Source: Torulaspora globosa (taxonomy: Eukaryota; Ascomycota; Saccharomycetes; Saccharomycetales; Saccharomycetaceae). Taken from it: a DNA stretch of 64,000 nucleotides. Position 1 is the first letter of the stretch, and every line of letters starts with the position of its first letter. Made by a program: the position numbers and the translations under genes. The notes under the pieces are model-generated. The model saw nothing but the letters and a program-made list of their open reading frames with translations, ran no database searches and was not told the origin of the DNA. The stretch covers positions 186,001 to 250,000 of the forward strand of contig NC_050730.1 in assembly GCF_014133895.1 (NCBI RefSeq), written 5' to 3'. Below are positions 1-64,000 of the stretch, piece by piece.

Positions 1-934
1 ACAGGAATGGAAGGGGAACATCGCCAAATATAAGGCTAGCAATATAAGTCTGGGTTCTGTCGAACACCATCCTGCGATAGCCCCTTCCACACAACACTCA
101 TCGACAATATTCGAGTCCGGGATTATAACAAAGGCATCCGTTGATAATTTTGGCTTGGAGGACGAAAAGTACTGGTTTGAAGTGCATTGCACCCTTTCCA
201 CCGGCAAAATGAGGAGATTGAAGCGTTCGTACCAAGATTTTTATGATCTTCAGGTTAAATTGCTCGATTCCTTTCCAGCTGAATCTGGTAAATTACGAGA
301 TGCAAATGGACAATGGACGAAGCGTATTATGCCATATATCCCTGGTCCAGTGCCTTACGTTACAGATACCATTACAAGAAAGAGAAAGGAGGACCTCAAC
401 GTATATGTGAAGGACCTGATCATGCTGCCGGACTATATCGCACATTCTGACATGGTAAGGCATCTCTTCAGTCTAAGAAACAATGGGTTCGACCACGAGC
501 AGAATATGCCCCAATACAACCTCAGCGAAAAGGATGGAGAAACCGCGGTTTTCGGTAGTCAAGCTGATGGACTTCCGCAGGCTCGACCAAACGAGGATAA
601 TACACTTACGGGTGAGGACCTGAAACTCTATGAAAAACTTTCGGAACTTTCTTTATCCAAGTCTAAACCACATTCGCGACCTCCCAGCACTCAACCACCT
701 GCATTGAAGCCAACCAAAATAAAATTCTATTACAAAGATGATATTTTTGCACTCATGTTGAATAGCAATATAACGTATGCTGAGCTGCGCAGCAAGATTG
801 CTCCGAGGATCGACGTAGAGAAATTCAATCTGCAAGTTAAGTTGGCCGACGGTGCCATCGAAGATGTCACGACCGATGCTCAGGTGGCGCAGATAATTCA
901 AGCTAAACTCAAGATAACAGTTTCGGACTCCTGA
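1..934 (+). CDS. BEM1: Bem1 polarity scaffold, C-terminal part (5' truncated by window)
   Basis: The reading frame is open from the window edge to TGA at 932-934, so the gene begins outside. What remains is the end of the second SH3 region, a PX phosphoinositide-binding domain and a C-terminal PB1 domain. The PX core contains [14 protein letters not shown] followed by a proline-rich lipid-binding loop; the PB1 domain starts at [11 protein letters not shown]. In S. cerevisiae Bem1 scaffolds Cdc24, Cdc42 and PAK kinases at sites of bud emergence, and the PB1 domain binds Cdc24. There is no need for an internal start: residues upstream of the PX domain (TASN-like linker, [10 protein letters not shown]) continue the known protein. 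It is convergent with the next gene, with a gap of about 64 bp. Orthology is very likely from the sequence and from the neighbouring YPL071C/MUK1 genes. Confidence 0.95.
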
Positions 935-998
935 CTTCACAGAGTTTCGTGAGTATTGTATTTCTATAACGGGGACGCATATAATCATACATTGTGGC

Positions 999-1502
999 CT
1001 AAAAAGCATCCATATCTACATCCATATCTACATCTTCATGCGCATCGCCGTCGATGATAACTCCTGGGTAATCGTCGTTGTTGTCCATATCATAATCGAA
1101 GTCTTTTTCTGTAAAACGCTTTCGAATCCATTCCAACCACTGAGTATAAGCGAGTTTCTTCATATCCTCCCATTTAACAACCTGCAACCTAGCGTCCCGA
1201 GCTGACTTCCTCAACCTGGAATACAACAAATCCGTTTCCCACGAAATTGCGTGATCTGACTGCAAGACTTTCAAAGGATGGCTTGAGCTCGTGTACGGGA
1301 GATACATCTCATCCACGCTGTCTGAGTATATCTCATTGTTTTCCACATATCGTTGATGGTTGCGCCATCGCTGCTCCATTTGAAGACTCTTATCATCGTT
1401 AAGATTAAGGCTCTCTAGATCATATAGTAGTCTCTGTTTCTTGTAGTTGCAGATTCCGATGTGATCAGGGCTGTGAGGCCTCTTAATCTTGAACTTGGAC
1501 AT
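999..1502 (-). CDS. YPL071C-like protein of unknown function
   Basis: A 167-residue protein starting at an ATG (MSKFKIKRPHSPDH) and ending in a very acidic tail rich in Asp and Met (repeated DVDMD). I see no recognised domain, signal peptide or membrane segment. The start is basic, the middle is mixed with many Trp and Tyr residues, and the tail could be disordered. Its place between BEM1 and MUK1 on the reverse strand is that of S. cerevisiae YPL071C, a small protein of unknown function reported in cytoplasm and nucleus; the ortholog call rests on position and size more than on remembered sequence. The 436-bp divergent region with MUK1 presumably holds both promoters. Confidence 0.75.
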   Translation of the reverse strand: MSKFKIKRPHSPDHIGICNYKKQRLLYDLESLNLNDDKSLQMEQRWRNHQRYVENNEIYSDSVDEMYLPYTSSSHPLKVLQSDHAISWETDLLYSRLRKSARDARLQVVKWEDMKKLAYTQWLEWIRKRFTEKDFDYDMDNNDDYPGVIIDGDAHEDVDMDVDMDAF

Positions 1503-1938
1503 TGCAACGATACCAGCCTCGCCTTGACCGCAGTATTTTGATTCTCCTGAACTTTATGACCTTAACAACAGGACATCAATCCATACCTTAAGCTTTCAAT
1601 TCCGCTGTTCTACCATCAATGGGAGATTTCTAGAACTTTCCAACGGCTGTCACTAAGTCAGGATCAATCTCAAAGTCGAGACAAAGCTATGGTTCAACTG
1701 CCACTCTCAGAATCAAATCTCAGCTGAATTACAGAGCTAATGAGACCTCTAACTCTGTGCTTTGTGGCACAAAAGTACATATATTGTTCTTGGTGAGTTC
1801 ACTATAAGCTCGCCTGCGAGGGTTCTCCGAGATTACGCAAAGCCAAACGAGATATCTTGAAGAAATAGGAGCACTAAAGCTTCATCTTGGAGCCTATTAG
1901 TTTGAGCTACTGCCAATTGACACCGTTAGAGTTAAGCT
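1503..1938. other. Divergent intergenic region YPL071C/MUK1
   Basis: A 436-bp spacer between two divergently transcribed genes. I see no ORF, tRNA or repeat. It presumably carries both promoters, but no site stands out clearly enough to name. Confidence 0.5.
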
Positions 1939-3516
1939 ATGAGTTCGAAGACCGATTTGAAGCAGCTTTACACGCCTCCGATGACCAATAGGAAGTTCGA
2001 CCTGTCGCAATCGATTAAGGAATCGTATAAGACTCAGCAGATTCCGTTGCAAGAGGATTTACAGGATGTAGGAAGCAATGGATGGAGCACTAATGTTGAG
2101 CTGACTAGAGAGGAGATAGATCAGGAAGTGAATGGCATAAATGAGCTTCCCCCAGACCTCTCAAAGCTGATCGATGCGTTTATTAACGACCTGAAGCAAC
2201 CGAAATACGTGAAACCACTAAGCATACTGCAGCTGTCCTCTCTTTTTCAGAACTTCTACACGAAATTTGACCGGTCCTCATTTAATTATGTGGTGAACAC
2301 ATCCAATAATGGTCAACCAACCTTCCTAGCAGCGAAAGAAACGCTTAGCAGCGGGCTGAGCGGTATATTTGCTCGAAGCCGAAGCAGCAGCGGAAGCTCT
2401 TTTAAGAGGGATAGGAGATCTTCGTCTTTACTCAGTACGGATTCCAATAATGCGACGCCTATGCTGTCGCCGGAAGAGATTAACAGGCAGCTGAGATTGA
2501 ATGAGATTAATAATTTGAAGGTTGAGAGGTTTATGGAATTATGTGAACGAGATGTGTTCCAGCGTTTATCTAAGGTGGGAACCTCTGTACCATCACCATC
2601 TAGAGATGATAAAGGCAAAAAGGTAACAGAAAGTGACACGCTAAAGGTGGCTAATTTGTTTCGAAATAGCCCTGAATATGGCGAATACGATAAGCTACTG
2701 TTTGAAAAAATGCAACTCCTCTCTAAATTGGCAGCAGATGGAAGAATTGATTTAGCCAAATTTTTAGATCTACCGGACAATGTGGACCTTAATAGGTTTG
2801 GTGAGATTCAAAACGTTCTACTCAACCTTGTCTACCAATCGATGGGTCCCGGCGAAAAAGTTGAGACACTGCTCAAAGTGCATCAGTCAATGATGTATTC
2901 TCACGTTATGTCCAATGATGAATTTCTATCGCTAATCATATTTTATGCCATTAAAGTGTGCCCAAAGAACATATTCCTCAACGCACAATTCATAAGATTG
3001 TTCAGATACAAGAAAAAACTTGTTCAGAAAGAGCTGTTTGCTCTGACAAACCTGGAAGCTGCTCTTGTGTTTATTGAAGGGCTAACTCTCTCTGACTTCC
3101 CTAGTGAGCTGCTTGAACAATTATCGTTGAATGAGAAGAAGTTACTGGAGAGTGCCATAAGCAGGAAGATTTCACTTCCAAATAAGCCCAATATCTCTCA
3201 AAATGTCGATAATTGTTCATCAGATATGCAGCATCCGGAAGTTTTAAGGTCGAACTCCTACGACGGTTTCCGATCCGCTTTCGATTCATCGCTGCGGAAC
3301 ATCTTTGGCAAGATGAGATCTTATACACCACCCACTTCATTACAACCAACATCGCTGCCAAGATCAACTTCCCAGAGCTCATTTGATAATGATAGAAGGC
3401 ATTGCCACGCCGCTGTACCCAGCTCTATGAGACGATTCAAGGATAGGAGTTTTGAAGATTTAAAACTATCAGAAATGAAGGAAATATTTGAAATTTACCA
3501 AAAGCTTGTTAGTTAA
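1939..3516 (+). CDS. MUK1: Muk1, VPS9-domain Rab5 GEF
   Basis: A 525-residue protein. The N-terminal half is low-complexity and rich in Ser and Arg (SRSSSGSSFKRDRRSSS). The centre (about residues 190-390) has the VPS9 fold, including SLIIFYAIKVCPKNIFLNAQ and a following LTNLEAALVFIEGL helix; the Ser-rich tail ends in a short helix. VPS9 proteins exchange nucleotide on Rab5-type GTPases (Vps21, Ypt52, Ypt53) at endosomes, and in S. cerevisiae Muk1 acts alongside Vps9. The protein is somewhat shorter than the S. cerevisiae one (about 612 residues), the difference lying in disordered parts. The next gene BTS1 is convergent, with a gap of 68 bp, as in the YPL070W-YPL069C pair. Confidence 0.92.
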   Translation: MSSKTDLKQLYTPPMTNRKFDLSQSIKESYKTQQIPLQEDLQDVGSNGWSTNVELTREEIDQEVNGINELPPDLSKLIDAFINDLKQPKYVKPLSILQLSSLFQNFYTKFDRSSFNYVVNTSNNGQPTFLAAKETLSSGLSGIFARSRSSSGSSFKRDRRSSSLLSTDSNNATPMLSPEEINRQLRLNEINNLKVERFMELCERDVFQRLSKVGTSVPSPSRDDKGKKVTESDTLKVANLFRNSPEYGEYDKLLFEKMQLLSKLAADGRIDLAKFLDLPDNVDLNRFGEIQNVLLNLVYQSMGPGEKVETLLKVHQSMMYSHVMSNDEFLSLIIFYAIKVCPKNIFLNAQFIRLFRYKKKLVQKELFALTNLEAALVFIEGLTLSDFPSELLEQLSLNEKKLLESAISRKISLPNKPNISQNVDNCSSDMQHPEVLRSNSYDGFRSAFDSSLRNIFGKMRSYTPPTSLQPTSLPRSTSQSSFDNDRRHCHAAVPSSMRRFKDRSFEDLKLSEMKEIFEIYQKLVS

Positions 3517-3584
3517 ATCACTAATCGGATATATAGCAGGCTACTGAGCATTTAATGTGACATGCAGGGTTATGGTTTCGTGAC

Positions 3585-4553
3585 TTAGAGTTTCGAGAGG
3601 TAGTCCACGACATTCAGCAACTGCGCTGACGCTTCAGCGTAAGCTTGGCAGGGTATATACTCTTTGCTCTTGGCCAAGGCCGTGAGTTCCGCAATCGTTC
3701 TCTTCGCATAATCCATCGACTTGCTTGTGTTTTGCAGATAATCGATAGCTTCGTGTTTCAACGAAGCGTCAGTGGTTCTCAGCTTCAAGATATACAGCAG
3801 AGTCGTGTCGTCCTTCTCTTGACCATAGCGCAAACCGTGGATGATAGGAAACGAAAGCTTCCCCTCGGATATATCCTCCGCCAGGCCTTTGTTGGCAATC
3901 ATCTGCTTGTCGAGCAAGTTTTTATAGTCATCTCTTACCTGGTATATGATCCCAAGCAAATTGCTCAGCGGGACAAGAGAAAACGGTAGCGGTGCCGCGG
4001 TCAGCCTCTCCAATATTCTCACCGTTAGCCTAAAAAGACCGCCAGTTTTATTCATGACCATGTTGAAGTACATTTGGTCATCCGGAATGATCTTGGGCAG
4101 GCTATCCCTCCAGTAAATGTCGAGGCCCTGGCCTCTATGCAAGTTTATCATCTCTTCGTTAAAGATCACCATCAAATCCCTCAGCAGTACATTGTCATCC
4201 CTGGCGATGTCCTGTAGGATCTCCATAGCACCGAAATACATGTAGTTTGCCGTATTGATAGTCATCGGTGTGCCAAATATCAGATGTGACGCGGTCAAAC
4301 CGCGTCTAATCTGCGAATTATCCTCAATATCGTCAATAAGAAGACTCGCATTATGCAAAATGTCCACCAGCCTCGTCACCAGCTCGATCTTGCCCTCTGG
4401 AATGCCATATATCATGTTGAACACGCCGATCAGCTTAGACCTAAAATTCTTGCCTGGTTTTGAAGCAATGTGATCGTAAGGTTGCAACAACGCCTTTTGA
4501 CTAGCCTCATCCCAGGCCGGAGGAACCGAAACCAGCTTCTTAACCACTTCCAT
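3585..4553 (-). CDS. BTS1: Geranylgeranyl diphosphate synthase Bts1
   Basis: A trans-isoprenyl diphosphate synthase that adds isopentenyl diphosphate to farnesyl diphosphate to make C20 geranylgeranyl diphosphate for Rab and Rho prenylation. The first aspartate-rich motif is in LLIDDIEDNS and the second in YQVRDDYKN; the substrate-binding GKNFR and HRGQGLDIYWRD motifs are also present. The frame is open further upstream to a GTG, but the first ATG at 4553 (MEVVKKLVSV) gives 322 residues, close to the 335 of S. cerevisiae Bts1, so that start is chosen. It is divergent from DER1 across only about 139 bp, so the two promoters probably overlap. Confidence 0.95.
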   Translation of the reverse strand: MEVVKKLVSVPPAWDEASQKALLQPYDHIASKPGKNFRSKLIGVFNMIYGIPEGKIELVTRLVDILHNASLLIDDIEDNSQIRRGLTASHLIFGTPMTINTANYMYFGAMEILQDIARDDNVLLRDLMVIFNEEMINLHRGQGLDIYWRDSLPKIIPDDQMYFNMVMNKTGGLFRLTVRILERLTAAPLPFSLVPLSNLLGIIYQVRDDYKNLLDKQMIANKGLAEDISEGKLSFPIIHGLRYGQEKDDTTLLYILKLRTTDASLKHEAIDYLQNTSKSMDYAKRTIAELTALAKSKEYIPCQAYAEASAQLLNVVDYLSKL

Positions 4554-4692
4554 CGCCACCCATCTATTGTGTCTTGTACTGCCAAGCCAGTAGTCAAGGC
4601 CTTTTTCTTAGGCGAAGGGCAATGATTTTGCACTTTGACCATCACTATCTAACTTTGATGGCAACGGGCATGAAGCAGCTCCTCAAGTCCTC

Positions 4693-5337
4693 ATGGATGC
4701 CGTATTGCTGAACATAATTGGCAGTGTTCCGCTGGTGACCAAGATCTGGGCGATCGGATGCATCAGTCTTTCGCTGTTGACGACTACCAACGTTCTCGAC
4801 CCAGCAAAGACGATCTACAGTTTTGACCTTGTCTTCAAGAAGGGCCACTATGAGAGGATTGTTTACTCGCTATTCGACTATGGCCAGTTTGACTGGGCTT
4901 CGATCTTCAACATCTTCATGAACATCAACCATCTGACGGTACTGGAGAACTCGTTTGCGTTGAAAAGGCGCTACTGCTGGATAGTTACTCTGATGCTGGT
5001 CAGCATCATCGCGATTAGCAGTCTGGAGCAGCCGATTCCGTCGCTGGGCATCATACTGCATGAGAACCTGGTGTACTATCAGATCCGCAAGAACGGGGAC
5101 GACTTGCAGTTCAGACTTCTCGGCGTGTTCGAGGTCTCGCCTCTGATGGTCCGATTCTACGTCGATGTGATGATGCTCGTTGTGTTCAGGAGGAGCTGGC
5201 TGCAGGTCTGCATGAACTTCATTCCGGGACACTTGTTGTACTATATGGACGAGACGGTGCACGATATATACGGGATCGATCTATGCAAGACACCCTACGA
5301 CTGGTGGCTGGACAGCAGACGGCAATCTGCTAGGTGA
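4693..5337 (+). CDS. DER1: Der1, ER-associated degradation rhomboid-like protein
   Basis: A 214-residue multi-pass membrane protein of the derlin family (rhomboid pseudoprotease fold), part of the Hrd1 retrotranslocation channel for misfolded luminal ER proteins. Hydrophobic stretches include IWAIGCISLSLLTTTNVL near the N-terminus and WIVTLMLVSIIAISSL in the middle; the derlin-type loop FNIFMNINHLTVLE is present. Size matches S. cerevisiae Der1 (211 residues). The stop codon (5335-5337) lies beyond the stop codon of the convergent gene (5330-5332), so the two coding regions overlap by 8 bp. Confidence 0.93.
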   Translation: MDAVLLNIIGSVPLVTKIWAIGCISLSLLTTTNVLDPAKTIYSFDLVFKKGHYERIVYSLFDYGQFDWASIFNIFMNINHLTVLENSFALKRRYCWIVTLMLVSIIAISSLEQPIPSLGIILHENLVYYQIRKNGDDLQFRLLGVFEVSPLMVRFYVDVMMLVVFRRSWLQVCMNFIPGHLLYYMDETVHDIYGIDLCKTPYDWWLDSRRQSAR

Positions 5338-5977
5338 GCAGAGGCACTTTGGAAAACTTGGCTTGCTTGCCGTCCCTTTTCTTGGGCTTGGACGGCCATT
5401 TCCTGAACGTGTCTCTCCCTATCAAGAGCGGTTTCTCCAGCTTACGGCTGATCGACTGGATCTCCAACCTGGACGGGCACCCGCTGTTCTGCAGGCTGTC
5501 GGAGATGTCTCTGATGTCGATACTGTACATTTGTGCGATTTTGCGGATCGAATTTGCGTCATCGCCCACCAGACAGGGCGGTGGCAGACGTTCTGTGTAC
5601 GAGGCCGCTCTTTCAGTCGAGATCTCATCTATGAGGAAGCTCAAATCGTTTGAAATTTCCCTGTAGATTCGCAGATCATCTGGTAACTTGAGCATTCGAC
5701 ACTCTTCAGAGGGACCCAGCAGTTTCGGTACTTTCAAATCATCATAGTATAGTTTTTCCTGCAGTTTAACTAGTCTTTCCAGATCGTTTTTGGCATCGCG
5801 ATAGAACGAAACGTCTCGCGAGCAGTCCCGGCCCTCCCTGCCGTTGCAGAAACGGGGCCTCTGCAACGCTCTTAACTCGCAGACCTTTGCCATGGGCCGC
5901 GACGCTGCCACGGGTGCCGGTTTGCTGGCTCTAGCCTTCGGCTTATAGACAACTCTCTTGCGTTTCCTCAGTTCCAT
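5330..5977 (-). CDS. YPL068C-like protein of unknown function
   Basis: A 215-residue protein from the ATG at 5977 (MELRKRKRVVYKPKA), with a strongly basic N-terminus that could serve as a nuclear localisation signal, a basic C-terminus (WPSKPKKRDGKQ) and a central mixed region; I see no catalytic motif. S. cerevisiae YPL068C, at the equivalent place beside BTS1 and HTC1, is an uncharacterised nuclear protein of about 293 residues. With this start the gene overlaps the end of HTC1 on the same strand by 35 bp, which is unusual in yeast. A second ATG at 5893 (MAKVCELRAL) would give 187 residues and remove the overlap. The 3' end overlaps DER1 by 8 bp. Confidence 0.75.
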   Translation of the reverse strand: MELRKRKRVVYKPKARASKPAPVAASRPMAKVCELRALQRPRFCNGREGRDCSRDVSFYRDAKNDLERLVKLQEKLYYDDLKVPKLLGPSEECRMLKLPDDLRIYREISNDLSFLIDEISTERAASYTERLPPPCLVGDDANSIRKIAQMYSIDIRDISDSLQNSGCPSRLEIQSISRKLEKPLLIGRDTFRKWPSKPKKRDGKQAKFSKVPLLT

Positions 5978-6551
5978 CAATTCCCAGCAGCGGCTGCAGC
6001 CCCGGTTCACCCAAAATCCCGCCTTCGACGAGCTCTCTGTCTCTTGTCTTCACCAGCAAGTGTACGTGTGAAATTTTTCTAATGCTCTGTAGCGATGAGT
6101 AGTTAACAAACCAACAGTAATCGGCCTTCGAGACCTGCAAGCGCTCCTCCAGGTTGAATCTGAAGAACTCGTCAATGCGATTGCGAGTCTCAGGATCCTG
6201 TCCCGCCCCGTTCGAGTCGTCTCCATAGAGAGGCAGACCTATCTTGGACCAAACCAGCAGGTGATGAACGTCCGGCTCAAAATCGTACGGGAAGTCGTTC
6301 CTGGTCACGCTGTAAAGACTCCTACTCGAGAAACAGGCCTCGATCTTCTGCTCTCTTGTCTTGTATCTGTCGCTATTCAAGAACTCGATCTCTTCGCTCG
6401 ACCACTGCAGCTTCCGCAGTACATACGTAGAGAGATCGACTTTGCCAAGAGATCTCCTGTGCTCCCGATAGCGTCGGGCGCACTCGTCGTCCCTGTGCAA
6501 CCGGTCCAGCTGCCCGCTGGCGATCAGCTGCTTGATTTGGTCCCAATCCAT
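5943..6551 (-). CDS. HTC1: YPL067C/Htc1-type DUF3605 protein
   Basis: A 202-residue protein starting at an ATG (MDWDQIKQLIASG). The family signature of fungal DUF3605 proteins is visible as NDFPYDFEPDVHHLLVWSK in the centre, followed by a conserved WFVNYSSLQSI and a VHLLVK strand near the C-terminus. Function is unknown; the His-containing C-terminal segment is typical of the family. Size agrees with S. cerevisiae YPL067C (about 198 residues), and the order next to the YPL068C homolog supports orthology. Its stop lies 35 bp inside the next gene if that gene uses its first ATG. Confidence 0.83.
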   Translation of the reverse strand: MDWDQIKQLIASGQLDRLHRDDECARRYREHRRSLGKVDLSTYVLRKLQWSSEEIEFLNSDRYKTREQKIEACFSSRSLYSVTRNDFPYDFEPDVHHLLVWSKIGLPLYGDDSNGAGQDPETRNRIDEFFRFNLEERLQVSKADYCWFVNYSSLQSIRKISHVHLLVKTRDRELVEGGILGEPGLQPLLGIDGTEETQESCL

Positions 6552-6694
6552 GCTGCTCGTCTGTCGTCTCTACCGAGTAGAACAAACGTCAGCGTTATAA
6601 CTGCTACATAAACGAAATAAATAGACAAATAAATAGTGAAAGTCGAGCAATCGCGAGATTAAAACCAGCAAAATCTCCTATCCGCGACGATATC

Positions 6695-6865
6695 TCAGAT
6701 CAGCCTCGAGAAAATGCATCTTGGGTTGCTTCTTCCTTTATAAATGGTGGAATGCGACTCGTTCAGCACCTTTTGCGTCATATGAGCTGGCAGCAGGAAG
6801 GGCAGCGTCATCCCGAGCGTCAGATAGGAAACATACAGCAGCGAAAGTCTTGTGTTTGCAGCCAT
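6695..6865 (-). CDS. Small membrane protein, YBR201C-A-like
   Basis: A 56-codon ORF from the ATG at 6865 (MAANTRLSLLYVSYL); the frame is open further upstream only to a TTG. The N-terminal half is one hydrophobic segment (LLYVSYLTLGMTLPFLLPA), suggesting a single-pass membrane or mitochondrial small protein; the rest is polar and basic with a Cys near the end. S. cerevisiae has a 67-residue gene of unknown function, YBR201C-A, on the same strand between DER1 and MCM7, and this ORF occupies that position. Because it is short, coding status rests on position and on the clear transmembrane-like segment. Confidence 0.6.
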   Translation of the reverse strand: MAANTRLSLLYVSYLTLGMTLPFLLPAHMTQKVLNESHSTIYKGRSNPRCIFSRLI

Positions 6866-7554
6866 CCTGGACTGTCTTGAGCGATTGATGGCTAGCAATT
6901 GGGCCGCTATCGCGAGCGTAGTATCAGTAGTATATATATACGGCTGCTTCCTTCTCCGGATCGGCTGGGAAGACTTGAAGAATGCGGTGTCGACGGAAGG
7001 GTACCTTTAGAATATGATCACCAGGAAGGTAACCATAAGATAAGCAAGCTGGTGTACTAGATGGGGCCATCGGCCATCGCTGTCGCTCCGTTTTATCAAT
7101 AAGAGGTTTAAGCTCGGAATCATGCCATTATTTTTTTTATACGACGAGTCTATTCATTCGTTTAGCAGACCACTACGCCCATCCGCGCACAAGAGGCCGG
7201 ATTCTAGAGGCGTTGGGGGCTCATTCGAATAGCAGCTGGCTGCTGAGATGTCGGTGGGTCGCCATCCTGGTTCGCCCTCCTGGCGACAGCGAGCCTGGCC
7301 CGGAGCAGACGGCCGGGGATCGCTGTGGCAACTGCAGATCGCCAGCGGGACCTCGGCTCGAGCAATTGAGCCTGGAGAGCGCCTGGGCAGTGTGCTGCGA
7401 GTCGAATCTTGAAGTGCTGGCTTATGAAGTTTTTCGTACGATGTGACTCGGGTAACAGTATGGTATGGTAAACAAAGCTGGGACGGCTGTTTGGAGAGCT
7501 CATTGACGTTGGAAAGAGAGGCCAAGGTGGTCAGGAGCGGTGATTGTAGGGAGT
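6866..7554. other. Long intergenic region upstream of MCM7 with GC-rich core
   Basis: A 689-bp spacer. The left part has a TATATATATA run near 6930 that may serve the small reverse-strand gene, and a T8 tract near 7131-7138. From about 7150 to 7440 the sequence becomes distinctly GC-rich, and several overlapping frames stay open for 60-120 codons on both strands. Those frames show no motif and none has support over the others, so I do not call a gene. It presumably includes the MCM7 promoter and leader. Confidence 0.5.
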
Positions 7555-10065
7555 ATGAGTGCTGCGTTGCCTTCTATCCAGCTGGCGGTGGACTACGGTG
7601 TGCTTTCGACGGAGATCGCAGACTTTTTGCAGCATTACAAGCAAGAGAGTGCGGTGCGGGAAGATGGAGATGGCGAGGCCGTTGGGGAGGGACCAAAGTA
7701 CATTGGAATGTTGCAGAGGGTGGCCAACAGGGAGCTGGATACGGTTTTTATAGAGCTGGACGATATTTTCGAGTACCAGCAGAGGAAGTTTGCCGAGGGG
7801 AGTGCAGGGCGCTCTGGCGGGGCAGATCTGGTGGCGGTCATCGAGGAAAACACGAGCCACATGGTCGAGCTGTTCTGTCGGGGCATAGATAAGCTGATGC
7901 CGCTGCCTAAGAAGGAGATCGACTACAAGGACGATGTGCTGGACGTGATCTTGAGTCAGAGAAGACTGAGGAACGAGAGAATGGTGTCAGAGAGGACGAA
8001 CGAGATCAGGAACGAGAACTTTGTCGATGGAAGTTCGGTTCCGTCGTCTAATTCGGAGGCTCTGCGGGAGCTCGTGGAAGAGGAGGCGGAGTTGTTTCCG
8101 GCAAAGTTGACCAGAAGGTATCATCTGTACTTCAAGCCGCTGTCGTCGCGGTTCGCGCATCACAAGAAAGATGTATTGTCGAGTTCGACGCCGCTGTCGG
8201 TGAGGCAGGTCAAAGGAGACTATTTGGGGCGTCTGATTACGGTGAAAGGGATCGTCACAAGGGTGTCCGATGTGAAGCCGGCGGTGCTGGTTGTCGCATA
8301 TACGTGCGACCAGTGTGGTTACGAAGTGTTCCAGGAGGTGCATTCTAGGACGTTCACCCCGCTTGTCGACTGTACTTCGAAGGAATGCTCGCAGAATCAA
8401 ACCAAGGGCCAGCTGTTTATGACCACAAGGGCCTCTAAGTTCAGTGCGTTCCAGGATTGTAGAATTCAGGAGCTTTCACAGCAGGTGCCGATGGGTCACA
8501 TTCCAAGATCGCTCCCGATTCATATTGACGGTCCGCTCGTAAGATCAGTTTTGCCTGGGGATATCGTGGATATTACTGGGATCTTTCTGCCGGCTCCCTA
8601 CACAGGTTTCAAGGCGCTGAAGGCAGGTTTGCTGACGGAAACTTATCTTGAAGCACAGTATATTCATCAGCATAAGAAGAAATTTGCCTCCTTCGATCTG
8701 TCATATGGCGTTCAAGACCGCATAGCGCAGTTGATCTCGGAAGGCGACGTTTATGAGAGGATGGCCAAGTCTATCGCACCTGAAATCTACGGCCATCTCG
8801 ATGTAAAGAAATCGCTGCTGTTGCTGCTGGTTGGGGGTGTGGAGAAAAGAGTCGGTGATGGGATGGAAATTAGAGGTGACATTAACGTTTGTCTCATGGG
8901 AGATCCCGGTGTCGCTAAATCGCAACTACTGAAAGCCATCGTCAAAATCTCCCCGAGAGGCGTTTACACCACGGGTAAGGGTTCCTCTGGTGTTGGTTTG
9001 ACCGCAGCAGTAATGAAAGACCCAGTCACCGACGAAATGATTCTAGAAGGTGGTGCGTTGGTCTTGGCCGATAATGGTATTTGTTGCATTGATGAATTCG
9101 ACAAAATGGATGAAAGTGATAGAACAGTGATTCACGAAGTCATGGAGCAGCAAACAATTTCCATTTCCAAGGCTGGTATTAATACTACTTTGAATGCGAG
9201 AACTTCAATACTGGCTGCAGCAAATCCGCTGTATGGTCGGTATAACCCAAGGCTTTCGCCTTTAGAAAACATCAACTTGCCAGCTGCGTTGTTGTCCCGA
9301 TTTGATGTGCTCTTCCTTTTGCTAGATATGCCTAACAGAGAACAAGATGAAAAGCTGGCAGAACACGTTGCATATGTGCATATGCACAATAAACAGCCTG
9401 ATCTGGACTTTACTCCAATAGAACCTGCTAGAATGCGAGAGTATATTGCCATGGCAAAGACTAAAAGACCTGTCATGAGCGAAAGTGTTAATAAACATTT
9501 GGTTCAGGCTTATGTTCGACTAAGGCAGGACTCGAAAAGGGAGTTGGATTCAAAATTTTCGTTCGGCCAGGCAACGCCGAGAACGTTACTAGGAATAATA
9601 AGATTGTCTCAAGCGCTGGCTAAACTAAGACTGGCAGACACTGTTGAGATTGATGACGTGGAGGAGGCTCTCAGATTGGTAAAAGTCTCCAAGGAATCAC
9701 TTTATCGGGACAACAGGCGTAGGAACCAGGAAGAGGAGAATCCAACCACAAAGATTTTCAATATAATTAAGAAGCTGGCTCAGGAATCGGGAAATGAGTT
9801 TAGACAAGCTCTGCCGTACGAGACAATCGTTAAAACCGTAAGATCTAGAGGCTTTACCATGGTACAACTGAATTCCTGTATTCAGGAATACAGCTACCTT
9901 AACGTTTGGCATTTGATTAACGACGGAACTCAGCTGAAGTTCGTTGACGACGGCTCCTTTGATGAGCCTTCACCAGAGCCTCCGAGAGTCGCCCAACCTG
10001 CATCGACAAACAATCAAACTGAGGTGAGAGCTGTTGAATCGGACTCAGAGATGCAAGACGCCTAG
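7555..10065 (+). CDS. MCM7: Mcm7 (Cdc47), MCM2-7 replicative helicase subunit
   Basis: An 836-residue AAA+ helicase subunit that is loaded at origins and forms the CMG helicase core. In order: N-terminal domain, a C4 zinc element (CDQCGYEVF then CTSKECSQ, about residues 250-285), Walker A GDPGVAKSQ (about 450), Walker B CCIDEFDKM (about 510), arginine finger LSRFD (about 580) and a C-terminal winged helix. The frame is open upstream to a GTG, but the ATG at 7555 gives MSAALPSIQL, which matches the start of S. cerevisiae Mcm7 (845 residues). The acidic tail is short. No intron signals are seen. Confidence 0.98.
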   Translation: MSAALPSIQLAVDYGVLSTEIADFLQHYKQESAVREDGDGEAVGEGPKYIGMLQRVANRELDTVFIELDDIFEYQQRKFAEGSAGRSGGADLVAVIEENTSHMVELFCRGIDKLMPLPKKEIDYKDDVLDVILSQRRLRNERMVSERTNEIRNENFVDGSSVPSSNSEALRELVEEEAELFPAKLTRRYHLYFKPLSSRFAHHKKDVLSSSTPLSVRQVKGDYLGRLITVKGIVTRVSDVKPAVLVVAYTCDQCGYEVFQEVHSRTFTPLVDCTSKECSQNQTKGQLFMTTRASKFSAFQDCRIQELSQQVPMGHIPRSLPIHIDGPLVRSVLPGDIVDITGIFLPAPYTGFKALKAGLLTETYLEAQYIHQHKKKFASFDLSYGVQDRIAQLISEGDVYERMAKSIAPEIYGHLDVKKSLLLLLVGGVEKRVGDGMEIRGDINVCLMGDPGVAKSQLLKAIVKISPRGVYTTGKGSSGVGLTAAVMKDPVTDEMILEGGALVLADNGICCIDEFDKMDESDRTVIHEVMEQQTISISKAGINTTLNARTSILAAANPLYGRYNPRLSPLENINLPAALLSRFDVLFLLLDMPNREQDEKLAEHVAYVHMHNKQPDLDFTPIEPARMREYIAMAKTKRPVMSESVNKHLVQAYVRLRQDSKRELDSKFSFGQATPRTLLGIIRLSQALAKLRLADTVEIDDVEEALRLVKVSKESLYRDNRRRNQEEENPTTKIFNIIKKLAQESGNEFRQALPYETIVKTVRSRGFTMVQLNSCIQEYSYLNVWHLINDGTQLKFVDDGSFDEPSPEPPRVAQPASTNNQTEVRAVESDSEMQDA

Positions 10066-10217
10066 ATAGATTTTTTTTATCTTGGGAAGACTTTATGTAT
10101 GTGCATTACAATTTTGTTTTATCTGACACGATCTACCGATATCAGAACAAAATATAAAAATAAGAACCATAAGGAAACCTCACGTACAATCACCTAACAT
10201 TACGAAACGGGATTGAG

Positions 10218-11606
10218 ATGACCTTCCCTGTTATATCCTTGAAGCCAAGCTACAACTCTGTGATAAGAGGCTGTCCTGGGTTACCTGAAACGCTGCCGAG
10301 GGTGGAATGTGAGTTTAGAGTAAGGTCCAACGATGGCAAACCCTTTAAGATAGACAAGATAGAGGTTGCTTTGAAGTGCATAGAATCTCTGAATAACCAA
10401 TCCCACCACTCATTTAGCTCAAAGCCGAAGATTGAGAAAACGACCGTTTTGTATAGGAAGACTATCAAGATGACAGAGAAGAGAATGCTGGGAATCGATA
10501 TCCCTTTTACGATTGGCCTTCCTGATGACATAAAGGAGACGAATCTCAATAGCACTTTCGGTAGGACTGTCACGGTTTTAGAATGTTATGCCTATTATAA
10601 TGGACTGGAAGAACCACAATCCTTTTCAAGAACCGTAAATGTCGAGAAGTATACCCTTCTACCAAGCAGCAGGCTCTTCCCAAGCATCGAGAGACGAGTG
10701 TACTCGCCAGACAAAAAATTTATTGTGAATTATACAGTCAGGAATCCCTGCGTCACTACTGATGATGTCCTCCATGTCGATTTTGAGTTGAAACCTAATG
10801 CAAAACTGACAAATGAAGGTTCAGCAATAGCCTCCACGCCTTCAATCTTCAATAAGAAAATGAAGACAAGGCTGAAACACGCTATGGTACACTTGAAGGA
10901 ATACCTCGAGGTCTACGATGACGGCAGTGGCGTAAATACCGGCAGCGGAGGGGTCGGCAATGAAACCAGAGAGAACTTGTTGTGTGAGTCAGTACAACCG
11001 ATCAATGAGCTAATAACTCGCAATGGGATAAAATGGTCCATGGACATCAAAGTCTTTACCAAAAGCAAGTATTTTGACGAGTTCGAGAGGTCATTGCAGG
11101 AACCGCCTTCTCTTCAGCGCTATGCCCAGAACAGTGTACGCACAGAGCAAGCGAGCAGCCCAAAGGTGACGACAGAACTTTTAAAGAATAAAGCTGGTTA
11201 TGGCCGCGAAATACCGTTTCAATACCATACATCGATAACAACGACCCGAGGAAATCTCTACAGAATTTTGCATGGCATTACAGTGAAATTCAAGATAAGC
11301 AATGGGAAAAGCTTCCAGATTAATCAGTCGATCGACATTACACCGTGGGAAGCGGTACATCTCAACACCATCGAACAACTTATACTGCAAGAGCGAGAGA
11401 CGGCCAGGTATGCGAACCAATTCTATCAGAATTACGGTGGACTAAAGCGAGTGCCGGCTTCGACAACGCTCAACAACATGAAGGGCCACAGGATCGAATA
11501 CCCACCATTACCACCAGTGGTCTACCTCCATGACCATCAGACTCTCAAGAGCTTGGACATCGTCTACAACAGCAGTACCTTTACACGAATTCCCTTGATT
11601 GAATAA
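10218..11606 (+). CDS. RGL1: Rgl1-like arrestin-related regulator of Rho1
   Basis: A 462-residue soluble protein with an arrestin-like beta-sandwich layout: the N-terminal strand SLKPSYNSVIRGCPGLPETL, central strands such as FIVNYTVRNPCVTTDDVL, and a C-terminal arrestin lobe ending in ITPWEAVHLNTIEQLI. S. cerevisiae YPL066W (Rgl1, about 479 residues) occupies the same position before VPS28 and has been linked to Rho1 signalling and bud-neck localisation. The protein shows no PPxY motif of the Rsp5-adaptor arrestins in the parts I read. It starts 152 bp after the MCM7 stop, on the same strand. Confidence 0.85.
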   Translation: MTFPVISLKPSYNSVIRGCPGLPETLPRVECEFRVRSNDGKPFKIDKIEVALKCIESLNNQSHHSFSSKPKIEKTTVLYRKTIKMTEKRMLGIDIPFTIGLPDDIKETNLNSTFGRTVTVLECYAYYNGLEEPQSFSRTVNVEKYTLLPSSRLFPSIERRVYSPDKKFIVNYTVRNPCVTTDDVLHVDFELKPNAKLTNEGSAIASTPSIFNKKMKTRLKHAMVHLKEYLEVYDDGSGVNTGSGGVGNETRENLLCESVQPINELITRNGIKWSMDIKVFTKSKYFDEFERSLQEPPSLQRYAQNSVRTEQASSPKVTTELLKNKAGYGREIPFQYHTSITTTRGNLYRILHGITVKFKISNGKSFQINQSIDITPWEAVHLNTIEQLILQERETARYANQFYQNYGGLKRVPASTTLNNMKGHRIEYPPLPPVVYLHDHQTLKSLDIVYNSSTFTRIPLIE

Positions 11607-11668
11607 GACGACCATAGGAATGAACACTAAGCAGCATTTCGGCATGGTATTGGATCTGATGTCGAGCC

Positions 11669-12358
11669 ATGAATGAGATTCCTTTGTTCGACCGGGATAC
11701 TGGACCAAAAGAGAAAGAACTAGTAGAGACTCTATCTGAAATCTACTCGATAATAATAACGATTGATCAAGTTGAAAGACTGTACATCAAAGATGTTATT
11801 GGAGATGAGCAGCAATATACCAATCTAATCAACAAGCTCCTAGTGCGATATAAGACACTGATCGCTAACAATGAAAACGACCCTGAATTCAAGCGTATGT
11901 TTGGGTCCTCGATACATGAGTTCACAGACAAATACAATATAATTGCATCTAATGGTGTTATTAGACTAGAAAAGGGCATCCCTATGACGACCGAGCACAA
12001 TGATGGTACATCTGGCAACGGCTCAAATTATAATGCTAAAAACGTGGCAGAGGCGACAGGGAATTTCATCACTATAATGGACGCATTGAAGCTAAACTAC
12101 CGAACCAAGGACCAGCTACATCCCCTGCTGGCGGAACTGCTGCTTAGTATTAATCGAGTAGGGCCAGCACAGGGACCTGCGGCATCTGGAGACGACGAAG
12201 CCGCAGCCGGTTTCGAGAAAGATAAGAAAAAGCTAGTCGAGTGGATTGTTAAGATCAATAGGATGAAAATCGATCAAGAATTGGACGATCAAGAAGCAAA
12301 GGAGCTGCTATTTGACCTTGATGTTGCGTACAAAAATTTTTATTCACTACTGAACTGA
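11669..12358 (+). CDS. VPS28: Vps28, ESCRT-I subunit
   Basis: A 229-residue protein with the two Vps28 parts: an N-terminal helical region that packs in the ESCRT-I core (VETLSEIYSIIITIDQVERLYIKD is its start) and a C-terminal four-helix bundle (FITIMDALKLNYRTKDQLHPLL to the end) that binds ESCRT-II. It sorts ubiquitinated membrane proteins into multivesicular bodies. Length is close to S. cerevisiae Vps28 (242). The linker is variable and rich in Gly, Ala and Asp. The ATG at 11669 is the only start compatible with the conserved N-terminus; the gap after RGL1 is 62 bp. Confidence 0.95.
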   Translation: MNEIPLFDRDTGPKEKELVETLSEIYSIIITIDQVERLYIKDVIGDEQQYTNLINKLLVRYKTLIANNENDPEFKRMFGSSIHEFTDKYNIIASNGVIRLEKGIPMTTEHNDGTSGNGSNYNAKNVAEATGNFITIMDALKLNYRTKDQLHPLLAELLLSINRVGPAQGPAASGDDEAAAGFEKDKKKLVEWIVKINRMKIDQELDDQEAKELLFDLDVAYKNFYSLLN

Positions 12359-12554
12359 GTCCGCGCCAGAAAGACCTGCAGTAGCGCAGCGGATGTGAGG
12401 GAAGTGAGATGCCGGCGGAGGCAAATAGCATCAATCGTAAATAAGCTGTAGGCGATATGCTAACGTGCATTTCGAAGCGCTAGGCTGCGCTGTACAGGCC
12501 GACACTGAAGCAAATGTACACGCAGCTGGTCGAACCACGCGATTGTGATCTTGA

Positions 12555-13430
12555 TCATCTGTTGAGAATATTCTTATCTTTCGTCTTTTGCTCGAAAAGA
12601 GCCAACAATTTCAAAGTCTCTTGTTCCCGGCTACTTACAGCTGATTCGGCCACTTTTTGATGAGCTGCGGGCGTTTCGCTACGCTCAAGTTGCAAGCTCT
12701 TGCTGCCCTGCGCTTTGTCACCTTCTCGGTCGCTTCCTTCCCGTGGGACCCCAACCGCAGACTCGTCACCAATAGATACCTGCTCGACAGGCAGTTTGTC
12801 TGAAATAGTTGGGGGCATCTTGATTTTCATCCTCTTCACAGGCTTAAGAGGCCTACCATCGTCATCTTCATCGTCAGCAAACGATATTCTAACCTTGGCA
12901 CCGCTCTTCAGAGACGGTTTCGGAGCGTCGGCCGCCTCCACCTTCTCTGCAGCCGGTAAATCGTCGAAGTAAGGAATCGTTACTTCAGCCTTGCGGACTG
13001 TCGCCGGGTACAAGAGCCTCCCGTCAGAACCTATCTCGCTTTCATCCACGATCTTGCGCAGCGTGTAAATGGAATCATCCACAACCTTGCCGATAACCAC
13101 TTTCTGGTCTTCCTCAGACAGACGAACTAGGCTGATAAACCACCGTTCCCGAACACTGTCCCAACCAACTGAGCCCGTCCGCCATCGTATTCTGGCGTTA
13201 TGCTCCGACCAAGTCTGACGCCCGTTTCCACCATCCTCAACCTTGGAGAACATGATACAATCGCGAGATCTCGACATTTCATTCAGCGACCCATCCGTCA
13301 ACAGTCCTCTGGTGCAAGCCTCCAGAAACCTCCGAGCGTGACCTGGCTTCTCTCTCGCCCACAGCTCCACGTTAATCCGACCTTTCACAGTGTGTATGAT
13401 CACCTTAGCACTCGCCTGAGGCTCCGACAT
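12555..13430 (-). CDS. CWC27: Cwc27, cyclophilin-like spliceosome-associated protein
   Basis: A 291-residue protein. The first half resembles a degenerate cyclophilin-type peptidyl-prolyl isomerase (VIIHTVKGRINVELWAREKP, then a GNGRQTWSEHNARIRW segment where canonical cyclophilins have FHRVI and GGD). The active-site arginine and phenylalanine context is not preserved, so isomerase activity is doubtful, as proposed for the family. The second half is charged and Lys-rich (KPVKRMKIKMPPTISD) and likely disordered. In S. cerevisiae Cwc27 (301 residues) is part of Cef1-associated spliceosomal complexes. The gene is divergent from TIM50 with a 168-bp shared promoter region. Confidence 0.88.
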   Translation of the reverse strand: MSEPQASAKVIIHTVKGRINVELWAREKPGHARRFLEACTRGLLTDGSLNEMSRSRDCIMFSKVEDGGNGRQTWSEHNARIRWRTGSVGWDSVRERWFISLVRLSEEDQKVVIGKVVDDSIYTLRKIVDESEIGSDGRLLYPATVRKAEVTIPYFDDLPAAEKVEAADAPKPSLKSGAKVRISFADDEDDDGRPLKPVKRMKIKMPPTISDKLPVEQVSIGDESAVGVPREGSDREGDKAQGSKSLQLERSETPAAHQKVAESAVSSREQETLKLLALFEQKTKDKNILNR

Positions 13431-13598
13431 CTTCCCAATGGCTTCATCTTCTCAGCTCATCTCGTCTTAGCGAAATACGTCATTAAGATTATTAGTATAT
13501 TATAGAAAAATTTTCAGTATAAGTACTAACTGTTCAGAGTCGTCAGTGCAAGAGATAGTCGTTTGGTATAAATCAGCACGTCTGCCGACAGTTGGGTG

Positions 13599-15026
13599 AT
13601 GATCTCTCTAGCAAGACACTCGGCGAAGTTGGTGTCGAGGCTCTCCTCTGTGGAGGCTCGCCCTTCGCTATTGCTGAGCAAAAGAACACTGACTCATACC
13701 TCGAGACTGCTGCAGGAAAAGCCCAAGACCCCCCAATCTATCTTAACGGAAGAGCTGCTGGCCAAAGCTGGGGTTGAAGTGGAAAATAAGGCCGAACAAC
13801 CAAAGGAGGGAGAGTCCCGGTCTGCAGAAGGCCAAGGCAGCAGCGGTGGCAGCAGCAAGAGGAGAAGAAAGAGACAGACGTCGACGGATATTAAGAGAGA
13901 AAGATATGCGAACTGGTTTTACATCCTTTCGTTGTCGGGGCTTACTGGTGCAGCGCTATACATGGGCAGAGATTGGGAAGAAAACGAGTCAGATGAGTTA
14001 AAGAAGGGCATCGAGAACGGCTACACTCCCGGGTTGATGTTTTCGAGGTTCAGAGCTCGTTTCAATTCGATGTTTAACTACTTCAAGGAACCGCCTTTCG
14101 AAGATCTTCTGCCACCGCCCCCACCGGCGCCATACCAGAGACCGCTGACGTTGGTCCTAACGCTGGAAGACTTGCTTGTTCACTCGGAGTGGTCGCAGAA
14201 GTACGGCTGGAGAACGGCAAAGAGACCCGGGTGTGACTATTTCCTCGGCTACCTTTCGCAATACTACGAGATCGTGCTGTTCTCTTCGAACTATATGATG
14301 TATGCTGAGAAGATCGCTGAAAAACTAGATCCAATCCACGCGTTTATCTCTTACAACCTGTTCAAGGAGCACTGTGTCTATAAGGACGGGGTTCACGTCA
14401 AGGATCTGTCAAAGCTGAACCGGGACCTGGGCAAAGTTGTCGTCATCGACACAGACCCGAACAGCTACAAGCTGCAGCCAGAGAACGCAATCCCCATGGA
14501 GCCCTGGAACGGCGAGGCCGATGACAGGCTTCTAAGGCTAATACCATTCCTGGAGTACCTTGCCACGCAGCAGGTCAACGACGTCAGGCCCATCTTGAAC
14601 AGCTTCAACGACAAGAAGGAGATACCAGCTGAGTTCGATGGCCGCGTTCACAAGCTCAAGGAGAAGTTTTACAACGAACAGAAGACGAAGACTCAAGGCA
14701 ACTGGGCTCTCAAACTGCTCGGCGTAGCCAACGCTATGGGTTCAGGGCAGGCGAAGTTTCCGCTGGACTTGATTCGCGAGGAAGGTGAGAAGAACTACGT
14801 ACGCTTCATGCAGCTGATCGAAGAAGAGAAGGAAAAGATCAGAATACAGCAGGAACAGCTCGGTGGTCAGACTTTCACGCTCAAGGACTACGTGGAGGGA
14901 AATATTCCTTCTCCAGAGGAACAAATGAAGATGCAAATGGAGAAGCAACAAGAAATCGATGCCATCTACGAGAAGAAGAAGCAGGAAAAACTACAGCATC
15001 AGCAGCAGCAGCCTCAAAAGCCCTAG
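13599..15026 (+). CDS. TIM50: Tim50, TIM23 presequence translocase receptor
   Basis: A 475-residue mitochondrial inner-membrane protein that receives precursors from the TOM complex and gates Tim23. It has an N-terminal basic presequence ([17 protein letters not shown]), a KR-rich matrix segment, a single membrane span ([17 protein letters not shown]) and an intermembrane-space FCP1-like domain containing [20 protein letters not shown] and [18 protein letters not shown]. As in other Tim50 proteins the phosphatase DxDx(T/V) motif is replaced, so it is not expected to be catalytic. It ends in a Gln- and Lys-rich coiled tail. A GTG precedes the chosen ATG in frame; the ATG gives the known N-terminus. 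S. cerevisiae Tim50 has 476 residues. Confidence 0.97.
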
Positions 15027-15406
15027 CGGAACCAGTACGCTCCATCTGCACAATCTGTCTATAAACTTTTTTTCTCAACACTTTGTAAGTAGCTTGTATG
15101 AACAGTGATAATCTTGAAGAGTCTTTCCAAGACTATCATGGCTGCTTTCAGTAGAATGGCCGGGACACGGTGGTTCGAATATGCCGATAGGCCAGCCGCC
15201 AAACTCGACTAGTTTCGTAGAGCTGGGGCTCATAATAAGCCCCCTTCTAATCGCCTCGCTCTTAGCCCCGGAAGGAGCGATACCAAGACCGATAAGAAGA
15301 ACCAGATTCTTTGCATTGCTACATATAGCTAGTTGCTTTCTTACGATATACTATTGAATTGGATCAACACAAGAGAGGTGTAGACCAACCAGTAGATACA
15401 GTAGCG
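15027..15406. other. Intergenic region TIM50-COS111
   Basis: A 380-bp tandem-gene spacer holding the TIM50 3' end and the COS111 promoter. I see no RNA gene, repeat or convincing small ORF. Confidence 0.5.
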
Positions 15407-17983
15407 ATGGGGGTGAGTTCGCAGCGATACCCTAAGGTGAATATTGTGAGCAACGACTATGGCAGGTACGGTACTTCGGTTTATCAGAAGCTTTACAGTA
15501 GGAATAACGCAGTCAATGATGTGAACACGTATCCCTATGGCCGTAATCAAGAGGCCGCTCCTGCATGCAGAAATGCAGCTTCAACTGGATCCGCCATTTG
15601 CGATGAGAATCCATTGATCGAAACGGCTACGTTTTGCAGTACGGCCACTAGCACCACTAGAGGAGCTAATGACGGGACCAGTTCGGCAGATGAAGGCAGA
15701 TCAGTGGATATCGCATCGGTGGTGGACGTGGCGGCGGATAGTTCGAGCAGGAGACTGAAGATCAAGAAGTACAGGTCCCTGATAAGCTCTTCATCGAAGA
15801 AGCTCATCAATAGGCTGCATGAACACGGCTCCAGCGATACATTCTCCATATTTTCACTGAGAACTTCGCAATCTCACAAGCATGAGTTGATGAGGTCAGA
15901 GCCCATAATTCACGAAGTCAGGACGCTTCCTAGTGCAACCTTCCAATCACTGCCAGTGGAGATTGTGGCTAACATCCTGCTTATGCTCGGCGATGAATGT
16001 CAGCACGATCTGGTGAATTGTCTATATGTCTCGCGCACCTTTTACAATGCTACCAAGATGGTTCTTTACCGAGAACCGATGTTCACGTCCACATACCGGG
16101 TTGCACAGTTCGTCACGTCTCTAAGGTTGCATCCTGAGAATGGCATGTATGTTAGAACCTTGGATCTCTCTCGTTTGAAGAATGGACTCGTCGCCCAAGA
16201 TACAGACGACGATCCCTCTCGCGATTTCACAGATCCTCAATCGTCTAGTGATATGGAAGATGCAGATTATGAGTATGCCTTGGCGAGCTGGCGAGATTGG
16301 CGTTATCGTCACGACTCGCTGTATGGCGCCGCAGCGTTGAACAGTTACAACTTGAAAAAAGTCGTCTCAAGAGCGTCCTCCATCAGTTCTCAAGCGACTT
16401 CATCTGGTATCTCATCGGCAAGCGGGGGCCATGGCCATTGTTCTACAGCGTCCAGCTTGCATCCACGCGGTCACCGCTCCAACAGCTCCGTCAGCTCCTT
16501 TACCAGTAGTATAATGTCATCACTTCAGAACAGCTCGCATCTCTCGCTGGTAAGCACTTTTTCGACCGCTAATGAAGCTGGTCACTCACAGACTTTGAAC
16601 AGAACCAATAAGTCCCATGGATTGAGTAGGAGGAGACCCGCTGACGGTAAAACCGTCCTGAATAATAAGAAATTAAGTGAAGATGATGAAAGTACAATGC
16701 GGGATTCTTTATGGCTGAGAATCAGGAGGGGCCCCAGGTACAGGAGGCTGTTGAAGGCAAAGAAAGCAACGCAAGTAACTAACCAGATGTCAGCGGAGGA
16801 AAATACAGAATCATTGCGCAGAAATATCCTGGTCAAGTTTGATATATCACCACCCTTCAAGACATGCCATCCTTATGCGAACAAGTTTTTATTGAAGTAT
16901 GCCCCTTACCGTGATCTGCCCATTGGCTACATTTTGCATATGTTAAAATTGTGCCCTAATATCACCAGCCTGGACCTTTCGCATTTAGTTTTGTGTCCTG
17001 ACTTTGAGATAATAGGCAAGAAGCCTCCAAAGATCATGAATTGTACCTCATTATTGCCAGCGGTGCAGGAGTCAGCGACGTCAGTCGGAGAACCTGAGGC
17101 GGACCTTGAAGTCGTCTATTTGACGGATTCTAACAAGAACTATGATTATTACACCGGCGTTCCAAAAGGCAGCTCTCCAGCGTTCAATCAGAATGCTGCG
17201 AATCATCTCACCGCTGGCAATGACATGGCTGACCCCCTACCGCTTGATGCGCTGTATAAACGCAGGTCTCTAAACCGCCGCGTCAGCACCAGCGACATCC
17301 AACTGAGGCAAATGAACCCTGCCGAAGTGTTTGAATTTCTCTGCGCAAACCAGCTAGGCCTCTCTCTCCGAAGCGTAAGGATGGATGGCATTGTTTGGTG
17401 CAGAGAAAACATGATCAAATATTTCGTCATGAAGACTTTCAAAGAGAACAACGGTAAGCAGTTGCAATGCAGCTTCGATAAGGCAGGGTTGAACATGAAC
17501 CTCGCTTGGACCTGCTGCGGTCAACTGGACGATTTTGTCTCGTTGCTCGTTATGATCCACATTTCACATATGGACGACCTAGCCCTCCGGGATGTCTTCA
17601 ACGTATTTCCTCAATCACCAACCAAAGAAAAATTTGAAATCATCAAGGATCCGGAGATCCTCGAGATCTCCAATGTCTTCGCAATAGAATACTGTTTGGA
17701 CTCTCGATCTAAGCAATCGGTCGAATTTCGAGTAACCGTTCTGAAATCGGATAGACCGACGTCCTACAGAATTAGACGTCTACTTCCAAGTCACGTTTCC
17801 CTTGTCGTGAATTTACGACTCCAAGACAATTCTTCCAATCAGCTCGACGAGGAGCTGCCTGAACCCTCTCGGAGACTTCACAGCTTGACGTATGCCATCA
17901 ATTCTAGGCTGCGCGAACTGCGCAATGACGATCTCAGGCGAAATCTGGGTGAAAATAATTTCTTCATGGGAAGTGCTCTATAG
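15407..17983 (+). CDS. COS111: Cos111, F-box-containing protein
   Basis: An 858-residue protein from the ATG at 15407 (MGVSSQRYPKVNIVS); the frame continues upstream only to a TTG. An F-box-like segment lies at about residues 180-225 (TFQSLPVEIVANILLMLGDE then LVNCLYVSRTFYNATKMV), which would link it to Skp1/SCF. The rest has long Ser-rich disordered stretches (about 330-420) and a leucine-rich-like segment (LCPNITSLDLSHLVLCPD). S. cerevisiae COS111 (YBR203W, 924 residues) follows CDC47 in gene order and is associated with resistance to ciclopirox and IRA2-independent signalling; the molecular role is not settled. The F-box assignment is mine from sequence. Confidence 0.87.
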   Translation: MGVSSQRYPKVNIVSNDYGRYGTSVYQKLYSRNNAVNDVNTYPYGRNQEAAPACRNAASTGSAICDENPLIETATFCSTATSTTRGANDGTSSADEGRSVDIASVVDVAADSSSRRLKIKKYRSLISSSSKKLINRLHEHGSSDTFSIFSLRTSQSHKHELMRSEPIIHEVRTLPSATFQSLPVEIVANILLMLGDECQHDLVNCLYVSRTFYNATKMVLYREPMFTSTYRVAQFVTSLRLHPENGMYVRTLDLSRLKNGLVAQDTDDDPSRDFTDPQSSSDMEDADYEYALASWRDWRYRHDSLYGAAALNSYNLKKVVSRASSISSQATSSGISSASGGHGHCSTASSLHPRGHRSNSSVSSFTSSIMSSLQNSSHLSLVSTFSTANEAGHSQTLNRTNKSHGLSRRRPADGKTVLNNKKLSEDDESTMRDSLWLRIRRGPRYRRLLKAKKATQVTNQMSAEENTESLRRNILVKFDISPPFKTCHPYANKFLLKYAPYRDLPIGYILHMLKLCPNITSLDLSHLVLCPDFEIIGKKPPKIMNCTSLLPAVQESATSVGEPEADLEVVYLTDSNKNYDYYTGVPKGSSPAFNQNAANHLTAGNDMADPLPLDALYKRRSLNRRVSTSDIQLRQMNPAEVFEFLCANQLGLSLRSVRMDGIVWCRENMIKYFVMKTFKENNGKQLQCSFDKAGLNMNLAWTCCGQLDDFVSLLVMIHISHMDDLALRDVFNVFPQSPTKEKFEIIKDPEILEISNVFAIEYCLDSRSKQSVEFRVTVLKSDRPTSYRIRRLLPSHVSLVVNLRLQDNSSNQLDEELPEPSRRLHSLTYAINSRLRELRNDDLRRNLGENNFFMGSAL

Positions 17984-18509
17984 CCAAGAAACAAGAACAG
18001 GGTGCATTTTATCAACTGTGACGCCGTTTGTTCATCGAATTTTCCACCAACTATCTGCGCGCGTCGCGTCGCTATTGTTTGACACCTTGAATCAGGGCAA
18101 AGGAATATAGTTTGAGAACGCGGAGAGGCTTCTACTTCCTTGCCTGGCCGTGCCCAGTTTCAGGGCTTAAATTTTCCTTCGGATTGTTTAGTCGGCTAGA
18201 GGCATTTGAGCGACTGCTTTATAGGGCCTAGTGCCTTTCGGCGATGTTATTCGCAGCACACTTGCGCAGTCGGAATAAATCCAGGTGCAGCTAAGATCTT
18301 TCATGGCGGATGAAGAAATAACTTTCCTGAGGGTGCTGATAGGTGCTAATGCGCACCCAGCGCATACCAGATCTGTCTTCATCAGGGAGCTTTTCGAATA
18401 GACAGATACCAGTCGGTAATGCCAATCATTGTACTATAAAATGCTTGGAAAACCGAAGGTAATTGATGGTGTTTATTACCGTAGCAGATAGCGAAGAACC
18501 ATATCGAAA
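17984..18509. promoter_or_regulatory. Intergenic region upstream of ferric reductase, with a candidate Aft1 site
   Basis: A 526-bp spacer on the upstream side of the ferric reductase gene. It contains one perfect match to the Aft1/Aft2 iron-regulon consensus YRCACCCR at 18352-18359 (CGCACCCA), about 150 bp before the start codon. A second TGCACCC core occurs in reverse orientation at 18000-18006 but lacks the final purine. Regulation by iron is an inference from the site and from the gene family. No small gene is supported here. Confidence 0.45.
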
Positions 18510-20660
18510 ATGAGGCTTCTCATCGCCCTGCTGCAGTTCTACATTTTTGGACTTGCATATTGTAGCGATGGATACGTCCGTTATGATTCCGGTGACTACA
18601 TCGCCATGGCATGTCAAACTGCCGTCCAGGCAACTTTCTGCAGTGCGAAATTTAAATCCAATTGTTCCTGTGTGAACGTGGATTCACTGGGCTCGTATGT
18701 CTACTGTGGATATCAAGAAGCAAGTAATGCAAAGGAAAAAAGCTCCTTTGAGCATTATTTGATGGGTATGTGCGAGGAGTTGACAGAGGATAAAATAGCA
18801 GCCGTTTACAAGAATGTTACAGATTACTTGGTTGATCCAGCAAAGGTCGAGGGGTTTAATAAGACAAAAATCATAAACTATCCTGTGTACTATAATAAGC
18901 AAACGTTTGGTTACGCATATTTATCCAATAGGTACAGGTGGCAGAATTTCGACCGTGCTATCGCTTGGGGGTCAGGGTTGTTGGGATTCTGGGCTTTCTT
19001 AATCTTATTTGGAGGCATAGACCATTGGGCCTCTCGGTTATTTCCTGCGCTTTCTATGCATGTTAAAAAGGCCATTGGTCGTTGGAAGGTTATTAGACTC
19101 TTAAGGAAACATGTATCACTGCCTGCCCTTTTCAATAATAAGCATATGACCCGCAACTTTCTTCAAGGTATGATACCGACAAGATTAGAGACAATAGTCC
19201 TTTCTCTGTTTTTCTGTCTGTTGGTAATTGGTGAAGCCACCAATATTCACTACTTACCGAATGGTACGATTTGGAAAGGAAGAAGAATACAATTGACCCG
19301 CTACGTAGGTGACAGATCAGGTGTCATTTCCATCTTTCTGATGCTGCCCACATACTTATTCGCAGGAAGGAATAACTTCCTGCTTTGGATTACCGGCTGG
19401 AAGCAGTCGACATTTTACACTTATCACAAGTGGCTGGCCCGCATGACAGTCATGTCATCCTTTGTGCATGTAGTAACCATGTTACTGAATTCTTACTGGA
19501 ATGACAAGATCGCCACCAGGAAATACAAGCCTTGGTGGCGATGGGGTTCTGTAGCAATGGTTGCTGGAGGAATTATGTTTTTCCAGTCGATGGCGATCTT
19601 GAGAACCAGATGTTATGAATTGTTCTTATACATTCATATTCTGATGGCGGTCTTCTTTCTCTGCGGCGTGTGGATCCATTTGTCATACTTTGCGTACACT
19701 CAATGGGCATACGCAGCAGCTGCTATATGGTGCTTTGACCGTTTTCTCAGACTTGCCAGGATTGGAACTATGGGAATTAGGACAGCACAAGCCTCCGTCA
19801 TTTCCGATGAAGTCATCATGCTGACTATGAAGCATGGCCCGGGATTCAAGAAGCCGACAGCTGGTTCGTTTGGTTACATTTATTTCTGCAAGAGCTGGCT
19901 ATTTTTCCAGTCACATCCGTTCACAGTTCTCCAAGATGACGATGGAAACATCAAGTTTTTGATCAAAGTCAAGAACGGCGTTACTAGGCGCCTTTACTCT
20001 CAGATAACCAGCGGGCCTGAAAACTCTCATGAGATTAAAGTTGCTGTAGAAGGATTCTACGGTGAGTACAAGCCCGCGTTCGCGTACGACCAGGTCGTCA
20101 TGATCGCTGGCGGTAACGGTATACCCGGGCTTTACGAATACATTACTGACATTAAGGAAAAGAGAATGGCAGGAAAGAGCAAGACCAAATTCGTCAAGCT
20201 CTACTGGGTAATAAGAAATTGGCACAGTTTGGACTGGTTCTTCGACGAACTGAAAGCTTTGCAACAGTATGATTTCGTCGAAACTGTTGTGTACGTTTCC
20301 AGATACCATGATGCTAAACTGGGTGCTCGGTTTGAAAACAACGCTTCAACTGATTCGTCAATACGCGGCGGTACCCCCAACGAGAAGGACGAGACGCTCG
20401 AAAAGGAGGTATCTTTGGACTACTCATGGCTAGAACCCATTACCAAGCAGCTTCCGCACGTTGCCTTCAGGGACTCGAGACCTGACCTCCCTCAGTTGCT
20501 CCATTTGGACATTCAAGAAGCGGCACAGCAAGACGACATCGCGGTGATGACCTGTGCCCATCATGCTATGTGTGACGATGTAAGAAAGACCATTGCACGA
20601 GAAGCCGGAGAATTCAGAAATGGCAGAATTGAGTTATTCGAACTTCTGCAAAGTTGGTAA
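18510..20660 (+). CDS. FRE-family plasma-membrane ferric/cupric reductase
   Basis: A 716-residue flavocytochrome. Order of parts: signal peptide (MRLLIALLQFYIFGLAYC), a Cys-rich extracellular N-terminal domain with several Cys and N-glycosylation sites, and a multi-span ferric reductase domain. Two bis-histidine heme pairs of the form H-x13-H are visible, one starting in FYTYHKWLARM and one in LYIHILMAVFF. The cytosolic part has an FAD-binding SHPFTV motif and an NADPH-binding segment with GGNGIPGLYEY and, near the end, VMTCAHHAMCDDVRK. Such enzymes pass electrons from NADPH to extracellular Fe3+ or Cu2+. The overall layout is that of S. cerevisiae Fre1-Fre3; I cannot say which paralog. No FRE gene lies at the matching S. 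cerevisiae place, so this copy is an insertion or a loss there. Confidence 0.93.
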   Translation: MRLLIALLQFYIFGLAYCSDGYVRYDSGDYIAMACQTAVQATFCSAKFKSNCSCVNVDSLGSYVYCGYQEASNAKEKSSFEHYLMGMCEELTEDKIAAVYKNVTDYLVDPAKVEGFNKTKIINYPVYYNKQTFGYAYLSNRYRWQNFDRAIAWGSGLLGFWAFLILFGGIDHWASRLFPALSMHVKKAIGRWKVIRLLRKHVSLPALFNNKHMTRNFLQGMIPTRLETIVLSLFFCLLVIGEATNIHYLPNGTIWKGRRIQLTRYVGDRSGVISIFLMLPTYLFAGRNNFLLWITGWKQSTFYTYHKWLARMTVMSSFVHVVTMLLNSYWNDKIATRKYKPWWRWGSVAMVAGGIMFFQSMAILRTRCYELFLYIHILMAVFFLCGVWIHLSYFAYTQWAYAAAAIWCFDRFLRLARIGTMGIRTAQASVISDEVIMLTMKHGPGFKKPTAGSFGYIYFCKSWLFFQSHPFTVLQDDDGNIKFLIKVKNGVTRRLYSQITSGPENSHEIKVAVEGFYGEYKPAFAYDQVVMIAGGNGIPGLYEYITDIKEKRMAGKSKTKFVKLYWVIRNWHSLDWFFDELKALQQYDFVETVVYVSRYHDAKLGARFENNASTDSSIRGGTPNEKDETLEKEVSLDYSWLEPITKQLPHVAFRDSRPDLPQLLHLDIQEAAQQDDIAVMTCAHHAMCDDVRKTIAREAGEFRNGRIELFELLQSW

Positions 20661-21067
20661 GACGACGCCAACCAAAATGCCACAGTTCGATGCCAGTTCT
20701 GTGGTTTCTATATTTACTCTTAGTAGCCAATGGTTCCCGATATTCTTCCCTTTAGAAATCACTGAATTTGCAATATAGTTTGGTAATATTCAAGCTTGTT
20801 TTTTGCTGTCACCCTCGCGTCAGCAAAGGTTGACGTTGCTTATAATATAATATTATGAATAACCAAGAAATTTGCTTGAGATCGGTTGCTACATAGGTAT
20901 TGCTCCTGTTGAAGTGGGACTGTAACAGCCGGAGAGCAAATTTTGTAGTTGCGTATGGTAAGGTCTTTCTTTCCCTTTAGCTATAAAAGACGAAAGATGC
21001 TGCTTACACATGTCAATGACAAAAGCACTGAGGACTGCCAAAAGGATACTTCTAATTCAAGATAATA
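20661..21067 (+). promoter_or_regulatory. ALD6 upstream region with TATA box
   Basis: A 407-bp spacer between the ferric reductase and ALD6. A canonical TATAAAAG lies at 20982-20989, 79 bp before the ALD6 ATG. A pyrimidine-rich tract (TCTTTCTTTCCCTTT) precedes it. No other feature is recognised. Confidence 0.6.
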
Positions 21068-22558
21068 ATGCCTGAAACCACTCCAGCTAAGTCAGTCCAA
21101 ATTACATTACCTAATGGCTTGAAGTATGAGCAGCCAACCGGTTTGTTCATCAACAATGAGTTTATACAGTCGCAAGGTGGTGAGATTCGTGAAGTTGAAA
21201 ACCCTTCCACGAATGAAAAGATCGCAGATATTTCTGCTGGGAATGAAGCTGATGTTGAATATGCGGTAGAGGCTGCCGAGAAGGCTTTTTACAGTGAATG
21301 GTCTACCCAAGACCCGAAGTTGAGGGCCAAATATCTGTACAGGTTGGCCGATCTAATTGAAGAAAATTTCGACCTCGTCAGCTCGATCGAGTCTGCAGAT
21401 AATGGTAAGACTCTAGCTCTCTCCCAAACTGACGTTAAGTTGGCTATAAACTGCCTGAGGGATGGGGCATCCTATGCAGACAAGATTGACGGCAGAGTAA
21501 TCAACTCCGGTGATACACATATCAATTTGACCTTCCATGAGCCTATTGGTGTATGTGGACAGATCATCCCATGGAACTTTCCTATAATGATGTTTATTTG
21601 GAAGATCTCCCCAGCGCTGGCTATGGGAAATACTTTGGTCTTGAAGCCGGCGTCTGCGACACCTCTGAATGCATTGTTCGTGGCATCTTTGGCCAAGAAG
21701 GCTGGTTTCCCTCCTGGAGTATTGAATGTCATACCAGGATCCGGCAGTAAGGTCGGGTCTGCCATTGCAAACCATAAGAGGATTAGAAAGGTTGCTTTCA
21801 CTGGCTCTACAGAGATCGGAAGAAGCACAGCTGTCGATGCATCTAAATCCAATTTAAAGAAAGTTACCATGGAGCTTGGTGGAAAATGTCCTCACTTGGT
21901 GTTTGATGATGTGGATATTGAGAAGACGGTACCAAATCTGGTGGCCGGTATCCTAGAGAATGCAGGCCAGGTTTGCTCCGCTGGGTCTAGAATATATGTT
22001 CAAGAAGGCATCTATGACAAGATTGTAGAAGCTTTTAGAAAATATGTCGAAATGAATGTCAAGGTTGGTGATCCCTTCGATGACAGCAATTTCCAAGGTG
22101 CAATTACCAACAAGCAGCAATATAATACTATTCTAGAATACATTAAAATTGGCAAAGACGAAGGTGCGAAGATATACGGTGGTAGGAAATTGGGAGACAA
22201 AGGCTACTTTATCGAACCAACTATCTTTTACGATGTCAAACAAAACATGAGAATTGTGAAAGAGGAGATATTTGGACCTGTGGTGGCTATTGGTAAATTT
22301 AAGACGTTGCAGGAAGCCGTGGATTTGGCAAATGATTCGGAGTACGGTCTTGCAGCGGCAGTGGAAACTTCAAGCCTATCAACTGCCTTGACTGTATCTA
22401 GGAAATTGCAGTCTGGTACTGTGTGGGTCAATACTTATAATGACTTTGATTCGAGAATGCCATTTGGTGGTGTAAAACAGTCTGGTTACGGAAGGGAGAT
22501 GGGCAAAGAAGTCTACGAAGCTTATACCAACGTAAAAGCCATCAGAATCAAATTATGA
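21068..22558 (+). CDS. ALD6: Cytosolic acetaldehyde dehydrogenase (Ald6-type)
   Basis: A 496-residue NAD(P)+-dependent aldehyde dehydrogenase that converts acetaldehyde to acetate for cytosolic acetyl-CoA and NADPH supply. Visible motifs are the catalytic Cys in [12 protein letters not shown], the general-base Glu in MELGGKCPH, the oxyanion Asn in [10 protein letters not shown], the dinucleotide loop FTGSTEIGR and the C-terminal [14 protein letters not shown]. There is no mitochondrial presequence: the protein begins [15 protein letters not shown], which fits the cytosolic Ald6 rather than Ald4/Ald5. S. cerevisiae Ald6 has 500 residues. Position near COS111 and LDH1 matches YPL061W in the interleaved order. 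Its strong codon bias toward TTG, GGT and AAG suggests high expression. Confidence 0.93.
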
Positions 22559-22694
22559 ACGACGCAGCAATGTGAGTGTAGGGTTAAATAACGGCAATAC
22601 TTAAGTAATACGTGAGCCTCCATAGCTAGTAGGAAGAACGCAATGCAACATGTTGATACTGAATTCTGAGCTTGAAACAGTTATGCCGCCCAGC

Positions 22695-23777
22695 TTAACT
22701 GAGCTCGCTTAACACATTCTCATGGAATTCCTTCAGGACCACCTCAGGATAATCAAAGCACAAATTGTGGCCGCAGTCCCTAATAGCAATTAACTTCTTT
22801 GCGTTGGCACCAGGTAGCAGATCAGAAATGTCTGATGAGTACTGAACCGGCGTGATCTCATCTCGATCACCACACATTATGACAAGCGAGGTCTGTGCGC
22901 CTGCCTTAATCAGCACATCGTTCAGCTCGCTCCAATCTATTTCTCTCCAACCTAGAAAGTAACCGAATATGCTTCGACTCTTGATTTGAACATTATTGTG
23001 GAACTGCCACAGCTTTCTATATGAGCTCGTTACGCCTCCTTCACGATGAAAGAACTGCCTAATGCCTGAACTCTTCAACCCTTTACACTGATCAAACCTC
23101 TCTCTATAGATGTCAAACAACCAGGGAAACTTGTGTCCTGTATGCAGCCCAATCTGAATCCAGTATCTGTTTTTAGCCAGATAGTCGACGTTGGGCTTTG
23201 GCGGAGCCAGAAGCACAAGCCTGTTGACTTCTTCATGGTATTTTAAATAGTAATGCACCGAAAGGTAACATCCCATTGAGTGTCCAACAATCGTCAGTTT
23301 CCCATAACCACCAGACTTGGCTATCTTGTCCACGGCCTGATGTATTGCTTCCACAACGTCATACATACAGTATCTGTCCCACTCGTCACTCTTGCCAAAG
23401 CCCGGTAGGTCTAACGCCAAAAACTGCCTGCCAGTCTCATCCAACATTCTTAACAATGGCTCAAACTGCTCCAAGTTGCCACCCAAGCCATGTATGAACA
23501 GGAACAGCTCATCACAGCGACCTGAACTTCTGATATTGTGGCAGACTCTCAAAAAGTATCGATCTGTGCCACCGAACTGCACATATGCTTCATTCTCGTC
23601 GATGAACTTGGTCTTGAAGTCCTGATCTGCCTGAGATCCTTTGATACTCTCTGCCAGATAAGATCCATCCTGGTAAGACTCGACGATGGCACCGAGAGAT
23701 CGGCCAGAAAGGGGCTGGCCTTCTAGATCACAACTTCTCTTGATACATCCCTCAATATCCACATTGCCAGCAACCAT
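22695..23777 (-). CDS. LDH1: Ldh1-like alpha/beta-hydrolase (lipid droplet hydrolase)
   Basis: A 360-residue serine hydrolase. The nucleophile elbow is GHSMG (in LTIVGHSMGCYLSVHYY), the oxyanion segment is FLFIHGLGGNLEQF, the acid is probably in IMCGDRDEITPV and the histidine in DCGHNLCFDYPEV. S. cerevisiae YBR204C (Ldh1, 375 residues) is a lipid-droplet esterase with weak triacylglycerol lipase activity, and the neighbours KTR3 and ALD6 fit that locus. The C-terminus (VLSELS) is not a canonical peroxisomal targeting signal. It is convergent with ALD6, with a gap of 136 bp. Confidence 0.9.
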   Translation of the reverse strand: MVAGNVDIEGCIKRSCDLEGQPLSGRSLGAIVESYQDGSYLAESIKGSQADQDFKTKFIDENEAYVQFGGTDRYFLRVCHNIRSSGRCDELFLFIHGLGGNLEQFEPLLRMLDETGRQFLALDLPGFGKSDEWDRYCMYDVVEAIHQAVDKIAKSGGYGKLTIVGHSMGCYLSVHYYLKYHEEVNRLVLLAPPKPNVDYLAKNRYWIQIGLHTGHKFPWLFDIYRERFDQCKGLKSSGIRQFFHREGGVTSSYRKLWQFHNNVQIKSRSIFGYFLGWREIDWSELNDVLIKAGAQTSLVIMCGDRDEITPVQYSSDISDLLPGANAKKLIAIRDCGHNLCFDYPEVVLKEFHENVLSELS

Positions 23778-24271
23778 TTCAGCAATGATAGAGAGGCCAA
23801 CTGTAGGTTACTTCTCATGTTACTCGCTCGAGGCCGCGTGGTATATAAGGTACTCGTTAACCGTCCGTTCCGCAAGCAGCTCAGCATCTAAAGCTCATTG
23901 AGTGCCAGACACCTTGACGAAGCAACATGGTGACCTGTAGCCATCTCAAGCAACCTATCTGGTTCTTACGGCCTGCAATTTGACCTAGAGAAAGCTGATG
24001 AAAACGGTGAAAAACCTTGGGTTTCCACTGAGCCGGCTGGCGGCTTAATGCTATCCATCTCGGGCCTCAATGGCTTCAGCCTTCTGGGCACTCTAAGGGT
24101 TCTTCGTATCACTACTAGTCTTAGCGCGTTCCGGATTAGATCTGACATGCTATAACTGAAAACTTCAAGTTACGCTCTCTAAGCAACGAAGAGAAGCTCA
24201 ATTGAAGCCGAGGTGAGTTGGAAACTACCAGCTAGGGTATTCTCGAAATCAGGCCGACTTTCAGCGGAGAA
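23778..24271. other. Divergent intergenic region LDH1/KTR3
   Basis: A 494-bp spacer between divergent genes. A TATATAA-like element occurs at 23842-23848, about 65 bp upstream of the LDH1 start. No other ORF or RNA gene is convincing. Confidence 0.45.
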
Positions 24272-25462
24272 ATGGCTGCTCAGAAGAAGAAGTTGATGCC
24301 AAAGTCGGCAGTCCTAGTGAAAAAATACAAAAGAGGCATCAGACTGTCTTTTACGGCGCTCGTCGTTGCTCTTACTCTTCTGTTTGTGTTCCACACTCCG
24401 TCGCATGCCGGTAATGGCCTGAGAAGAAACAATGGCGAGTATCTGATGCCATTCACCGACATCTCCCAGGGAGTGCACCACCCAAAGGATGATGGCAAGC
24501 GGGAAAAGGCCGTCATGGTGACCCTGGCAAGAAATAGTGACCTCTGGAGTTTAGTGCTGTCGATCAGACACGTCGAAGACCGTTTCAACCATAGATACAA
24601 TTACGATTGGGTGTTCCTGAATGATGAAGAGTTCACCGACGAGTTCAAGAGGATCACTACTGCTCTTGTCTCTGGCAAAGCCAAGTACGGGTTGATTCCT
24701 GAGGAGCATTGGTCTGTTCCTTCATGGATCGATGAGCAAAAGTTCGAGGCTTCCAGGCAGAAGATGGTTGAGGACAACGTCATCTACGGCGGTTCCGTTC
24801 CTTACAGACATATGTGCCGTTTTAACTCTGGTTTCTTCTACCGGCACGAGCTTTTACAGGAGTACGAGTGGTACTGGAGGGTGGACACTGATATAACAGT
24901 CTTTTGCGACATACAGTATGATATTTTCAAGTTCTTGCGAGAGAACAACAAGAAATACGGGTTCATTCTCTCCGTTTCTGAGTACGAAGCCACCATCCCA
25001 ACCCTGTGGGCTACCACCAAGGATTTCATGAAAGAATATCCGCAATATGTACACAAGAACAACCTAATGAAGTTTATTTCCAACGATGGTGGTGAAACCT
25101 ACAATATGTGTCACTTCTGGTCGAATTTCGAAGTCGGCTCGCTCGAGTTCTGGAGATCTCCTGCTTACTCCAAATTTTTTGACTATCTGGATCGACGTGG
25201 TGGATTCTTTTACGAGAGATGGGGCGACGCTCCAGTCCATTCCATTGCAGCTTCATTGCTTTTGGATAAATCAGAGATTCACTTTTTCGATGGCCTGGGA
25301 TTCCACCATCCTGACTTTACTTCCTGTCCAACAGAGGAGAAGATCAGGTTACAGAATAAATGTGTTTGCAACCCAGAGAAGGACTTGACTTGGCTTGATT
25401 ACTACTTCTGCACCAGGAAATTCTTCAGCGCTGCCGGGTACTCAATGCCAAAAGACATATAG
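24272..25462 (+). CDS. KTR3: Ktr3 alpha-1,2-mannosyltransferase (GT15)
   Basis: A 396-residue type II Golgi membrane protein that extends O- and N-linked mannan chains using GDP-mannose. A short basic cytosolic tail precedes one membrane span (about residues 24-43, LSFTALVVALTLLFVF). The GT15 catalytic domain shows YNYDWVFLNDEEFTDEFK, the metal-binding region YEWYWRVDTDITVFCD, the family signature MCHFWSNFEVGSLEFWR and a Cys-rich end. Length is close to S. cerevisiae Ktr3 (404 residues). The family has several close paralogs (Ktr1, Kre2); the KTR3 assignment uses gene order next to LDH1. Confidence 0.93.
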   Translation: MAAQKKKLMPKSAVLVKKYKRGIRLSFTALVVALTLLFVFHTPSHAGNGLRRNNGEYLMPFTDISQGVHHPKDDGKREKAVMVTLARNSDLWSLVLSIRHVEDRFNHRYNYDWVFLNDEEFTDEFKRITTALVSGKAKYGLIPEEHWSVPSWIDEQKFEASRQKMVEDNVIYGGSVPYRHMCRFNSGFFYRHELLQEYEWYWRVDTDITVFCDIQYDIFKFLRENNKKYGFILSVSEYEATIPTLWATTKDFMKEYPQYVHKNNLMKFISNDGGETYNMCHFWSNFEVGSLEFWRSPAYSKFFDYLDRRGGFFYERWGDAPVHSIAASLLLDKSEIHFFDGLGFHHPDFTSCPTEEKIRLQNKCVCNPEKDLTWLDYYFCTRKFFSAAGYSMPKDI

Positions 25463-25630
25463 ATTCCCAATATATATATTGAAGACGGATACTGGAACAC
25501 CGTCGTTCTAGTACATCCTCGCCTGAGTTTTGTTCTATCTTGTAGCCTTGAGTAAGGTGGGTTAAAAGCCAGTCTTGAGATCGATTGTTACCGATGACTC
25601 GGCACGTCGAGGAACAGATCAACCACAAGG

Positions 25631-26836
25631 ATGCAGCTTCATAGGGTGTCAGTTTGTCGTGCAACGAAGACTGGCCTGGGCTCCTTCTCTAGAGCTATGA
25701 CTCGCCATCTAAGGCGATTTCAATCGACTACGAGTAGCCCAGGAAAGGGCGATAATACGGCAGCTATTCTATTGCAAAAGAATCTAATCCAAAGAAACAA
25801 TTCCCTGTACAACTACGGTACCGGTACCATACGATGCACGATATTTGACGGTTTTGGCAACAAGGCCAGCCAACCGTTGGAGATGAAGAGAGAAGACCTA
25901 GTTTCCAGACACCAATTACTGCCGAGAGACCTAAGAAAGATCGAGCGGTCCAGAAAGAATGATCTAGTGCCCAGCTTGCTGGTGCGGAGGAACGGAATAC
26001 TGATCAGTCTTCTCACCATCAGAGCTCTCATCAAGCCGGACATGGTGATAATATTTGATTCAGTGGGCAAAGGCATATCACTCGACTCGACCACACACAG
26101 GGCCTTCATCAAGGACCTGACCACGAGACTAACCAACCAGGGCGGCGAGATGAACAAAGATCCTCTGCCGTACGAATTCCGGGCTCTGGAGTCCATCTTT
26201 GTCTCTGCATTATCCAACATGTCAGGCGAAATGAAAGTGCTTCTAACAGTGTGCAGGGGTATACTGAACGACCTCGAGTTCAGCATCACCAGAGACAAGC
26301 TACGCTTTCTATTGATGCAGAACAAGAAACTCACCATTTTCCGCAGGAAGGCAATCCTAGTCAGAGAAATGCTAGACGATCTCTTAGACCAAGATGACGT
26401 GCTCTGCGAAATGTACCTCAACGACCAACACACAGGCAAAATCAGGGCCAAGGACGACCATGCAGAGATCGAGATGCTTCTCGAGACTTACTATTCGCAC
26501 GTCGATGAAATAGTGCAGATCATAGAGTCTGCCATCTCCAACGTCAAGACAACCGAGGAAATCATCAATATCATTCTCGATTCTAACCGAAACGAACTAC
26601 TGCTACTCGGCATAAAATTCACCATAGGAATGTTGTCGCTCGGAGGCGCATTATGGGCGGCGTCCCTCTACGGAATGAACCTTGAGAACTTCATAGAGGA
26701 GACTTCTTATGGCTTCCCGCTTGTCACAGTTCTCAGCTTGATCTCTATGGGCGCGCTCTTCGCTTACAGCATAAAACGCCTCCACAGGATACAAAAGATG
26801 TCTCTCGTCAGTCGCACCAAGGCCAATATCAAGTAG
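25631..26836 (+). CDS. MFM1: Mfm1/Lpe10 mitochondrial Mg2+ channel subunit (CorA/Mrs2 family)
   Basis: A 401-residue inner-membrane protein. It has a basic mitochondrial presequence rich in Arg, a long helical matrix domain, and two C-terminal membrane spans separated by the family-defining GMN motif (SLYGMNLENF). The first span is LGIKFTIGMLSLGGALWAAS and the second VTVLSLISMGALFAYSI. Mrs2 and Mfm1/Lpe10 form magnesium channels and are needed for group II intron splicing in S. cerevisiae mitochondria. The ATG at 25631 begins MQLHRVSVCRATKTG. Position before FTH1 matches YPL060W in the interleaved order. Confidence 0.92.
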   Translation: MQLHRVSVCRATKTGLGSFSRAMTRHLRRFQSTTSSPGKGDNTAAILLQKNLIQRNNSLYNYGTGTIRCTIFDGFGNKASQPLEMKREDLVSRHQLLPRDLRKIERSRKNDLVPSLLVRRNGILISLLTIRALIKPDMVIIFDSVGKGISLDSTTHRAFIKDLTTRLTNQGGEMNKDPLPYEFRALESIFVSALSNMSGEMKVLLTVCRGILNDLEFSITRDKLRFLLMQNKKLTIFRRKAILVREMLDDLLDQDDVLCEMYLNDQHTGKIRAKDDHAEIEMLLETYYSHVDEIVQIIESAISNVKTTEEIINIILDSNRNELLLLGIKFTIGMLSLGGALWAASLYGMNLENFIEETSYGFPLVTVLSLISMGALFAYSIKRLHRIQKMSLVSRTKANIK

Positions 26837-27038
26837 ACCAACCATTGACCCATTATAGACGTTCTGACGCCAGCTAAGCAGAAGAAGCTTATTAGTGTCA
26901 AAAGTCACGTGCAACTTATAGGTGCCGTCCGCATAAAGTGGGATAAGCTGGCTTGAAGACAGAGATAAGTTAATGGAAGCATACGGTGGTTATCTGGTCG
27001 GTTGGTGAACTGCCTTGGTGTCCAGAGCTCAGGATATC

Positions 27039-28349
27039 ATGAACTTTGAAGAGTATTTCTCGTTCCAGATTTTTTTCATCTTTCTAAGAGAGTCGCTTGA
27101 AATTGTGGTTATCATCTCGATCCTTCTGGCAATCGTGAAGCAGGCGCTGGCCATAAATGTCGAGTGTGAAAGCAATGAGGATCCTGGATCTAGCAGTTCG
27201 CGGGGTTTAGAGTCTGTACCCTTGACTGTGGAAGAGGAAGAGGAAGAGTTTGAATTTGGAGAGGAAGCGCTGCAGACTAATGAGGAAGGCGCTGGCGGCG
27301 CTGATAATGAGAAGTTGTACTCGAAATTGAAGTGGCAAATAGTTTCTGGTGGCATCGTTGGTCTGCTGATGTGCATGCTAATTGGAGGAGGGTTTATTGT
27401 GATCTTCTACCGCATCGGCACCGATCTGTGGAGTCTAGGAGAGCATTACTACGAGGGAATATTGAGTATTGTTGCATCCGTTATCATCTCTTTCATGGGT
27501 TTGTTCTTCCTACGTATGGGTAAGCTGAGAGAGAAATTTAGGGTGAAGCTAGCAACGATCATCTATTCTGACAGATCGATGATGCTCAGGGCCGGGGGAC
27601 AAGATGCTGTCAGGTTCAGCGAAAGATATGCGTTTTTTATCTTGCCTTTTATCACTTGCCTCAGGGAGGGCCTTGAAGCAGTAGTTTTCGTCGGTGGAGT
27701 CGGGCTCGATCAGCCTTTGTCCTCAATTCCTCTCTCGATGATCACTGCAGCATCGATCAGTGCCGTTTTTGGCTATTTCTTCTTCCGCTATTCAGGCTCT
27801 TTGTCTTTGAAGATTTGTCTAGTGGTGGCAACCTGTTTCCTGTATCTGATTTCTGCTGGGCTTTTCTCTAAAGGTGTATGGCAGCTTGAGCTACAGGACT
27901 ATATCAACAAAAGCAACGGTCAAGATATGTCGGAAGTTGGCAGTGGTCCCGGCTCTTACGATATTTCAAGGTCTGTCTGGCATGTGAATTGTTGCAATGG
28001 CGAAAGAGATGGCGGCTGGATGATCCTAACCGCAATATTCGGTTGGACCAACAGCGCGACTTATGGATCTGTTATCAGTTACAATGCTTACTGGCTCGTG
28101 ATTATTGGAATAATTAAGCTGTTGAAAACAGAGGAACATGGCTATGTTCCTCATCTTCCCTTATTTATTCAGAAGAAGCGTATGATCAAACGGCTACGCA
28201 TAGCTGAAAAATCCCTAAGACTAAAGAACTCTGCACAGGATAGGATTCCAAACGTAGCTAATTCAAATCCAAGAATATCTGAAGAGAGTTCCGCACCCCT
28301 GGTTAGTTCGGGTACAGGTGTCGGTAACGGCTCTATACAACAATCATGA
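27039..28349 (+). CDS. FTH1: Fth1-like vacuolar iron permease
   Basis: A 436-residue multi-span membrane protein of the Ftr1/Fth1 oxidase-coupled iron permease family. The two iron-binding REXLE motifs are present, RESLE in the first span (FIFLRESLEIVVIIS) and REGLE in the fourth (TCLREGLEAVVFVGG). An acidic cytosolic or luminal loop near residues 60-85 (EEEEEEFEFGEE) is as in Fth1. In S. cerevisiae Fth1 pairs with the multicopper oxidase Fet5 to move iron out of the vacuole. The frame is open upstream to a TTG; the ATG at 27039 gives MNFEEYFSFQIFF, the family start. YBR207W is the neighbour of DUR1,2, as here. The intergenic region holds a CACGTG E-box at 26906-26911. Confidence 0.93.
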   Translation: MNFEEYFSFQIFFIFLRESLEIVVIISILLAIVKQALAINVECESNEDPGSSSSRGLESVPLTVEEEEEEFEFGEEALQTNEEGAGGADNEKLYSKLKWQIVSGGIVGLLMCMLIGGGFIVIFYRIGTDLWSLGEHYYEGILSIVASVIISFMGLFFLRMGKLREKFRVKLATIIYSDRSMMLRAGGQDAVRFSERYAFFILPFITCLREGLEAVVFVGGVGLDQPLSSIPLSMITAASISAVFGYFFFRYSGSLSLKICLVVATCFLYLISAGLFSKGVWQLELQDYINKSNGQDMSEVGSGPGSYDISRSVWHVNCCNGERDGGWMILTAIFGWTNSATYGSVISYNAYWLVIIGIIKLLKTEEHGYVPHLPLFIQKKRMIKRLRIAEKSLRLKNSAQDRIPNVANSNPRISEESSAPLVSSGTGVGNGSIQQS

Positions 28350-28461
28350 TATTCGGACTTGAAATTAGTGCTTCCATAGCGGTTCAGATTGCCCAGAGAC
28401 GAATCGATTCGCTGTGAATATACATCAATCATTCTAATTAATTACGATTGTTTAACAACAT

Positions 28462-31400
28462 CTATCCTAATACGACAACTAAATCACCAGCGTCCACAAT
28501 GTCTCCGTTCCTGTGAAGGATTCTTAAAACTGTACCATCTCTAGTGGAGGAGACTGTCATTTCAGTTTTCATGGCCTCTACTATGATCAGACTTTGACCA
28601 GCCTTCACCTTGTCACCTACAGATACTACGGGCTTCCAGAACCTACCTGAATGCTCGGAATAGATTAGCTCAGCATCCTCTGGGTATGTTTCTTGCGCAA
28701 CTTCCTCCGCCACTCCATCGCTGTCAAGTTCAGAGTTCGCGACTTGAATCAATTTGGCAAATTCGGCAGATTTCTCGCCCATTTGATTCTGTTGAAAAGC
28801 CTCGATAGAATCGATATTCTCTTGAATCCATGCTAAGTACTTCTTATGATCAAAGACACTTTCTTCGATCTCAACTTCGAACTGGCCGTTTTCACAATCC
28901 TCTGTGAGCTTGTCAAGCTCTCTTTCTGACACAGGATAGAATTCAACTTGGTCAAATGGATTTAACAGCCATGGCTGCGTAGAGGAAGACCCTAGCATAA
29001 GTTTATCCCAAATTGGGACAGTTCTCCCTACTAATTGATAACCGCCTGGACTTGATGCAGCGTATATGCACATGTACATTCCACCAAGTCCAACAACGCC
29101 CCGTTCAGTGTAAGTTCTGGATGGGTTGTATTTAGTGCCAAGCAGTCTTTGACGCGGGTCAAGAGGCACAGCACAAGGTGAACCTAAAAACACATCGCCC
29201 AGCCCGAGAACCATAAATTTGGCGCTGTACATGAGGTTTCTCACATCTTCGCGACCAATTCCATTGACGTCGGCAATGAAGTCAACATTGTTAGGTAGCC
29301 AAGGCGCAGAGCTGCGAATCGTTTCTTGATAACGAGTAACGCATGCAAGAGTCTTAGAGTCTTCAAATGCCATTGGCAGCCTGATTATCCTTGACCTCAC
29401 GGACCAGTTTTTATCGAACTGAATTTCGTTTTCATATGCTAGAAGAATTTCCAACAATTTCTTTTGACTGATCCGTGAGTCAAACTCAATCAACACGGAT
29501 CTGACGCCCTGCGACATCTCAACGATTCCTATAGTACGATGCTTTTCGACTAATTTGATCAAGCGATCTATTCTGTACGAAATGTTAAGATCCATCTCAT
29601 TCTCTCCATACTCAACGAGGATATAGCGATCACCAGCCTGTCTATATGTTACTTTGGGCGATAAATCTGATCTTTTAGGCAGCTGGGCCAAAATTGGATT
29701 TTCAGGAGGCGTTATTTCCCAAGATTTGACGCTTAGATGGCTGGCATCTAAGTTCTCGATCGCTTCATCCTGAGAAACTTTTATTTCTCTCGCAGCTTCG
29801 TATGTAACTGGGACGAACTGAATCAAATCACCAGGCTTCAGTTGACCAACTTTCCACAGCTCACCCTCTGGAACGACCGCCTGACAAACGAAGCCGCCAA
29901 GCGATGGCCCGTCACAAGTCACAATCACGGGCTCATCACCAGTGAAGTTTAAAGCCCCAATAGAGTACACATAATCATGAGCATTGGAAGGATGAAGACC
30001 AGCTTCACCACCGTCAGTTCTGGCCCACTCAGGTTTTGGTCCAATGAGTCTGACCCCGAATCTGTTGGAGTTATAATGCACTTTCCACTTGTCGCTAAAG
30101 AACTTTTCGATCGATTCTTGCTTGAAAAAATCAGGAGATCCATGGGGACCACAGGTCACACCTATTTTCCATTCCTTAGAGCTGGGAAATTCTGGTAAAA
30201 GTTCTTTAGGAGCTGCTTGAGGTGGATACACTGGGCTAGGAAGAGAGGAGCAAGGCAGTTCTGGTTGGTTTATGAAAAGAACATCGCCCAATTTCAGAAC
30301 TCTACCATTATAGCCACCGAATTCTCCTAAAGTAAAGGTGGACCTAGATCCCAGATATTCAGGCACATCGATACCATTTCTTACGGCTAGATAAGCTCGG
30401 CAACCTCTGGTCAATTTGCCAATTGCCAACACATCACCTGGACGTATGGATATAGGCTCATTCAATTCAACATGTACGTCATTGAGACAACATTCAACCT
30501 CTCCGCCGGTGACTGCCACGATGGTTTCCGTATGAAATTTGATCTTTGGACCAGTCAAGGTTATCTCAATTGCAGGGGCCTTTCTGTCGTTACCAACAAT
30601 TCTGTTGGCCAATCTGAATGAATAAGCATCCATGGGACCTGATGGAGGGACACCAATTCGCCAGTAACCTACTCTACCTGGGTAATCTTGCACACTTGTA
30701 TGTGCGCCGGGAGAAAGTATTTCAATTGCCGCAGGCCTATAGCAATAAGAGTCCAAGACTTTGGTTGCAACCTTGGCCTGCTTAAACATGTCGGAAGACG
30801 CAATGGATCTCAAATAATCTAAATTGGTGATACACCCGTAGACAGAGGTCTCATTTAAAGCTTTGTTCAGTTTCAAAATAGCTTCATTTCGATCTCTGCC
30901 ATGCACAATAATTTTTGCTAGAGTTGGATCATACTCCGATGACACTATTGTGCCCTTCGAGACCCATGTATCAACACGAGCCCACTTCGGGAAAGTGATC
31001 TCAGTTAGTTGCCCAGGTGATGGACGAAACCCTTTAACTGGGTTCTCAGCATACAATCTAGCTTCGATGGAGGCCCCACTTACGCTGATTTTACTTGGGT
31101 CAAAGTCAGGAGGATCATCGGCAGCGATTCTCAACATCCATTCCACTAAATCTAAACCTGTAACCATTTCCGTTATTGGATGCTCGACTTGAAGCCTTGC
31201 ATTGACTTCAAGGAAATAAAATTCATCTCTCTTTTCGTCGTAGATAAATTCGACAGTTCCGGCACACTTATAATGCATTAGAGAACCTAAGCTTTCAGCA
31301 GCTTGCCTCATTTTAGCACGAGTAGCTTCTGGTAGGTTAGGAGCCGGAGTTTCTTCGATAATTTTCTGGTTGCGCCGCTGCAATGAGCAATCCCGTTCGC

Positions 31401-33936
31401 CGAGTGCAATGGCTTTACCCCGGCCGTCACCCATCATTTGAATTTCGACGTGTCTTGCATTCTCGACAAAGCGCTCCAAAAATACTCCGGAGTCGCCAAA
31501 ATACGATTTACCTTGATGTTGAACAGTCTCAAACACCCTCTCAATATCAGCTTCGGAATCTACTTTCTGCAAACCGATACCACCACCTCCAGCGGTGGAC
31601 TTAACCATGACTGGGTACTCCAGTTTGGCAGCAATCTTTTTCGCATCTGCTGCTGATGAAACCAGAGGGGATCCAGGAACCAACGGAACCCCTGCCTTCT
31701 CTGCAATTTCCCTAGCAGAATGTTTCAAACCGAGCTTTCTTATCGCTGCACCTGATGGGCCTACGAAAACGATACCCTCTTGTTGACACTTGTCGGAGAA
31801 ATCAGCATTTTCTGAAAGAAATCCATAACCTGGTATGATTGCTTCTGCACCCGTAACCTTGGCTGCGTTGATGATTTTATTGATGTCGAGATAGGTTTCA
31901 GCTGCCGTCTTGCCATGCAGGGGGATTGTCAGATCAGCATCCAAGACATGTTGAGAGTATTTATCGGGATCCGAGTAAACAGCCACTGACTTTATGTTCA
32001 GCTTCTTCAAAGTACGAATTATGCGAACGGCAATTTCGCCTCTGTTCGCAACCAGTACAGTCTCGAAGGGTTTTCTCTTTTCTTTGGCCGAGTAATCAAT
32101 GTATGCTTTGAAACCGCCATGAGGCGTAATATTTACAGAGCCTTTAGTCAGATAACCTGCTTCTTCGCAGATAAATGATTTCACCCACTCACCTGACTCT
32201 AGCTCGACTGACCCTATTCCAAGTGGTTCGGGTACCATTGCAATAAAGGTTCCAAAATTTTCGAGTGGGATGCTGTAAAGCTCCAGTTGGATCTGCGCTC
32301 CGCTCTCCTCCCCCACCCTTCTGAGCCCTGGTTTCAGGATCGGTCCCGTTTTCGGTAGCGCGTAAAGCTCATATTTCTTGGAAGTTCTTGGAGATGATAT
32401 GTAACTTGCATTGACTTTCTCCAACTGCCAATGCAATGGCAAGCCCTTCAGGTGTGCGCCAACCACGGCCAACTTTATAGAGGAGGAGGGATTGATCAAA
32501 GGGCCGGTGAGTTCATCGTCCTTAGTTGTAACGCTTCTGTCCAAAAATCTACCGTAACTTCTACTTCCGTCAGGAAAGGCGACTTTAAAAAAACGCCTGG
32601 CCAGATCCAGTAATGCAAAGTCGGTAAATTTCTTACCAATCAAAGTGATACCATTAGGCAGTCCATCAGATCTAAATCCGGTTGGTATAGCCAAAGCTGC
32701 CATATCGGCCAAGTTCACGAAATTGGTCCATGTACCTTGTCTCGAGTTAACCAAGACAGGTTCTTTGGCGACTTCATCGAATGTTGGGTTGAGAGGGCAG
32801 GTTGGAACGCATAGCACATCCACTTCTTTTAATAGCTTACTTATCTTTTGAAGTATTCTTTGCCGTTTGTACTCATATTTGAAAGCATCCGCAGCGTCGT
32901 AATTAGTGGCAGTCTTGATGATAGAGATCACAGTTGGATCAAGGGTTTCCTTCGGCGGATTGGTTGCTAAGAAGTCTCTGATTGCCTCGTATCTTTCGGC
33001 CACCCAGGCACCTTCATATAAACAGCGAGCCAATTCCATTAGAGGCTCGAAGTCAATTTCGACTATATCAGCGCCAGTTTGTTTCAAGTTTTCAACAGCT
33101 TGGCTGTAGATCTTTGGGTTTTCATTGTCACCATACCATGGGAGATATTGCGGTATAGCGATCTTAACCTGCTCAGGAAATTTCTGCAAAGGGTTCCTTT
33201 GATATGGTCTCGAGTACTCGTCATTGGCAAGGTCTTCTTGACATAATACTTTGAAACAACGCTCTGCATCGCTCAAGTTAAGAGCAAAGATGGAAACACA
33301 ATCCAGCGACTTGCATGCTGGGATAACCCCACTGCATGACAACGCGCCTTTTGTCGGCTTAAGACCGATTAGGTTGTTCAAAGCAGCGGGCACTCTTCCT
33401 GAACCAGCGGTATCCGTGCCTAAGGCCAGAGGCACAATTCCGCGTGCCACCACTGACGCGGAACCGGATGACGAACCACCGGAGACATGTTTATCGCTGA
33501 AAACGCACGGAGTCTTCCCATAAGGAGACCTGCAACCCACCAAACCTGTGGCAAACTGGTCTAAATTCGTTTTTCCAATTACGATGGCACCCGCATTCCT
33601 CAGTAGCTCCACCACTGTAGAATCCTTTTCCGGAATATATGCGTATGAAGGGCAAGCACCAGTCGTTGAGCTGCCCTTAACGTCAATATTATCTTTAATT
33701 GCAACTGGTACACCATAGAGCGGTAAAGATTCCTTCCCCGCCTTGCTTTGCAGAACCTGCCATTGATGCTCAAGATCGCTCTCTGGTACCACTGATATCC
33801 ATGCTGGGTCGGCGGGCGCGGTTTCTTGAGACTTCAGTAACGAGCGCAACAGTTGAAGCGATGATTCTGGGGTGGACTTGCAATGGAACTCCATCCATTC
33901 TTTGACTGACCAACCTAGGCAGTCCAGTTCAGTCAT
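28462..33936 (-). CDS. DUR1,2: Dur1,2 urea amidolyase (allophanate hydrolase + urea carboxylase)
   Basis: A 1824-residue bifunctional enzyme that carboxylates urea to allophanate with ATP and biotin, then hydrolyses allophanate to ammonia and CO2. N-terminal amidase domain: catalytic Lys81 (AIKDN), the Ser-rich loop GGSSSGSA near 153-160 and nucleophile Ser179 in TDTAGSGR. From about residue 625: biotin carboxylase with the ATP-grasp loop KSTAGGGGIG, a carboxyltransferase region (two KipI/KipA-like parts, including PGRVGYWRIGVPPSGPMD), and a C-terminal biotinyl domain with EAMKTEM, biotinyl Lys about 1790. S. cerevisiae Dur1,2 has 1835 residues. It is convergent with FTH1 with a gap of 112 bp. 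The upstream GATAA cluster fits nitrogen-catabolite control. Confidence 0.98.
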   Translation of the reverse strand: MTELDCLGWSVKEWMEFHCKSTPESSLQLLRSLLKSQETAPADPAWISVVPESDLEHQWQVLQSKAGKESLPLYGVPVAIKDNIDVKGSSTTGACPSYAYIPEKDSTVVELLRNAGAIVIGKTNLDQFATGLVGCRSPYGKTPCVFSDKHVSGGSSSGSASVVARGIVPLALGTDTAGSGRVPAALNNLIGLKPTKGALSCSGVIPACKSLDCVSIFALNLSDAERCFKVLCQEDLANDEYSRPYQRNPLQKFPEQVKIAIPQYLPWYGDNENPKIYSQAVENLKQTGADIVEIDFEPLMELARCLYEGAWVAERYEAIRDFLATNPPKETLDPTVISIIKTATNYDAADAFKYEYKRQRILQKISKLLKEVDVLCVPTCPLNPTFDEVAKEPVLVNSRQGTWTNFVNLADMAALAIPTGFRSDGLPNGITLIGKKFTDFALLDLARRFFKVAFPDGSRSYGRFLDRSVTTKDDELTGPLINPSSSIKLAVVGAHLKGLPLHWQLEKVNASYISSPRTSKKYELYALPKTGPILKPGLRRVGEESGAQIQLELYSIPLENFGTFIAMVPEPLGIGSVELESGEWVKSFICEEAGYLTKGSVNITPHGGFKAYIDYSAKEKRKPFETVLVANRGEIAVRIIRTLKKLNIKSVAVYSDPDKYSQHVLDADLTIPLHGKTAAETYLDINKIINAAKVTGAEAIIPGYGFLSENADFSDKCQQEGIVFVGPSGAAIRKLGLKHSAREIAEKAGVPLVPGSPLVSSAADAKKIAAKLEYPVMVKSTAGGGGIGLQKVDSEADIERVFETVQHQGKSYFGDSGVFLERFVENARHVEIQMMGDGRGKAIALGERDCSLQRRNQKIIEETPAPNLPEATRAKMRQAAESLGSLMHYKCAGTVEFIYDEKRDEFYFLEVNARLQVEHPITEMVTGLDLVEWMLRIAADDPPDFDPSKISVSGASIEARLYAENPVKGFRPSPGQLTEITFPKWARVDTWVSKGTIVSSEYDPTLAKIIVHGRDRNEAILKLNKALNETSVYGCITNLDYLRSIASSDMFKQAKVATKVLDSYCYRPAAIEILSPGAHTSVQDYPGRVGYWRIGVPPSGPMDAYSFRLANRIVGNDRKAPAIEITLTGPKIKFHTETIVAVTGGEVECCLNDVHVELNEPISIRPGDVLAIGKLTRGCRAYLAVRNGIDVPEYLGSRSTFTLGEFGGYNGRVLKLGDVLFINQPELPCSSLPSPVYPPQAAPKELLPEFPSSKEWKIGVTCGPHGSPDFFKQESIEKFFSDKWKVHYNSNRFGVRLIGPKPEWARTDGGEAGLHPSNAHDYVYSIGALNFTGDEPVIVTCDGPSLGGFVCQAVVPEGELWKVGQLKPGDLIQFVPVTYEAAREIKVSQDEAIENLDASHLSVKSWEITPPENPILAQLPKRSDLSPKVTYRQAGDRYILVEYGENEMDLNISYRIDRLIKLVEKHRTIGIVEMSQGVRSVLIEFDSRISQKKLLEILLAYENEIQFDKNWSVRSRIIRLPMAFEDSKTLACVTRYQETIRSSAPWLPNNVDFIADVNGIGREDVRNLMYSAKFMVLGLGDVFLGSPCAVPLDPRQRLLGTKYNPSRTYTERGVVGLGGMYMCIYAASSPGGYQLVGRTVPIWDKLMLGSSSTQPWLLNPFDQVEFYPVSERELDKLTEDCENGQFEVEIEESVFDHKKYLAWIQENIDSIEAFQQNQMGEKSAEFAKLIQVANSELDSDGVAEEVAQETYPEDAELIYSEHSGRFWKPVVSVGDKVKAGQSLIIVEAMKTEMTVSSTRDGTVLRILHRNGDIVDAGDLVVVLG

Positions 33937-34082
33937 AATACTTTGATTATCTTGTTGTTTGAATTAGCAATCCAACGATCAATACCAGATTGACCAACAG
34001 CAAATGTAAGCATTTTGTCGAATGGATAGCATGCTCGCGACGGGTTGAGCCGTTTTATATTGTGTCATTTCGAAGGCGTCTT

Positions 34083-34146
34083 GATAACACCGCGATAACA
34101 AGTAGTGCTTCTCTGGTTCTCGCGATAAGCCAAGGCGCGCCGATAA
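34083..34146 (-). promoter_or_regulatory. GATA-factor site cluster upstream of DUR1,2
   Basis: Four GATAA motifs occur within 64 bp, at 34083-34087, 34094-34098, 34124-34128 and 34142-34146, about 150-210 bp upstream of the DUR1,2 ATG. S. cerevisiae DUR1,2 is controlled by Gln3, Gat1, Dal80 and Gzf3 through such sites, so nitrogen-catabolite repression is the likely role. A sequence resembling part of the Dal81/Dal82 allophanate-response element (AAAAATGCGTTAC, near 34328-34340) lies further upstream but is a weak match. Confidence 0.65.
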
Positions 34147-34724
34147 TGGCAGACCAATAATAGCAAAAGCGGCGATCAAACGGAAATGCTGTATCTCATG
34201 CGATTTGAACATCGTCAACATTCATTGATTAGCTTTAAGCTCCTCAAACAGTGCGGAACGGATTAGCGAAAAATCGCCGCTAACAAAAATGCGCTCCTGG
34301 GCGAAACATGCGCAAACGTGCGCAGTCAAAAATGCGTTACGGCAACTTGCGGTCTGAACTTGGATAGTATCGAAGCTCAGTTTTGATGAACAAATAAAGG
34401 CCTAACAGTGGTGATGTAATGGAGCCTTAGTATGTTTTCAGTGACTTTTTGAGCTCATTGAGGGAATCTGTAGCTGGATAGTCTCTTGCTAGGAGTAAGC
34501 AGCAAATCGCCGAAGACTGTTTTCCAATGAGAGCCTTCAAGGAGAAGTGTTTAGTAAGCAATCGTTTTGCGCTATTGTGAATCGCCTATGGAGTGCCTGT
34601 AGGGAGGATGTAAAAAGGAGAAACGGTCTTGTCTCTTCTATTGTGTATGTTTCGAAGTTATGTGTTTGATACAAGAATTCTTTCGGCGGCTATTCAGGTC
34701 GCTGTGGCGGTTTTCAAAAAAAGA
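34147..34724. other. Gene-free stretch between DUR1,2 control region and tRNA-Cys
   Basis: About 580 bp with no convincing ORF. It contains the far upstream part of the DUR1,2 promoter and GC-containing short repeats (GCGCAAACGTGCGCA-like near 34309-34323). A poly-A run at 34716-34722 is the transcription terminator of the tRNA on the reverse strand. Confidence 0.45.
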
Positions 34725-34796
34725 AGCTCGCACTCAGGTTCGAACTAAGGACCAACAGATTTGCAATCTGCTGCGCTACCACTGCGCCATACGAGC
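34725..34796 (-). tRNA. tC(GCA): tRNA-Cys (GCA)
   Basis: A 72-nt cloverleaf on the reverse strand. The acceptor stem pairs GCTCGTA with TGCGAGC (one G-U pair), the D arm contains the A box TGGCGCAGTGGTAGCGC, the anticodon loop is TTGCAAA giving anticodon GCA, and the T arm has the B-box GTTCGAAC. The discriminator base is U, as required by cysteinyl-tRNA synthetase. No intron is present. A T7 terminator follows (34722-34716 on the reverse strand). It lies at the edge of the gene-poor, transposon-scarred region. Confidence 0.97.
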
Positions 34797-34803
34797 AAGT
34801 AAT

Positions 34804-35310
34804 TGTTGGGTTGTGGTTTTATAGCTCGGTATTAGCTCGGTATTAGCTCTGTACTTAGTCGTAGGTTCAGGTTTCTTGAAGTAACTTAAGCGGTAAGTTA
34901 TCAAGATCAATAATGGATTGTGTGGTCATCAGACGTCAGTCTATGATTCCCTTGACTGGTTGATTTCCTTCGTAATGACCACTCCATGTCCTCTCATTCT
35001 TTGCTAGGCTCGAACTACATGAGTTCAACTGAAGCTTGTATCAGTACTAGATGCAACAACAGTAGAACGATTTGGACATACTAGCACTGATGCGTCTTTC
35101 GCACTACTATCAGACGTATCCACTAGCCATGATGAGGGGCAGTCTGAAACATGAGGAGACAGCTTAGGAAGAGTTAGCTAACACTAAGGAGTGCGGAGAT
35201 CACGACCTCAAGTCATCACGGAAGTCCCTATTCGAGAGGTATAAATAGGAGCCAACGGATCCTAGTTAGAGAGTAGCTGCTCACTGTATAGAGCCAAGCT
35301 TAATTAAAGA
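34804..35310 (+). repeat. Diverged LTR-like repeat, copy 1
   Basis: A block beginning TGTTGGG just upstream of the tRNA-Cys 5' end and including segments repeated at 35424-36107. The best shared pieces are GGTAAGTTATCAAGA (34892-34906 versus 35447-35461), a 19-nt match with one mismatch around CTAGATGCAACA (35040-35058 versus 35827-35845), and CGAGAGGTATAAA versus CGAGAGGTGTAAA (35233 versus 35990). It has a TATAAATA element at 35240-35247. Position beside a tRNA and the internal TATA fit a solo LTR of a Ty3-like element, but exact ends and a target-site duplication could not be established. Confidence 0.4.
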
Positions 35311-35423
35311 AGCAACCATATCAATCCACGAATAATACAGAAACGTATTATTACATGTTACGTTGTCATAAGGGACGGTATTATAAGGATAACTTAGTTG
35401 TTGCCAAGACGACTTAGTTGTTC

Positions 35424-36107
35424 AACCAGCATGGAAGCAGCTTAAAGGTAAGTTATCAAGACAAAGAACGGATCTATTATCACTTGCTTCTATTAGCTCT
35501 AACACTAAGTGCACCTGAAACGCCGTTTAAATCTGACCTGGCTGGCCCTCTATTTATTCATTTCAATTCCAATATTGGACTCCTCTCCTTGACTTCCACT
35601 AGCAACCTTTTGATTCAGAGCGACTGATTATGTGTAGCATAATCGTCTCACATTCTTCAGACCACCAGTGTTAAACTGGAAGCCGTACCATGGTTCCTCC
35701 ATTATCGCCTCGTATAGTATCAGATGGCACTCTGGACTTGTCTCGGATAGACCATCCACTTGGACTTTGTCCTTTCATGGCTCATGACTCATGGGCCCTG
35801 TTCGCGTTTGAGCTTCATTAGCCGGCATCAGTTCTAGATGCAACATTCCTGTGCGTGCTAGATATATCAGCTCGGCAAGATGCAATCGCATGTCCTGGCC
35901 TTGCGGGTAGGTGAATGGCTAGCCAAGACTTATGTCGCTATAGGGATAGCGATCAGCATATCCGTCCCAAGCATTTGATAGCGAGTCAACGAGAGGTGTA
36001 AATGAAACATATAAAAGGGACCCAATTGAAAGCTTTCAGAGAGCCACTGAGATGCAGAGCAGGACAAGGATTCGATAGGATACAGACCTAGCTTAATAGG
36101 AATAAAA
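35424..36107 (+). repeat. Diverged LTR-like repeat, copy 2, serving as upstream region of the secreted peptide gene
   Basis: The second copy of the repeat described at 34804, in the same orientation and about 550-790 bp away, with insertions. Its right end carries TATAAAAG at 36010-36017 and finishes 11 bp or less before the ATG at 36108. The last part (36055-36096) also matches 39646-39687 at 35 of 42 positions without gaps. No ORF in it is convincing. Either an LTR or a duplicated gene promoter would explain it; the downstream gene appears to use its TATA box. Confidence 0.4.
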
Positions 36108-36719
36108 ATGAGGAACTGTCTGATTGCCTTTATTATCACATTGTTCAGCATTTGTAGCATTGGTAGATGCTACGTTATTCCAGGCAATACTACTCTGGAA
36201 CTGTTTGCGAACATCTCAATAACGGAGGTGCCCGGCGATGCGTTAGACATACTGACTGATGGTTTTAGGGTGACCGCAGATCTCACAGTTTATCAGGTTG
36301 CACATATGCTCTACACTCGCACACCCTATGTATTGAATGACTCGGTGGTGTTTCTGGACAACAACGGAAACATTCTGGCATCAGGAGGTGCTGAGATTGA
36401 GGGCGACCCTGAAGGACAAAGTATCAGGCTCTCGTTGACAGAAGCTCAGGCCGATGCAGTGAACCAGGTACCATACATTTATGAGGAGCTTGAACAAGAC
36501 ATTTTCGAACTCATTGCAGACACTTATTCGAGTGTGAGCGATAGTAATACACTTGAACGGAGAGGTAATCCACTAAATTATATCTGTGGGTTTAACCTGA
36601 ACTACAACTCATGCAAGAGCTACAAAAATTGTAACAGAGAAAGGAGTGCCGGCAGCGGCAAAAAATGTGGGTGTCTGAAGGCAGGCCAAATGAGGCTATG
36701 CTTGACATATAAGCCTTAG
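36108..36719 (+). CDS. Secreted cysteine-rich peptide precursor (killer/antimicrobial-peptide-like, unknown family)
   Basis: A 203-residue intact ORF with a clear signal peptide (MRNCLIAFIITLFSICSIGR, then a Cys), one early NxT site and an acidic propeptide of about 130 residues. A dibasic Kex2-type site (LERR) lies at residues 151-152. The remaining 51 residues hold six cysteines spaced C-x8-C-x5-C-x11-C-x1-C-x8-C, with nine Lys/Arg and one Glu, so a small, cationic, disulfide-rich peptide would be released. This layout is that of yeast killer toxins and defensin-like antimicrobial peptides, but I do not recognise the family and assign no target. A TATA box lies 91 bp upstream. It sits among retrotransposon remains and has no counterpart in the flanking conserved gene order. 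No internal break is present. Confidence 0.7.
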   Translation: MRNCLIAFIITLFSICSIGRCYVIPGNTTLELFANISITEVPGDALDILTDGFRVTADLTVYQVAHMLYTRTPYVLNDSVVFLDNNGNILASGGAEIEGDPEGQSIRLSLTEAQADAVNQVPYIYEELEQDIFELIADTYSSVSDSNTLERRGNPLNYICGFNLNYNSCKSYKNCNRERSAGSGKKCGCLKAGQMRLCLTYKP

Positions 36720-36796
36720 AGCGGACGTTTTATTGGTCTGCTACTAAATACCCGAGCAGGCCAGTTTAATAACAATAAAATAACCAAAATGCCAAG

Positions 36797-36859
36797 CAAT
36801 AAAACAATAAAACAAAACAATAAAACAATAAAACAAAACAATAAAACAATAAAACATAT
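36797..36859. repeat. 21-bp tandem repeat (about 3 copies)
   Basis: The unit CAATAAAACAATAAAACAAAA is repeated head to tail at 36797-36817 and 36818-36838, with a third copy diverging in its last bases by 36859. It is itself built of CAATAAAA subrepeats. On the reverse strand it keeps a short frame open with a 7-residue hydrophobic repeat, which I regard as a by-product of the 21-bp period. Confidence 0.9.
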
Positions 36860-37189
36860 AAAACAAAAACAGTCTACAATTATAAGCTAACCCAAATAAT
36901 AATAAACCCAAATAAACGCGGTGATAAACCCAAACCCCAACGAGCAACATCTACACGTAGTACACACGGATGCCGTTAAAATAAGGCATTCTTAGCATAT
37001 GACGTACGGCTAATACAGTAAATGAACGCATCTTAACATGGGGTACGTACTCAGGATATATTGTCCAAGTCCAAGTGGTAGACTGGCGTCCATACCGGAA
37101 GCGAGTTGAAGAGAGCACTTTCACGCTACTACCACCACATCTCAAATCTCAAATCTAAATATCGGCAGACAGGAAGAAACGACTTGCTT
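36860..37189. other. Gene-free stretch before the Ty3-like remnant
   Basis: About 330 bp of AT-rich then mixed sequence with no ORF, RNA gene or recognised retroelement protein (no Gag or protease similarity seen). Confidence 0.45.
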
Positions 37190-39690
37190 GTACTGCCTTA
37201 GACAAGAAGGAAGTTTCTCAAGAAATTGACATAAAGCCAGGTGAACGATTGCCAAGGATACCGCCGTACAGTCGATCCCCAACGGAGGAGAAACAGATTA
37301 AGAAAATTGTTCGTTGCTTGCTCTAGAAGGGATTCGTCGAACCGTCGAAAAGTCCCTACAGCTCACCAGTCGCGCTAGTTAAAAAGAACGATGGCTCGTA
37401 CCGTTTATGTGTGGACTACCGAGTCCTACTGAAGCCACGATCAAAGATCCATGGCAAAGGTAGGGAACTCCATCGAAGTTAGATCTCCACTCCGGTTATC
37501 ACCAAAGACCGGGCCAAAAGGAAGACGTCCCAAAGACTGCTTTCACCATTCCATAGTGGTAAATACCAATACCGAGTGATGTGTCTGGGTTAGTCAACGC
37601 GCGTCTAGCTATCTGGCTGACATCTTCCGTGATCTGCCGTTCGCCCTAGTGTACCTCGGTGACATCCTGGTAATATCAGCAACAGGAGGCGACACATCAA
37701 ACATTTCAATACGGTACCCAAAAGACCACCAGTTAATCGCAAGGACAGGAAGTGTAGATTCCTACAACCGGAATTGAGTTCCTGAGATACCACCTCTCCG
37801 AGCGTTGTATCCGACCAATAAAGGATAAGTGCAAAGCGATAACGCTATCCCTGAGTGCAGGACTTTACGGGACGCACAGCGATTCTTAGGAATGATAAAC
37901 TACTATCGGCGTTTTATTCCCCGGTGCTCAATGGTAGCACGACCACTGATAACATCACGAACTCAAGTTCAGACAGAGGCTTTCGAAGAATTTAAGAATC
38001 TACTTGTACCCTTGCACCTGATAAGCAATCCCGCTTAACGACAGATGCTATTAATCTAGGTCCCGGAGCGGTGTTAGAAGAAATGGAGAATAAGAAGGTA
38101 ACAGGCGTAGTTGGATATTTTTCGAAATCGACTCCAAGGCGCCCAAAACAACTACCCGGTAGGAGAGCTGGAGCTCTTGGGTATTATCGAAAGTCTACAC
38201 CACTTCAAATACTTGCTACACGGCAGAGACAGATCATATCTCACCATCAATGCGACTAGCAAGATGGCTAGACGAGTTGGCGGAATATGACATAGACCTA
38301 GAGTACCCTGATAATGTCGTGGCGGACGCCTTGTCAAAACATGTGGCGGTTAACGCAGTAGAACGCTTACCAACATTGGAACTATGGCAATGGGCCCCAA
38401 ACGTACGAAAAGAAGCGTATTAGGCCGCAATAATGTACATATTGGAACCAGAAAACAAGGCGACCAAACTGCAAACCAAGGATTGGCAACAATCGGTATC
38501 GAAACTGCGCCGATCACCACAAACCGTGCAACATTTTAACTCCACGAAGGTACTTTACGTTATGGCGAGCGTTACCGTGCACCAAACCCCAGATCCCCGA
38601 AGTCTTAGAAGTTTACCACGGTCATGTCCCGTTTGGCGGACATTACGGGCAATCCATCGCCTACAGCAAGTTTGCATAGAAAGGCCTGAGATGATGTTGT
38701 CAGTGCGCTGGTACGTCAAAAGTTGCCTCAATGCCAAAGCATGAAGAACTAGTAGAAATGCAACCAGGGCCCACTGTTGCCATTGCCGATCTTCAGCCGA
38801 TGGCTCGATATCTCAACGGATTTTGCCACAGACCTTCCACGAACGCTCCAAGGCTACGACATGATATTGATTGCGGTCTCTAGGTTCTCAAAGAGGGCGC
38901 ATTTCATCCCTGGTCAAAAGACCCTGGGCCCCCGCGGTGTAATAGACCTATTACACCGGTTTGTTTTCGCTTATCACGGCTTCCCACGGACCATAACGAT
39001 TGAGACATACGATTCTTGTCTAAGATGTTCAAAGAAACGACAGCTTGCCTGGGCATCCGGCTCATGAACCATCCCCAGACTGATGGCCGATCCGAGCGTA
39101 CGGTTCAAATCGTGAATCGCCTTTGAAGGACGTACACTACCATGGATCATGCGCAGTGGGATGCTTGGCTTCCCAGATTGAGTACGTATACAACTCGACA
39201 CCGACGAGGACTTCCCAGAAAACTCCTTTCGAAATTTACTGCGGCTACATACCGAATGAACCGGTGATCAACACGGCTGATGAGTTATCAGCAAGATCTT
39301 TTTGAGTCGTCGAATTCGCTCGTCATCTTAAGACAGTTACAGTGACCAAGGACTTTCTAGCGGCAGCGCAACACAGACAGCAGACCTCTTACAATAGCGG
39401 GAGAAAGGAAGTTACAACGAACTGGTTTTGCCGATTATAACCAAGAAGCACGGGGTATTCAACAGTAAATGGCTAAAGAAGCTTATGACTAGAGAAGGAC
39501 AGTACAACCAACGCCCTCCCATAGACAAACGCACAACGCTGAACAAGCATCAGCATATCATAGCCATTGTCGGACGATACGACCTGGACGGATACCATTG
39601 CAAGTTGCAATACGTGGGCCCCCACATCACGGAGTTACTCAGGTTCAGAACAGGACCAGGATTCCATAGGACACAGTCATAGCATAACTA
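37190..39690 (+). mobile_element. Decayed Ty3/gypsy-type retrotransposon, pol region only
   Basis: A degenerate forward-strand pol. Recognisable pieces in order: reverse transcriptase start with [19 protein letters not shown] and RLCVDYR (37340-37420, after an in-frame TAG at 37324), the polymerase motif changed from YLDD to YLGD at 37652-37663, and DAQRFLGMINYYRRFIPRCS (about 37870-37930). Then come RNase H (GVVGYFSKST, about 38100), an integrase zinc/core region (RWLDISTDFATDLP and FSKRAHFIPG, 38790-38920, then IEYVYNSTPTRTSQKTPFEI near 39180) and an integrase C-terminus (near 39600). Several frameshifts and stops separate them. Gag and protease are not seen, so the 5' part is lost. The order and motifs follow Saccharomyces Ty3. 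It cannot encode functional enzymes. Confidence 0.93.
39646..39687 (+). repeat. 42-bp repeat matching the segment just upstream of the secreted peptide gene
   Basis: Ungapped similarity of 35 of 42 bases to 36055-36096. It lies at the right end of the Ty3-like remnant. It may mark an LTR-derived end of the element or a shared leader sequence. Confidence 0.5.
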
Positions 39691-39959
39691 TATATCATGC
39701 TTGTTTTAGTCTACGAGAGCATTGCAGCTAGCCAGTCTTGCGGCACCAAGACATGGAAACGCTGGCCTGCTGCCAAGAGCGAGGAAAGGATCTAGAGAGG
39801 TAATCTGAGCTTATATATACCCATCGCTGGTCTAGCTTCTCTTTGTATGCTAATTTTCCATTCATATAAGAGCAGAAAAATTTCACATATTGCAAGATTG
39901 AGCTCATCGCACCTTGTGCTAAGCTCATCGCCGCCAGTTAGAACATCTCTGAGGGTGCA

Positions 39960-41414
39960 ATGGATGCCAAGAGGAAGCTTGATAGTTTGGAAGACCAGGA
40001 GGTCTCACTTCCTTCCAAAAAGAGTCGGCTGGAGGGAGGATCTGCTCAGTTCGATGGCAGGCGTAAGCAGAAGGAGACACATAGTCAGTTTTACGAATAT
40101 TCGCAAGTGATCCAGTTAGAACATGCTGTGACCAAATTCCTAGAGGCTTATAAATGTATCACGGAGCTTTCTCCCAACCTGAAAGCCTACAATGAAGTTC
40201 TGGAAAATCAGGACAAAGTGCCAGTGCAAATCCTGCAGGCATTGGCTCGCTATAAATTGAAGCTGGCGGCAGAGTTGAAATCTCTGCAGGAATTGGATAA
40301 ATCTCCGCTACTATCGGAGCTCATGGATTTTGAGTCGCGTTTTGAAGAGGATAAGCTGACGAGTCAACCGATTATTAGCGAGCTCAGTAAGAAGGATGTA
40401 AAGAAGTTGGTTGTCGGGAAGATCGATTACAAGGCGTCTGAAGGCAAAGACAGTAGTACAGAGGACGATGATGACAATGAGGACAGCTACGATCCGTCAT
40501 CCGCTGGTAAGCCACCAAGGGAAAATAAATGGCCTCCTAAGTTGCCTCAGATTAGAGATCCGGCAATCAGAGCCAGGGTGTTCATTCATAAATCCACGAT
40601 CAAGGATAAACTATATCTCAAAGAAACGGAAATGATCAACGCTCACAATGAAAGACTCGAGTTTTTGGGGGATTCTGTCTTGAACACAGTTATGACTATG
40701 ATCATCTACAATAAATTCCCACGCTTCACCGAAGGACAGTTATCAAAGCTCAGAATGAGCCTGGTGAGTAATGAGCGCATAAAGGCGTGGTCGTTTCTTT
40801 ACGGTTTCGACAAGCACTTGAAAACTAACTTCCAAGATAATGTGGCTTTCCAGCAGGGGAAACGAAAGTTATTTGCGGACGTTTTTGAAGCGTATATTGG
40901 CGGATTGATTGAGGATGATCCTAAACATAACATGCCAAAGGTTCGAAAATGGTTAAGTAAGCTGGCAAAACCGATTATAGAGGATGCAACTCAGAAGGAC
41001 ATTGACTTGGAATCGACGGATAATGTCGATTTGAATGCCAAAAGACAACTATACTCTCTGATTGGGTATGCTGCGTTGAACTTGCATTACGTTACCGTTA
41101 AAAGGCCCACTGCGGGTGATCCCAACACCGTTGTCGAATGTCGCATAGGGGATGGTACTACATTGGCCTCAGGAGCTGGTCGAAATGTCAAAATTGCTGG
41201 CTTAAGAGCTGCTCAAAACGTTCTTCGAAATAAACCACTTCTTGAGAAATATGCAAGCTTGCGTGCTGCGATCCCAAGGACAGAGTCAGTTGTGAAAAAG
41301 GATGAGTTAGCGAGAACAGGCAGCAGCTCAAATGTAAATAGAGATAAATCTCCATCGATGGGTCCATCAGGAGCCATTAAGTTAAGTTCAGAAGGTCAGT
41401 TTTTTATCGGCTGA
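39960..41414 (+). CDS. RNT1: Rnt1, nuclear RNase III
   Basis: A 484-residue double-strand-specific endoribonuclease that cleaves AGNN-tetraloop hairpins in pre-rRNA, snRNA and snoRNA precursors. An N-terminal domain is followed by the RNase III domain with signature [14 protein letters not shown] (about residues 228-241; catalytic acidic residues included) and a second acidic pair in [16 protein letters not shown]. The C-terminal dsRBD ([16 protein letters not shown] to [13 protein letters not shown]) and a Ser/Lys-rich nuclear-targeting tail follow. S. cerevisiae Rnt1 has 471 residues. It is convergent with ISW2 with a gap of 54 bp. It is the first conserved gene after the transposon-scarred region. 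Confidence 0.97.
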
Positions 41415-41468
41415 TCTTGGCGTTTATAGACCTAATGCATAGTTTACTTAAAACGTCTCTGAGCTGCG

Positions 41469-44400
41469 CTACGACAAATGATCAGCGGAGCCAGATCTGG
41501 TCTTCTTCAACGGGGGTTCCATGGATTGCGTTAGACGGTTGGCGTCGCTCGGATCATGCGAACTGACTCCATCTTCTCTTCCTTGTACCTTCAACCTCTT
41601 CTTCTTTAGAGCATCTGGAGACTCATATTCCCTGGTTATCATAGTCAAAAGAGTATTCGATCTCTTGGACAAATCATGCAGAGATCTTGTTTTAATGAAC
41701 CAGTCGAATGTAAACAAATTACTCGCCATAATCTCCTGTTTTAATTTATCGTATAATTTGTCCGCAAACAGTCCGTACTTGCTCAAGGTCAATAGTATAA
41801 ATTTGTCTTCAAGAGTGTTGTACGTTCTTCTCGCATTGTTCGGTGGATACACGATAGTCATTTCATGCAAAGGATAGTTGTACTGTTGTACTTTTCGCCG
41901 TAACAAGGCCTCTTGGTGCTTTAACCTTTCATTTTTCTTTTCACCATTTTCTATAGTAGCCAGGTACTTTTCATATCCATTTATTTCTCTGTACCGCTCC
42001 CAAAATGTTTTGAAATATCTTTTGACTTCTTGAGGATCCTTGGTTCCGATAGACTGGCTTATCATATCGATATTGTCTCTTCCAAATTTAGCGCATGCGC
42101 TAACAAAAGACATTAGATCACGCTTCGTCCAATTGGTGAAAGCTTGAGAAATGAGATGCTGCTTTTTCTCTTCGTCATCGCTACTGAAATCCTCGGCGTT
42201 GTTGATTTCTGCCTGCATTTCATCGATTAATTTTTTGGTTTCCTCATCGTACTCCCTATCTTCAGCTTCGTCATCTTCCGTTTCCCGCCAGTTGTCCCCA
42301 TCAATTTTGTCTCTTATATCATATATGGTTACCTTATAATTTGTCTTTCTTTTGAAGGAAAGTTGCTCTTTCTTCTGAAGCAGTTCCAGCTCCTGAGGAA
42401 AGAATTGAAAGTCCTGTCCCTGAACATACTTAGGGGGTCGTGGCGCTCTTGGTTGAGGTGTCGACTTAACGGAGGGCTTTTGTGAGCCCTTTTGGTTGCC
42501 GCCAATGATCTCCTTGTAGTAGTCATCGACTGAATACGTTTGCTGTTCTCTCCTCCTTTCCCTTCTCGACGGATTGATCCACTCAGTCACTTTGTCCTCT
42601 GATTTCTTTTGGAAATTTTTACCGTTCCATTCGTATGCGGATTGGTTTTCCATGCCATTAAACTTCTGTAGATCATCCAAGCCCAGAGCCTGGTATTTTG
42701 CATTGAGCTCCTTGGTCTTTCTATCGCCCTTTTTGAGAATTTCCTCAATGTCTTCGTCCACGCTTATGTTAGAAGACTTCTTCTCGAACATGTCTTTTGC
42801 ACCGTACTGTATCATCTCTAACAAATCATCCTTATTATTGCCCACATTTGGTGTCTTTTTACCGGAACCTTGCTGAATAACCAGCTGATCAAGTCGTAAT
42901 TTTTGAGCTGCCCTTTCGATGACCTTTTCCTCGATAGCGTTTTCTGTAACGAATCTGTACACATGAACTTGCTTCTTTTGTCCAATTCTATGAGCCCTAT
43001 CCATGGCTTGCAGATCGGCTTGCGGGTTCCAGTCAGAATCATATAATATAACGGTATCAGCAGTAACCAAGTTTATACCAAGGCCACCAGCCCTGGTAGT
43101 GAGTAAGAAGATAAATTTGCTCGACTCTGGCCCGTTGAAGTCGTCAATGGCCTCTATACGTTCCTCGTGGGATGTAGACCCATCGATTCGGCAGTAATCG
43201 TAGTCTCTGAAATAGCAGTAGTCTTCAAGAATATCCAGCAGTCTTGACATTTGACTAAAAATGAGTACTCTTGAGCCCTTTTCCTTTAATCGCTTCAGCA
43301 ACTTATCTAGAACGATCATCTTTCCCGCGTTGAAAATAAGGTGTTCATCAGTAGTATAAGGCGGGCCTGGTTCGGCACCTTCAAATAGATAAGGATGGTT
43401 GCAGCATTTCCTCAGTTGCATCACGATGTTCAACAATCTAGTCTTACCTTCACGCTTCCCTACAGCTCCATTGACCGCATCTATGTCCTTCTCAAGCAGA
43501 GATTTGTACCAGTGTATTTGCATTTCTGTCATGCCCACATATAGGTTGGTCTCAATTTTCGGCAGCAGAGATTTTTCGACATCAGCTTTCACCCTTCTAA
43601 GCAGGAAAGGGTTCAACACAGTGTGCAGCTGCTGCACAACGACGTCCTGATCCTCTTCACTGTTGTTCTGCTCAAACCATTCATCGAAGACCGCTGAATC
43701 TCCAAAAACATCAGGTAACAGAAAGTTGAGCAGAGCCCAAAGTTCATGCAGGTTATTCTGAAGTGGCGTCCCTGTTATTAGTAAACGATTCTTGGAATAA
43801 AATAATCTGATGATTTGAGAAAGAGCACTCTGCTCGTTCTTTATACGGTGAGCTTCATCAATAATGATGTATTGCCAGGCAATCCTCTTTAGCGTGCTCT
43901 TTTCCTTTATGACCATCTCATAAGACGTTATCAGTACGTCAAACTTTGCTTGCAGAATCACATCTTGTAGAATTTCCTGTCTAGCTTCCTTATCGCCATG
44001 TAGCACTATAGCATTGACATCCGGAGTCCATTTGGCAAACTCTCGCCTCCAGTTATCCAGCGTCGACTTTGGTACAATGGCCAGGAATGGCCCGTCGACG
44101 CCCCTGATGTATCTCAGATATCCCAAGAACGAGATTGTCTGCAAAGTCTTCCCTAACCCCATTTCATCTGCAAGAATGCCGGAGAGCTTGTTTTCATGCA
44201 GCGAGATCAACCAGTTCAAACCTTGAATTTGGTAGTCCCGCAATTTCCCGTGCCGGATGTACGAAGGCGATTCCGAGATAAAATTCGGGTCCTCAAGATC
44301 TTCATCTCCTTCATTCGCCTCTCCGGCCATCAGCTCTGCGTCCTCTTCTTTTTCGCTTTTCCTGTGGTGGCGAGACCCGTCACCACTGTTCTTCCTCCTT

Positions 44401-44751
44401 TTCGTCCCCGAGTCCAAACCTTTCAAAAGCTTCTGTATCTTCTTATCCTGTTTGGCCCTAAGGCTTATAAAATGCCGAAACAAATCCGTCAGGCTGAGCA
44501 AGTGTCTAAATCTCTTGTACGTGTCATTTTTATCTCTCTGCTTAGCCAACTTAGGGTCAATATCTAAAATGAACGCTGCCCGTCTTTTTTTCCAATAATC
44601 TGCATCCTTTCCCATGCTGTTCTGTGATAGATTGCAATCGTTAGTAACTTAGGACCTAATAATCGCCAGAATACTCATTCTAAAGGCGGTTCAGTGCAAC
44701 ACAAATAATGTGAACCCGATCCTATTAACATACATCATATTCTTGTTCCAT
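41469..44751 (-). CDS. ISW2: Isw2 chromatin-remodelling ATPase, probably with a 112-nt 5' intron
   Basis: An ISWI-type Snf2 ATPase that slides nucleosomes to repress early meiotic and other genes. The long ORF from 44615 encodes 1048 residues: helicase motif [12 protein letters not shown], motif II DEAH, motif VI-type MDRAHRIGQ, and C-terminal HAND, SANT ([19 protein letters not shown]) and SLIDE ([17 protein letters not shown]) domains. [16 protein letters not shown] identifies Isw2 rather than Isw1. Upstream, a perfect GTATGT (44733-44728), TACTAAC (44646-44640) and CAG (44624-44622) would define an intron. A six-codon exon 1 (ATG at 44751, MEQEYD) would join in frame to [10 protein letters not shown]. 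The feature span includes this inferred exon; without splicing the gene is 41469-44615. Confidence 0.93.
44622..44733 (-). other. Candidate spliceosomal intron in ISW2
   Basis: 112 nt with all three yeast consensus signals on the reverse strand: GTATGT donor at 44733-44728, TACTAAC branch site at 44646-44640, and CACAG acceptor ending at 44622, 19 nt after the branch adenosine. Reading frame is kept across the junction (exon 1 is 18 nt from the ATG at 44751). If unspliced, the upstream ATG gives an 8-codon uORF ending in TAA just inside the intron. S. cerevisiae ISW2 has no intron as far as I know, so this is an inference from signals alone. Confidence 0.55.
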
Positions 44752-45105
44752 CACCGGTCTGCCAATGAGCCAATTACCACTATAGCAAGCTTAAAGTATT
44801 CAAATTCCTGTAATCAAACCCTTCGGACAGCTATCTTTTCAGTTTTCGTTTCTAGACGCAAAGCCGCTGATTAATAGATGATTTGATGGTCGTACTTAAA
44901 CGTTTTGCCACTCGATATCCTTCACTATCATCCATCGTAAGGGATCAGCCTAGCATTATAGATGTGTCGCTGACTCTATATGGTACTTCTTACCTGGCCC
45001 ATAGTGAAAATCTCACATAGTAACCGCTCCAGGTCACGTGGAACAAGTAGTCAAAACTATAAGAAATGAATTATTGCTGTATTGCAGCGATGAGCTGTGT
45101 TGATT
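44752..45105. other. Intergenic region upstream of ISW2
   Basis: A 354-bp spacer between two reverse-strand genes. It contains a CACGTG E-box within GTCACGTG at 45033-45040 and no ORF of note. S. cerevisiae has BIL1 close to ISW2; I could not recognise it here. Confidence 0.45.
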
Positions 45106-48100
45106 CTACTCAGGATATAGTGTAATCTGGTCTGTCTCGGTGGATTTGTGCTTGCTTTGAAATTTGAGCTTCAGTTTTCTGTTGGTTTTCTTGGTGGGTG
45201 TTTGATTGGTGATAAAGTCCGGCAGACTGTCATCAGCCTTGTATAATGCCTTAAGACTGTCTTTTGAGCGCTGATTGTCGGTTCTTAATTGCTTCTGAAT
45301 CTTGGAGCTTTCAAGTTCGAACCATTTTTCGAACTGCTGGGCTGCTAGTCTCTCTTCAAGCGTAGGCTTTCTCGTGGTTGCCGCAGCTTCCTGTTTGCTA
45401 GGGCTGGGGACGTATGGCTGGACGTTGGCCCAGGTTCCATGGCTGCGTACTTCGCTGGAGGCGCTGGGTCCCAAGCTCCAGGTCTCTTTGGCTTTCTCTT
45501 TTTTCGTCTTGCCTAGTGTGGTAGCAAGGTCGCTGTCATATAGCGAGGGCAGCGACTTTTTTCTTCGAGCCGGAGCGTGCCCAGTAGTTGCAGCACTAGC
45601 CTTGGCCGCGGAGCCGTTGCCCCAAGTGAGTTTTCTCTCGCCATCTCGCGGTTTCTGTGCGGCAGTAGACAGCTGCTGGAGTCTCTGCTTCTGGCTGCCT
45701 TTCTTGAAAGATTTTCTGATCTTGGCAACTGAGGAGTCGCCTTCCACAGGGACTGCGGGGGATTTCCTGCTCGCCATAAGGGACGGCAGCTTCTCACTGT
45801 CACTCTCATTGGCGGAATGAATGACGACTTTGCCTGGAGGCGATGAATCTTGGGTCGCGAGGTCAGTCGGAGGTTGTGTCTGTGACGAAGTACGGCGCTT
45901 GCTCTTCTTGACAACCTCTATAAACTCGTCATTATCATCAACCGCTGTGCTGCTATCGCTCATTCGGTGAGACGTTGTCCAAGCAGCCTTTGGCTCTTCG
46001 AGAGCAGCTATCTTTGACTTTTGAATGAATGAGGACTTGCGGCTTTTCTCAAATCCTTGAGTGGAAGATTTCCTCCTATTTGATGGCTTGACCTCGGATG
46101 TGAGATCAATCACTGGTTGGAACGTCCTTTGAGGATCCACGAACCGCTCATTGAAGGCGTTCAGATTAGTGCTGAAGAGTCCTATCCAGTCAATATCTTG
46201 TTCATACCAAGCTAACTGGCCATGGGCCGCTTGTTCTGACCGTATTTTCATTAAAGTGTTCTCCAAAAGTTCCCAAATTTCTGAATCGAAATGCTCTTCC
46301 ACAAGATCCAGATTGTCCTTGGAAAATAATATTCCAATATGTAAACAGATGAACCAACAGCAATTCTGAGCTAACAACCGACTGTTAGAAAGAACTGCGT
46401 TTATTAACATCGGAACGACCGTCCCACCGTTGATGAAGGAGGCCGCCAAGCTCTCCGTATAGTTCTTCAGCTGCTCTAAATTCAGTGCGTCACAAAGGCA
46501 AAGCATATCCAAGAAGAACTGCACCTTCTCTGAATAGTGTTCCTTACGTATTGGTTCGTAGATTCTGTCGTAAGGGAGCCCGTAAAGGTATCTGAGGATG
46601 CAGTTAACATTTTCTACCGTTGCGTGTTCAAAATTCTTCAGATTCACTGGAACCGGTACAAACTCATCGCTTGAATGCCAATTTCTCTCCAAGAACGTCT
46701 TTAACGTGGAACTTCTCAGAATCAAAACCACAGAATGACAATAAGTGATCCCATCTCTAAGTATTAATTCGGTATCTGGCTTAGTCGAGTCTTCACGTTT
46801 ACTTTCCCAAATGTGAGACCAAGAATCTTCGATGAAGGGCCTGCCAGATTTGTTTTTAGGAGAAACCGGAGTCTTGGCCACATATTCTGGATTATGTTCT
46901 AGGGCGCCCTCAAGAGCATAAGCGAGATTTGCCAGATGATAGCTTTCTAAAAAGTTTAATAGAAACTTCAACGCCCGCTGATTTGTTGGCCTAACGTCGG
47001 TATAAAAAAAGTGTACAACCTCTTTCAAAATCTCAGCATAGTCTATGTTATCAGAACCAGAATCAGATCTGTCAACCAAAAGCAACCAGGAGCCATCATA
47101 TAGGTTACGATCGTAGTCCCATGAGAATTTTAGGCTGTCGTATTCGAAATCGCCAGGGCCGATCGGGAGCCTCCTCAGTAATTTCGGACATCTCATGCCA
47201 ATAATAGATATGTGGCACTTACAAATCAGTTTTCTTGTGGCACTATCTAGAAACTTGACGTCGAATTTGCTTCCGTTTTCGTCTGCCTGATCTAGTGAAG
47301 CTGTGCCTTTCTGGTAAAAGGAGGCCAAAGAATAACCTTCTTTGATCAACTTCTTAGATCCATCATTTTCGCCCGTTTCAATGCAAAATTGGTGGTTAGT
47401 CATGCAACCATTGACTGGCAGGTCGAAATCGTCGAAATCACTGCGGTCTCCCGAAACCCTGTTCTTCGGTGAACACTTGGCAAAGTCGTAAAGAAGTCTG
47501 TTCTTGGGACATAGCATTGGAACATTCATGGTTTCATCTTTGATGATCCCAAAAGATGCAAAGGAAGGATCACAAGCGACAGATATGGCGCGACCGCTAA
47601 TTAACTTGCCACTATACATTTTTTCTGGTGTGGAACCGAAGCCCTTGTTAGTGAAGACCTCCCCATTCACCGTGCAAACTATCAAATGGCCCTTGGAGCT
47701 AACGCTGAAATCCATGCATTTCCTATTCTCGAAGTTAGGTGCCCAATAGAGTGTCACAGGCAAAGTGTTTGAAAATTTGGTCCAAAGTTTTACTGACTCG
47801 TCCTTTACAGTCACGATTCCAATCCTACCACAACTGTATTTGAAACATATGTTGTTTCCGTAAATGTTGCTGCATTTCATCTCAACAACTGTGCTGGGAA
47901 TCTCTCTTGGAGTGAAGTGGTCAAAAGCGTCAACGTTTTTAAGCGTTTTGGCTCGCGGCGAGGGAATCTTGAACAATCTTGTCGTGTAGTTAGTGTATAC
48001 CATGAGAGTGTTTGTTTGGAATCGCACAAAAGTGGCAAATTCTGTGCAGACAACTTGATCGATCGGCAACTTCGAGCAGTTTACTATGATCGGCACAGTT

Positions 48101-49218
48101 GTTATGTAGGCATCTTGGCCTTCATGCGTGGTGTCTGCCACCTTATGTACTGGCTTCGATCCTCCGAGTTGCCCAATGTTCAATCCCCACATGAATAGCT
48201 TTCCGTCTCTGGTGGCAGCACACGAGTGTATTTTTGAACAAGCAATGCTAACTACTTCTTCACCCTCCAAGAACGGTATTCTTCTCGGTATTGGGCCAAA
48301 GTTCTTTTCTAAATCAACAGCTTTGCTGGCCGTCGAGTATCCGAGTTGGCCGTAGCCGTTCCAACCCCAACTGTACACATGGCAATCGGCCGTCAGTAAT
48401 AAAGAATGATGATTGCTTGTATCTACCATAATGATCTCTAGCTCACCGAGATCCAAAATTTCGGTGAAGCTCGCCTGCGGGATGTCTGCTGCTCCGTTCC
48501 CTAGGCGACCTCTAGAGCTATTCCCACACGTATAAACCTTGTTCTCGGTCGTGACCACAATAGAGTGGTACCTCGAGATGAGAATCCTGCTAAACCTCGA
48601 GCTTGTCAACTGCAGTCGACTAGTTTTGTTCAGCTGATCTATCGCCAGTTGGTACATATTTTGTCGGTCGTCCTTTGTCCCCGTACCCAATTGGTAATTA
48701 ACGTTCGAACCGAGCGTCAACAAATAAGATCCCCCTCGGTTTCTAATAAACGCCTGTTCTTCTTCATCCTTCGGCAGCTCCATAAACGAGAATCTGACAT
48801 CTTGCGAGACTACTCCCGGGTTTTGGCACCACTCAATTTCAGCTCGCAGATCCCTTTGGTAGCGAATGTAAAGCGGGAAACTCCTACCACGCTTGTAAAA
48901 ATGTGTCGCATAAAGCTCTAAGGGATTCAATCCTTCACGATCTAACTGATTGAAGATGTGACCGCCAAACTTGTGGGATATGAACTCCGTCTCGTCCTTC
49001 CACCGCTTATACAGCAGAAAGCTTTTCCTCAAATAACCTCTCCGCAAGGTAACATGTAACGGGGAGTACCCACTCTCCAAGTCATGCGAGTAAAGATCTA
49101 TCGAGTCCAGCTTTTCTAGATCCGGCAGAGAGCTGCGTAGGTAACTGATATCTCTCCCAAAATGGTCCCTCTTGGTCGGATCATCCTTGCGTCTTTTGTT
49201 GCTAGTAGTCTGTGGCAT
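45106..49218 (-). CDS. Ankyrin/RCC1/BTB repeat protein (IBtk-like)
   Basis: A 1370-residue protein. N-terminal ankyrin-like repeats (SGYSPLHVTLRRGYLRKS and REGLNPLELYATHFY, about residues 48-115) are followed by RCC1-type blades (LLTLGSNVNYQLGTG, VYTCGNSSRGRLGNG, VYSWGWNGYGQLGYS, LFMWGLNIGQLGG, about 165-345). Two BTB-like regions follow, near 655-770 (FDVKFLDSATRKLICKCH) and 840-930 (DTELILRDGITYCHSVVLI). The long C-terminal tail from about 1050 is Ser/Lys-rich and disordered. This architecture is that of the inhibitor-of-Bruton-kinase (IBtk) family, possible Cul3-type ubiquitin ligase adaptors. I recall no S. cerevisiae counterpart between ISW2 and CPA1, so it may have been lost there. Function in yeast is unknown. 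Confidence 0.85.
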   Translation of the reverse strand: MPQTTSNKRRKDDPTKRDHFGRDISYLRSSLPDLEKLDSIDLYSHDLESGYSPLHVTLRRGYLRKSFLLYKRWKDETEFISHKFGGHIFNQLDREGLNPLELYATHFYKRGRSFPLYIRYQRDLRAEIEWCQNPGVVSQDVRFSFMELPKDEEEQAFIRNRGGSYLLTLGSNVNYQLGTGTKDDRQNMYQLAIDQLNKTSRLQLTSSRFSRILISRYHSIVVTTENKVYTCGNSSRGRLGNGAADIPQASFTEILDLGELEIIMVDTSNHHSLLLTADCHVYSWGWNGYGQLGYSTASKAVDLEKNFGPIPRRIPFLEGEEVVSIACSKIHSCAATRDGKLFMWGLNIGQLGGSKPVHKVADTTHEGQDAYITTVPIIVNCSKLPIDQVVCTEFATFVRFQTNTLMVYTNYTTRLFKIPSPRAKTLKNVDAFDHFTPREIPSTVVEMKCSNIYGNNICFKYSCGRIGIVTVKDESVKLWTKFSNTLPVTLYWAPNFENRKCMDFSVSSKGHLIVCTVNGEVFTNKGFGSTPEKMYSGKLISGRAISVACDPSFASFGIIKDETMNVPMLCPKNRLLYDFAKCSPKNRVSGDRSDFDDFDLPVNGCMTNHQFCIETGENDGSKKLIKEGYSLASFYQKGTASLDQADENGSKFDVKFLDSATRKLICKCHISIIGMRCPKLLRRLPIGPGDFEYDSLKFSWDYDRNLYDGSWLLLVDRSDSGSDNIDYAEILKEVVHFFYTDVRPTNQRALKFLLNFLESYHLANLAYALEGALEHNPEYVAKTPVSPKNKSGRPFIEDSWSHIWESKREDSTKPDTELILRDGITYCHSVVLILRSSTLKTFLERNWHSSDEFVPVPVNLKNFEHATVENVNCILRYLYGLPYDRIYEPIRKEHYSEKVQFFLDMLCLCDALNLEQLKNYTESLAASFINGGTVVPMLINAVLSNSRLLAQNCCWFICLHIGILFSKDNLDLVEEHFDSEIWELLENTLMKIRSEQAAHGQLAWYEQDIDWIGLFSTNLNAFNERFVDPQRTFQPVIDLTSEVKPSNRRKSSTQGFEKSRKSSFIQKSKIAALEEPKAAWTTSHRMSDSSTAVDDNDEFIEVVKKSKRRTSSQTQPPTDLATQDSSPPGKVVIHSANESDSEKLPSLMASRKSPAVPVEGDSSVAKIRKSFKKGSQKQRLQQLSTAAQKPRDGERKLTWGNGSAAKASAATTGHAPARRKKSLPSLYDSDLATTLGKTKKEKAKETWSLGPSASSEVRSHGTWANVQPYVPSPSKQEAAATTRKPTLEERLAAQQFEKWFELESSKIQKQLRTDNQRSKDSLKALYKADDSLPDFITNQTPTKKTNRKLKLKFQSKHKSTETDQITLYPE

Positions 49219-49583
49219 AAGAGCTTAGCTTAGCAGTGTCACCGCTGGCTCAAGGCCCTTCCTAACAGTCACTTTCAGCCTGATATTGCCATCTTGACGA
49301 TACTGATCTTCGAATAGTCAATGTATTGCTTAGCTAGCACGTGTTACCCTACCAATTAGGATCCTCTAAGCTCGATAGCAGGTCAGAACCAGTCTGTAAA
49401 TGCGTCATTGATATCCATTTTATAGCTCTATATAACGCCTATTGATGCTAGCCTATACCGCAAGACTTGTCCTGGGATCAATGGCACTCGACCCACTGAG
49501 TTTGGAATGGTCTGTATAACAACATAAAGCATGGAAGATCTGACATTCAAAAAGAATGAATCAATAAAACGTAAACCCCATCC
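49219..49583. other. Intergenic region between CPA1 3' end and BTB/RCC1 gene
   Basis: A 365-bp spacer with the promoter of the reverse-strand BTB/RCC1 gene and the CPA1 3' end. I see no further gene or repeat. Confidence 0.45.
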
Positions 49584-50771
49584 TTAAAAAACCCTTTCGG
49601 TGGCCAGCTGGTCAACTTGGATGCTGACTGGCGCGTTGGCCAACTTGATGTTTGCCTGTTTCTTGACTTTGAAAGCTTCGATGTTCTCGAAGTACTTGTC
49701 GAACAAGATCTCAGTATCGGTAGGACCACCCTTAGCCTCCGGGTGGAACTGAGTAGAGAAGATCGGTCTGGAGACGTGAATCATGCCTTCGTTGGACTTG
49801 TCGTTTAGATTCACAAAGTATGGCTTCCAGTCGCTGGGCAGTGTGTCTTCATCGATCGCGTAACCGTGGTTCTGCGAAGTGATGTGACATTGGCCGGTGG
49901 TCAGATCCATGGCTGGGATGTTGTGAGCTCTGTTACCGTATTTCAACTTGTGGGTCTTGGCACCGACAGCCAAGGCGAGCAATTGGTGTCCCAGACAGAT
50001 GCCGAACACAGGCAGGTGCACCAGCTTCTCGTCGCTGAGCAGCTCCCTCAAATTGTTCACTGTGGTTTCGCAAAAGAGCGGGTTACCAGGGCCGTTGGAG
50101 ACGAACACACCGTCGAACTGCTTGGCGACGTCCTGGATTCTGCAGTCGTAAGGGAACACGGTCACGTTGGCGCCTCTGGCGACCAGGCATCTCACGATGT
50201 TCTCCTTAACACCACAGTCGATCAGCGCCAGGTTGCATCTTGGCTTCAACGCCTTCACGTGATATGGCTCCTTGGTGCTCACCTTCTCAACGAGATGCGT
50301 GTTCATAGGGTCCCTGTACTCGACTGCGGCCTGTCCCTCGACGGTTATGCGCCCCAGCGACGATCCCTGCTCTCTCAAGTACTGGATCACCTCACGGGTG
50401 TCGATACCCGTCACTGCAGCCACACCTTCCCGCTTGCACCAGCTGGCGAGCGACTCCACCGCGGTCCAGTGCGAGTGCTCGTACGCGTACTCGGCCACAA
50501 TGATCCCCACGGGATGCACATGCGGCGACTCGAAGTATCTCAACAGGTTGAACTCGTCGCGCGCCTCGCCCGACGGAACTCCATAGTTACCGATCAAAGG
50601 CTGTGTAAACACAAGGATCTGCCCGCTGTACGAAGGATCGCTCATCGACTCCGGATATCCGACCAGCGACGTGGTAAACACCGCTTCCCCAGCGACGCTC
50701 CTCTCTGCGCCAAAAGAGTACCCTTCGAAAGTAGGCCCATTCTTGATCGAAAAACTTGCTTTAGTTGACAT
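49584..50771 (-). CDS. CPA1: Cpa1, small (glutaminase) subunit of arginine-specific carbamoyl phosphate synthetase
   Basis: A 395-residue class I glutamine amidotransferase that supplies ammonia to Cpa2 for carbamoyl phosphate in arginine synthesis. Visible: N-terminal CPSase small-chain domain ([20 protein letters not shown]), the nucleophile Cys in [10 protein letters not shown], the His/Glu pair in [11 protein letters not shown], and SNGPGNP. The ATG at 50771 ([15 protein letters not shown]) is chosen; the frame is open upstream only to a TTG. S. cerevisiae Cpa1 is 411 residues and cytosolic. Expression is controlled by the leader peptide at 50801-50878 and, probably, by Gcn4. Confidence 0.97.
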
Positions 50772-50800
50772 GGCTGATAATTGACTCGTGTAGCGCACTC

Positions 50801-50878
50801 TTAGTACTGGCTGGTCTTCCAAATGTGGTCTGATATGTAGTCTTGGCAGGTATACGACGATTCCGATAGCTTAAACAT
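50801..50878 (-). CDS. Arginine attenuator peptide uORF of CPA1 (25 codons)
   Basis: On the reverse strand an ATG at 50878 opens 25 codons ending in TAA at 50803-50801, 29 nt before the CPA1 ATG. The peptide contains [15 protein letters not shown], identical to the core of the S. cerevisiae CPA1 leader peptide, including the essential Asp at position 13; only the ends differ. In known fungi, arginine makes the nascent peptide stall the ribosome in the exit tunnel, blocking reinitiation at CPA1 and triggering nonsense-mediated decay. Same length as the S. cerevisiae leader (25 residues), so the mechanism is almost certainly kept. Confidence 0.97.
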
Positions 50879-51188
50879 ACAACTGTTCAAAAGTCCCCAG
50901 AAACTGTATGTCCAAATGAAGCTTGCCGAGCAAAATTTAGCAATTGAGCAACTGTCTGGTCGATTCCCTACAACGATCGACAGAACACAACCTCCCTACA
51001 CGCCAGGTCTAATCTGCAGATACCGTATGCCTTTTATAAATGGTGGAAAAAATTGCCCGATGACTTATCTAGCTGAAAAGAAACGACGTCAACAACGTAA
51101 TAATGAAGGAAAAAAATTTGCAAGCTCATCGCTGATGTCATGGGAAGTCATTGCGGAAGGCTCGAGGCCCATTGATAGCTGTTGTTGT
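50879..51188 (-). promoter_or_regulatory. CPA1 promoter region
   Basis: A 310-bp spacer between the CPA1 leader ORF and the RAX1 stop. A TATA-like TTTATAAAAG is read on the reverse strand at about 51032-51041, some 155 nt upstream of the leader ATG. Gcn4-like half sites (TGACTT and similar) occur around 51060 but no perfect TGASTCA was seen. A forward-strand ORF across this region has no recognisable features and is not called. Confidence 0.5.
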
Positions 51189-52445
51189 TCATAGTCTGTA
51201 GCTGGGTACGCAGGCGAAGATGACAGTGAAAATGGCGGTGGAAAGAGCGACGAGTAGAGCACACCAGAGGCCTCTCCTCCAGAGTAATCTCTTGATGAAT
51301 GGATGCTGGATGGCTATGAGTCTTGAGTTGCCACCTAGGAGCTTGAAGATCTTGGGCACCTGTCTGTAGTAGGGACCGTTCTTGGCGAGGGAGTCGGTGG
51401 AATCTTGGTACATGAGCAGTTGGGTGAGGCCGCAGCAGGAGTAGAGTATGTCGACTTGGTAGAGGCCGCAGACTATGGAGTAGCAGCCGAGCGCGAAGGG
51501 CACGAGGGTGACGACGCGGATGGCCCTGCTGTAGTGGAGGAAGATGAGGGTGTAGCCGATCCAGAAGCCGAGGACGAGCCACAGAAGGCCCGCGACCACT
51601 CTGCTGAGCACTGTGTGGTTCGAGAAGGGGGAGCGGCTGCGCCGCTTGCGGAGCGCGGACGGGTGGTGTCGCCAGTTGGAGACCTGGTCGTGGATGTTGT
51701 GCAGGGCGACGGTGCTGAGGAATTTCGGGAAGCAGTCCATCTCGAGGAACTGGTAAGCGATGGTTTTCAGCTGGTCGAACACTTCGGGGTCGTGTCTTTC
51801 GTCCTGTTGCACCTGTTGCAGGATTCGCTGTTTGATGTGTTCAGGGACGTTGATCAGGTACTTGTTGCTGCCGCCGGCGCCCAGCAGATACGTGTTGCAG
51901 ATGAGCTGCGCGTTGTTGACCAGTTGCTTGCGGCTGATCCGCGGCTGGTTCATCCTTCTTGTCTCCTTCCGCAGCATCTCGTCCACCATCGCCGACAGGT
52001 GGTATTTAGACTCGTCCTGCAGCCCGGACTGTCTCTTCCACTCTCTCACTAGCTGCGAGAGCCTCGAGGAATCGCTCGTGTCGCCCTGTAGAAACTTGGC
52101 GACCCGTTTGGTGTTCTGGAAGTCCAGGTAGCCCTCGTTCAGGAGCGCATCGAGCAGTAGTGACGACGTAGCAGACTCGTTGTCGTCGTCCCGGGGCCTC
52201 TCGGCAAATAAATCGTTCGACTCGACGGAGTCCCTTACGCACTTCACATAGTCCTTGCACAGCCGAACGTGTGCCATCAAGTCAATCCAAAAGTCTAGAT
52301 AGTCAATCGCGTATGGGAACTGCGAGAGATACGTGTAAAATTCCCACGAATCAACCGGAGGATACGTCGTCTGTATCAGCACCTCATACAAAGTAGGTAA
52401 CCGTTCTTGCTGCGTTTTGTCGTAATCGGTCTCCATTTGGTCCAT
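51189..52445 (-). CDS. RAX1: Rax1, RGS-domain membrane protein for bipolar budding
   Basis: A 418-residue protein that, with Rax2, marks bud-site poles in diploid cells. The N-terminal two-thirds form an RGS-like domain split by an insertion (WEFYTYLSQFPYAIDYLDFW at the start, EVFDQLKTIAYQFLEMDCF at the end). The C-terminus has three membrane spans (VVAGLLWLVLGFWIGYTLIF, VVTLVPFALGCYSIVCGL and a terminal ALLVALSTAIFTVIFACV). Length agrees with S. cerevisiae Rax1 (435). The start at 52445 (MDQMETDYDKTQ) has a second in-frame ATG three codons later at 52436. YOR301W follows CPA1 in S. cerevisiae, supporting orthology. Confidence 0.93.
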   Translation of the reverse strand: MDQMETDYDKTQQERLPTLYEVLIQTTYPPVDSWEFYTYLSQFPYAIDYLDFWIDLMAHVRLCKDYVKCVRDSVESNDLFAERPRDDDNESATSSLLLDALLNEGYLDFQNTKRVAKFLQGDTSDSSRLSQLVREWKRQSGLQDESKYHLSAMVDEMLRKETRRMNQPRISRKQLVNNAQLICNTYLLGAGGSNKYLINVPEHIKQRILQQVQQDERHDPEVFDQLKTIAYQFLEMDCFPKFLSTVALHNIHDQVSNWRHHPSALRKRRSRSPFSNHTVLSRVVAGLLWLVLGFWIGYTLIFLHYSRAIRVVTLVPFALGCYSIVCGLYQVDILYSCCGLTQLLMYQDSTDSLAKNGPYYRQVPKIFKLLGGNSRLIAIQHPFIKRLLWRRGLWCALLVALSTAIFTVIFACVPSYRL

Positions 52446-52736
52446 TGCTTACCGCCAACCTCACCTGCAGATCTCACAGATCTGACTGATAACTGTCTAT
52501 TCTTCTGTCTACATTCTTTAGATCGGGCATCGTTTGTTTGTTTACCCAGCCCTCTATATAAGGCCTGAAAAATAACTACACTATTAACAATAGTACTAGC
52601 GGACCCTGGAGCCCTTCCAGTGGGTCTTCAAGCCGTCTGCCAGGTCGAACTACTGGCGTTTGTGCTGTGAGTTGATATCTGTATCATTCCTGAATATGGT
52701 TTGGTTCTAATCATCGCGTCATAATCTTGACAATGC

Positions 52737-54101
52737 TTAAAAGAGCATCCAAATGGATCCTCCGACAATGACCAGCAGCACGACTGCCGTTATGATCGCG
52801 GCTCCCGCGCGATCCCCCGTCGTGATATCTAGCTGGTTCTGTAGAACGTTTGCAGATGACGTATTCAGACCAGCGCTGGCGTCACCTGTGGAAGAACCTC
52901 CCGTGTCGGCTTTAAACGGAGCCGGACTTTTGTTAACCAGAAGGTTTTGGATCACTTCGAGTGCAGACATTTGTTCTCCCAGACCGTACATGCCGTCGTT
53001 TGCCTGTTTGAGCCAGTTCAGCCCGCATGTATGGCCATCTGTGCCGCCGCTGCAGGAAGCTGCCGCGGCTTGCGCACTCGTCTGCAGAAGATTGTCGATG
53101 ACGGGCTGCGTAGAGGGCACAAGCACACTGGTAAGACCAAGCATTCTGGAGAAAATGCTCTTGAAAGATCTCTGGTCGTTGTTGCAGGTGACTGTGGAAT
53201 CCTGCTGGCATGTACTCTCATACATGATGGAATTCTTGAAAAAATAAGACTCAGCACCAGACAGAATCTGCGTTACACGAGTCTCCCATTCCGTCGATCC
53301 GTTGGTTGCGTTGTACATGTAAGCCAGACCGCCCAGAACGACACCGTGGTTATAGGTCCACTCTAGCGTGACTATATTGGTGCAATTTTGGTCGATCTCC
53401 GCACCGTCGAACACGTTACCTTCGTCCTTCAACACAACGTATCCAACGTCGACAAGCCAGTCGAAAACCTTGGTAGCCACATCCAAGTACGTGGTATTGC
53501 CCGTGTACCGTCCCAATCTGGCCGCGATCTGGAACAGACACGCATTCGAAATGGTATTCTTGTAATTGTAACCACCGTTCCATGTGAAGATCTGCCATCT
53601 CAAACCACCACCGCAACTAGCCGCGTCCCATCGACTGTAAAGCTGGTTAAAGATAGCCTGTGCCATGGCCAGCCAACCAGGCGTCCCATTGCTCGGGTTC
53701 GTGAAATTACGCTCTACAGCGCCCATAAGAGTGATACCCCAAACACCTTGATCGTCATTACCTTCCACCATGGTCTGGTTCTCGGGCATATAATCGTAGT
53801 GGGGGCCGGTTTGAGCTAAAAGAGCATCATAAATGATACTTTCGTAACTGTTACTCTGACAAAAGAACCAATTATCGATCATACCACCAAACGCTTCTCC
53901 ACTCTGCCACCAATAGTACGGAGGTTGGAACATTCCCACAGTACCACCGTATCTCGTTCCTTCATAGTAATCCATCATACCTTGTTGAATCAACGCCGTC
54001 GCATTACATATCGAATCCTTCGAAGTAATATCCAGGTTCATTGCGGAAGCGGCTCCGCTGAGATACAGCACCAAACAGCATATCCAGTGATTAGCCATCA
54101 T
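52737..54101 (-). CDS. DFG5: Dfg5, GPI-anchored putative mannosidase/transglycosidase (GH76)
   Basis: A 454-residue cell-wall protein of the Dfg5/Dcw1 family, thought to attach GPI proteins to beta-glucan by transglycosylation. It has a signal peptide (NHWICCLVLYLSGAASA), a GH76 alpha/alpha barrel with WWQSGEAFGGMIDNWFF, the catalytic Asp pair region EGNDDQGVWGI, and many N-glycosylation sites. A Ser/Thr-rich stem and a hydrophobic C-terminal GPI signal (AGAAIITAVVLLVIVGG) follow. The ORF is open to another ATG at 54230, but the signal peptide directly follows the ATG at 54101, which also gives the S. cerevisiae length (458). Orthology to DFG5 rather than DCW1 is from gene order (YMR238W beside YMR237W). 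Confidence 0.93.
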   Translation of the reverse strand: MMANHWICCLVLYLSGAASAMNLDITSKDSICNATALIQQGMMDYYEGTRYGGTVGMFQPPYYWWQSGEAFGGMIDNWFFCQSNSYESIIYDALLAQTGPHYDYMPENQTMVEGNDDQGVWGITLMGAVERNFTNPSNGTPGWLAMAQAIFNQLYSRWDAASCGGGLRWQIFTWNGGYNYKNTISNACLFQIAARLGRYTGNTTYLDVATKVFDWLVDVGYVVLKDEGNVFDGAEIDQNCTNIVTLEWTYNHGVVLGGLAYMYNATNGSTEWETRVTQILSGAESYFFKNSIMYESTCQQDSTVTCNNDQRSFKSIFSRMLGLTSVLVPSTQPVIDNLLQTSAQAAAASCSGGTDGHTCGLNWLKQANDGMYGLGEQMSALEVIQNLLVNKSPAPFKADTGGSSTGDASAGLNTSSANVLQNQLDITTGDRAGAAIITAVVLLVIVGGSIWMLF

Positions 54102-54314
54102 CGTTGTATGATCAATCTCGACAAATGATATCGAGTGATAGCTGCTTTCAATAGTCTTGACTATTATGCTCGACGTTTTATTTTTGGTAGTCGAGCTTTC
54201 TCTAGTGTTTGCGCCTCGCGTCAAGCGCATTCCTCAGTACGTGATGCTGAGTCTAAGCACTAGTAGTCTTTGGCTCAGCGCTGAGATATATCATTCTATA
54301 TACAACATAGGCGA

Positions 54315-56507
54315 TTAGTTATCGTAGTAGCTGTTTGTGTACTTGGAGAAGAAGTCGAGCAAATTGTCTTGGACCAATCGGAAGACGGACTCGGAGAATC
54401 TGGACGAGATTTCATTTGAGATCTTGGTCATGCCCATGTCCTGTACTGCTTCACTTAAAGCGTCGAGTAGAATGATGGAGAACTCTATGTACCAACGGTG
54501 GTTCCAGCAGCATACCTTGACGACTAGATCGATGATGGTGCTATCAAGCTCGTTCATGCGTGCCATGACGGCGGAGGAGGTCATCTCGGAGTTTGGTGAG
54601 CTGGACTGTATTCTGACACGCTGGCGTTCCTTGACGCAGTACTCGAGAAGCCTTCGAGCGCACTCTGCGGAAAATCTTTGTGAGAGGCCCTTCTGGAAGG
54701 CCCTTGCCGCTTCCGGCAAGTGGCCGAGCCGGCGCGCACAGAGACCAAACAGCTCCCATTCGAATGTCAGTTTGTTATATTTGGAATATTGTGCTTCGAA
54801 ATACAATTGTTCTGTCTGCCATAAGGTGTATGTCTTTAGGTCTTCATAAAGTAGCATGAAGAGATTGTCAAGCCACCTTTCACATAGTCTTTTCGACCGC
54901 AGTGATCTCTTTGAAGAGACAGAGCTGTTTTGTTTGCCGTTCTCCTGTGATGGAGCTGGCAAATCGTTGGCGGGTTCATCGGTTCTGTCGACCTCTTCAG
55001 TTGAAGAAACCTGATACTCCTCTTCCATCACAAAGATTTTCGATCTGTATTTTAGCAGATTCTCCCAACCTGTGATCTGCACTATCTCGGTAAGCAAACT
55101 GTAGGTCAGTTGGAATATGGACTTCAGATTGGAGGCGGCTAGGTTTGCCAACGCCGGGTCTGCGTTCTTATGTTCTTTCTGAATGCTTTGCGGATCCAGT
55201 GAGCTGACTTCGTCATAAACGGCATCAACCGGTAAGGGGAGATGCAAAGAATTGTCTGAAATTGGTACTACCCTCTTGAGGGCATATTTTTCCTTCAAGG
55301 GTGTCATTGGACAGGCGTTCAATGTTAAAAGGGCATTCTCGATATCCTTCAGTTTAATATACGACTCAGCCAGAAGATACCACGGCCTGAACTCGCTGGG
55401 CGAGCAGTTTACAGCATTCTGGGCAATCTTTCTTGCCAGCTTATAGTCCTGTTTGACCCTGAGAAGAAAGTCTGCCTGAACGCAGAGAAGCTCTGCCTTG
55501 TAATCTGGATCAGCAGTTTGACGGTCGTTATCTTCCAACTGCAATAGCGCGGAGTTTATCAGCTCGATAGCATCGACTTCAAGATCGTTAGTGAGCAGCA
55601 CCCGAGCCAGCACAACCACGGATTCCGGATATTTCTTCATTAAATTCTCCAGGACTGGACGACACGCTTCGACGCTACGCGTTAATCTCACCACTTCGAT
55701 CAAGGTTTCCACCAAGTAGTTATTCGTGCGCGTGATAGTCGTAACGTAGCAGGGCCCGCCAAGCTCAGCGCCCCTAGGGTAGACCAAAGGAAACAACTGG
55801 ATGAACATATCTGCCACACTGTCCAGCTGACCAGAGGTTAGCGGATTTATAATCAGGGTCTCAACAACGTTTTGCACCTCTCCCTCCTCGGCATTGTCCT
55901 TCATGAGCATCATGGATCTCACCACGCCGCTGAAGAACGTTTCTGCCCATAGCAGATCCTGCTCGTAATCGCTTTCCGGCGCTATATGTAATTGCTCGCC
56001 CTGAGAGTCAAGTATGAACGTTTGCACTGTACCTGGAATATGCACGACAATGTTGACGTCGCATTTTCTGAAAGTGTTCCAACTGGAAAACGAGATACGC
56101 GCCACATGGAAGTTCCTGGTTTTACCGAACCACGCCTGCGGCTCTTCAGAAATCGTATCAGCAATCCCCTTGAGAAAGATCGCAATTGATGTAGGATCAG
56201 AAGAATCCACTCCCAAAGAGTAAAAGAAGGTACCCGTCTCGCCCTTCAACTTTTCACCAGAATGCAACCCATTCACAAATGATGACGACTCGTCGGCCCC
56301 TTTATCCTTATCTGGGGCTGCCTCTCGGCCGGAGTCGAGCGCGTGGCTATTGCTGGCCTGGTTCGTCGAAGATGGTATATATTTGACCATGCTGATCAGG
56401 TCCGGAGGGCCCAGATCCTGAAACTGAGGGATCTTAGCCCTCCGTTCCTGGAGCGCCTGTCCGACAGTCTCTTCCTTCACTTCCGGAATGGAACACTGTG
56501 AAAACAT
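54315..56507 (-). CDS. BUD7: ChAPs exomer subunit (Bud7/Bch1)
   Basis: A 730-residue Chs5-Arf1-binding protein, an adaptor of the exomer coat that carries chitin synthase Chs3 and other cargo from the trans-Golgi to the cell surface. The N-terminus SMVKYIPSSTNQASN and the central tetratricopeptide-like helices (LLCVQADFLLRVKQDYKLAR, PWYLLAESYIKLKDIENALL) are typical. S. cerevisiae has the duplicate pair BUD7 (YOR299W) and BCH1 (YMR237W); because genes of both regions flank this ORF, it represents the single ancestral gene of that pair. Upstream lies a Reb1-type site. Confidence 0.95.
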   Translation of the reverse strand: MFSQCSIPEVKEETVGQALQERRAKIPQFQDLGPPDLISMVKYIPSSTNQASNSHALDSGREAAPDKDKGADESSSFVNGLHSGEKLKGETGTFFYSLGVDSSDPTSIAIFLKGIADTISEEPQAWFGKTRNFHVARISFSSWNTFRKCDVNIVVHIPGTVQTFILDSQGEQLHIAPESDYEQDLLWAETFFSGVVRSMMLMKDNAEEGEVQNVVETLIINPLTSGQLDSVADMFIQLFPLVYPRGAELGGPCYVTTITRTNNYLVETLIEVVRLTRSVEACRPVLENLMKKYPESVVVLARVLLTNDLEVDAIELINSALLQLEDNDRQTADPDYKAELLCVQADFLLRVKQDYKLARKIAQNAVNCSPSEFRPWYLLAESYIKLKDIENALLTLNACPMTPLKEKYALKRVVPISDNSLHLPLPVDAVYDEVSSLDPQSIQKEHKNADPALANLAASNLKSIFQLTYSLLTEIVQITGWENLLKYRSKIFVMEEEYQVSSTEEVDRTDEPANDLPAPSQENGKQNSSVSSKRSLRSKRLCERWLDNLFMLLYEDLKTYTLWQTEQLYFEAQYSKYNKLTFEWELFGLCARRLGHLPEAARAFQKGLSQRFSAECARRLLEYCVKERQRVRIQSSSPNSEMTSSAVMARMNELDSTIIDLVVKVCCWNHRWYIEFSIILLDALSEAVQDMGMTKISNEISSRFSESVFRLVQDNLLDFFSKYTNSYYDN

Positions 56508-56695
56508 CGTAATCCACTCCTTTGACCCATCCGCCAGCCAATATTCACTCGTATCTACATACAGGAGCGTTCAAAGGAAGGTAAAATATCCACATTGTCC
56601 GCCTACTGTGCGCAGCGGTGCAGGCAGGGGAACGAGCGCTCGCTGAAAAAAAAAACGGACATTTATCTCATTGTACGGCAAAATCCACCCACTTG

Positions 56696-56702
56696 TTACC
56701 CG
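56696..56702 (+). promoter_or_regulatory. Candidate Reb1 site (TTACCCG) between TAF9 and BUD7
   Basis: A perfect TTACCCG core in the 198-bp spacer upstream of BUD7, ending four bases before the TAF9 stop codon. Reb1 commonly binds this sequence in yeast promoters and can also end transcription. A short poly-A run (56645-56655) lies nearby. Confidence 0.5.
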
Positions 56703-56705
56703 GTT

Positions 56706-57152
56706 TCACGCTGTCTCATCATCGTCCAAATCCCATTCTTTGGCAGTCAAACAGTACTTCTCTGGCGGCAATCGCACCCCCCACATGCCCATCACCTGCG
56801 GCAGCGCCTTCTTATTCCGCTCGCTGGCCAACTGTAATAGCAGCTCCTTTGGCGCCGTAGGTTTGAACTGGTACTGGGTTCTAGCTGCAATCGCAAGCCG
56901 GATGTCCTCGACAGTGAGCCCTTCGTCCGGCTGCTCCGCATAGTCATTGTATACCATGGCGTCTTTGAGCACACCGCGCGTATATCTGAACGCGAAATCC
57001 ATCAGTTGTAGGGGCACCTGGTCCTCGTACTGATGAATCGACTGCGACGCCAGAAGCAGATGCAGCAACCGCACGTCGCGGGGCACATCTTCCTGGGCAG
57101 TAGCCTCTTCAGCAGCACTAGCAGCGCCGGTCGTCGCACTCGAACTGGTCAT
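56706..57152 (-). CDS. TAF9: Taf9, TFIID/SAGA histone-fold subunit
   Basis: A 148-residue protein with an N-terminal Ala/Thr-rich stretch, then an H3-like histone fold (DVRLLHLLLASQSIHQYEDQ, LMDFAFRYTRGVLKDAMVYN, LTVEDIRLAIAARTQYQF) and a conserved TAF9 extension (LLLQLASERNKKALPQVM). It pairs with Taf6 in TFIID and SAGA. Length agrees with S. cerevisiae Taf9 (157). Position YMR236W next to BCH1 fits. The upstream 297-bp region is shared with MBF1, transcribed divergently. Confidence 0.95.
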   Translation of the reverse strand: MTSSSATTGAASAAEEATAQEDVPRDVRLLHLLLASQSIHQYEDQVPLQLMDFAFRYTRGVLKDAMVYNDYAEQPDEGLTVEDIRLAIAARTQYQFKPTAPKELLLQLASERNKKALPQVMGMWGVRLPPEKYCLTAKEWDLDDDETA

Positions 57153-57360
57153 CTCTACCTGTGTTTGTGTTACTCTAGCTTGCTAGGGCCTGGCGGTCAA
57201 TCGTTTTTGTGTCAGTTAGTTTAAAATGATAATCTCAGAAGGTTTGTTTTCGTCGGTAGTGCTTCTTCCTACTCCGGGTAACATCGTTCTTGAAAAGATC
57301 CGTGGAATCTCATGGAACTTCATGGAACTTTTCTGACAGGTGGCGATTTCTGGGCGGCAC

Positions 57361-57367
57361 TATATAA
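57361..57367 (+). promoter_or_regulatory. MBF1 TATA box
   Basis: TATATAA at 57361-57367, 89 bp upstream of the MBF1 ATG, in the divergent TAF9/MBF1 region. Upstream, a GGAA/TTCC-like reiterated segment (TCATGGAACTTCATGGAAC, 57310-57330) is repetitive, but does not fit the spacing of a heat-shock element. Confidence 0.6.
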
Positions 57368-57449
57368 GGAGCAGGGTCGACGAGGCCGCCTTGTCTTAGC
57401 CAGTGGTTGTCGGAGAAAGGCGTAAAGCAACATTAGAACGCATATTAAG

Positions 57450-57905
57450 ATGTCAGATTGGGAATCTACTACAGTGATTGGTCAGAGAGTCAGAGCTGGT
57501 GGCGGCGGACCTCGTGCGAATGTGGCAAGGTCTCAGGGCCAGATCAACGCCGCCAGGAGACAGGGTTTGGTGGTCTCTGTGGACAAGAAATACGGCAGCA
57601 CAAACGCCAAGGGCGATTCAGAGGGCCAGAGGCTGACCAAGGTGGATAGAGAGACAGATATTGTGAAGCCAAAGAAGTTGGACTCCTCTGTGGGGAGAAC
57701 GATCTCGAGGGTTCGTACAGAGAAGAAGCTTTCCCAGAAGGATCTGGCCACCAAGATCAACGAGAAGCCTACTGTGATCAACGATTACGAGGCCGCTAGG
57801 GCTATACCCAACCAGCAAGTGCTGGGTAAGCTGGAGAGAGCGCTTGGTGTCAAGCTTAGAGGTAAGAACATTGGTGAACCTCTCGGCGGACCAAAGAAGA
57901 AATAG
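57450..57905 (+). CDS. MBF1: Mbf1, multiprotein bridging factor
   Basis: A 151-residue transcriptional coactivator that links Gcn4 to TATA-binding protein and also associates with stalled ribosomes. The N-terminal MBF1 domain has [19 protein letters not shown]; the C-terminal Cro/C1 helix-turn-helix has [19 protein letters not shown] and [20 protein letters not shown]. The size equals S. cerevisiae Mbf1 (151). Codon choice is that of a highly expressed gene. No frameshifts. Confidence 0.98.
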
Positions 57906-58091
57906 AATGACACGCAGTTGATGACACACTCGTTGCAATGGGTAAGCATGTTTAAGTACGTATTACAGTAATGACACTAGTATTTTTTTTTTTTCATACC
58001 AGCTCGATCAGCATAAAAAATTGAACGTTGCAGGGCATCGCTTCAAGAACTGGCAGTTAAGAAGCTTAGGAGCATCATATTCAACTTCATT

Positions 58092-59306
58092 ATGGCCAGT
58101 TTGCACTACGAAACCAAGTACGACGAATCTGAAGTGTTTTCCATCGCTGGGAAAGCTTTGAAACTGACTTCAGCATCAGATATTGAGCCTCATCTGGAGG
58201 AGCTGGGCAAGTTGACAAAATGCAGCAAATTGGATCTGTCCGGCAACACCATCGGCGCTGATGCTTCCAAAGCGCTTGCACAATTCATCGAGACTCACGA
58301 CTCGGTTTACAAGAACGTGAGGGAGATCAATTTCGCCGATTTGTACACTTCAAGATTGGTCGACGAAGTGGTGGATTCTCTCGGATGCCTGTTGCCAGCC
58401 CTGTTGAAATGCGATCGCCTGGAAATTTTAAACCTCTCGGATAATGCGTTTGGTTTGAGAACTATTGATATCCTGGAGAATTTCATTGCCAGTGCTACCC
58501 ATTTGAAGCACTTGTTGCTAAGTAACAATGGCATGGGTCCATTTGCCGGTGAAAGGATTGGGAAGGCGCTTTTCCAGCTGGCTCAGAACAAGAAGCGGAA
58601 GAACGAACCCTTTTTGGAGACTTTTATCTGTGGTAGAAACAGATTGGAGAACGGCTCCGCTTTGTACTTGGCATTGGGTTTGAAAAGCCATGGAGACGGG
58701 TTGAAGAGCGTTAAGCTGTATCAAAATGGTATCAGACCGAGAGGTGTGGCTACTTTGATCCACTATGGTCTGAAATTCAACAAGAATCTGCAAATTTTGG
58801 ATATGCAGGATAATACCTTCACCAAATCTGCATCCTCGATCTTGGCTGACAACCTACCCGCTTGGAAGGACACTCTACGGGAGCTGAATATCAACGATTG
58901 TTTGTTGAAAGGTCAGGGAGCAAGTGAAGTCTTCAAGATCTTTAATGATCACAAATTCGAAAAGTTAGAAAGCTTGAGGGCAAATTATAATGAAATGACA
59001 CAGGAAACGGTTGAAGAGCTCCTTGTTCCAGCTCTGCAAAAGGGTAATCTACCCAAGTTGAAGGACTTGGAGATTAACGGGAATAGGCTGGATGAGGACT
59101 CGGAAGCTTTAGACACCCTACAGGAACTGTTTGAAGAGTTGGAACTAGATGATTTGGAGGAGTTAGATAGCGACGAGGAGGAAAGTGAGGAAGAAGAGGA
59201 CGAAGACGAGAAATTACAGGAGATAGAAACGGAAATCATGGAGAAACAGTTGTTGGAACTATCTGTCGAGCATCTAACTGAAGATTTATCAAAAACCCGT
59301 ATTTGA
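58092..59306 (+). CDS. RNA1: Rna1, Ran GTPase-activating protein
   Basis: A 404-residue cytosolic RanGAP (GAP for Gsp1) required for nuclear transport. It consists of leucine-rich repeats of the RNase-inhibitor type (LSGNTIGADASKALAQFI, LNLSDNAFGLRTIDILENF, LLLSNNGMGPFAGERIG and more) with the conserved Arg in the GRNRLENGSA loop, then a strongly acidic tail (residues about 350-380, DEEESEEEEDEDE). S. cerevisiae Rna1 has 407 residues. A T12 tract lies 97 bp upstream (57983-57994). It is convergent with MUM3 with a gap of only 14 bp. Confidence 0.97.
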   Translation: MASLHYETKYDESEVFSIAGKALKLTSASDIEPHLEELGKLTKCSKLDLSGNTIGADASKALAQFIETHDSVYKNVREINFADLYTSRLVDEVVDSLGCLLPALLKCDRLEILNLSDNAFGLRTIDILENFIASATHLKHLLLSNNGMGPFAGERIGKALFQLAQNKKRKNEPFLETFICGRNRLENGSALYLALGLKSHGDGLKSVKLYQNGIRPRGVATLIHYGLKFNKNLQILDMQDNTFTKSASSILADNLPAWKDTLRELNINDCLLKGQGASEVFKIFNDHKFEKLESLRANYNEMTQETVEELLVPALQKGNLPKLKDLEINGNRLDEDSEALDTLQELFEELELDDLEELDSDEEESEEEEDEDEKLQEIETEIMEKQLLELSVEHLTEDLSKTRI

Positions 59307-59320
59307 TTCTTTGATTCTTC

Positions 59321-60838
59321 TTATCTAACCCTAATACCGTCTTCTATAGAATCAATCAATTTGTCTTTTTCATACCATTTATTCTCGAGCCATTTCTCTA
59401 AATTACGACCTTTTGCTGGTAGAAGGGGAGCGAGTTCATGCTTCTTAATGTGAATCATAATTATAAGAGGTGGTCTACTGCGCTTGTAATTTTCGTCATA
59501 TTTATTCAGATCTCTATCCGGTTGCAACATCTCAAACACTGAAGGATTGACTTGCTCTAGTTGATAGCCCTCATGTATGCCAAGTTGCCCATTAATGTGA
59601 TCATGCGCCGCTTTCGTAAACTTAGGCTTGTAGTAAACAATGGTTAGGTCAAAAAAATGTTGATTTATTTTTACGGGTACTGTTGCTTCGTTTTCATTAT
59701 CATCTTCAATTTCAGGTATATCCTCGTAATCACTCATCGGTGGTAAGCCTACAATCATGGAGGCCTGAGCATTTTGTTTATCCACTGTGCTCTGGGAATG
59801 TGCAGCAGCCTTTGAGATGAATTTACTCACTCCATTATTGAAAATAATGCGTACATTCGTGAATATTTTGGCGTTGTCATTGAGCTTGATATGCTTGATG
59901 TGAGCGAAGCATCTAATAGTGCTGATAAAACTCTTGAATCTTGGATAGAGAACGTTGTAAAACTTGGCCATGAACGGATAATCTTCACACAATTTTCTTT
60001 GAATAATACTCAGCTCTGTTGTCATGATATTAACTTCTGGAAAGACTGCCAGAACCTGATTACCCGTGTCGGTGAGATGATCCTTTATCTTGATCGGTAC
60101 CACGAATGCATTCTCGTCAAGCATTAGTATATTCTTCATGAGCGACAGTTGTGGGAAATTCACAATTTTGCCCCATGTTATGAAATTCAAAGGAGGGATC
60201 AATAGCACATCGTCTTGCCAAAACTTTCTTACGATGTTTCTCATTTTTCTTTCACCTGGGGGATATTTACTGCAATTCTGGATCAAATAATTAATCAACA
60301 TATAGTCATTGATCGATCTGTGATTTGCTAGCAGCAATGTTGTCACTAGTTGTCCGTCGTTGTCATATAATTCTAAACTGTCGCTTTCAGCAGTCAAAAA
60401 AATCTGGACGTTCTTCTTATCTTTTAAGGTCATTTCAACCAGATGTACTTGAAAGCACACCTGAATCAGTTGTGATAGTTTGCTCAGTCTAGGTATCCAT
60501 TTGTGCTTGATTTCGGAAATGACTCGAGGAAAAATCCTTATTCCGTATCTGCCTAGCACTGGTATGCAACCCCATAATAGCTCATTAAGCTTAAGCACCA
60601 CTCCTGTTACTGGACTCTCTAGATAAAAATTCAGAGACCAAGCTATTACAGAGACAGCGGAATGTACTACGATATAAACCCCCAGAATAATTAAGCGCAC
60701 CATTACGCAACCCCATTCAAATACCCCCCATTTTTTCACCTCCAAAAGAGAACCAACTATATGAGTTTCGAAACTATCCCTCAACGCCATCTGCTGCTTC
60801 GCTATCAATCCAGTCTGTTGGTAAAATACAATTAACAT
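59321..60838 (-). CDS. MUM3: Mum3-like acyltransferase
   Basis: A 505-residue membrane protein of the lysophospholipid acyltransferase family. The catalytic H-x4-D motif is in LLLANHRSINDYMLINY; downstream VVPIKIKDHLTDTGNQVLAVFPEVN is like the acceptor-binding P-loop region of the family. An N-terminal membrane span (VMVRLIILGVYIVVHSAVSVI) precedes the active site. S. cerevisiae Mum3 (479 residues, YOR298W) is needed for the outer spore wall and resembles Cst26. The start is uncertain: ATG at 60838 or the in-frame ATG at 60787 (MALRDSFETH). A TACTAAC plus T-rich CAACAG just at the start could be a splice acceptor, described separately. Confidence 0.85.
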   Translation of the reverse strand: MLIVFYQQTGLIAKQQMALRDSFETHIVGSLLEVKKWGVFEWGCVMVRLIILGVYIVVHSAVSVIAWSLNFYLESPVTGVVLKLNELLWGCIPVLGRYGIRIFPRVISEIKHKWIPRLSKLSQLIQVCFQVHLVEMTLKDKKNVQIFLTAESDSLELYDNDGQLVTTLLLANHRSINDYMLINYLIQNCSKYPPGERKMRNIVRKFWQDDVLLIPPLNFITWGKIVNFPQLSLMKNILMLDENAFVVPIKIKDHLTDTGNQVLAVFPEVNIMTTELSIIQRKLCEDYPFMAKFYNVLYPRFKSFISTIRCFAHIKHIKLNDNAKIFTNVRIIFNNGVSKFISKAAAHSQSTVDKQNAQASMIVGLPPMSDYEDIPEIEDDNENEATVPVKINQHFFDLTIVYYKPKFTKAAHDHINGQLGIHEGYQLEQVNPSVFEMLQPDRDLNKYDENYKRSRPPLIIMIHIKKHELAPLLPAKGRNLEKWLENKWYEKDKLIDSIEDGIRVR

Positions 60839-60966
60839 AACTTGTTAGTATTATTCTCGATTAACTGACACTTCTGAAGTTTGTGTCGCCTGGCGCCAAA
60901 ACCCAAACACCATGTTGAAAAATCTGGCAGCCTGAAAATGTCAATCACATCAATGGTTTAACCAAA

Positions 60967-61608
60967 ATGGCGAGTCACTTTATAAGCTTTGCAGCTTCAA
61001 TTGCTTTCCTTCAGCAGTTTGAGATGTTGTTCGTTCCACTGGGGCTAGGTAGACATCTTGAAAACGGTCGCAGCCTCTTTAGCAAGCTCAACAGGGCGTT
61101 CAGTCCATGTATATCCACATCTCACATTTCAACCAGACATCTATCTTTGAGACCCAATCTATCGAAGTTTAAAATGATCCCTTCACCTCCGGGAGGAGTG
61201 AAGGGGGGAATGAACGATGCATTCCAAGCTCCTGAGCCAAATCATTTTCATGGATCTTACCATTGGGATTACGAAAGAATTACCGCAGCTTCGTTACTAC
61301 CATTGACCACAATACCTTTATATATTTCCTTGAATGGTGGCGTTGTGCATCCACTGCTCGATGCGTCCCTGTGCGTTATGCTGATAGTCCACGCCCATTA
61401 CGGATTCATGAGTTGCATTATAGATTACATACCAAAGAGAAAATTTGGTATATGGCACGATATGGCACGCTATTTACTTTATGGCGGCTCAGCACTTGCG
61501 CTTTATGGAGTTTATGACCTTGAAACGAGAAATAACGGTGTTGTAGATCTCATTGGTAAGCTATGGAGCGACGAAGATAGCGGATTGTCTATATTCAGTA
61601 CCAGATGA
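60967..61608 (+). CDS. TIM18: Tim18-like inner-membrane protein (SDH4 family)
   Basis: A 213-residue protein with a presequence-like N-terminus and an Sdh4/Tim18-type membrane domain. The family signature is FHGSYHWDYERITAASLLPL, then three spans with LLDASLCVMLIVHAHYGFMS and ARYLLYGGSALALYGVYD. Tim18 is a subunit of the TIM22 carrier translocase; its paralogs Sdh4/Shh4 anchor succinate dehydrogenase. Gene order (next to MUM3, as YOR298W-YOR297C) favours TIM18. Length is a little longer than S. cerevisiae Tim18 (192). Only 128 bp separate it from the divergent MUM3. Confidence 0.85.
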   Translation: MASHFISFAASIAFLQQFEMLFVPLGLGRHLENGRSLFSKLNRAFSPCISTSHISTRHLSLRPNLSKFKMIPSPPGGVKGGMNDAFQAPEPNHFHGSYHWDYERITAASLLPLTTIPLYISLNGGVVHPLLDASLCVMLIVHAHYGFMSCIIDYIPKRKFGIWHDMARYLLYGGSALALYGVYDLETRNNGVVDLIGKLWSDEDSGLSIFSTR

Positions 61609-61821
61609 TTTATCGTCAGGCAAGCTGCCTATTTTCCCAATAGGCCTCTAGCTCCTTGATTTATTTATTATTTATGAATTCTGTATTTTACGTTTAGTAA
61701 CCTCGAGTAACTATTAAGTTCAGAACTATAAAGCTAAACAAAAAATCACTAAGACTACATAAGTGCGTCTAAGCTATATGAGCTAACGCTGGGACCGCCA
61801 TGTACTTCAGATTTACGGACC

Positions 61822-62031
61822 TTATTTTTTATGTCCAGAATGTCCTGAGCTAGAGCCAGCTTTATCATGAGTTGCATTGGCAAATGCGTTGGCCTCTTTC
61901 TGCGTGTCGCATCTACGATACTCATTGCCGGAATAACCCTCCACCTGAGCTTTCGTGTCGGCCCAATTGTTGTAGGTACCTGGTTGCCTACCACTTTGTA
62001 CACCGTAGTGACGTCCCTGGTCTTTAGACAT
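61822..62031 (-). CDS. 69-aa stand-alone hybrid-binding (RNase H1-type) domain protein
   Basis: A 69-codon ORF with a proper ATG (62031) and TAA. It consists of one complete hybrid-binding (caulimovirus VI/RNase H1 N-terminal) domain: GVQSGRQPGTYNNWADTKAQ then VEGYSGNEYRRCDTQKEANA, closely parallel to YAVQNGRQQGVYNNWDDCKE in the adjacent RNH1. The aromatic and basic residues that contact nucleic acid in RNase H1 are kept in type (Trp23, Tyr38, Arg39-Arg40), and no RNase H catalytic domain follows, only a Ser/Gly/His tail. It could bind RNA/DNA hybrids or dsRNA. Most simply it arose by tandem duplication of the 5' part of RNH1. I know no S. cerevisiae equivalent. Confidence 0.75.
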   Translation of the reverse strand: MSKDQGRHYGVQSGRQPGTYNNWADTKAQVEGYSGNEYRRCDTQKEANAFANATHDKAGSSSGHSGHKK

Positions 62032-62171
62032 CTTTATTACGAATTATGCGTATGTTGCTGGGTAATATCAAACTCGTATTCAGCTGGTTATTTCAAGAGG
62101 TTTTCAAAATTGCAAATGTGGATATGAAAAGTACACCCTTCATGTATGAGAAAGTTTGACCGGCTTAAGCT

Positions 62172-62624
62172 ATGTCATTGAGGTCAAGGGCAAAGGAAAC
62201 ATCATCTCCGTCCTCAAGTCAGGAACCACGTGTAACGACTGCGACACTCGGACCGCACCCTTTCATTGCCGATCATATCTTCTGCGTTATTCACGACTCA
62301 CAGAAAATAGCCAACACAATAGTGTGTACTCAGTTTCTACAGGGTCGCTGTGGCTCAGTACAAATCAATGGCCTAACCTTTGACAACACATCAAGTTCGA
62401 CAGGTTCTCATCTCAGTAAAGAAGGAATAAAACGACAAAAGGAGATTCGCAACCAGCGTTTAAGTCTTTTTAAGCGCACCTCTTCTAGCGAGTTCGTCCG
62501 CTATCTCATTCCCGGGCTCGCCAGCATGACCCTTTACCCATTCGATAGTGAAACGGCCATTGTTATCAAAGGCTTCATGATTGACCGCATAATATTGCTT
62601 GACCTTAGTGAACTTTTCCAGTAA
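62172..62624 (+). CDS. Hypothetical protein, doubtful, overlapping RNH1 antisense
   Basis: A 150-codon ORF starting at ATG 62172. The first 96 codons lie in the otherwise empty space between the small hybrid-binding gene and the RNH1 stop; the last 54 codons run antisense inside RNH1. No motif, signal peptide or repeat is recognised. It begins MSLRSRAKETSSPSSSQEP and contains a mixed hydrophobic core (HPFIADHIFCVIHDSQ). It may be chance; I list it because it is the only candidate in that gap. Confidence 0.25.
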   Translation: MSLRSRAKETSSPSSSQEPRVTTATLGPHPFIADHIFCVIHDSQKIANTIVCTQFLQGRCGSVQINGLTFDNTSSSTGSHLSKEGIKRQKEIRNQRLSLFKRTSSSEFVRYLIPGLASMTLYPFDSETAIVIKGFMIDRIILLDLSELFQ

Positions 62625-63512
62625 AGGATTGATGAGATCGCTGTTAGGTAATCCTGCAAGCTCATCATTTGTGTAAGCAAAATACCTGTCATTGAGCAAT
62701 TTGGCCACGTACTCAGAGTCTGTTTTAATCTGGTAGCACTTCTTATCATTGTTTTCAGTCAGATTGTGCCAAATCTCGTCCAATGCTCTCGAAACAGCTT
62801 GTATTTCAGCTCTATTGTTAGTCTGAGCTCCCGACCTCAATGGTTCAGATATATCGTTACCAGGTTCATCAGCGAAATGCACACCATAGCCCGCACATGA
62901 GGAGCTTGTTCCATTCGCAAGTGCAGAGCCATCACAGTAAACCCTCGAGGTCCCAGAATATTTCCTGTTGGTTGGGGAAAGCTTATATCTGGCTGTAAAC
63001 TCATTCTTGGAAATACCAGCATGCGAAAAATCAACTTGATCATCCGCCGTCCCCTTCATAAATTGTACAGCAGTGTCCTGATCTTCAAATTTCTTGAATG
63101 ACAGCCCTTTTTGACCTTTCACATATCTTTCGCATTCCTTCCAATCGCTGAATATTCTACTGGGGACTGAGGGGTTGCTGCTCTTCACGGAGTAGTATTT
63201 CTTCACGGAGTAGGATTTCTTCTGTCTGGTAGGCTGCCACGAATGAGTTTGGTGACTAGCGTAGCTTATTGCAGCATAGTCGCGACAGTTTCGGGGGTCA
63301 GAGGCCGAACTGCGCTGACTCGAAAAGTTCCTTTCAGTTCCCGCAGATACCTGGGAGTTTGAAAATGCCTGAGCCTCTGCATACGTGTCGAATTTCTTGT
63401 ACCGAGCTCCGGAGTACCCAGTTACCTGTTCCTTACAGTCGTCCCAATTGTTGTAGACCCCTTGTTGCCTGCCATTTTGGACTGCATAAAACCTACCTCT
63501 TTTCCCTGCCAT
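62460..63512 (-). CDS. RNH1: Rnh1, ribonuclease H1
   Basis: A 350-residue enzyme that degrades the RNA strand of RNA/DNA hybrids. Two N-terminal hybrid-binding domains (RFYAVQNGRQQGVYNNW, then YYSVKSSNPSVPSRIFSDW) precede a type 1 RNase H domain whose four carboxylates are visible in VYCDGSALANG, NNRAEIQAVSRAL, KTDSEYVAKL and GNEIADELARRG. The frame is open upstream to a TTG; the ATG at 63512 (MAGKRGRFYAV) gives a length equal to S. cerevisiae Rnh1 (348). A related single domain is encoded just downstream at 61822-62031. Confidence 0.97.
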   Translation of the reverse strand: MAGKRGRFYAVQNGRQQGVYNNWDDCKEQVTGYSGARYKKFDTYAEAQAFSNSQVSAGTERNFSSQRSSASDPRNCRDYAAISYASHQTHSWQPTRQKKSYSVKKYYSVKSSNPSVPSRIFSDWKECERYVKGQKGLSFKKFEDQDTAVQFMKGTADDQVDFSHAGISKNEFTARYKLSPTNRKYSGTSRVYCDGSALANGTSSSCAGYGVHFADEPGNDISEPLRSGAQTNNRAEIQAVSRALDEIWHNLTENNDKKCYQIKTDSEYVAKLLNDRYFAYTNDELAGLPNSDLINPLLEKFTKVKQYYAVNHEAFDNNGRFTIEWVKGHAGEPGNEIADELARRGALKKT

Positions 63513-63824
63513 TACAAGGATCCTAGAGAGGTTTAAGATATATAGCAACTCTCGTCTGATAAGGTCAATCTTGACAGTTCAGCCAATGCTGTGTCTGTCT
63601 TCAATGGTTGCACAAACTATTAAACGACCGAGATCAATAGATGATTCTCGCAGTGACCGGTGAGCAAAACAAATCAGAAATCGGAATAGTCCACGGTCTC
63701 ACCGGCACTTCAAACTTGACTGGTTACCATTTTACAAGTGATTTGTACTGTCGCTTGGTCAGTGATCAACATAGTACTTCTATTATGTAAAATTCTAAAC
63801 ATCTTCCAACCATCCAAATAAACG
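63513..63824. other. Intergenic region RNH1/tRNA-Asp
   Basis: A 312-bp spacer holding the RNH1 promoter on the reverse strand and the 5' flank of the tRNA. No ORF, LTR or repeat is recognised. Confidence 0.5.
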
Positions 63825-63896
63825 TCCGCGATAGTTTAATGGTTAGAATGGGCGCTTGTCGCGTGCCAGATCGGGGTTCAATTCCCCGTCGCGGAG
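63825..63896 (+). tRNA. tD(GUC): tRNA-Asp (GTC)
   Basis: A 72-nt cloverleaf. The acceptor stem pairs TCCGCGA (63825-63831) with TCGCGGA (63889-63895), discriminator G at 63896. The A box is TAGTTTAATGG, the anticodon GTC is at 63858-63860 in the loop CTTGTCGCG, and the B box is GGTTCAATTCC. No intron. A T7 Pol III terminator follows at 63898-63904. Confidence 0.98.
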
Positions 63897-63904
63897 ATTT
63901 TTTT

Positions 63905-64000
63905 GGCACCTCGTAACTACTTCAACGGAAGAAATTCTCGAGAGCCACCGCTAGCATTGGGGCCATATGGTGCTAGTTGATGCTAATTTCAAATGGGAAA
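63905..64000. other. Right end of window, nothing recognised
   Basis: 96 bp after the tRNA terminator, with no feature. Confidence 0.4.

What the first reader, a model, noticed from the sequence alone, without database searches (positions are those of the whole stretch)
36108..36719. Orphan secreted cysteine-rich peptide precursor with Kex2 site
The ORF has every mark of a processed secreted peptide: signal sequence, acidic propeptide, dibasic LERR site at residues 151-152, and a 51-residue mature part with six Cys and net charge about +8. It sits alone in a region scarred by retroelements, outside the conserved gene order. I do not recognise the family; the layout suggests a killer or antimicrobial peptide, a class often carried by mobile or rapidly evolving loci. 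A host immunity function has not been seen nearby.
Basis: partly seen in the sequence, partly recalled or inferred. Interest (0 to 1): 0.75.

Follow-up and report, generated by a model that had tools for sequence, protein, structure and literature searches.

The report
LTR-driven yeast secreted peptide gene
A yeast gene for a small, positively charged, secreted peptide of an undescribed family, possibly a weapon against rival microbes, sits inside the wreck of a retrotransposon and appears to use that element's own promoter.

Summary
ORF 36108-36719 (203 aa) encodes a signal-like N-terminus, an acidic propeptide, one dibasic site (R151-R152) and a 51-residue basic C-terminal part (net +8, pI 9.5) with six cysteines. 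It is a real gene, not an orphan: three relatives (66-73% identical) keep the frame, all six mature cysteines and a dibasic site (LERR, or LDKR in one). One is Torulaspora globosa HG537_0C01290, 'hypothetical protein'. No known family or confident fold was found; one copy was found in the genome.

The setting goes beyond 'scarred by retroelements'. The ORF lies inside one dead Ty3-type element. An LTR with its TATA box ends at the ATG. Pol of the same family, same strand, resumes at 37054. Between them gag is replaced by the ORF, an A-rich tract (the most one-base-rich stretch in the window) and an unexplained spacer. This looks like an mRNA copied into a retrotransposon, as others proposed for some chromosomal killer-toxin genes. 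The LTR probably supplies the promoter.

Most likely it is a Kex2-processed antagonistic (killer or antimicrobial) peptide. Secretion and processing are well supported by conservation; killing is inferred; expression and relatives' DNA could not be tested.

The parts
34725..34796 (-). tRNA-Cys (GCA); dispersed LTR-type repeat fragments (34834-36105) lie on its 5' side
   Evidence: ARAGORN; repeats
35850..36105 (+). Truncated LTR (U3-R, about 255 of about 331 bases) of a dispersed Ty3-type family; the last ~80 bases of the LTR are missing. The 5' end is inferred from offset and a TG start; one locus (C5:378148-378414) matches across it, from 35782.
   Evidence: 15 other places in the genome; 7 of these 15 match up to 36105-36109, the other 8 end between 36042 and 36087; LTR extent from copy-to-copy alignments; C5 match
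36003..36009 (+). TGAAACA, core of a pheromone response element (name recalled), inside the LTR
   Evidence: at this place in 10 of 15 other LTR copies; single site only
36010..36017 (+). TATA box (TATAAAAG) of the LTR, 98 bases before the ATG
   Evidence: sequence; seen in the LTR copies
36108..36170 (+). Signal-like N-terminus, residues 1-21
   Evidence: sequence; conserved; -3/-1 residues small
36171..36557 (+). Acidic propeptide, residues 22-150; core 40-135 is 74-77% identical in all six pairs
36558..36563 (+). Dibasic Kex2-type site R151-R152 (LERR)
   Evidence: dibasic in 4 of 4 family members, LDKR in P0004
36564..36716 (+). Predicted mature peptide, 51 aa, six Cys (C-x8-C-x5-C-x11-C-x-C-x8-C), net +8; stop codon 36717-36719
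36797..36866 (+). A-rich tract on the coding strand (74% A), tandem CAATAAAA units; the best 70-mer here is 0.76 of one base against 0.53 for the next place in the window
   Evidence: a 29-base piece of the array, up to 3 mismatches, found only here in the genome
37054..39413 (+). Decayed Ty3-type pol remnant; sharp left junction at 37054
   Evidence: domains identified in the C2 relative L048 (RNase H, integrase zinc-binding); the window's own piece 37829-38035 had no Pfam match
39418..39632 (+). Segment that lies between pol and the 3' LTR in the related element L048

Best explanation
The ORF is a functional, lineage-restricted gene for a secreted peptide precursor. Shown: a conserved open frame, signal-like N-terminus, acidic propeptide, conserved dibasic site, six conserved cysteines, and a position between a Ty3-type LTR and pol of the same family. 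Inferred: the precursor enters the ER, is cut by signal peptidase, folds with three disulfides while the acidic propeptide covers the basic part, is cut after Arg152 by Kex2 in the Golgi, and is released as a ~5.7 kDa cationic peptide that harms competing microbes (killer or antimicrobial type), with the precursor or propeptide as the likeliest self-protection. Inferred: the gene came to its place as an mRNA copy joined to a Ty3-type element during reverse transcription (A-rich 3' end towards pol, 5' end joined to the LTR), and is transcribed from the LTR promoter.
For: Homologs and conserved features. Frame kept under divergence: neutral simulation to 70% identity leaves no stop in 44 of 1000 runs and all six Cys in 85 of 1000, while the adjoining pol remnant has 27-33 stops per frame. 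LTR up to the ATG: 15 other genomic copies, 7 of which match as far as 36105-36109. Sharp replacement of gag: five element loci align with each other 74 bases or more upstream of the pol junction in 10 of 10 pairs; the window aligns there with none of them beyond 6 bases. A-rich tract. tRNA nearby. Precedents: KTA2 in S. cerevisiae Y55, flanked by LTRs downstream of a tRNA gene (PMC12691639, passages); the two non-subtelomeric KKT killer genes, close to tRNA genes, and the retrotransposon-capture model (PMC7888664, passages).
Against: No expression, secretion or killing data. No similarity to any known toxin was found. The models are poor (mean pLDDT 47.9 and 57.6). P0004 is less polar than the others (propeptide -7, mature +4) and has a second KR inside its mature part, at residue 185. 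The A-rich tract is a CAATAAAA array, not plain A, and a 187-base spacer of unknown origin separates it from pol. Whether the relatives also sit behind an LTR or at the same place is unknown, so capture could be older, younger or different. The propeptide core is more conserved than the mature part in 5 of 6 pairs, which also fits a job other than mere transport. GC and GC3 of the gene (0.449, 0.485) lie within or near those of six flanking genes, so composition gives no sign of foreign origin. Most KKT genes are subtelomeric; this gene is not near a contig end (C4:222108 of 1122226).
Confidence: 0.5

Rival explanations
1. A secreted signal or mating-related peptide: the LTR brings a pheromone-responsive promoter and the peptide is made during mating or cell-cell contact, not to kill.
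For: TGAAACA core directly beside the TATA box of the LTR, at that place in 10 of 15 other copies; Kex2 also processes pheromone precursors (recalled).
Against: A single element site; known yeast peptide pheromones are short and lack disulfides (recalled); a 51-aa, six-cysteine basic peptide looks more like a toxin or defensin.
Confidence: 0.12
2. A cell-surface or inhibitor protein (for example a protease inhibitor or wall-binding peptide), or one in which the propeptide is the working part, with no antagonistic role.
For: Propeptide core 40-135 is 74-77% identical in all six pairs, against 59-75% for the mature part; it holds the better-modelled part of the precursor (pLDDT blocks up to 75).
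Against: The cut site and all six mature cysteines are kept in 4 of 4 members while the linker before the site is only 33-53% identical, so release of the C-terminal part seems itself constrained.
Confidence: 0.2
3. The gene is ancient at this locus and Ty3-type elements simply inserted around it; the abutting LTR is a coincidence of nested insertions next to a tRNA gene.
For: Nested LTR-type fragments crowd the region; if descent is vertical, the relatives show that the gene is older than the divergence of their lineages.
Against: LTR, block and pol lie on the same strand in the order of one element, and the block begins and ends at element junctions; an A-rich tract on the coding strand lies on the 3' side.
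Confidence: 0.25
4. A decaying gene or chance ORF.
For: It lies in a dead element; a 203-aa ORF arises in 2 of 500 random sequences.
Against: Three full-length relatives with conserved features; survival without stops at this divergence is unlikely under neutrality.
Confidence: 0.03

Closest known systems
Chromosomal and dsRNA-satellite yeast killer toxins (K1/KKT, K2/KHS, Klus/KHR, K28, K62/KTA, Kbarr-1)
   Same: Secreted, Kex-type processed precursor with N-glycosylation sequons; lineage-restricted; some chromosomal copies lie near tRNA genes or LTRs; an A-rich tract follows the ORF as in M satellites.
   Different: No similarity to a named toxin turned up in the searches made; one dibasic site, as in K62 but unlike the others; a single small basic product rather than an alpha/beta pair; no GAAAAA leader and no downstream-of-poly(A) motif.
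Defensin-like (CS-alpha-beta) antimicrobial peptides
KTA2 of S. cerevisiae Y55 (PMC12691639, passages read)
   Same: A toxin-type gene flanked by LTRs downstream of a tRNA gene, taken by its authors to suggest acquisition by retrotransposition.
   Different: Here the gene abuts the LTR at its ATG and is followed by pol of the same element family, and it belongs to a different protein family with several relatives.

Membership tests
Kex2-processed secreted peptide precursor (general class) | N-terminal signal sequence | tested here: met
   hydrophobic N-terminus with small -3/-1 residues in 4 of 4 family members; judged by eye, no signal-peptide predictor available
Kex2-processed secreted peptide precursor (general class) | conserved dibasic KR/RR site before the mature part | tested here: met
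   RR in 3, KR in 1 of 4
Kex2-processed secreted peptide precursor (general class) | actual cleavage and secretion | not testable with these tools
   needs protein data
Known Saccharomyces killer-toxin families (K1/KKT, K2, Klus, K28, K62) | sequence homology | tested here: inconclusive
   profile search returned 4 proteins at E up to 10 among 4631 candidates, none a named toxin; the search takes only proteins of 0.55-1.75 times the query's length, and no toxin sequence was compared directly
Known Saccharomyces killer-toxin families (K1/K2 type) | several Kex2 sites giving an alpha/beta pair | tested here: not met
   one KR/RR site in the window precursor
M-type dsRNA satellite origin | GAAAAA at the 5' end of the transcript | tested here: not met
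   bases before the ATG read GGAATAAAA and are alignable to the LTR
M-type dsRNA satellite origin | A-rich tract downstream of the ORF | tested here: met
   36797-36866, 74% A, but an array of CAATAAAA units rather than plain A
M-type dsRNA satellite origin | downstream-of-poly(A) motif (PMC7888664) | tested here: not met
   best match in 36720-37300 has 8 mismatches of 20
CS-alpha-beta defensin | Cys signature with CxxxC in the helix and final CxC (recalled) | tested here: not met
   C-x8-C-x5-C-x11-C-x-C-x8-C in the window; six Cys kept in 4 of 4
CS-alpha-beta defensin | fold | tested here: inconclusive
Ty-captured mRNA copy | gene joined to LTR at its 5' end and followed by element sequence, same strand | tested here: met
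Ty-captured mRNA copy | poly(A)-like 3' end directly at the junction with the element | tested here: inconclusive
   A-rich tract present, but it ends 187 bases before the pol junction and that spacer is unexplained

The most novel reading that the evidence does not exclude
A killer-type peptide gene, possibly from an M-type dsRNA satellite, was captured into the gag position of a Ty3-type element and is now driven by that element's pheromone-responsive LTR, so that a retrotransposon both delivered and regulates an antimicrobial weapon; it may have travelled between yeasts as element cargo.
Probability: 0.15. Interest if true: 0.75.

Novelty: new member of a known kind. Interest (0 to 1): 0.48.

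Why it matters
Capture of toxin genes by retrotransposons has been proposed for a few yeast killer genes from LTRs and tRNA genes nearby. Here an LTR runs to the ATG and pol of the same family follows on the same strand, which makes the model directly testable. The peptide family has no recognised relatives beyond the four proteins found here, one of them named as Torulaspora globosa; if it kills, it would add a small, single-site-processed, six-cysteine type to the known yeast killers.

Tried and rejected
Pfam for the window's precursor and two relatives (P0002, P0003; P0004 was not scanned): only ADGRF3_N far below its cut-off. PDB sequence searches with precursor, profile and mature part: nothing significant. 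Viral contigs and bacterial/archaeal genomes: no relative. Paralogs in the own genome with the window protein, with P0004 and with the mature part: only the gene itself. Full-length model against PDB: no match at E 0.001 or better.

Origin of the ORF from the element itself (gag or LTR): tblastn of the four precursors against seven element loci gave nothing better than E 0.64, and translated frames of the ORF gave the same. That the LTR reaches into the first codons looked attractive in 3 of 7 copies, but 147-148 of 1500 ATG controls and 69-72 of 1500 shuffles score as well there; the other four copies gain 0 or 1 point, which every control reaches. I do not claim it. A 25-base match of 36774-36798 to gag of the C1 element is in A-rich sequence and is not relied on.

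RNT1 of that strain may lie in the window's own 90% cluster (3 members), which would make the peptide (69%) far faster-evolving than its neighbour; this is inference only. dN/dS was not possible: no DNA of relatives could be fetched.

Literature: nine searches; nothing on this family among the rows listed, which were a part of the papers found. I saw listings and starts of abstracts, and passages of PMC13211469, PMC12691639, PMC7888664, PMC4569859 and PMC7282813; no paper was read whole.

Full report
What is there. The ORF 36108-36719 on the + strand encodes 203 aa. Residues 1-21 are a signal-like segment with small residues at -3/-1; residues 22-150 are acidic; R151-R152 is the only KR/RR site; residues 153-203 are basic (net +8, pI 9.51, 5668 Da) with six cysteines. 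In random sequence of this composition the longest ATG ORF averages 102 aa and reaches 203 in 2 of 500 trials.

It is a gene. A search of 5.8 billion proteins gave two relatives and a profile search one more (4 proteins including the window's own, among 4631 candidates, E up to 10). P0002 is 'hypothetical protein HG537_0C01290' of Torulaspora globosa; P0003 and P0004 have no name. They are 70, 73 and 66% identical to the window protein in the alignment. All four keep the six mature cysteines and a dibasic site; P0004 has LDKR for LERR. Net charges of residues 22 to the site are -17, -22, -24 and -7, and of the mature part +8, +5, +8 and +4 (window, P0002, P0003, P0004); P0004 is thus the least polar, and it has a second KR inside the mature part, at residue 185. 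P0003 ends in an additional Arg, which a Kex1-type carboxypeptidase would remove (inference). By region the pairwise identities are: signal 71-90%, pro core (40-135) 74-77%, linker before the site 33-53%, mature part 59-75%. A freely drifting linker between a conserved pro domain and a conserved cut site plus cysteine frame is what a processed precursor should show. Under neutral substitution to 70% identity only 44 of 1000 runs keep the frame free of stops, and 85 of 1000 keep all six cysteines. In the window's assembly (9.28 Mb, 8 contigs) one copy was found. The host is a Torulaspora-type yeast by its nearest named relative; its name was not given and I do not assign one.

The setting. The neighbours are a urea amidolyase gene (28462-33936, -) and an RNase III gene (39960-41414, +). 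Between them lie tRNA-Cys, nested LTR-type fragments and the ORF. The 5' flank of the ORF matches 15 other places in the genome; 7 of these match up to 36105-36109, that is to the ATG, and the other 8 end between 36042 and 36087. Copies define an LTR of about 331 bases starting with TG; the window copy holds about the first 255 bases, including the TATA box at 36010-36017, and lacks the last ~80. Its left end is inferred; one locus on C5 matches across it, from 35782. A possible extension into the first codons was tested and is not significant. Downstream, 37054-39413 and 39418-39632 match related elements on the same strand; in L048 the order is LTR, pol, the second segment, LTR, all on one strand. 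L048 encodes RNase H and integrase zinc-binding domains, which with this order I take as Ty3-type (recalled); the window's own short piece gave no Pfam match. Other elements continue to align with each other upstream of the 37054 junction, 74 bases or more in 10 of 10 pairs of five loci (a second, shorter stretch in L052 left out; it aligns only 0-22 bases upstream). The window aligns there with none of the five for more than 6 bases; further up it shares with L051 an LTR stretch and a 25-base A-rich match. So the gag part of one element has been replaced by the ORF block. The pol remnant itself is dead, with 27-33 stops per frame, while the ORF is intact.

The A-rich tract. Seventy-eight bases beyond the stop codon begins a stretch of 70 bases that is 74% A on the coding strand; the best 70-mer here is 0.76 of one base, the next place in the whole window 0.53. 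It is an array of CAATAAAA units; a 29-base piece of it, with up to 3 mismatches, was found only here in the genome. An A-rich 3' end followed by element sequence, and a 5' end joined to the LTR, is what copying of an mRNA during Ty reverse transcription would leave. Such capture was proposed for KKT killer genes, of which the two non-subtelomeric ones lie close to tRNA genes (PMC7888664, passages), and suggested for KTA2, flanked by LTRs (PMC12691639, passages). M-type killer satellites also have an A-rich tract after the toxin ORF (PMC4569859, passages), but the GAAAAA leader and the downstream motif are missing here. The spacer 36867-37053 is unexplained and weakens the case for a clean poly(A) junction.

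How it most likely works. Secretion and Kex2 processing follow from the conserved anatomy. The LTR most likely provides the promoter: its TATA box lies 98 bases before the ATG and nothing else intervenes. It carries one TGAAACA, the core of the pheromone response element as I recall it, at the same place in 10 of 15 other copies; whether it acts is unknown. For function, a single-copy, lineage-restricted, cationic six-cysteine peptide released from an acidic precursor fits an antagonistic peptide best. A structural, inhibitory or signalling role is not excluded, and the conserved propeptide deserves attention as chaperone or immunity factor.

What stands against this. There are no expression data, no relatives' DNA, no confident fold and no similarity to any toxin found. 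The T. globosa position could not be checked. GC of the gene is 0.449 and GC3 0.485, against 0.434-0.483 and 0.433-0.617 in six flanking genes, so no recent foreign origin is visible. The gene may be much older than its junction with this LTR.

Noticed in passing
34834-36105: Several dispersed LTR-type fragments are nested on the 5' side of tRNA-Cys, as expected of elements that integrate next to tRNA genes.
   Followed up: partly
36867-37053: 187 bases between the A-rich tract and the pol junction; the search with 36720-39950 gave no match elsewhere in the genome that covers them.
   Followed up: partly
36774-36798: 25 bases, 92% like a gag stretch of the C1 element L051; A-rich and possibly chance.
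   Followed up: partly
L050:1691-1960: A 136-base stretch directly repeated at 100% identity near an LTR copy on C6.
   Followed up: no
L052:891-4487: Nested partial duplications of element pieces on C3, one pair 92% identical over 358 columns.
   Followed up: no
36108-36716: The propeptide core (residues 40-135) is more conserved than the mature part in 5 of 6 pairs and is the better-modelled part of the precursor.
   Followed up: partly
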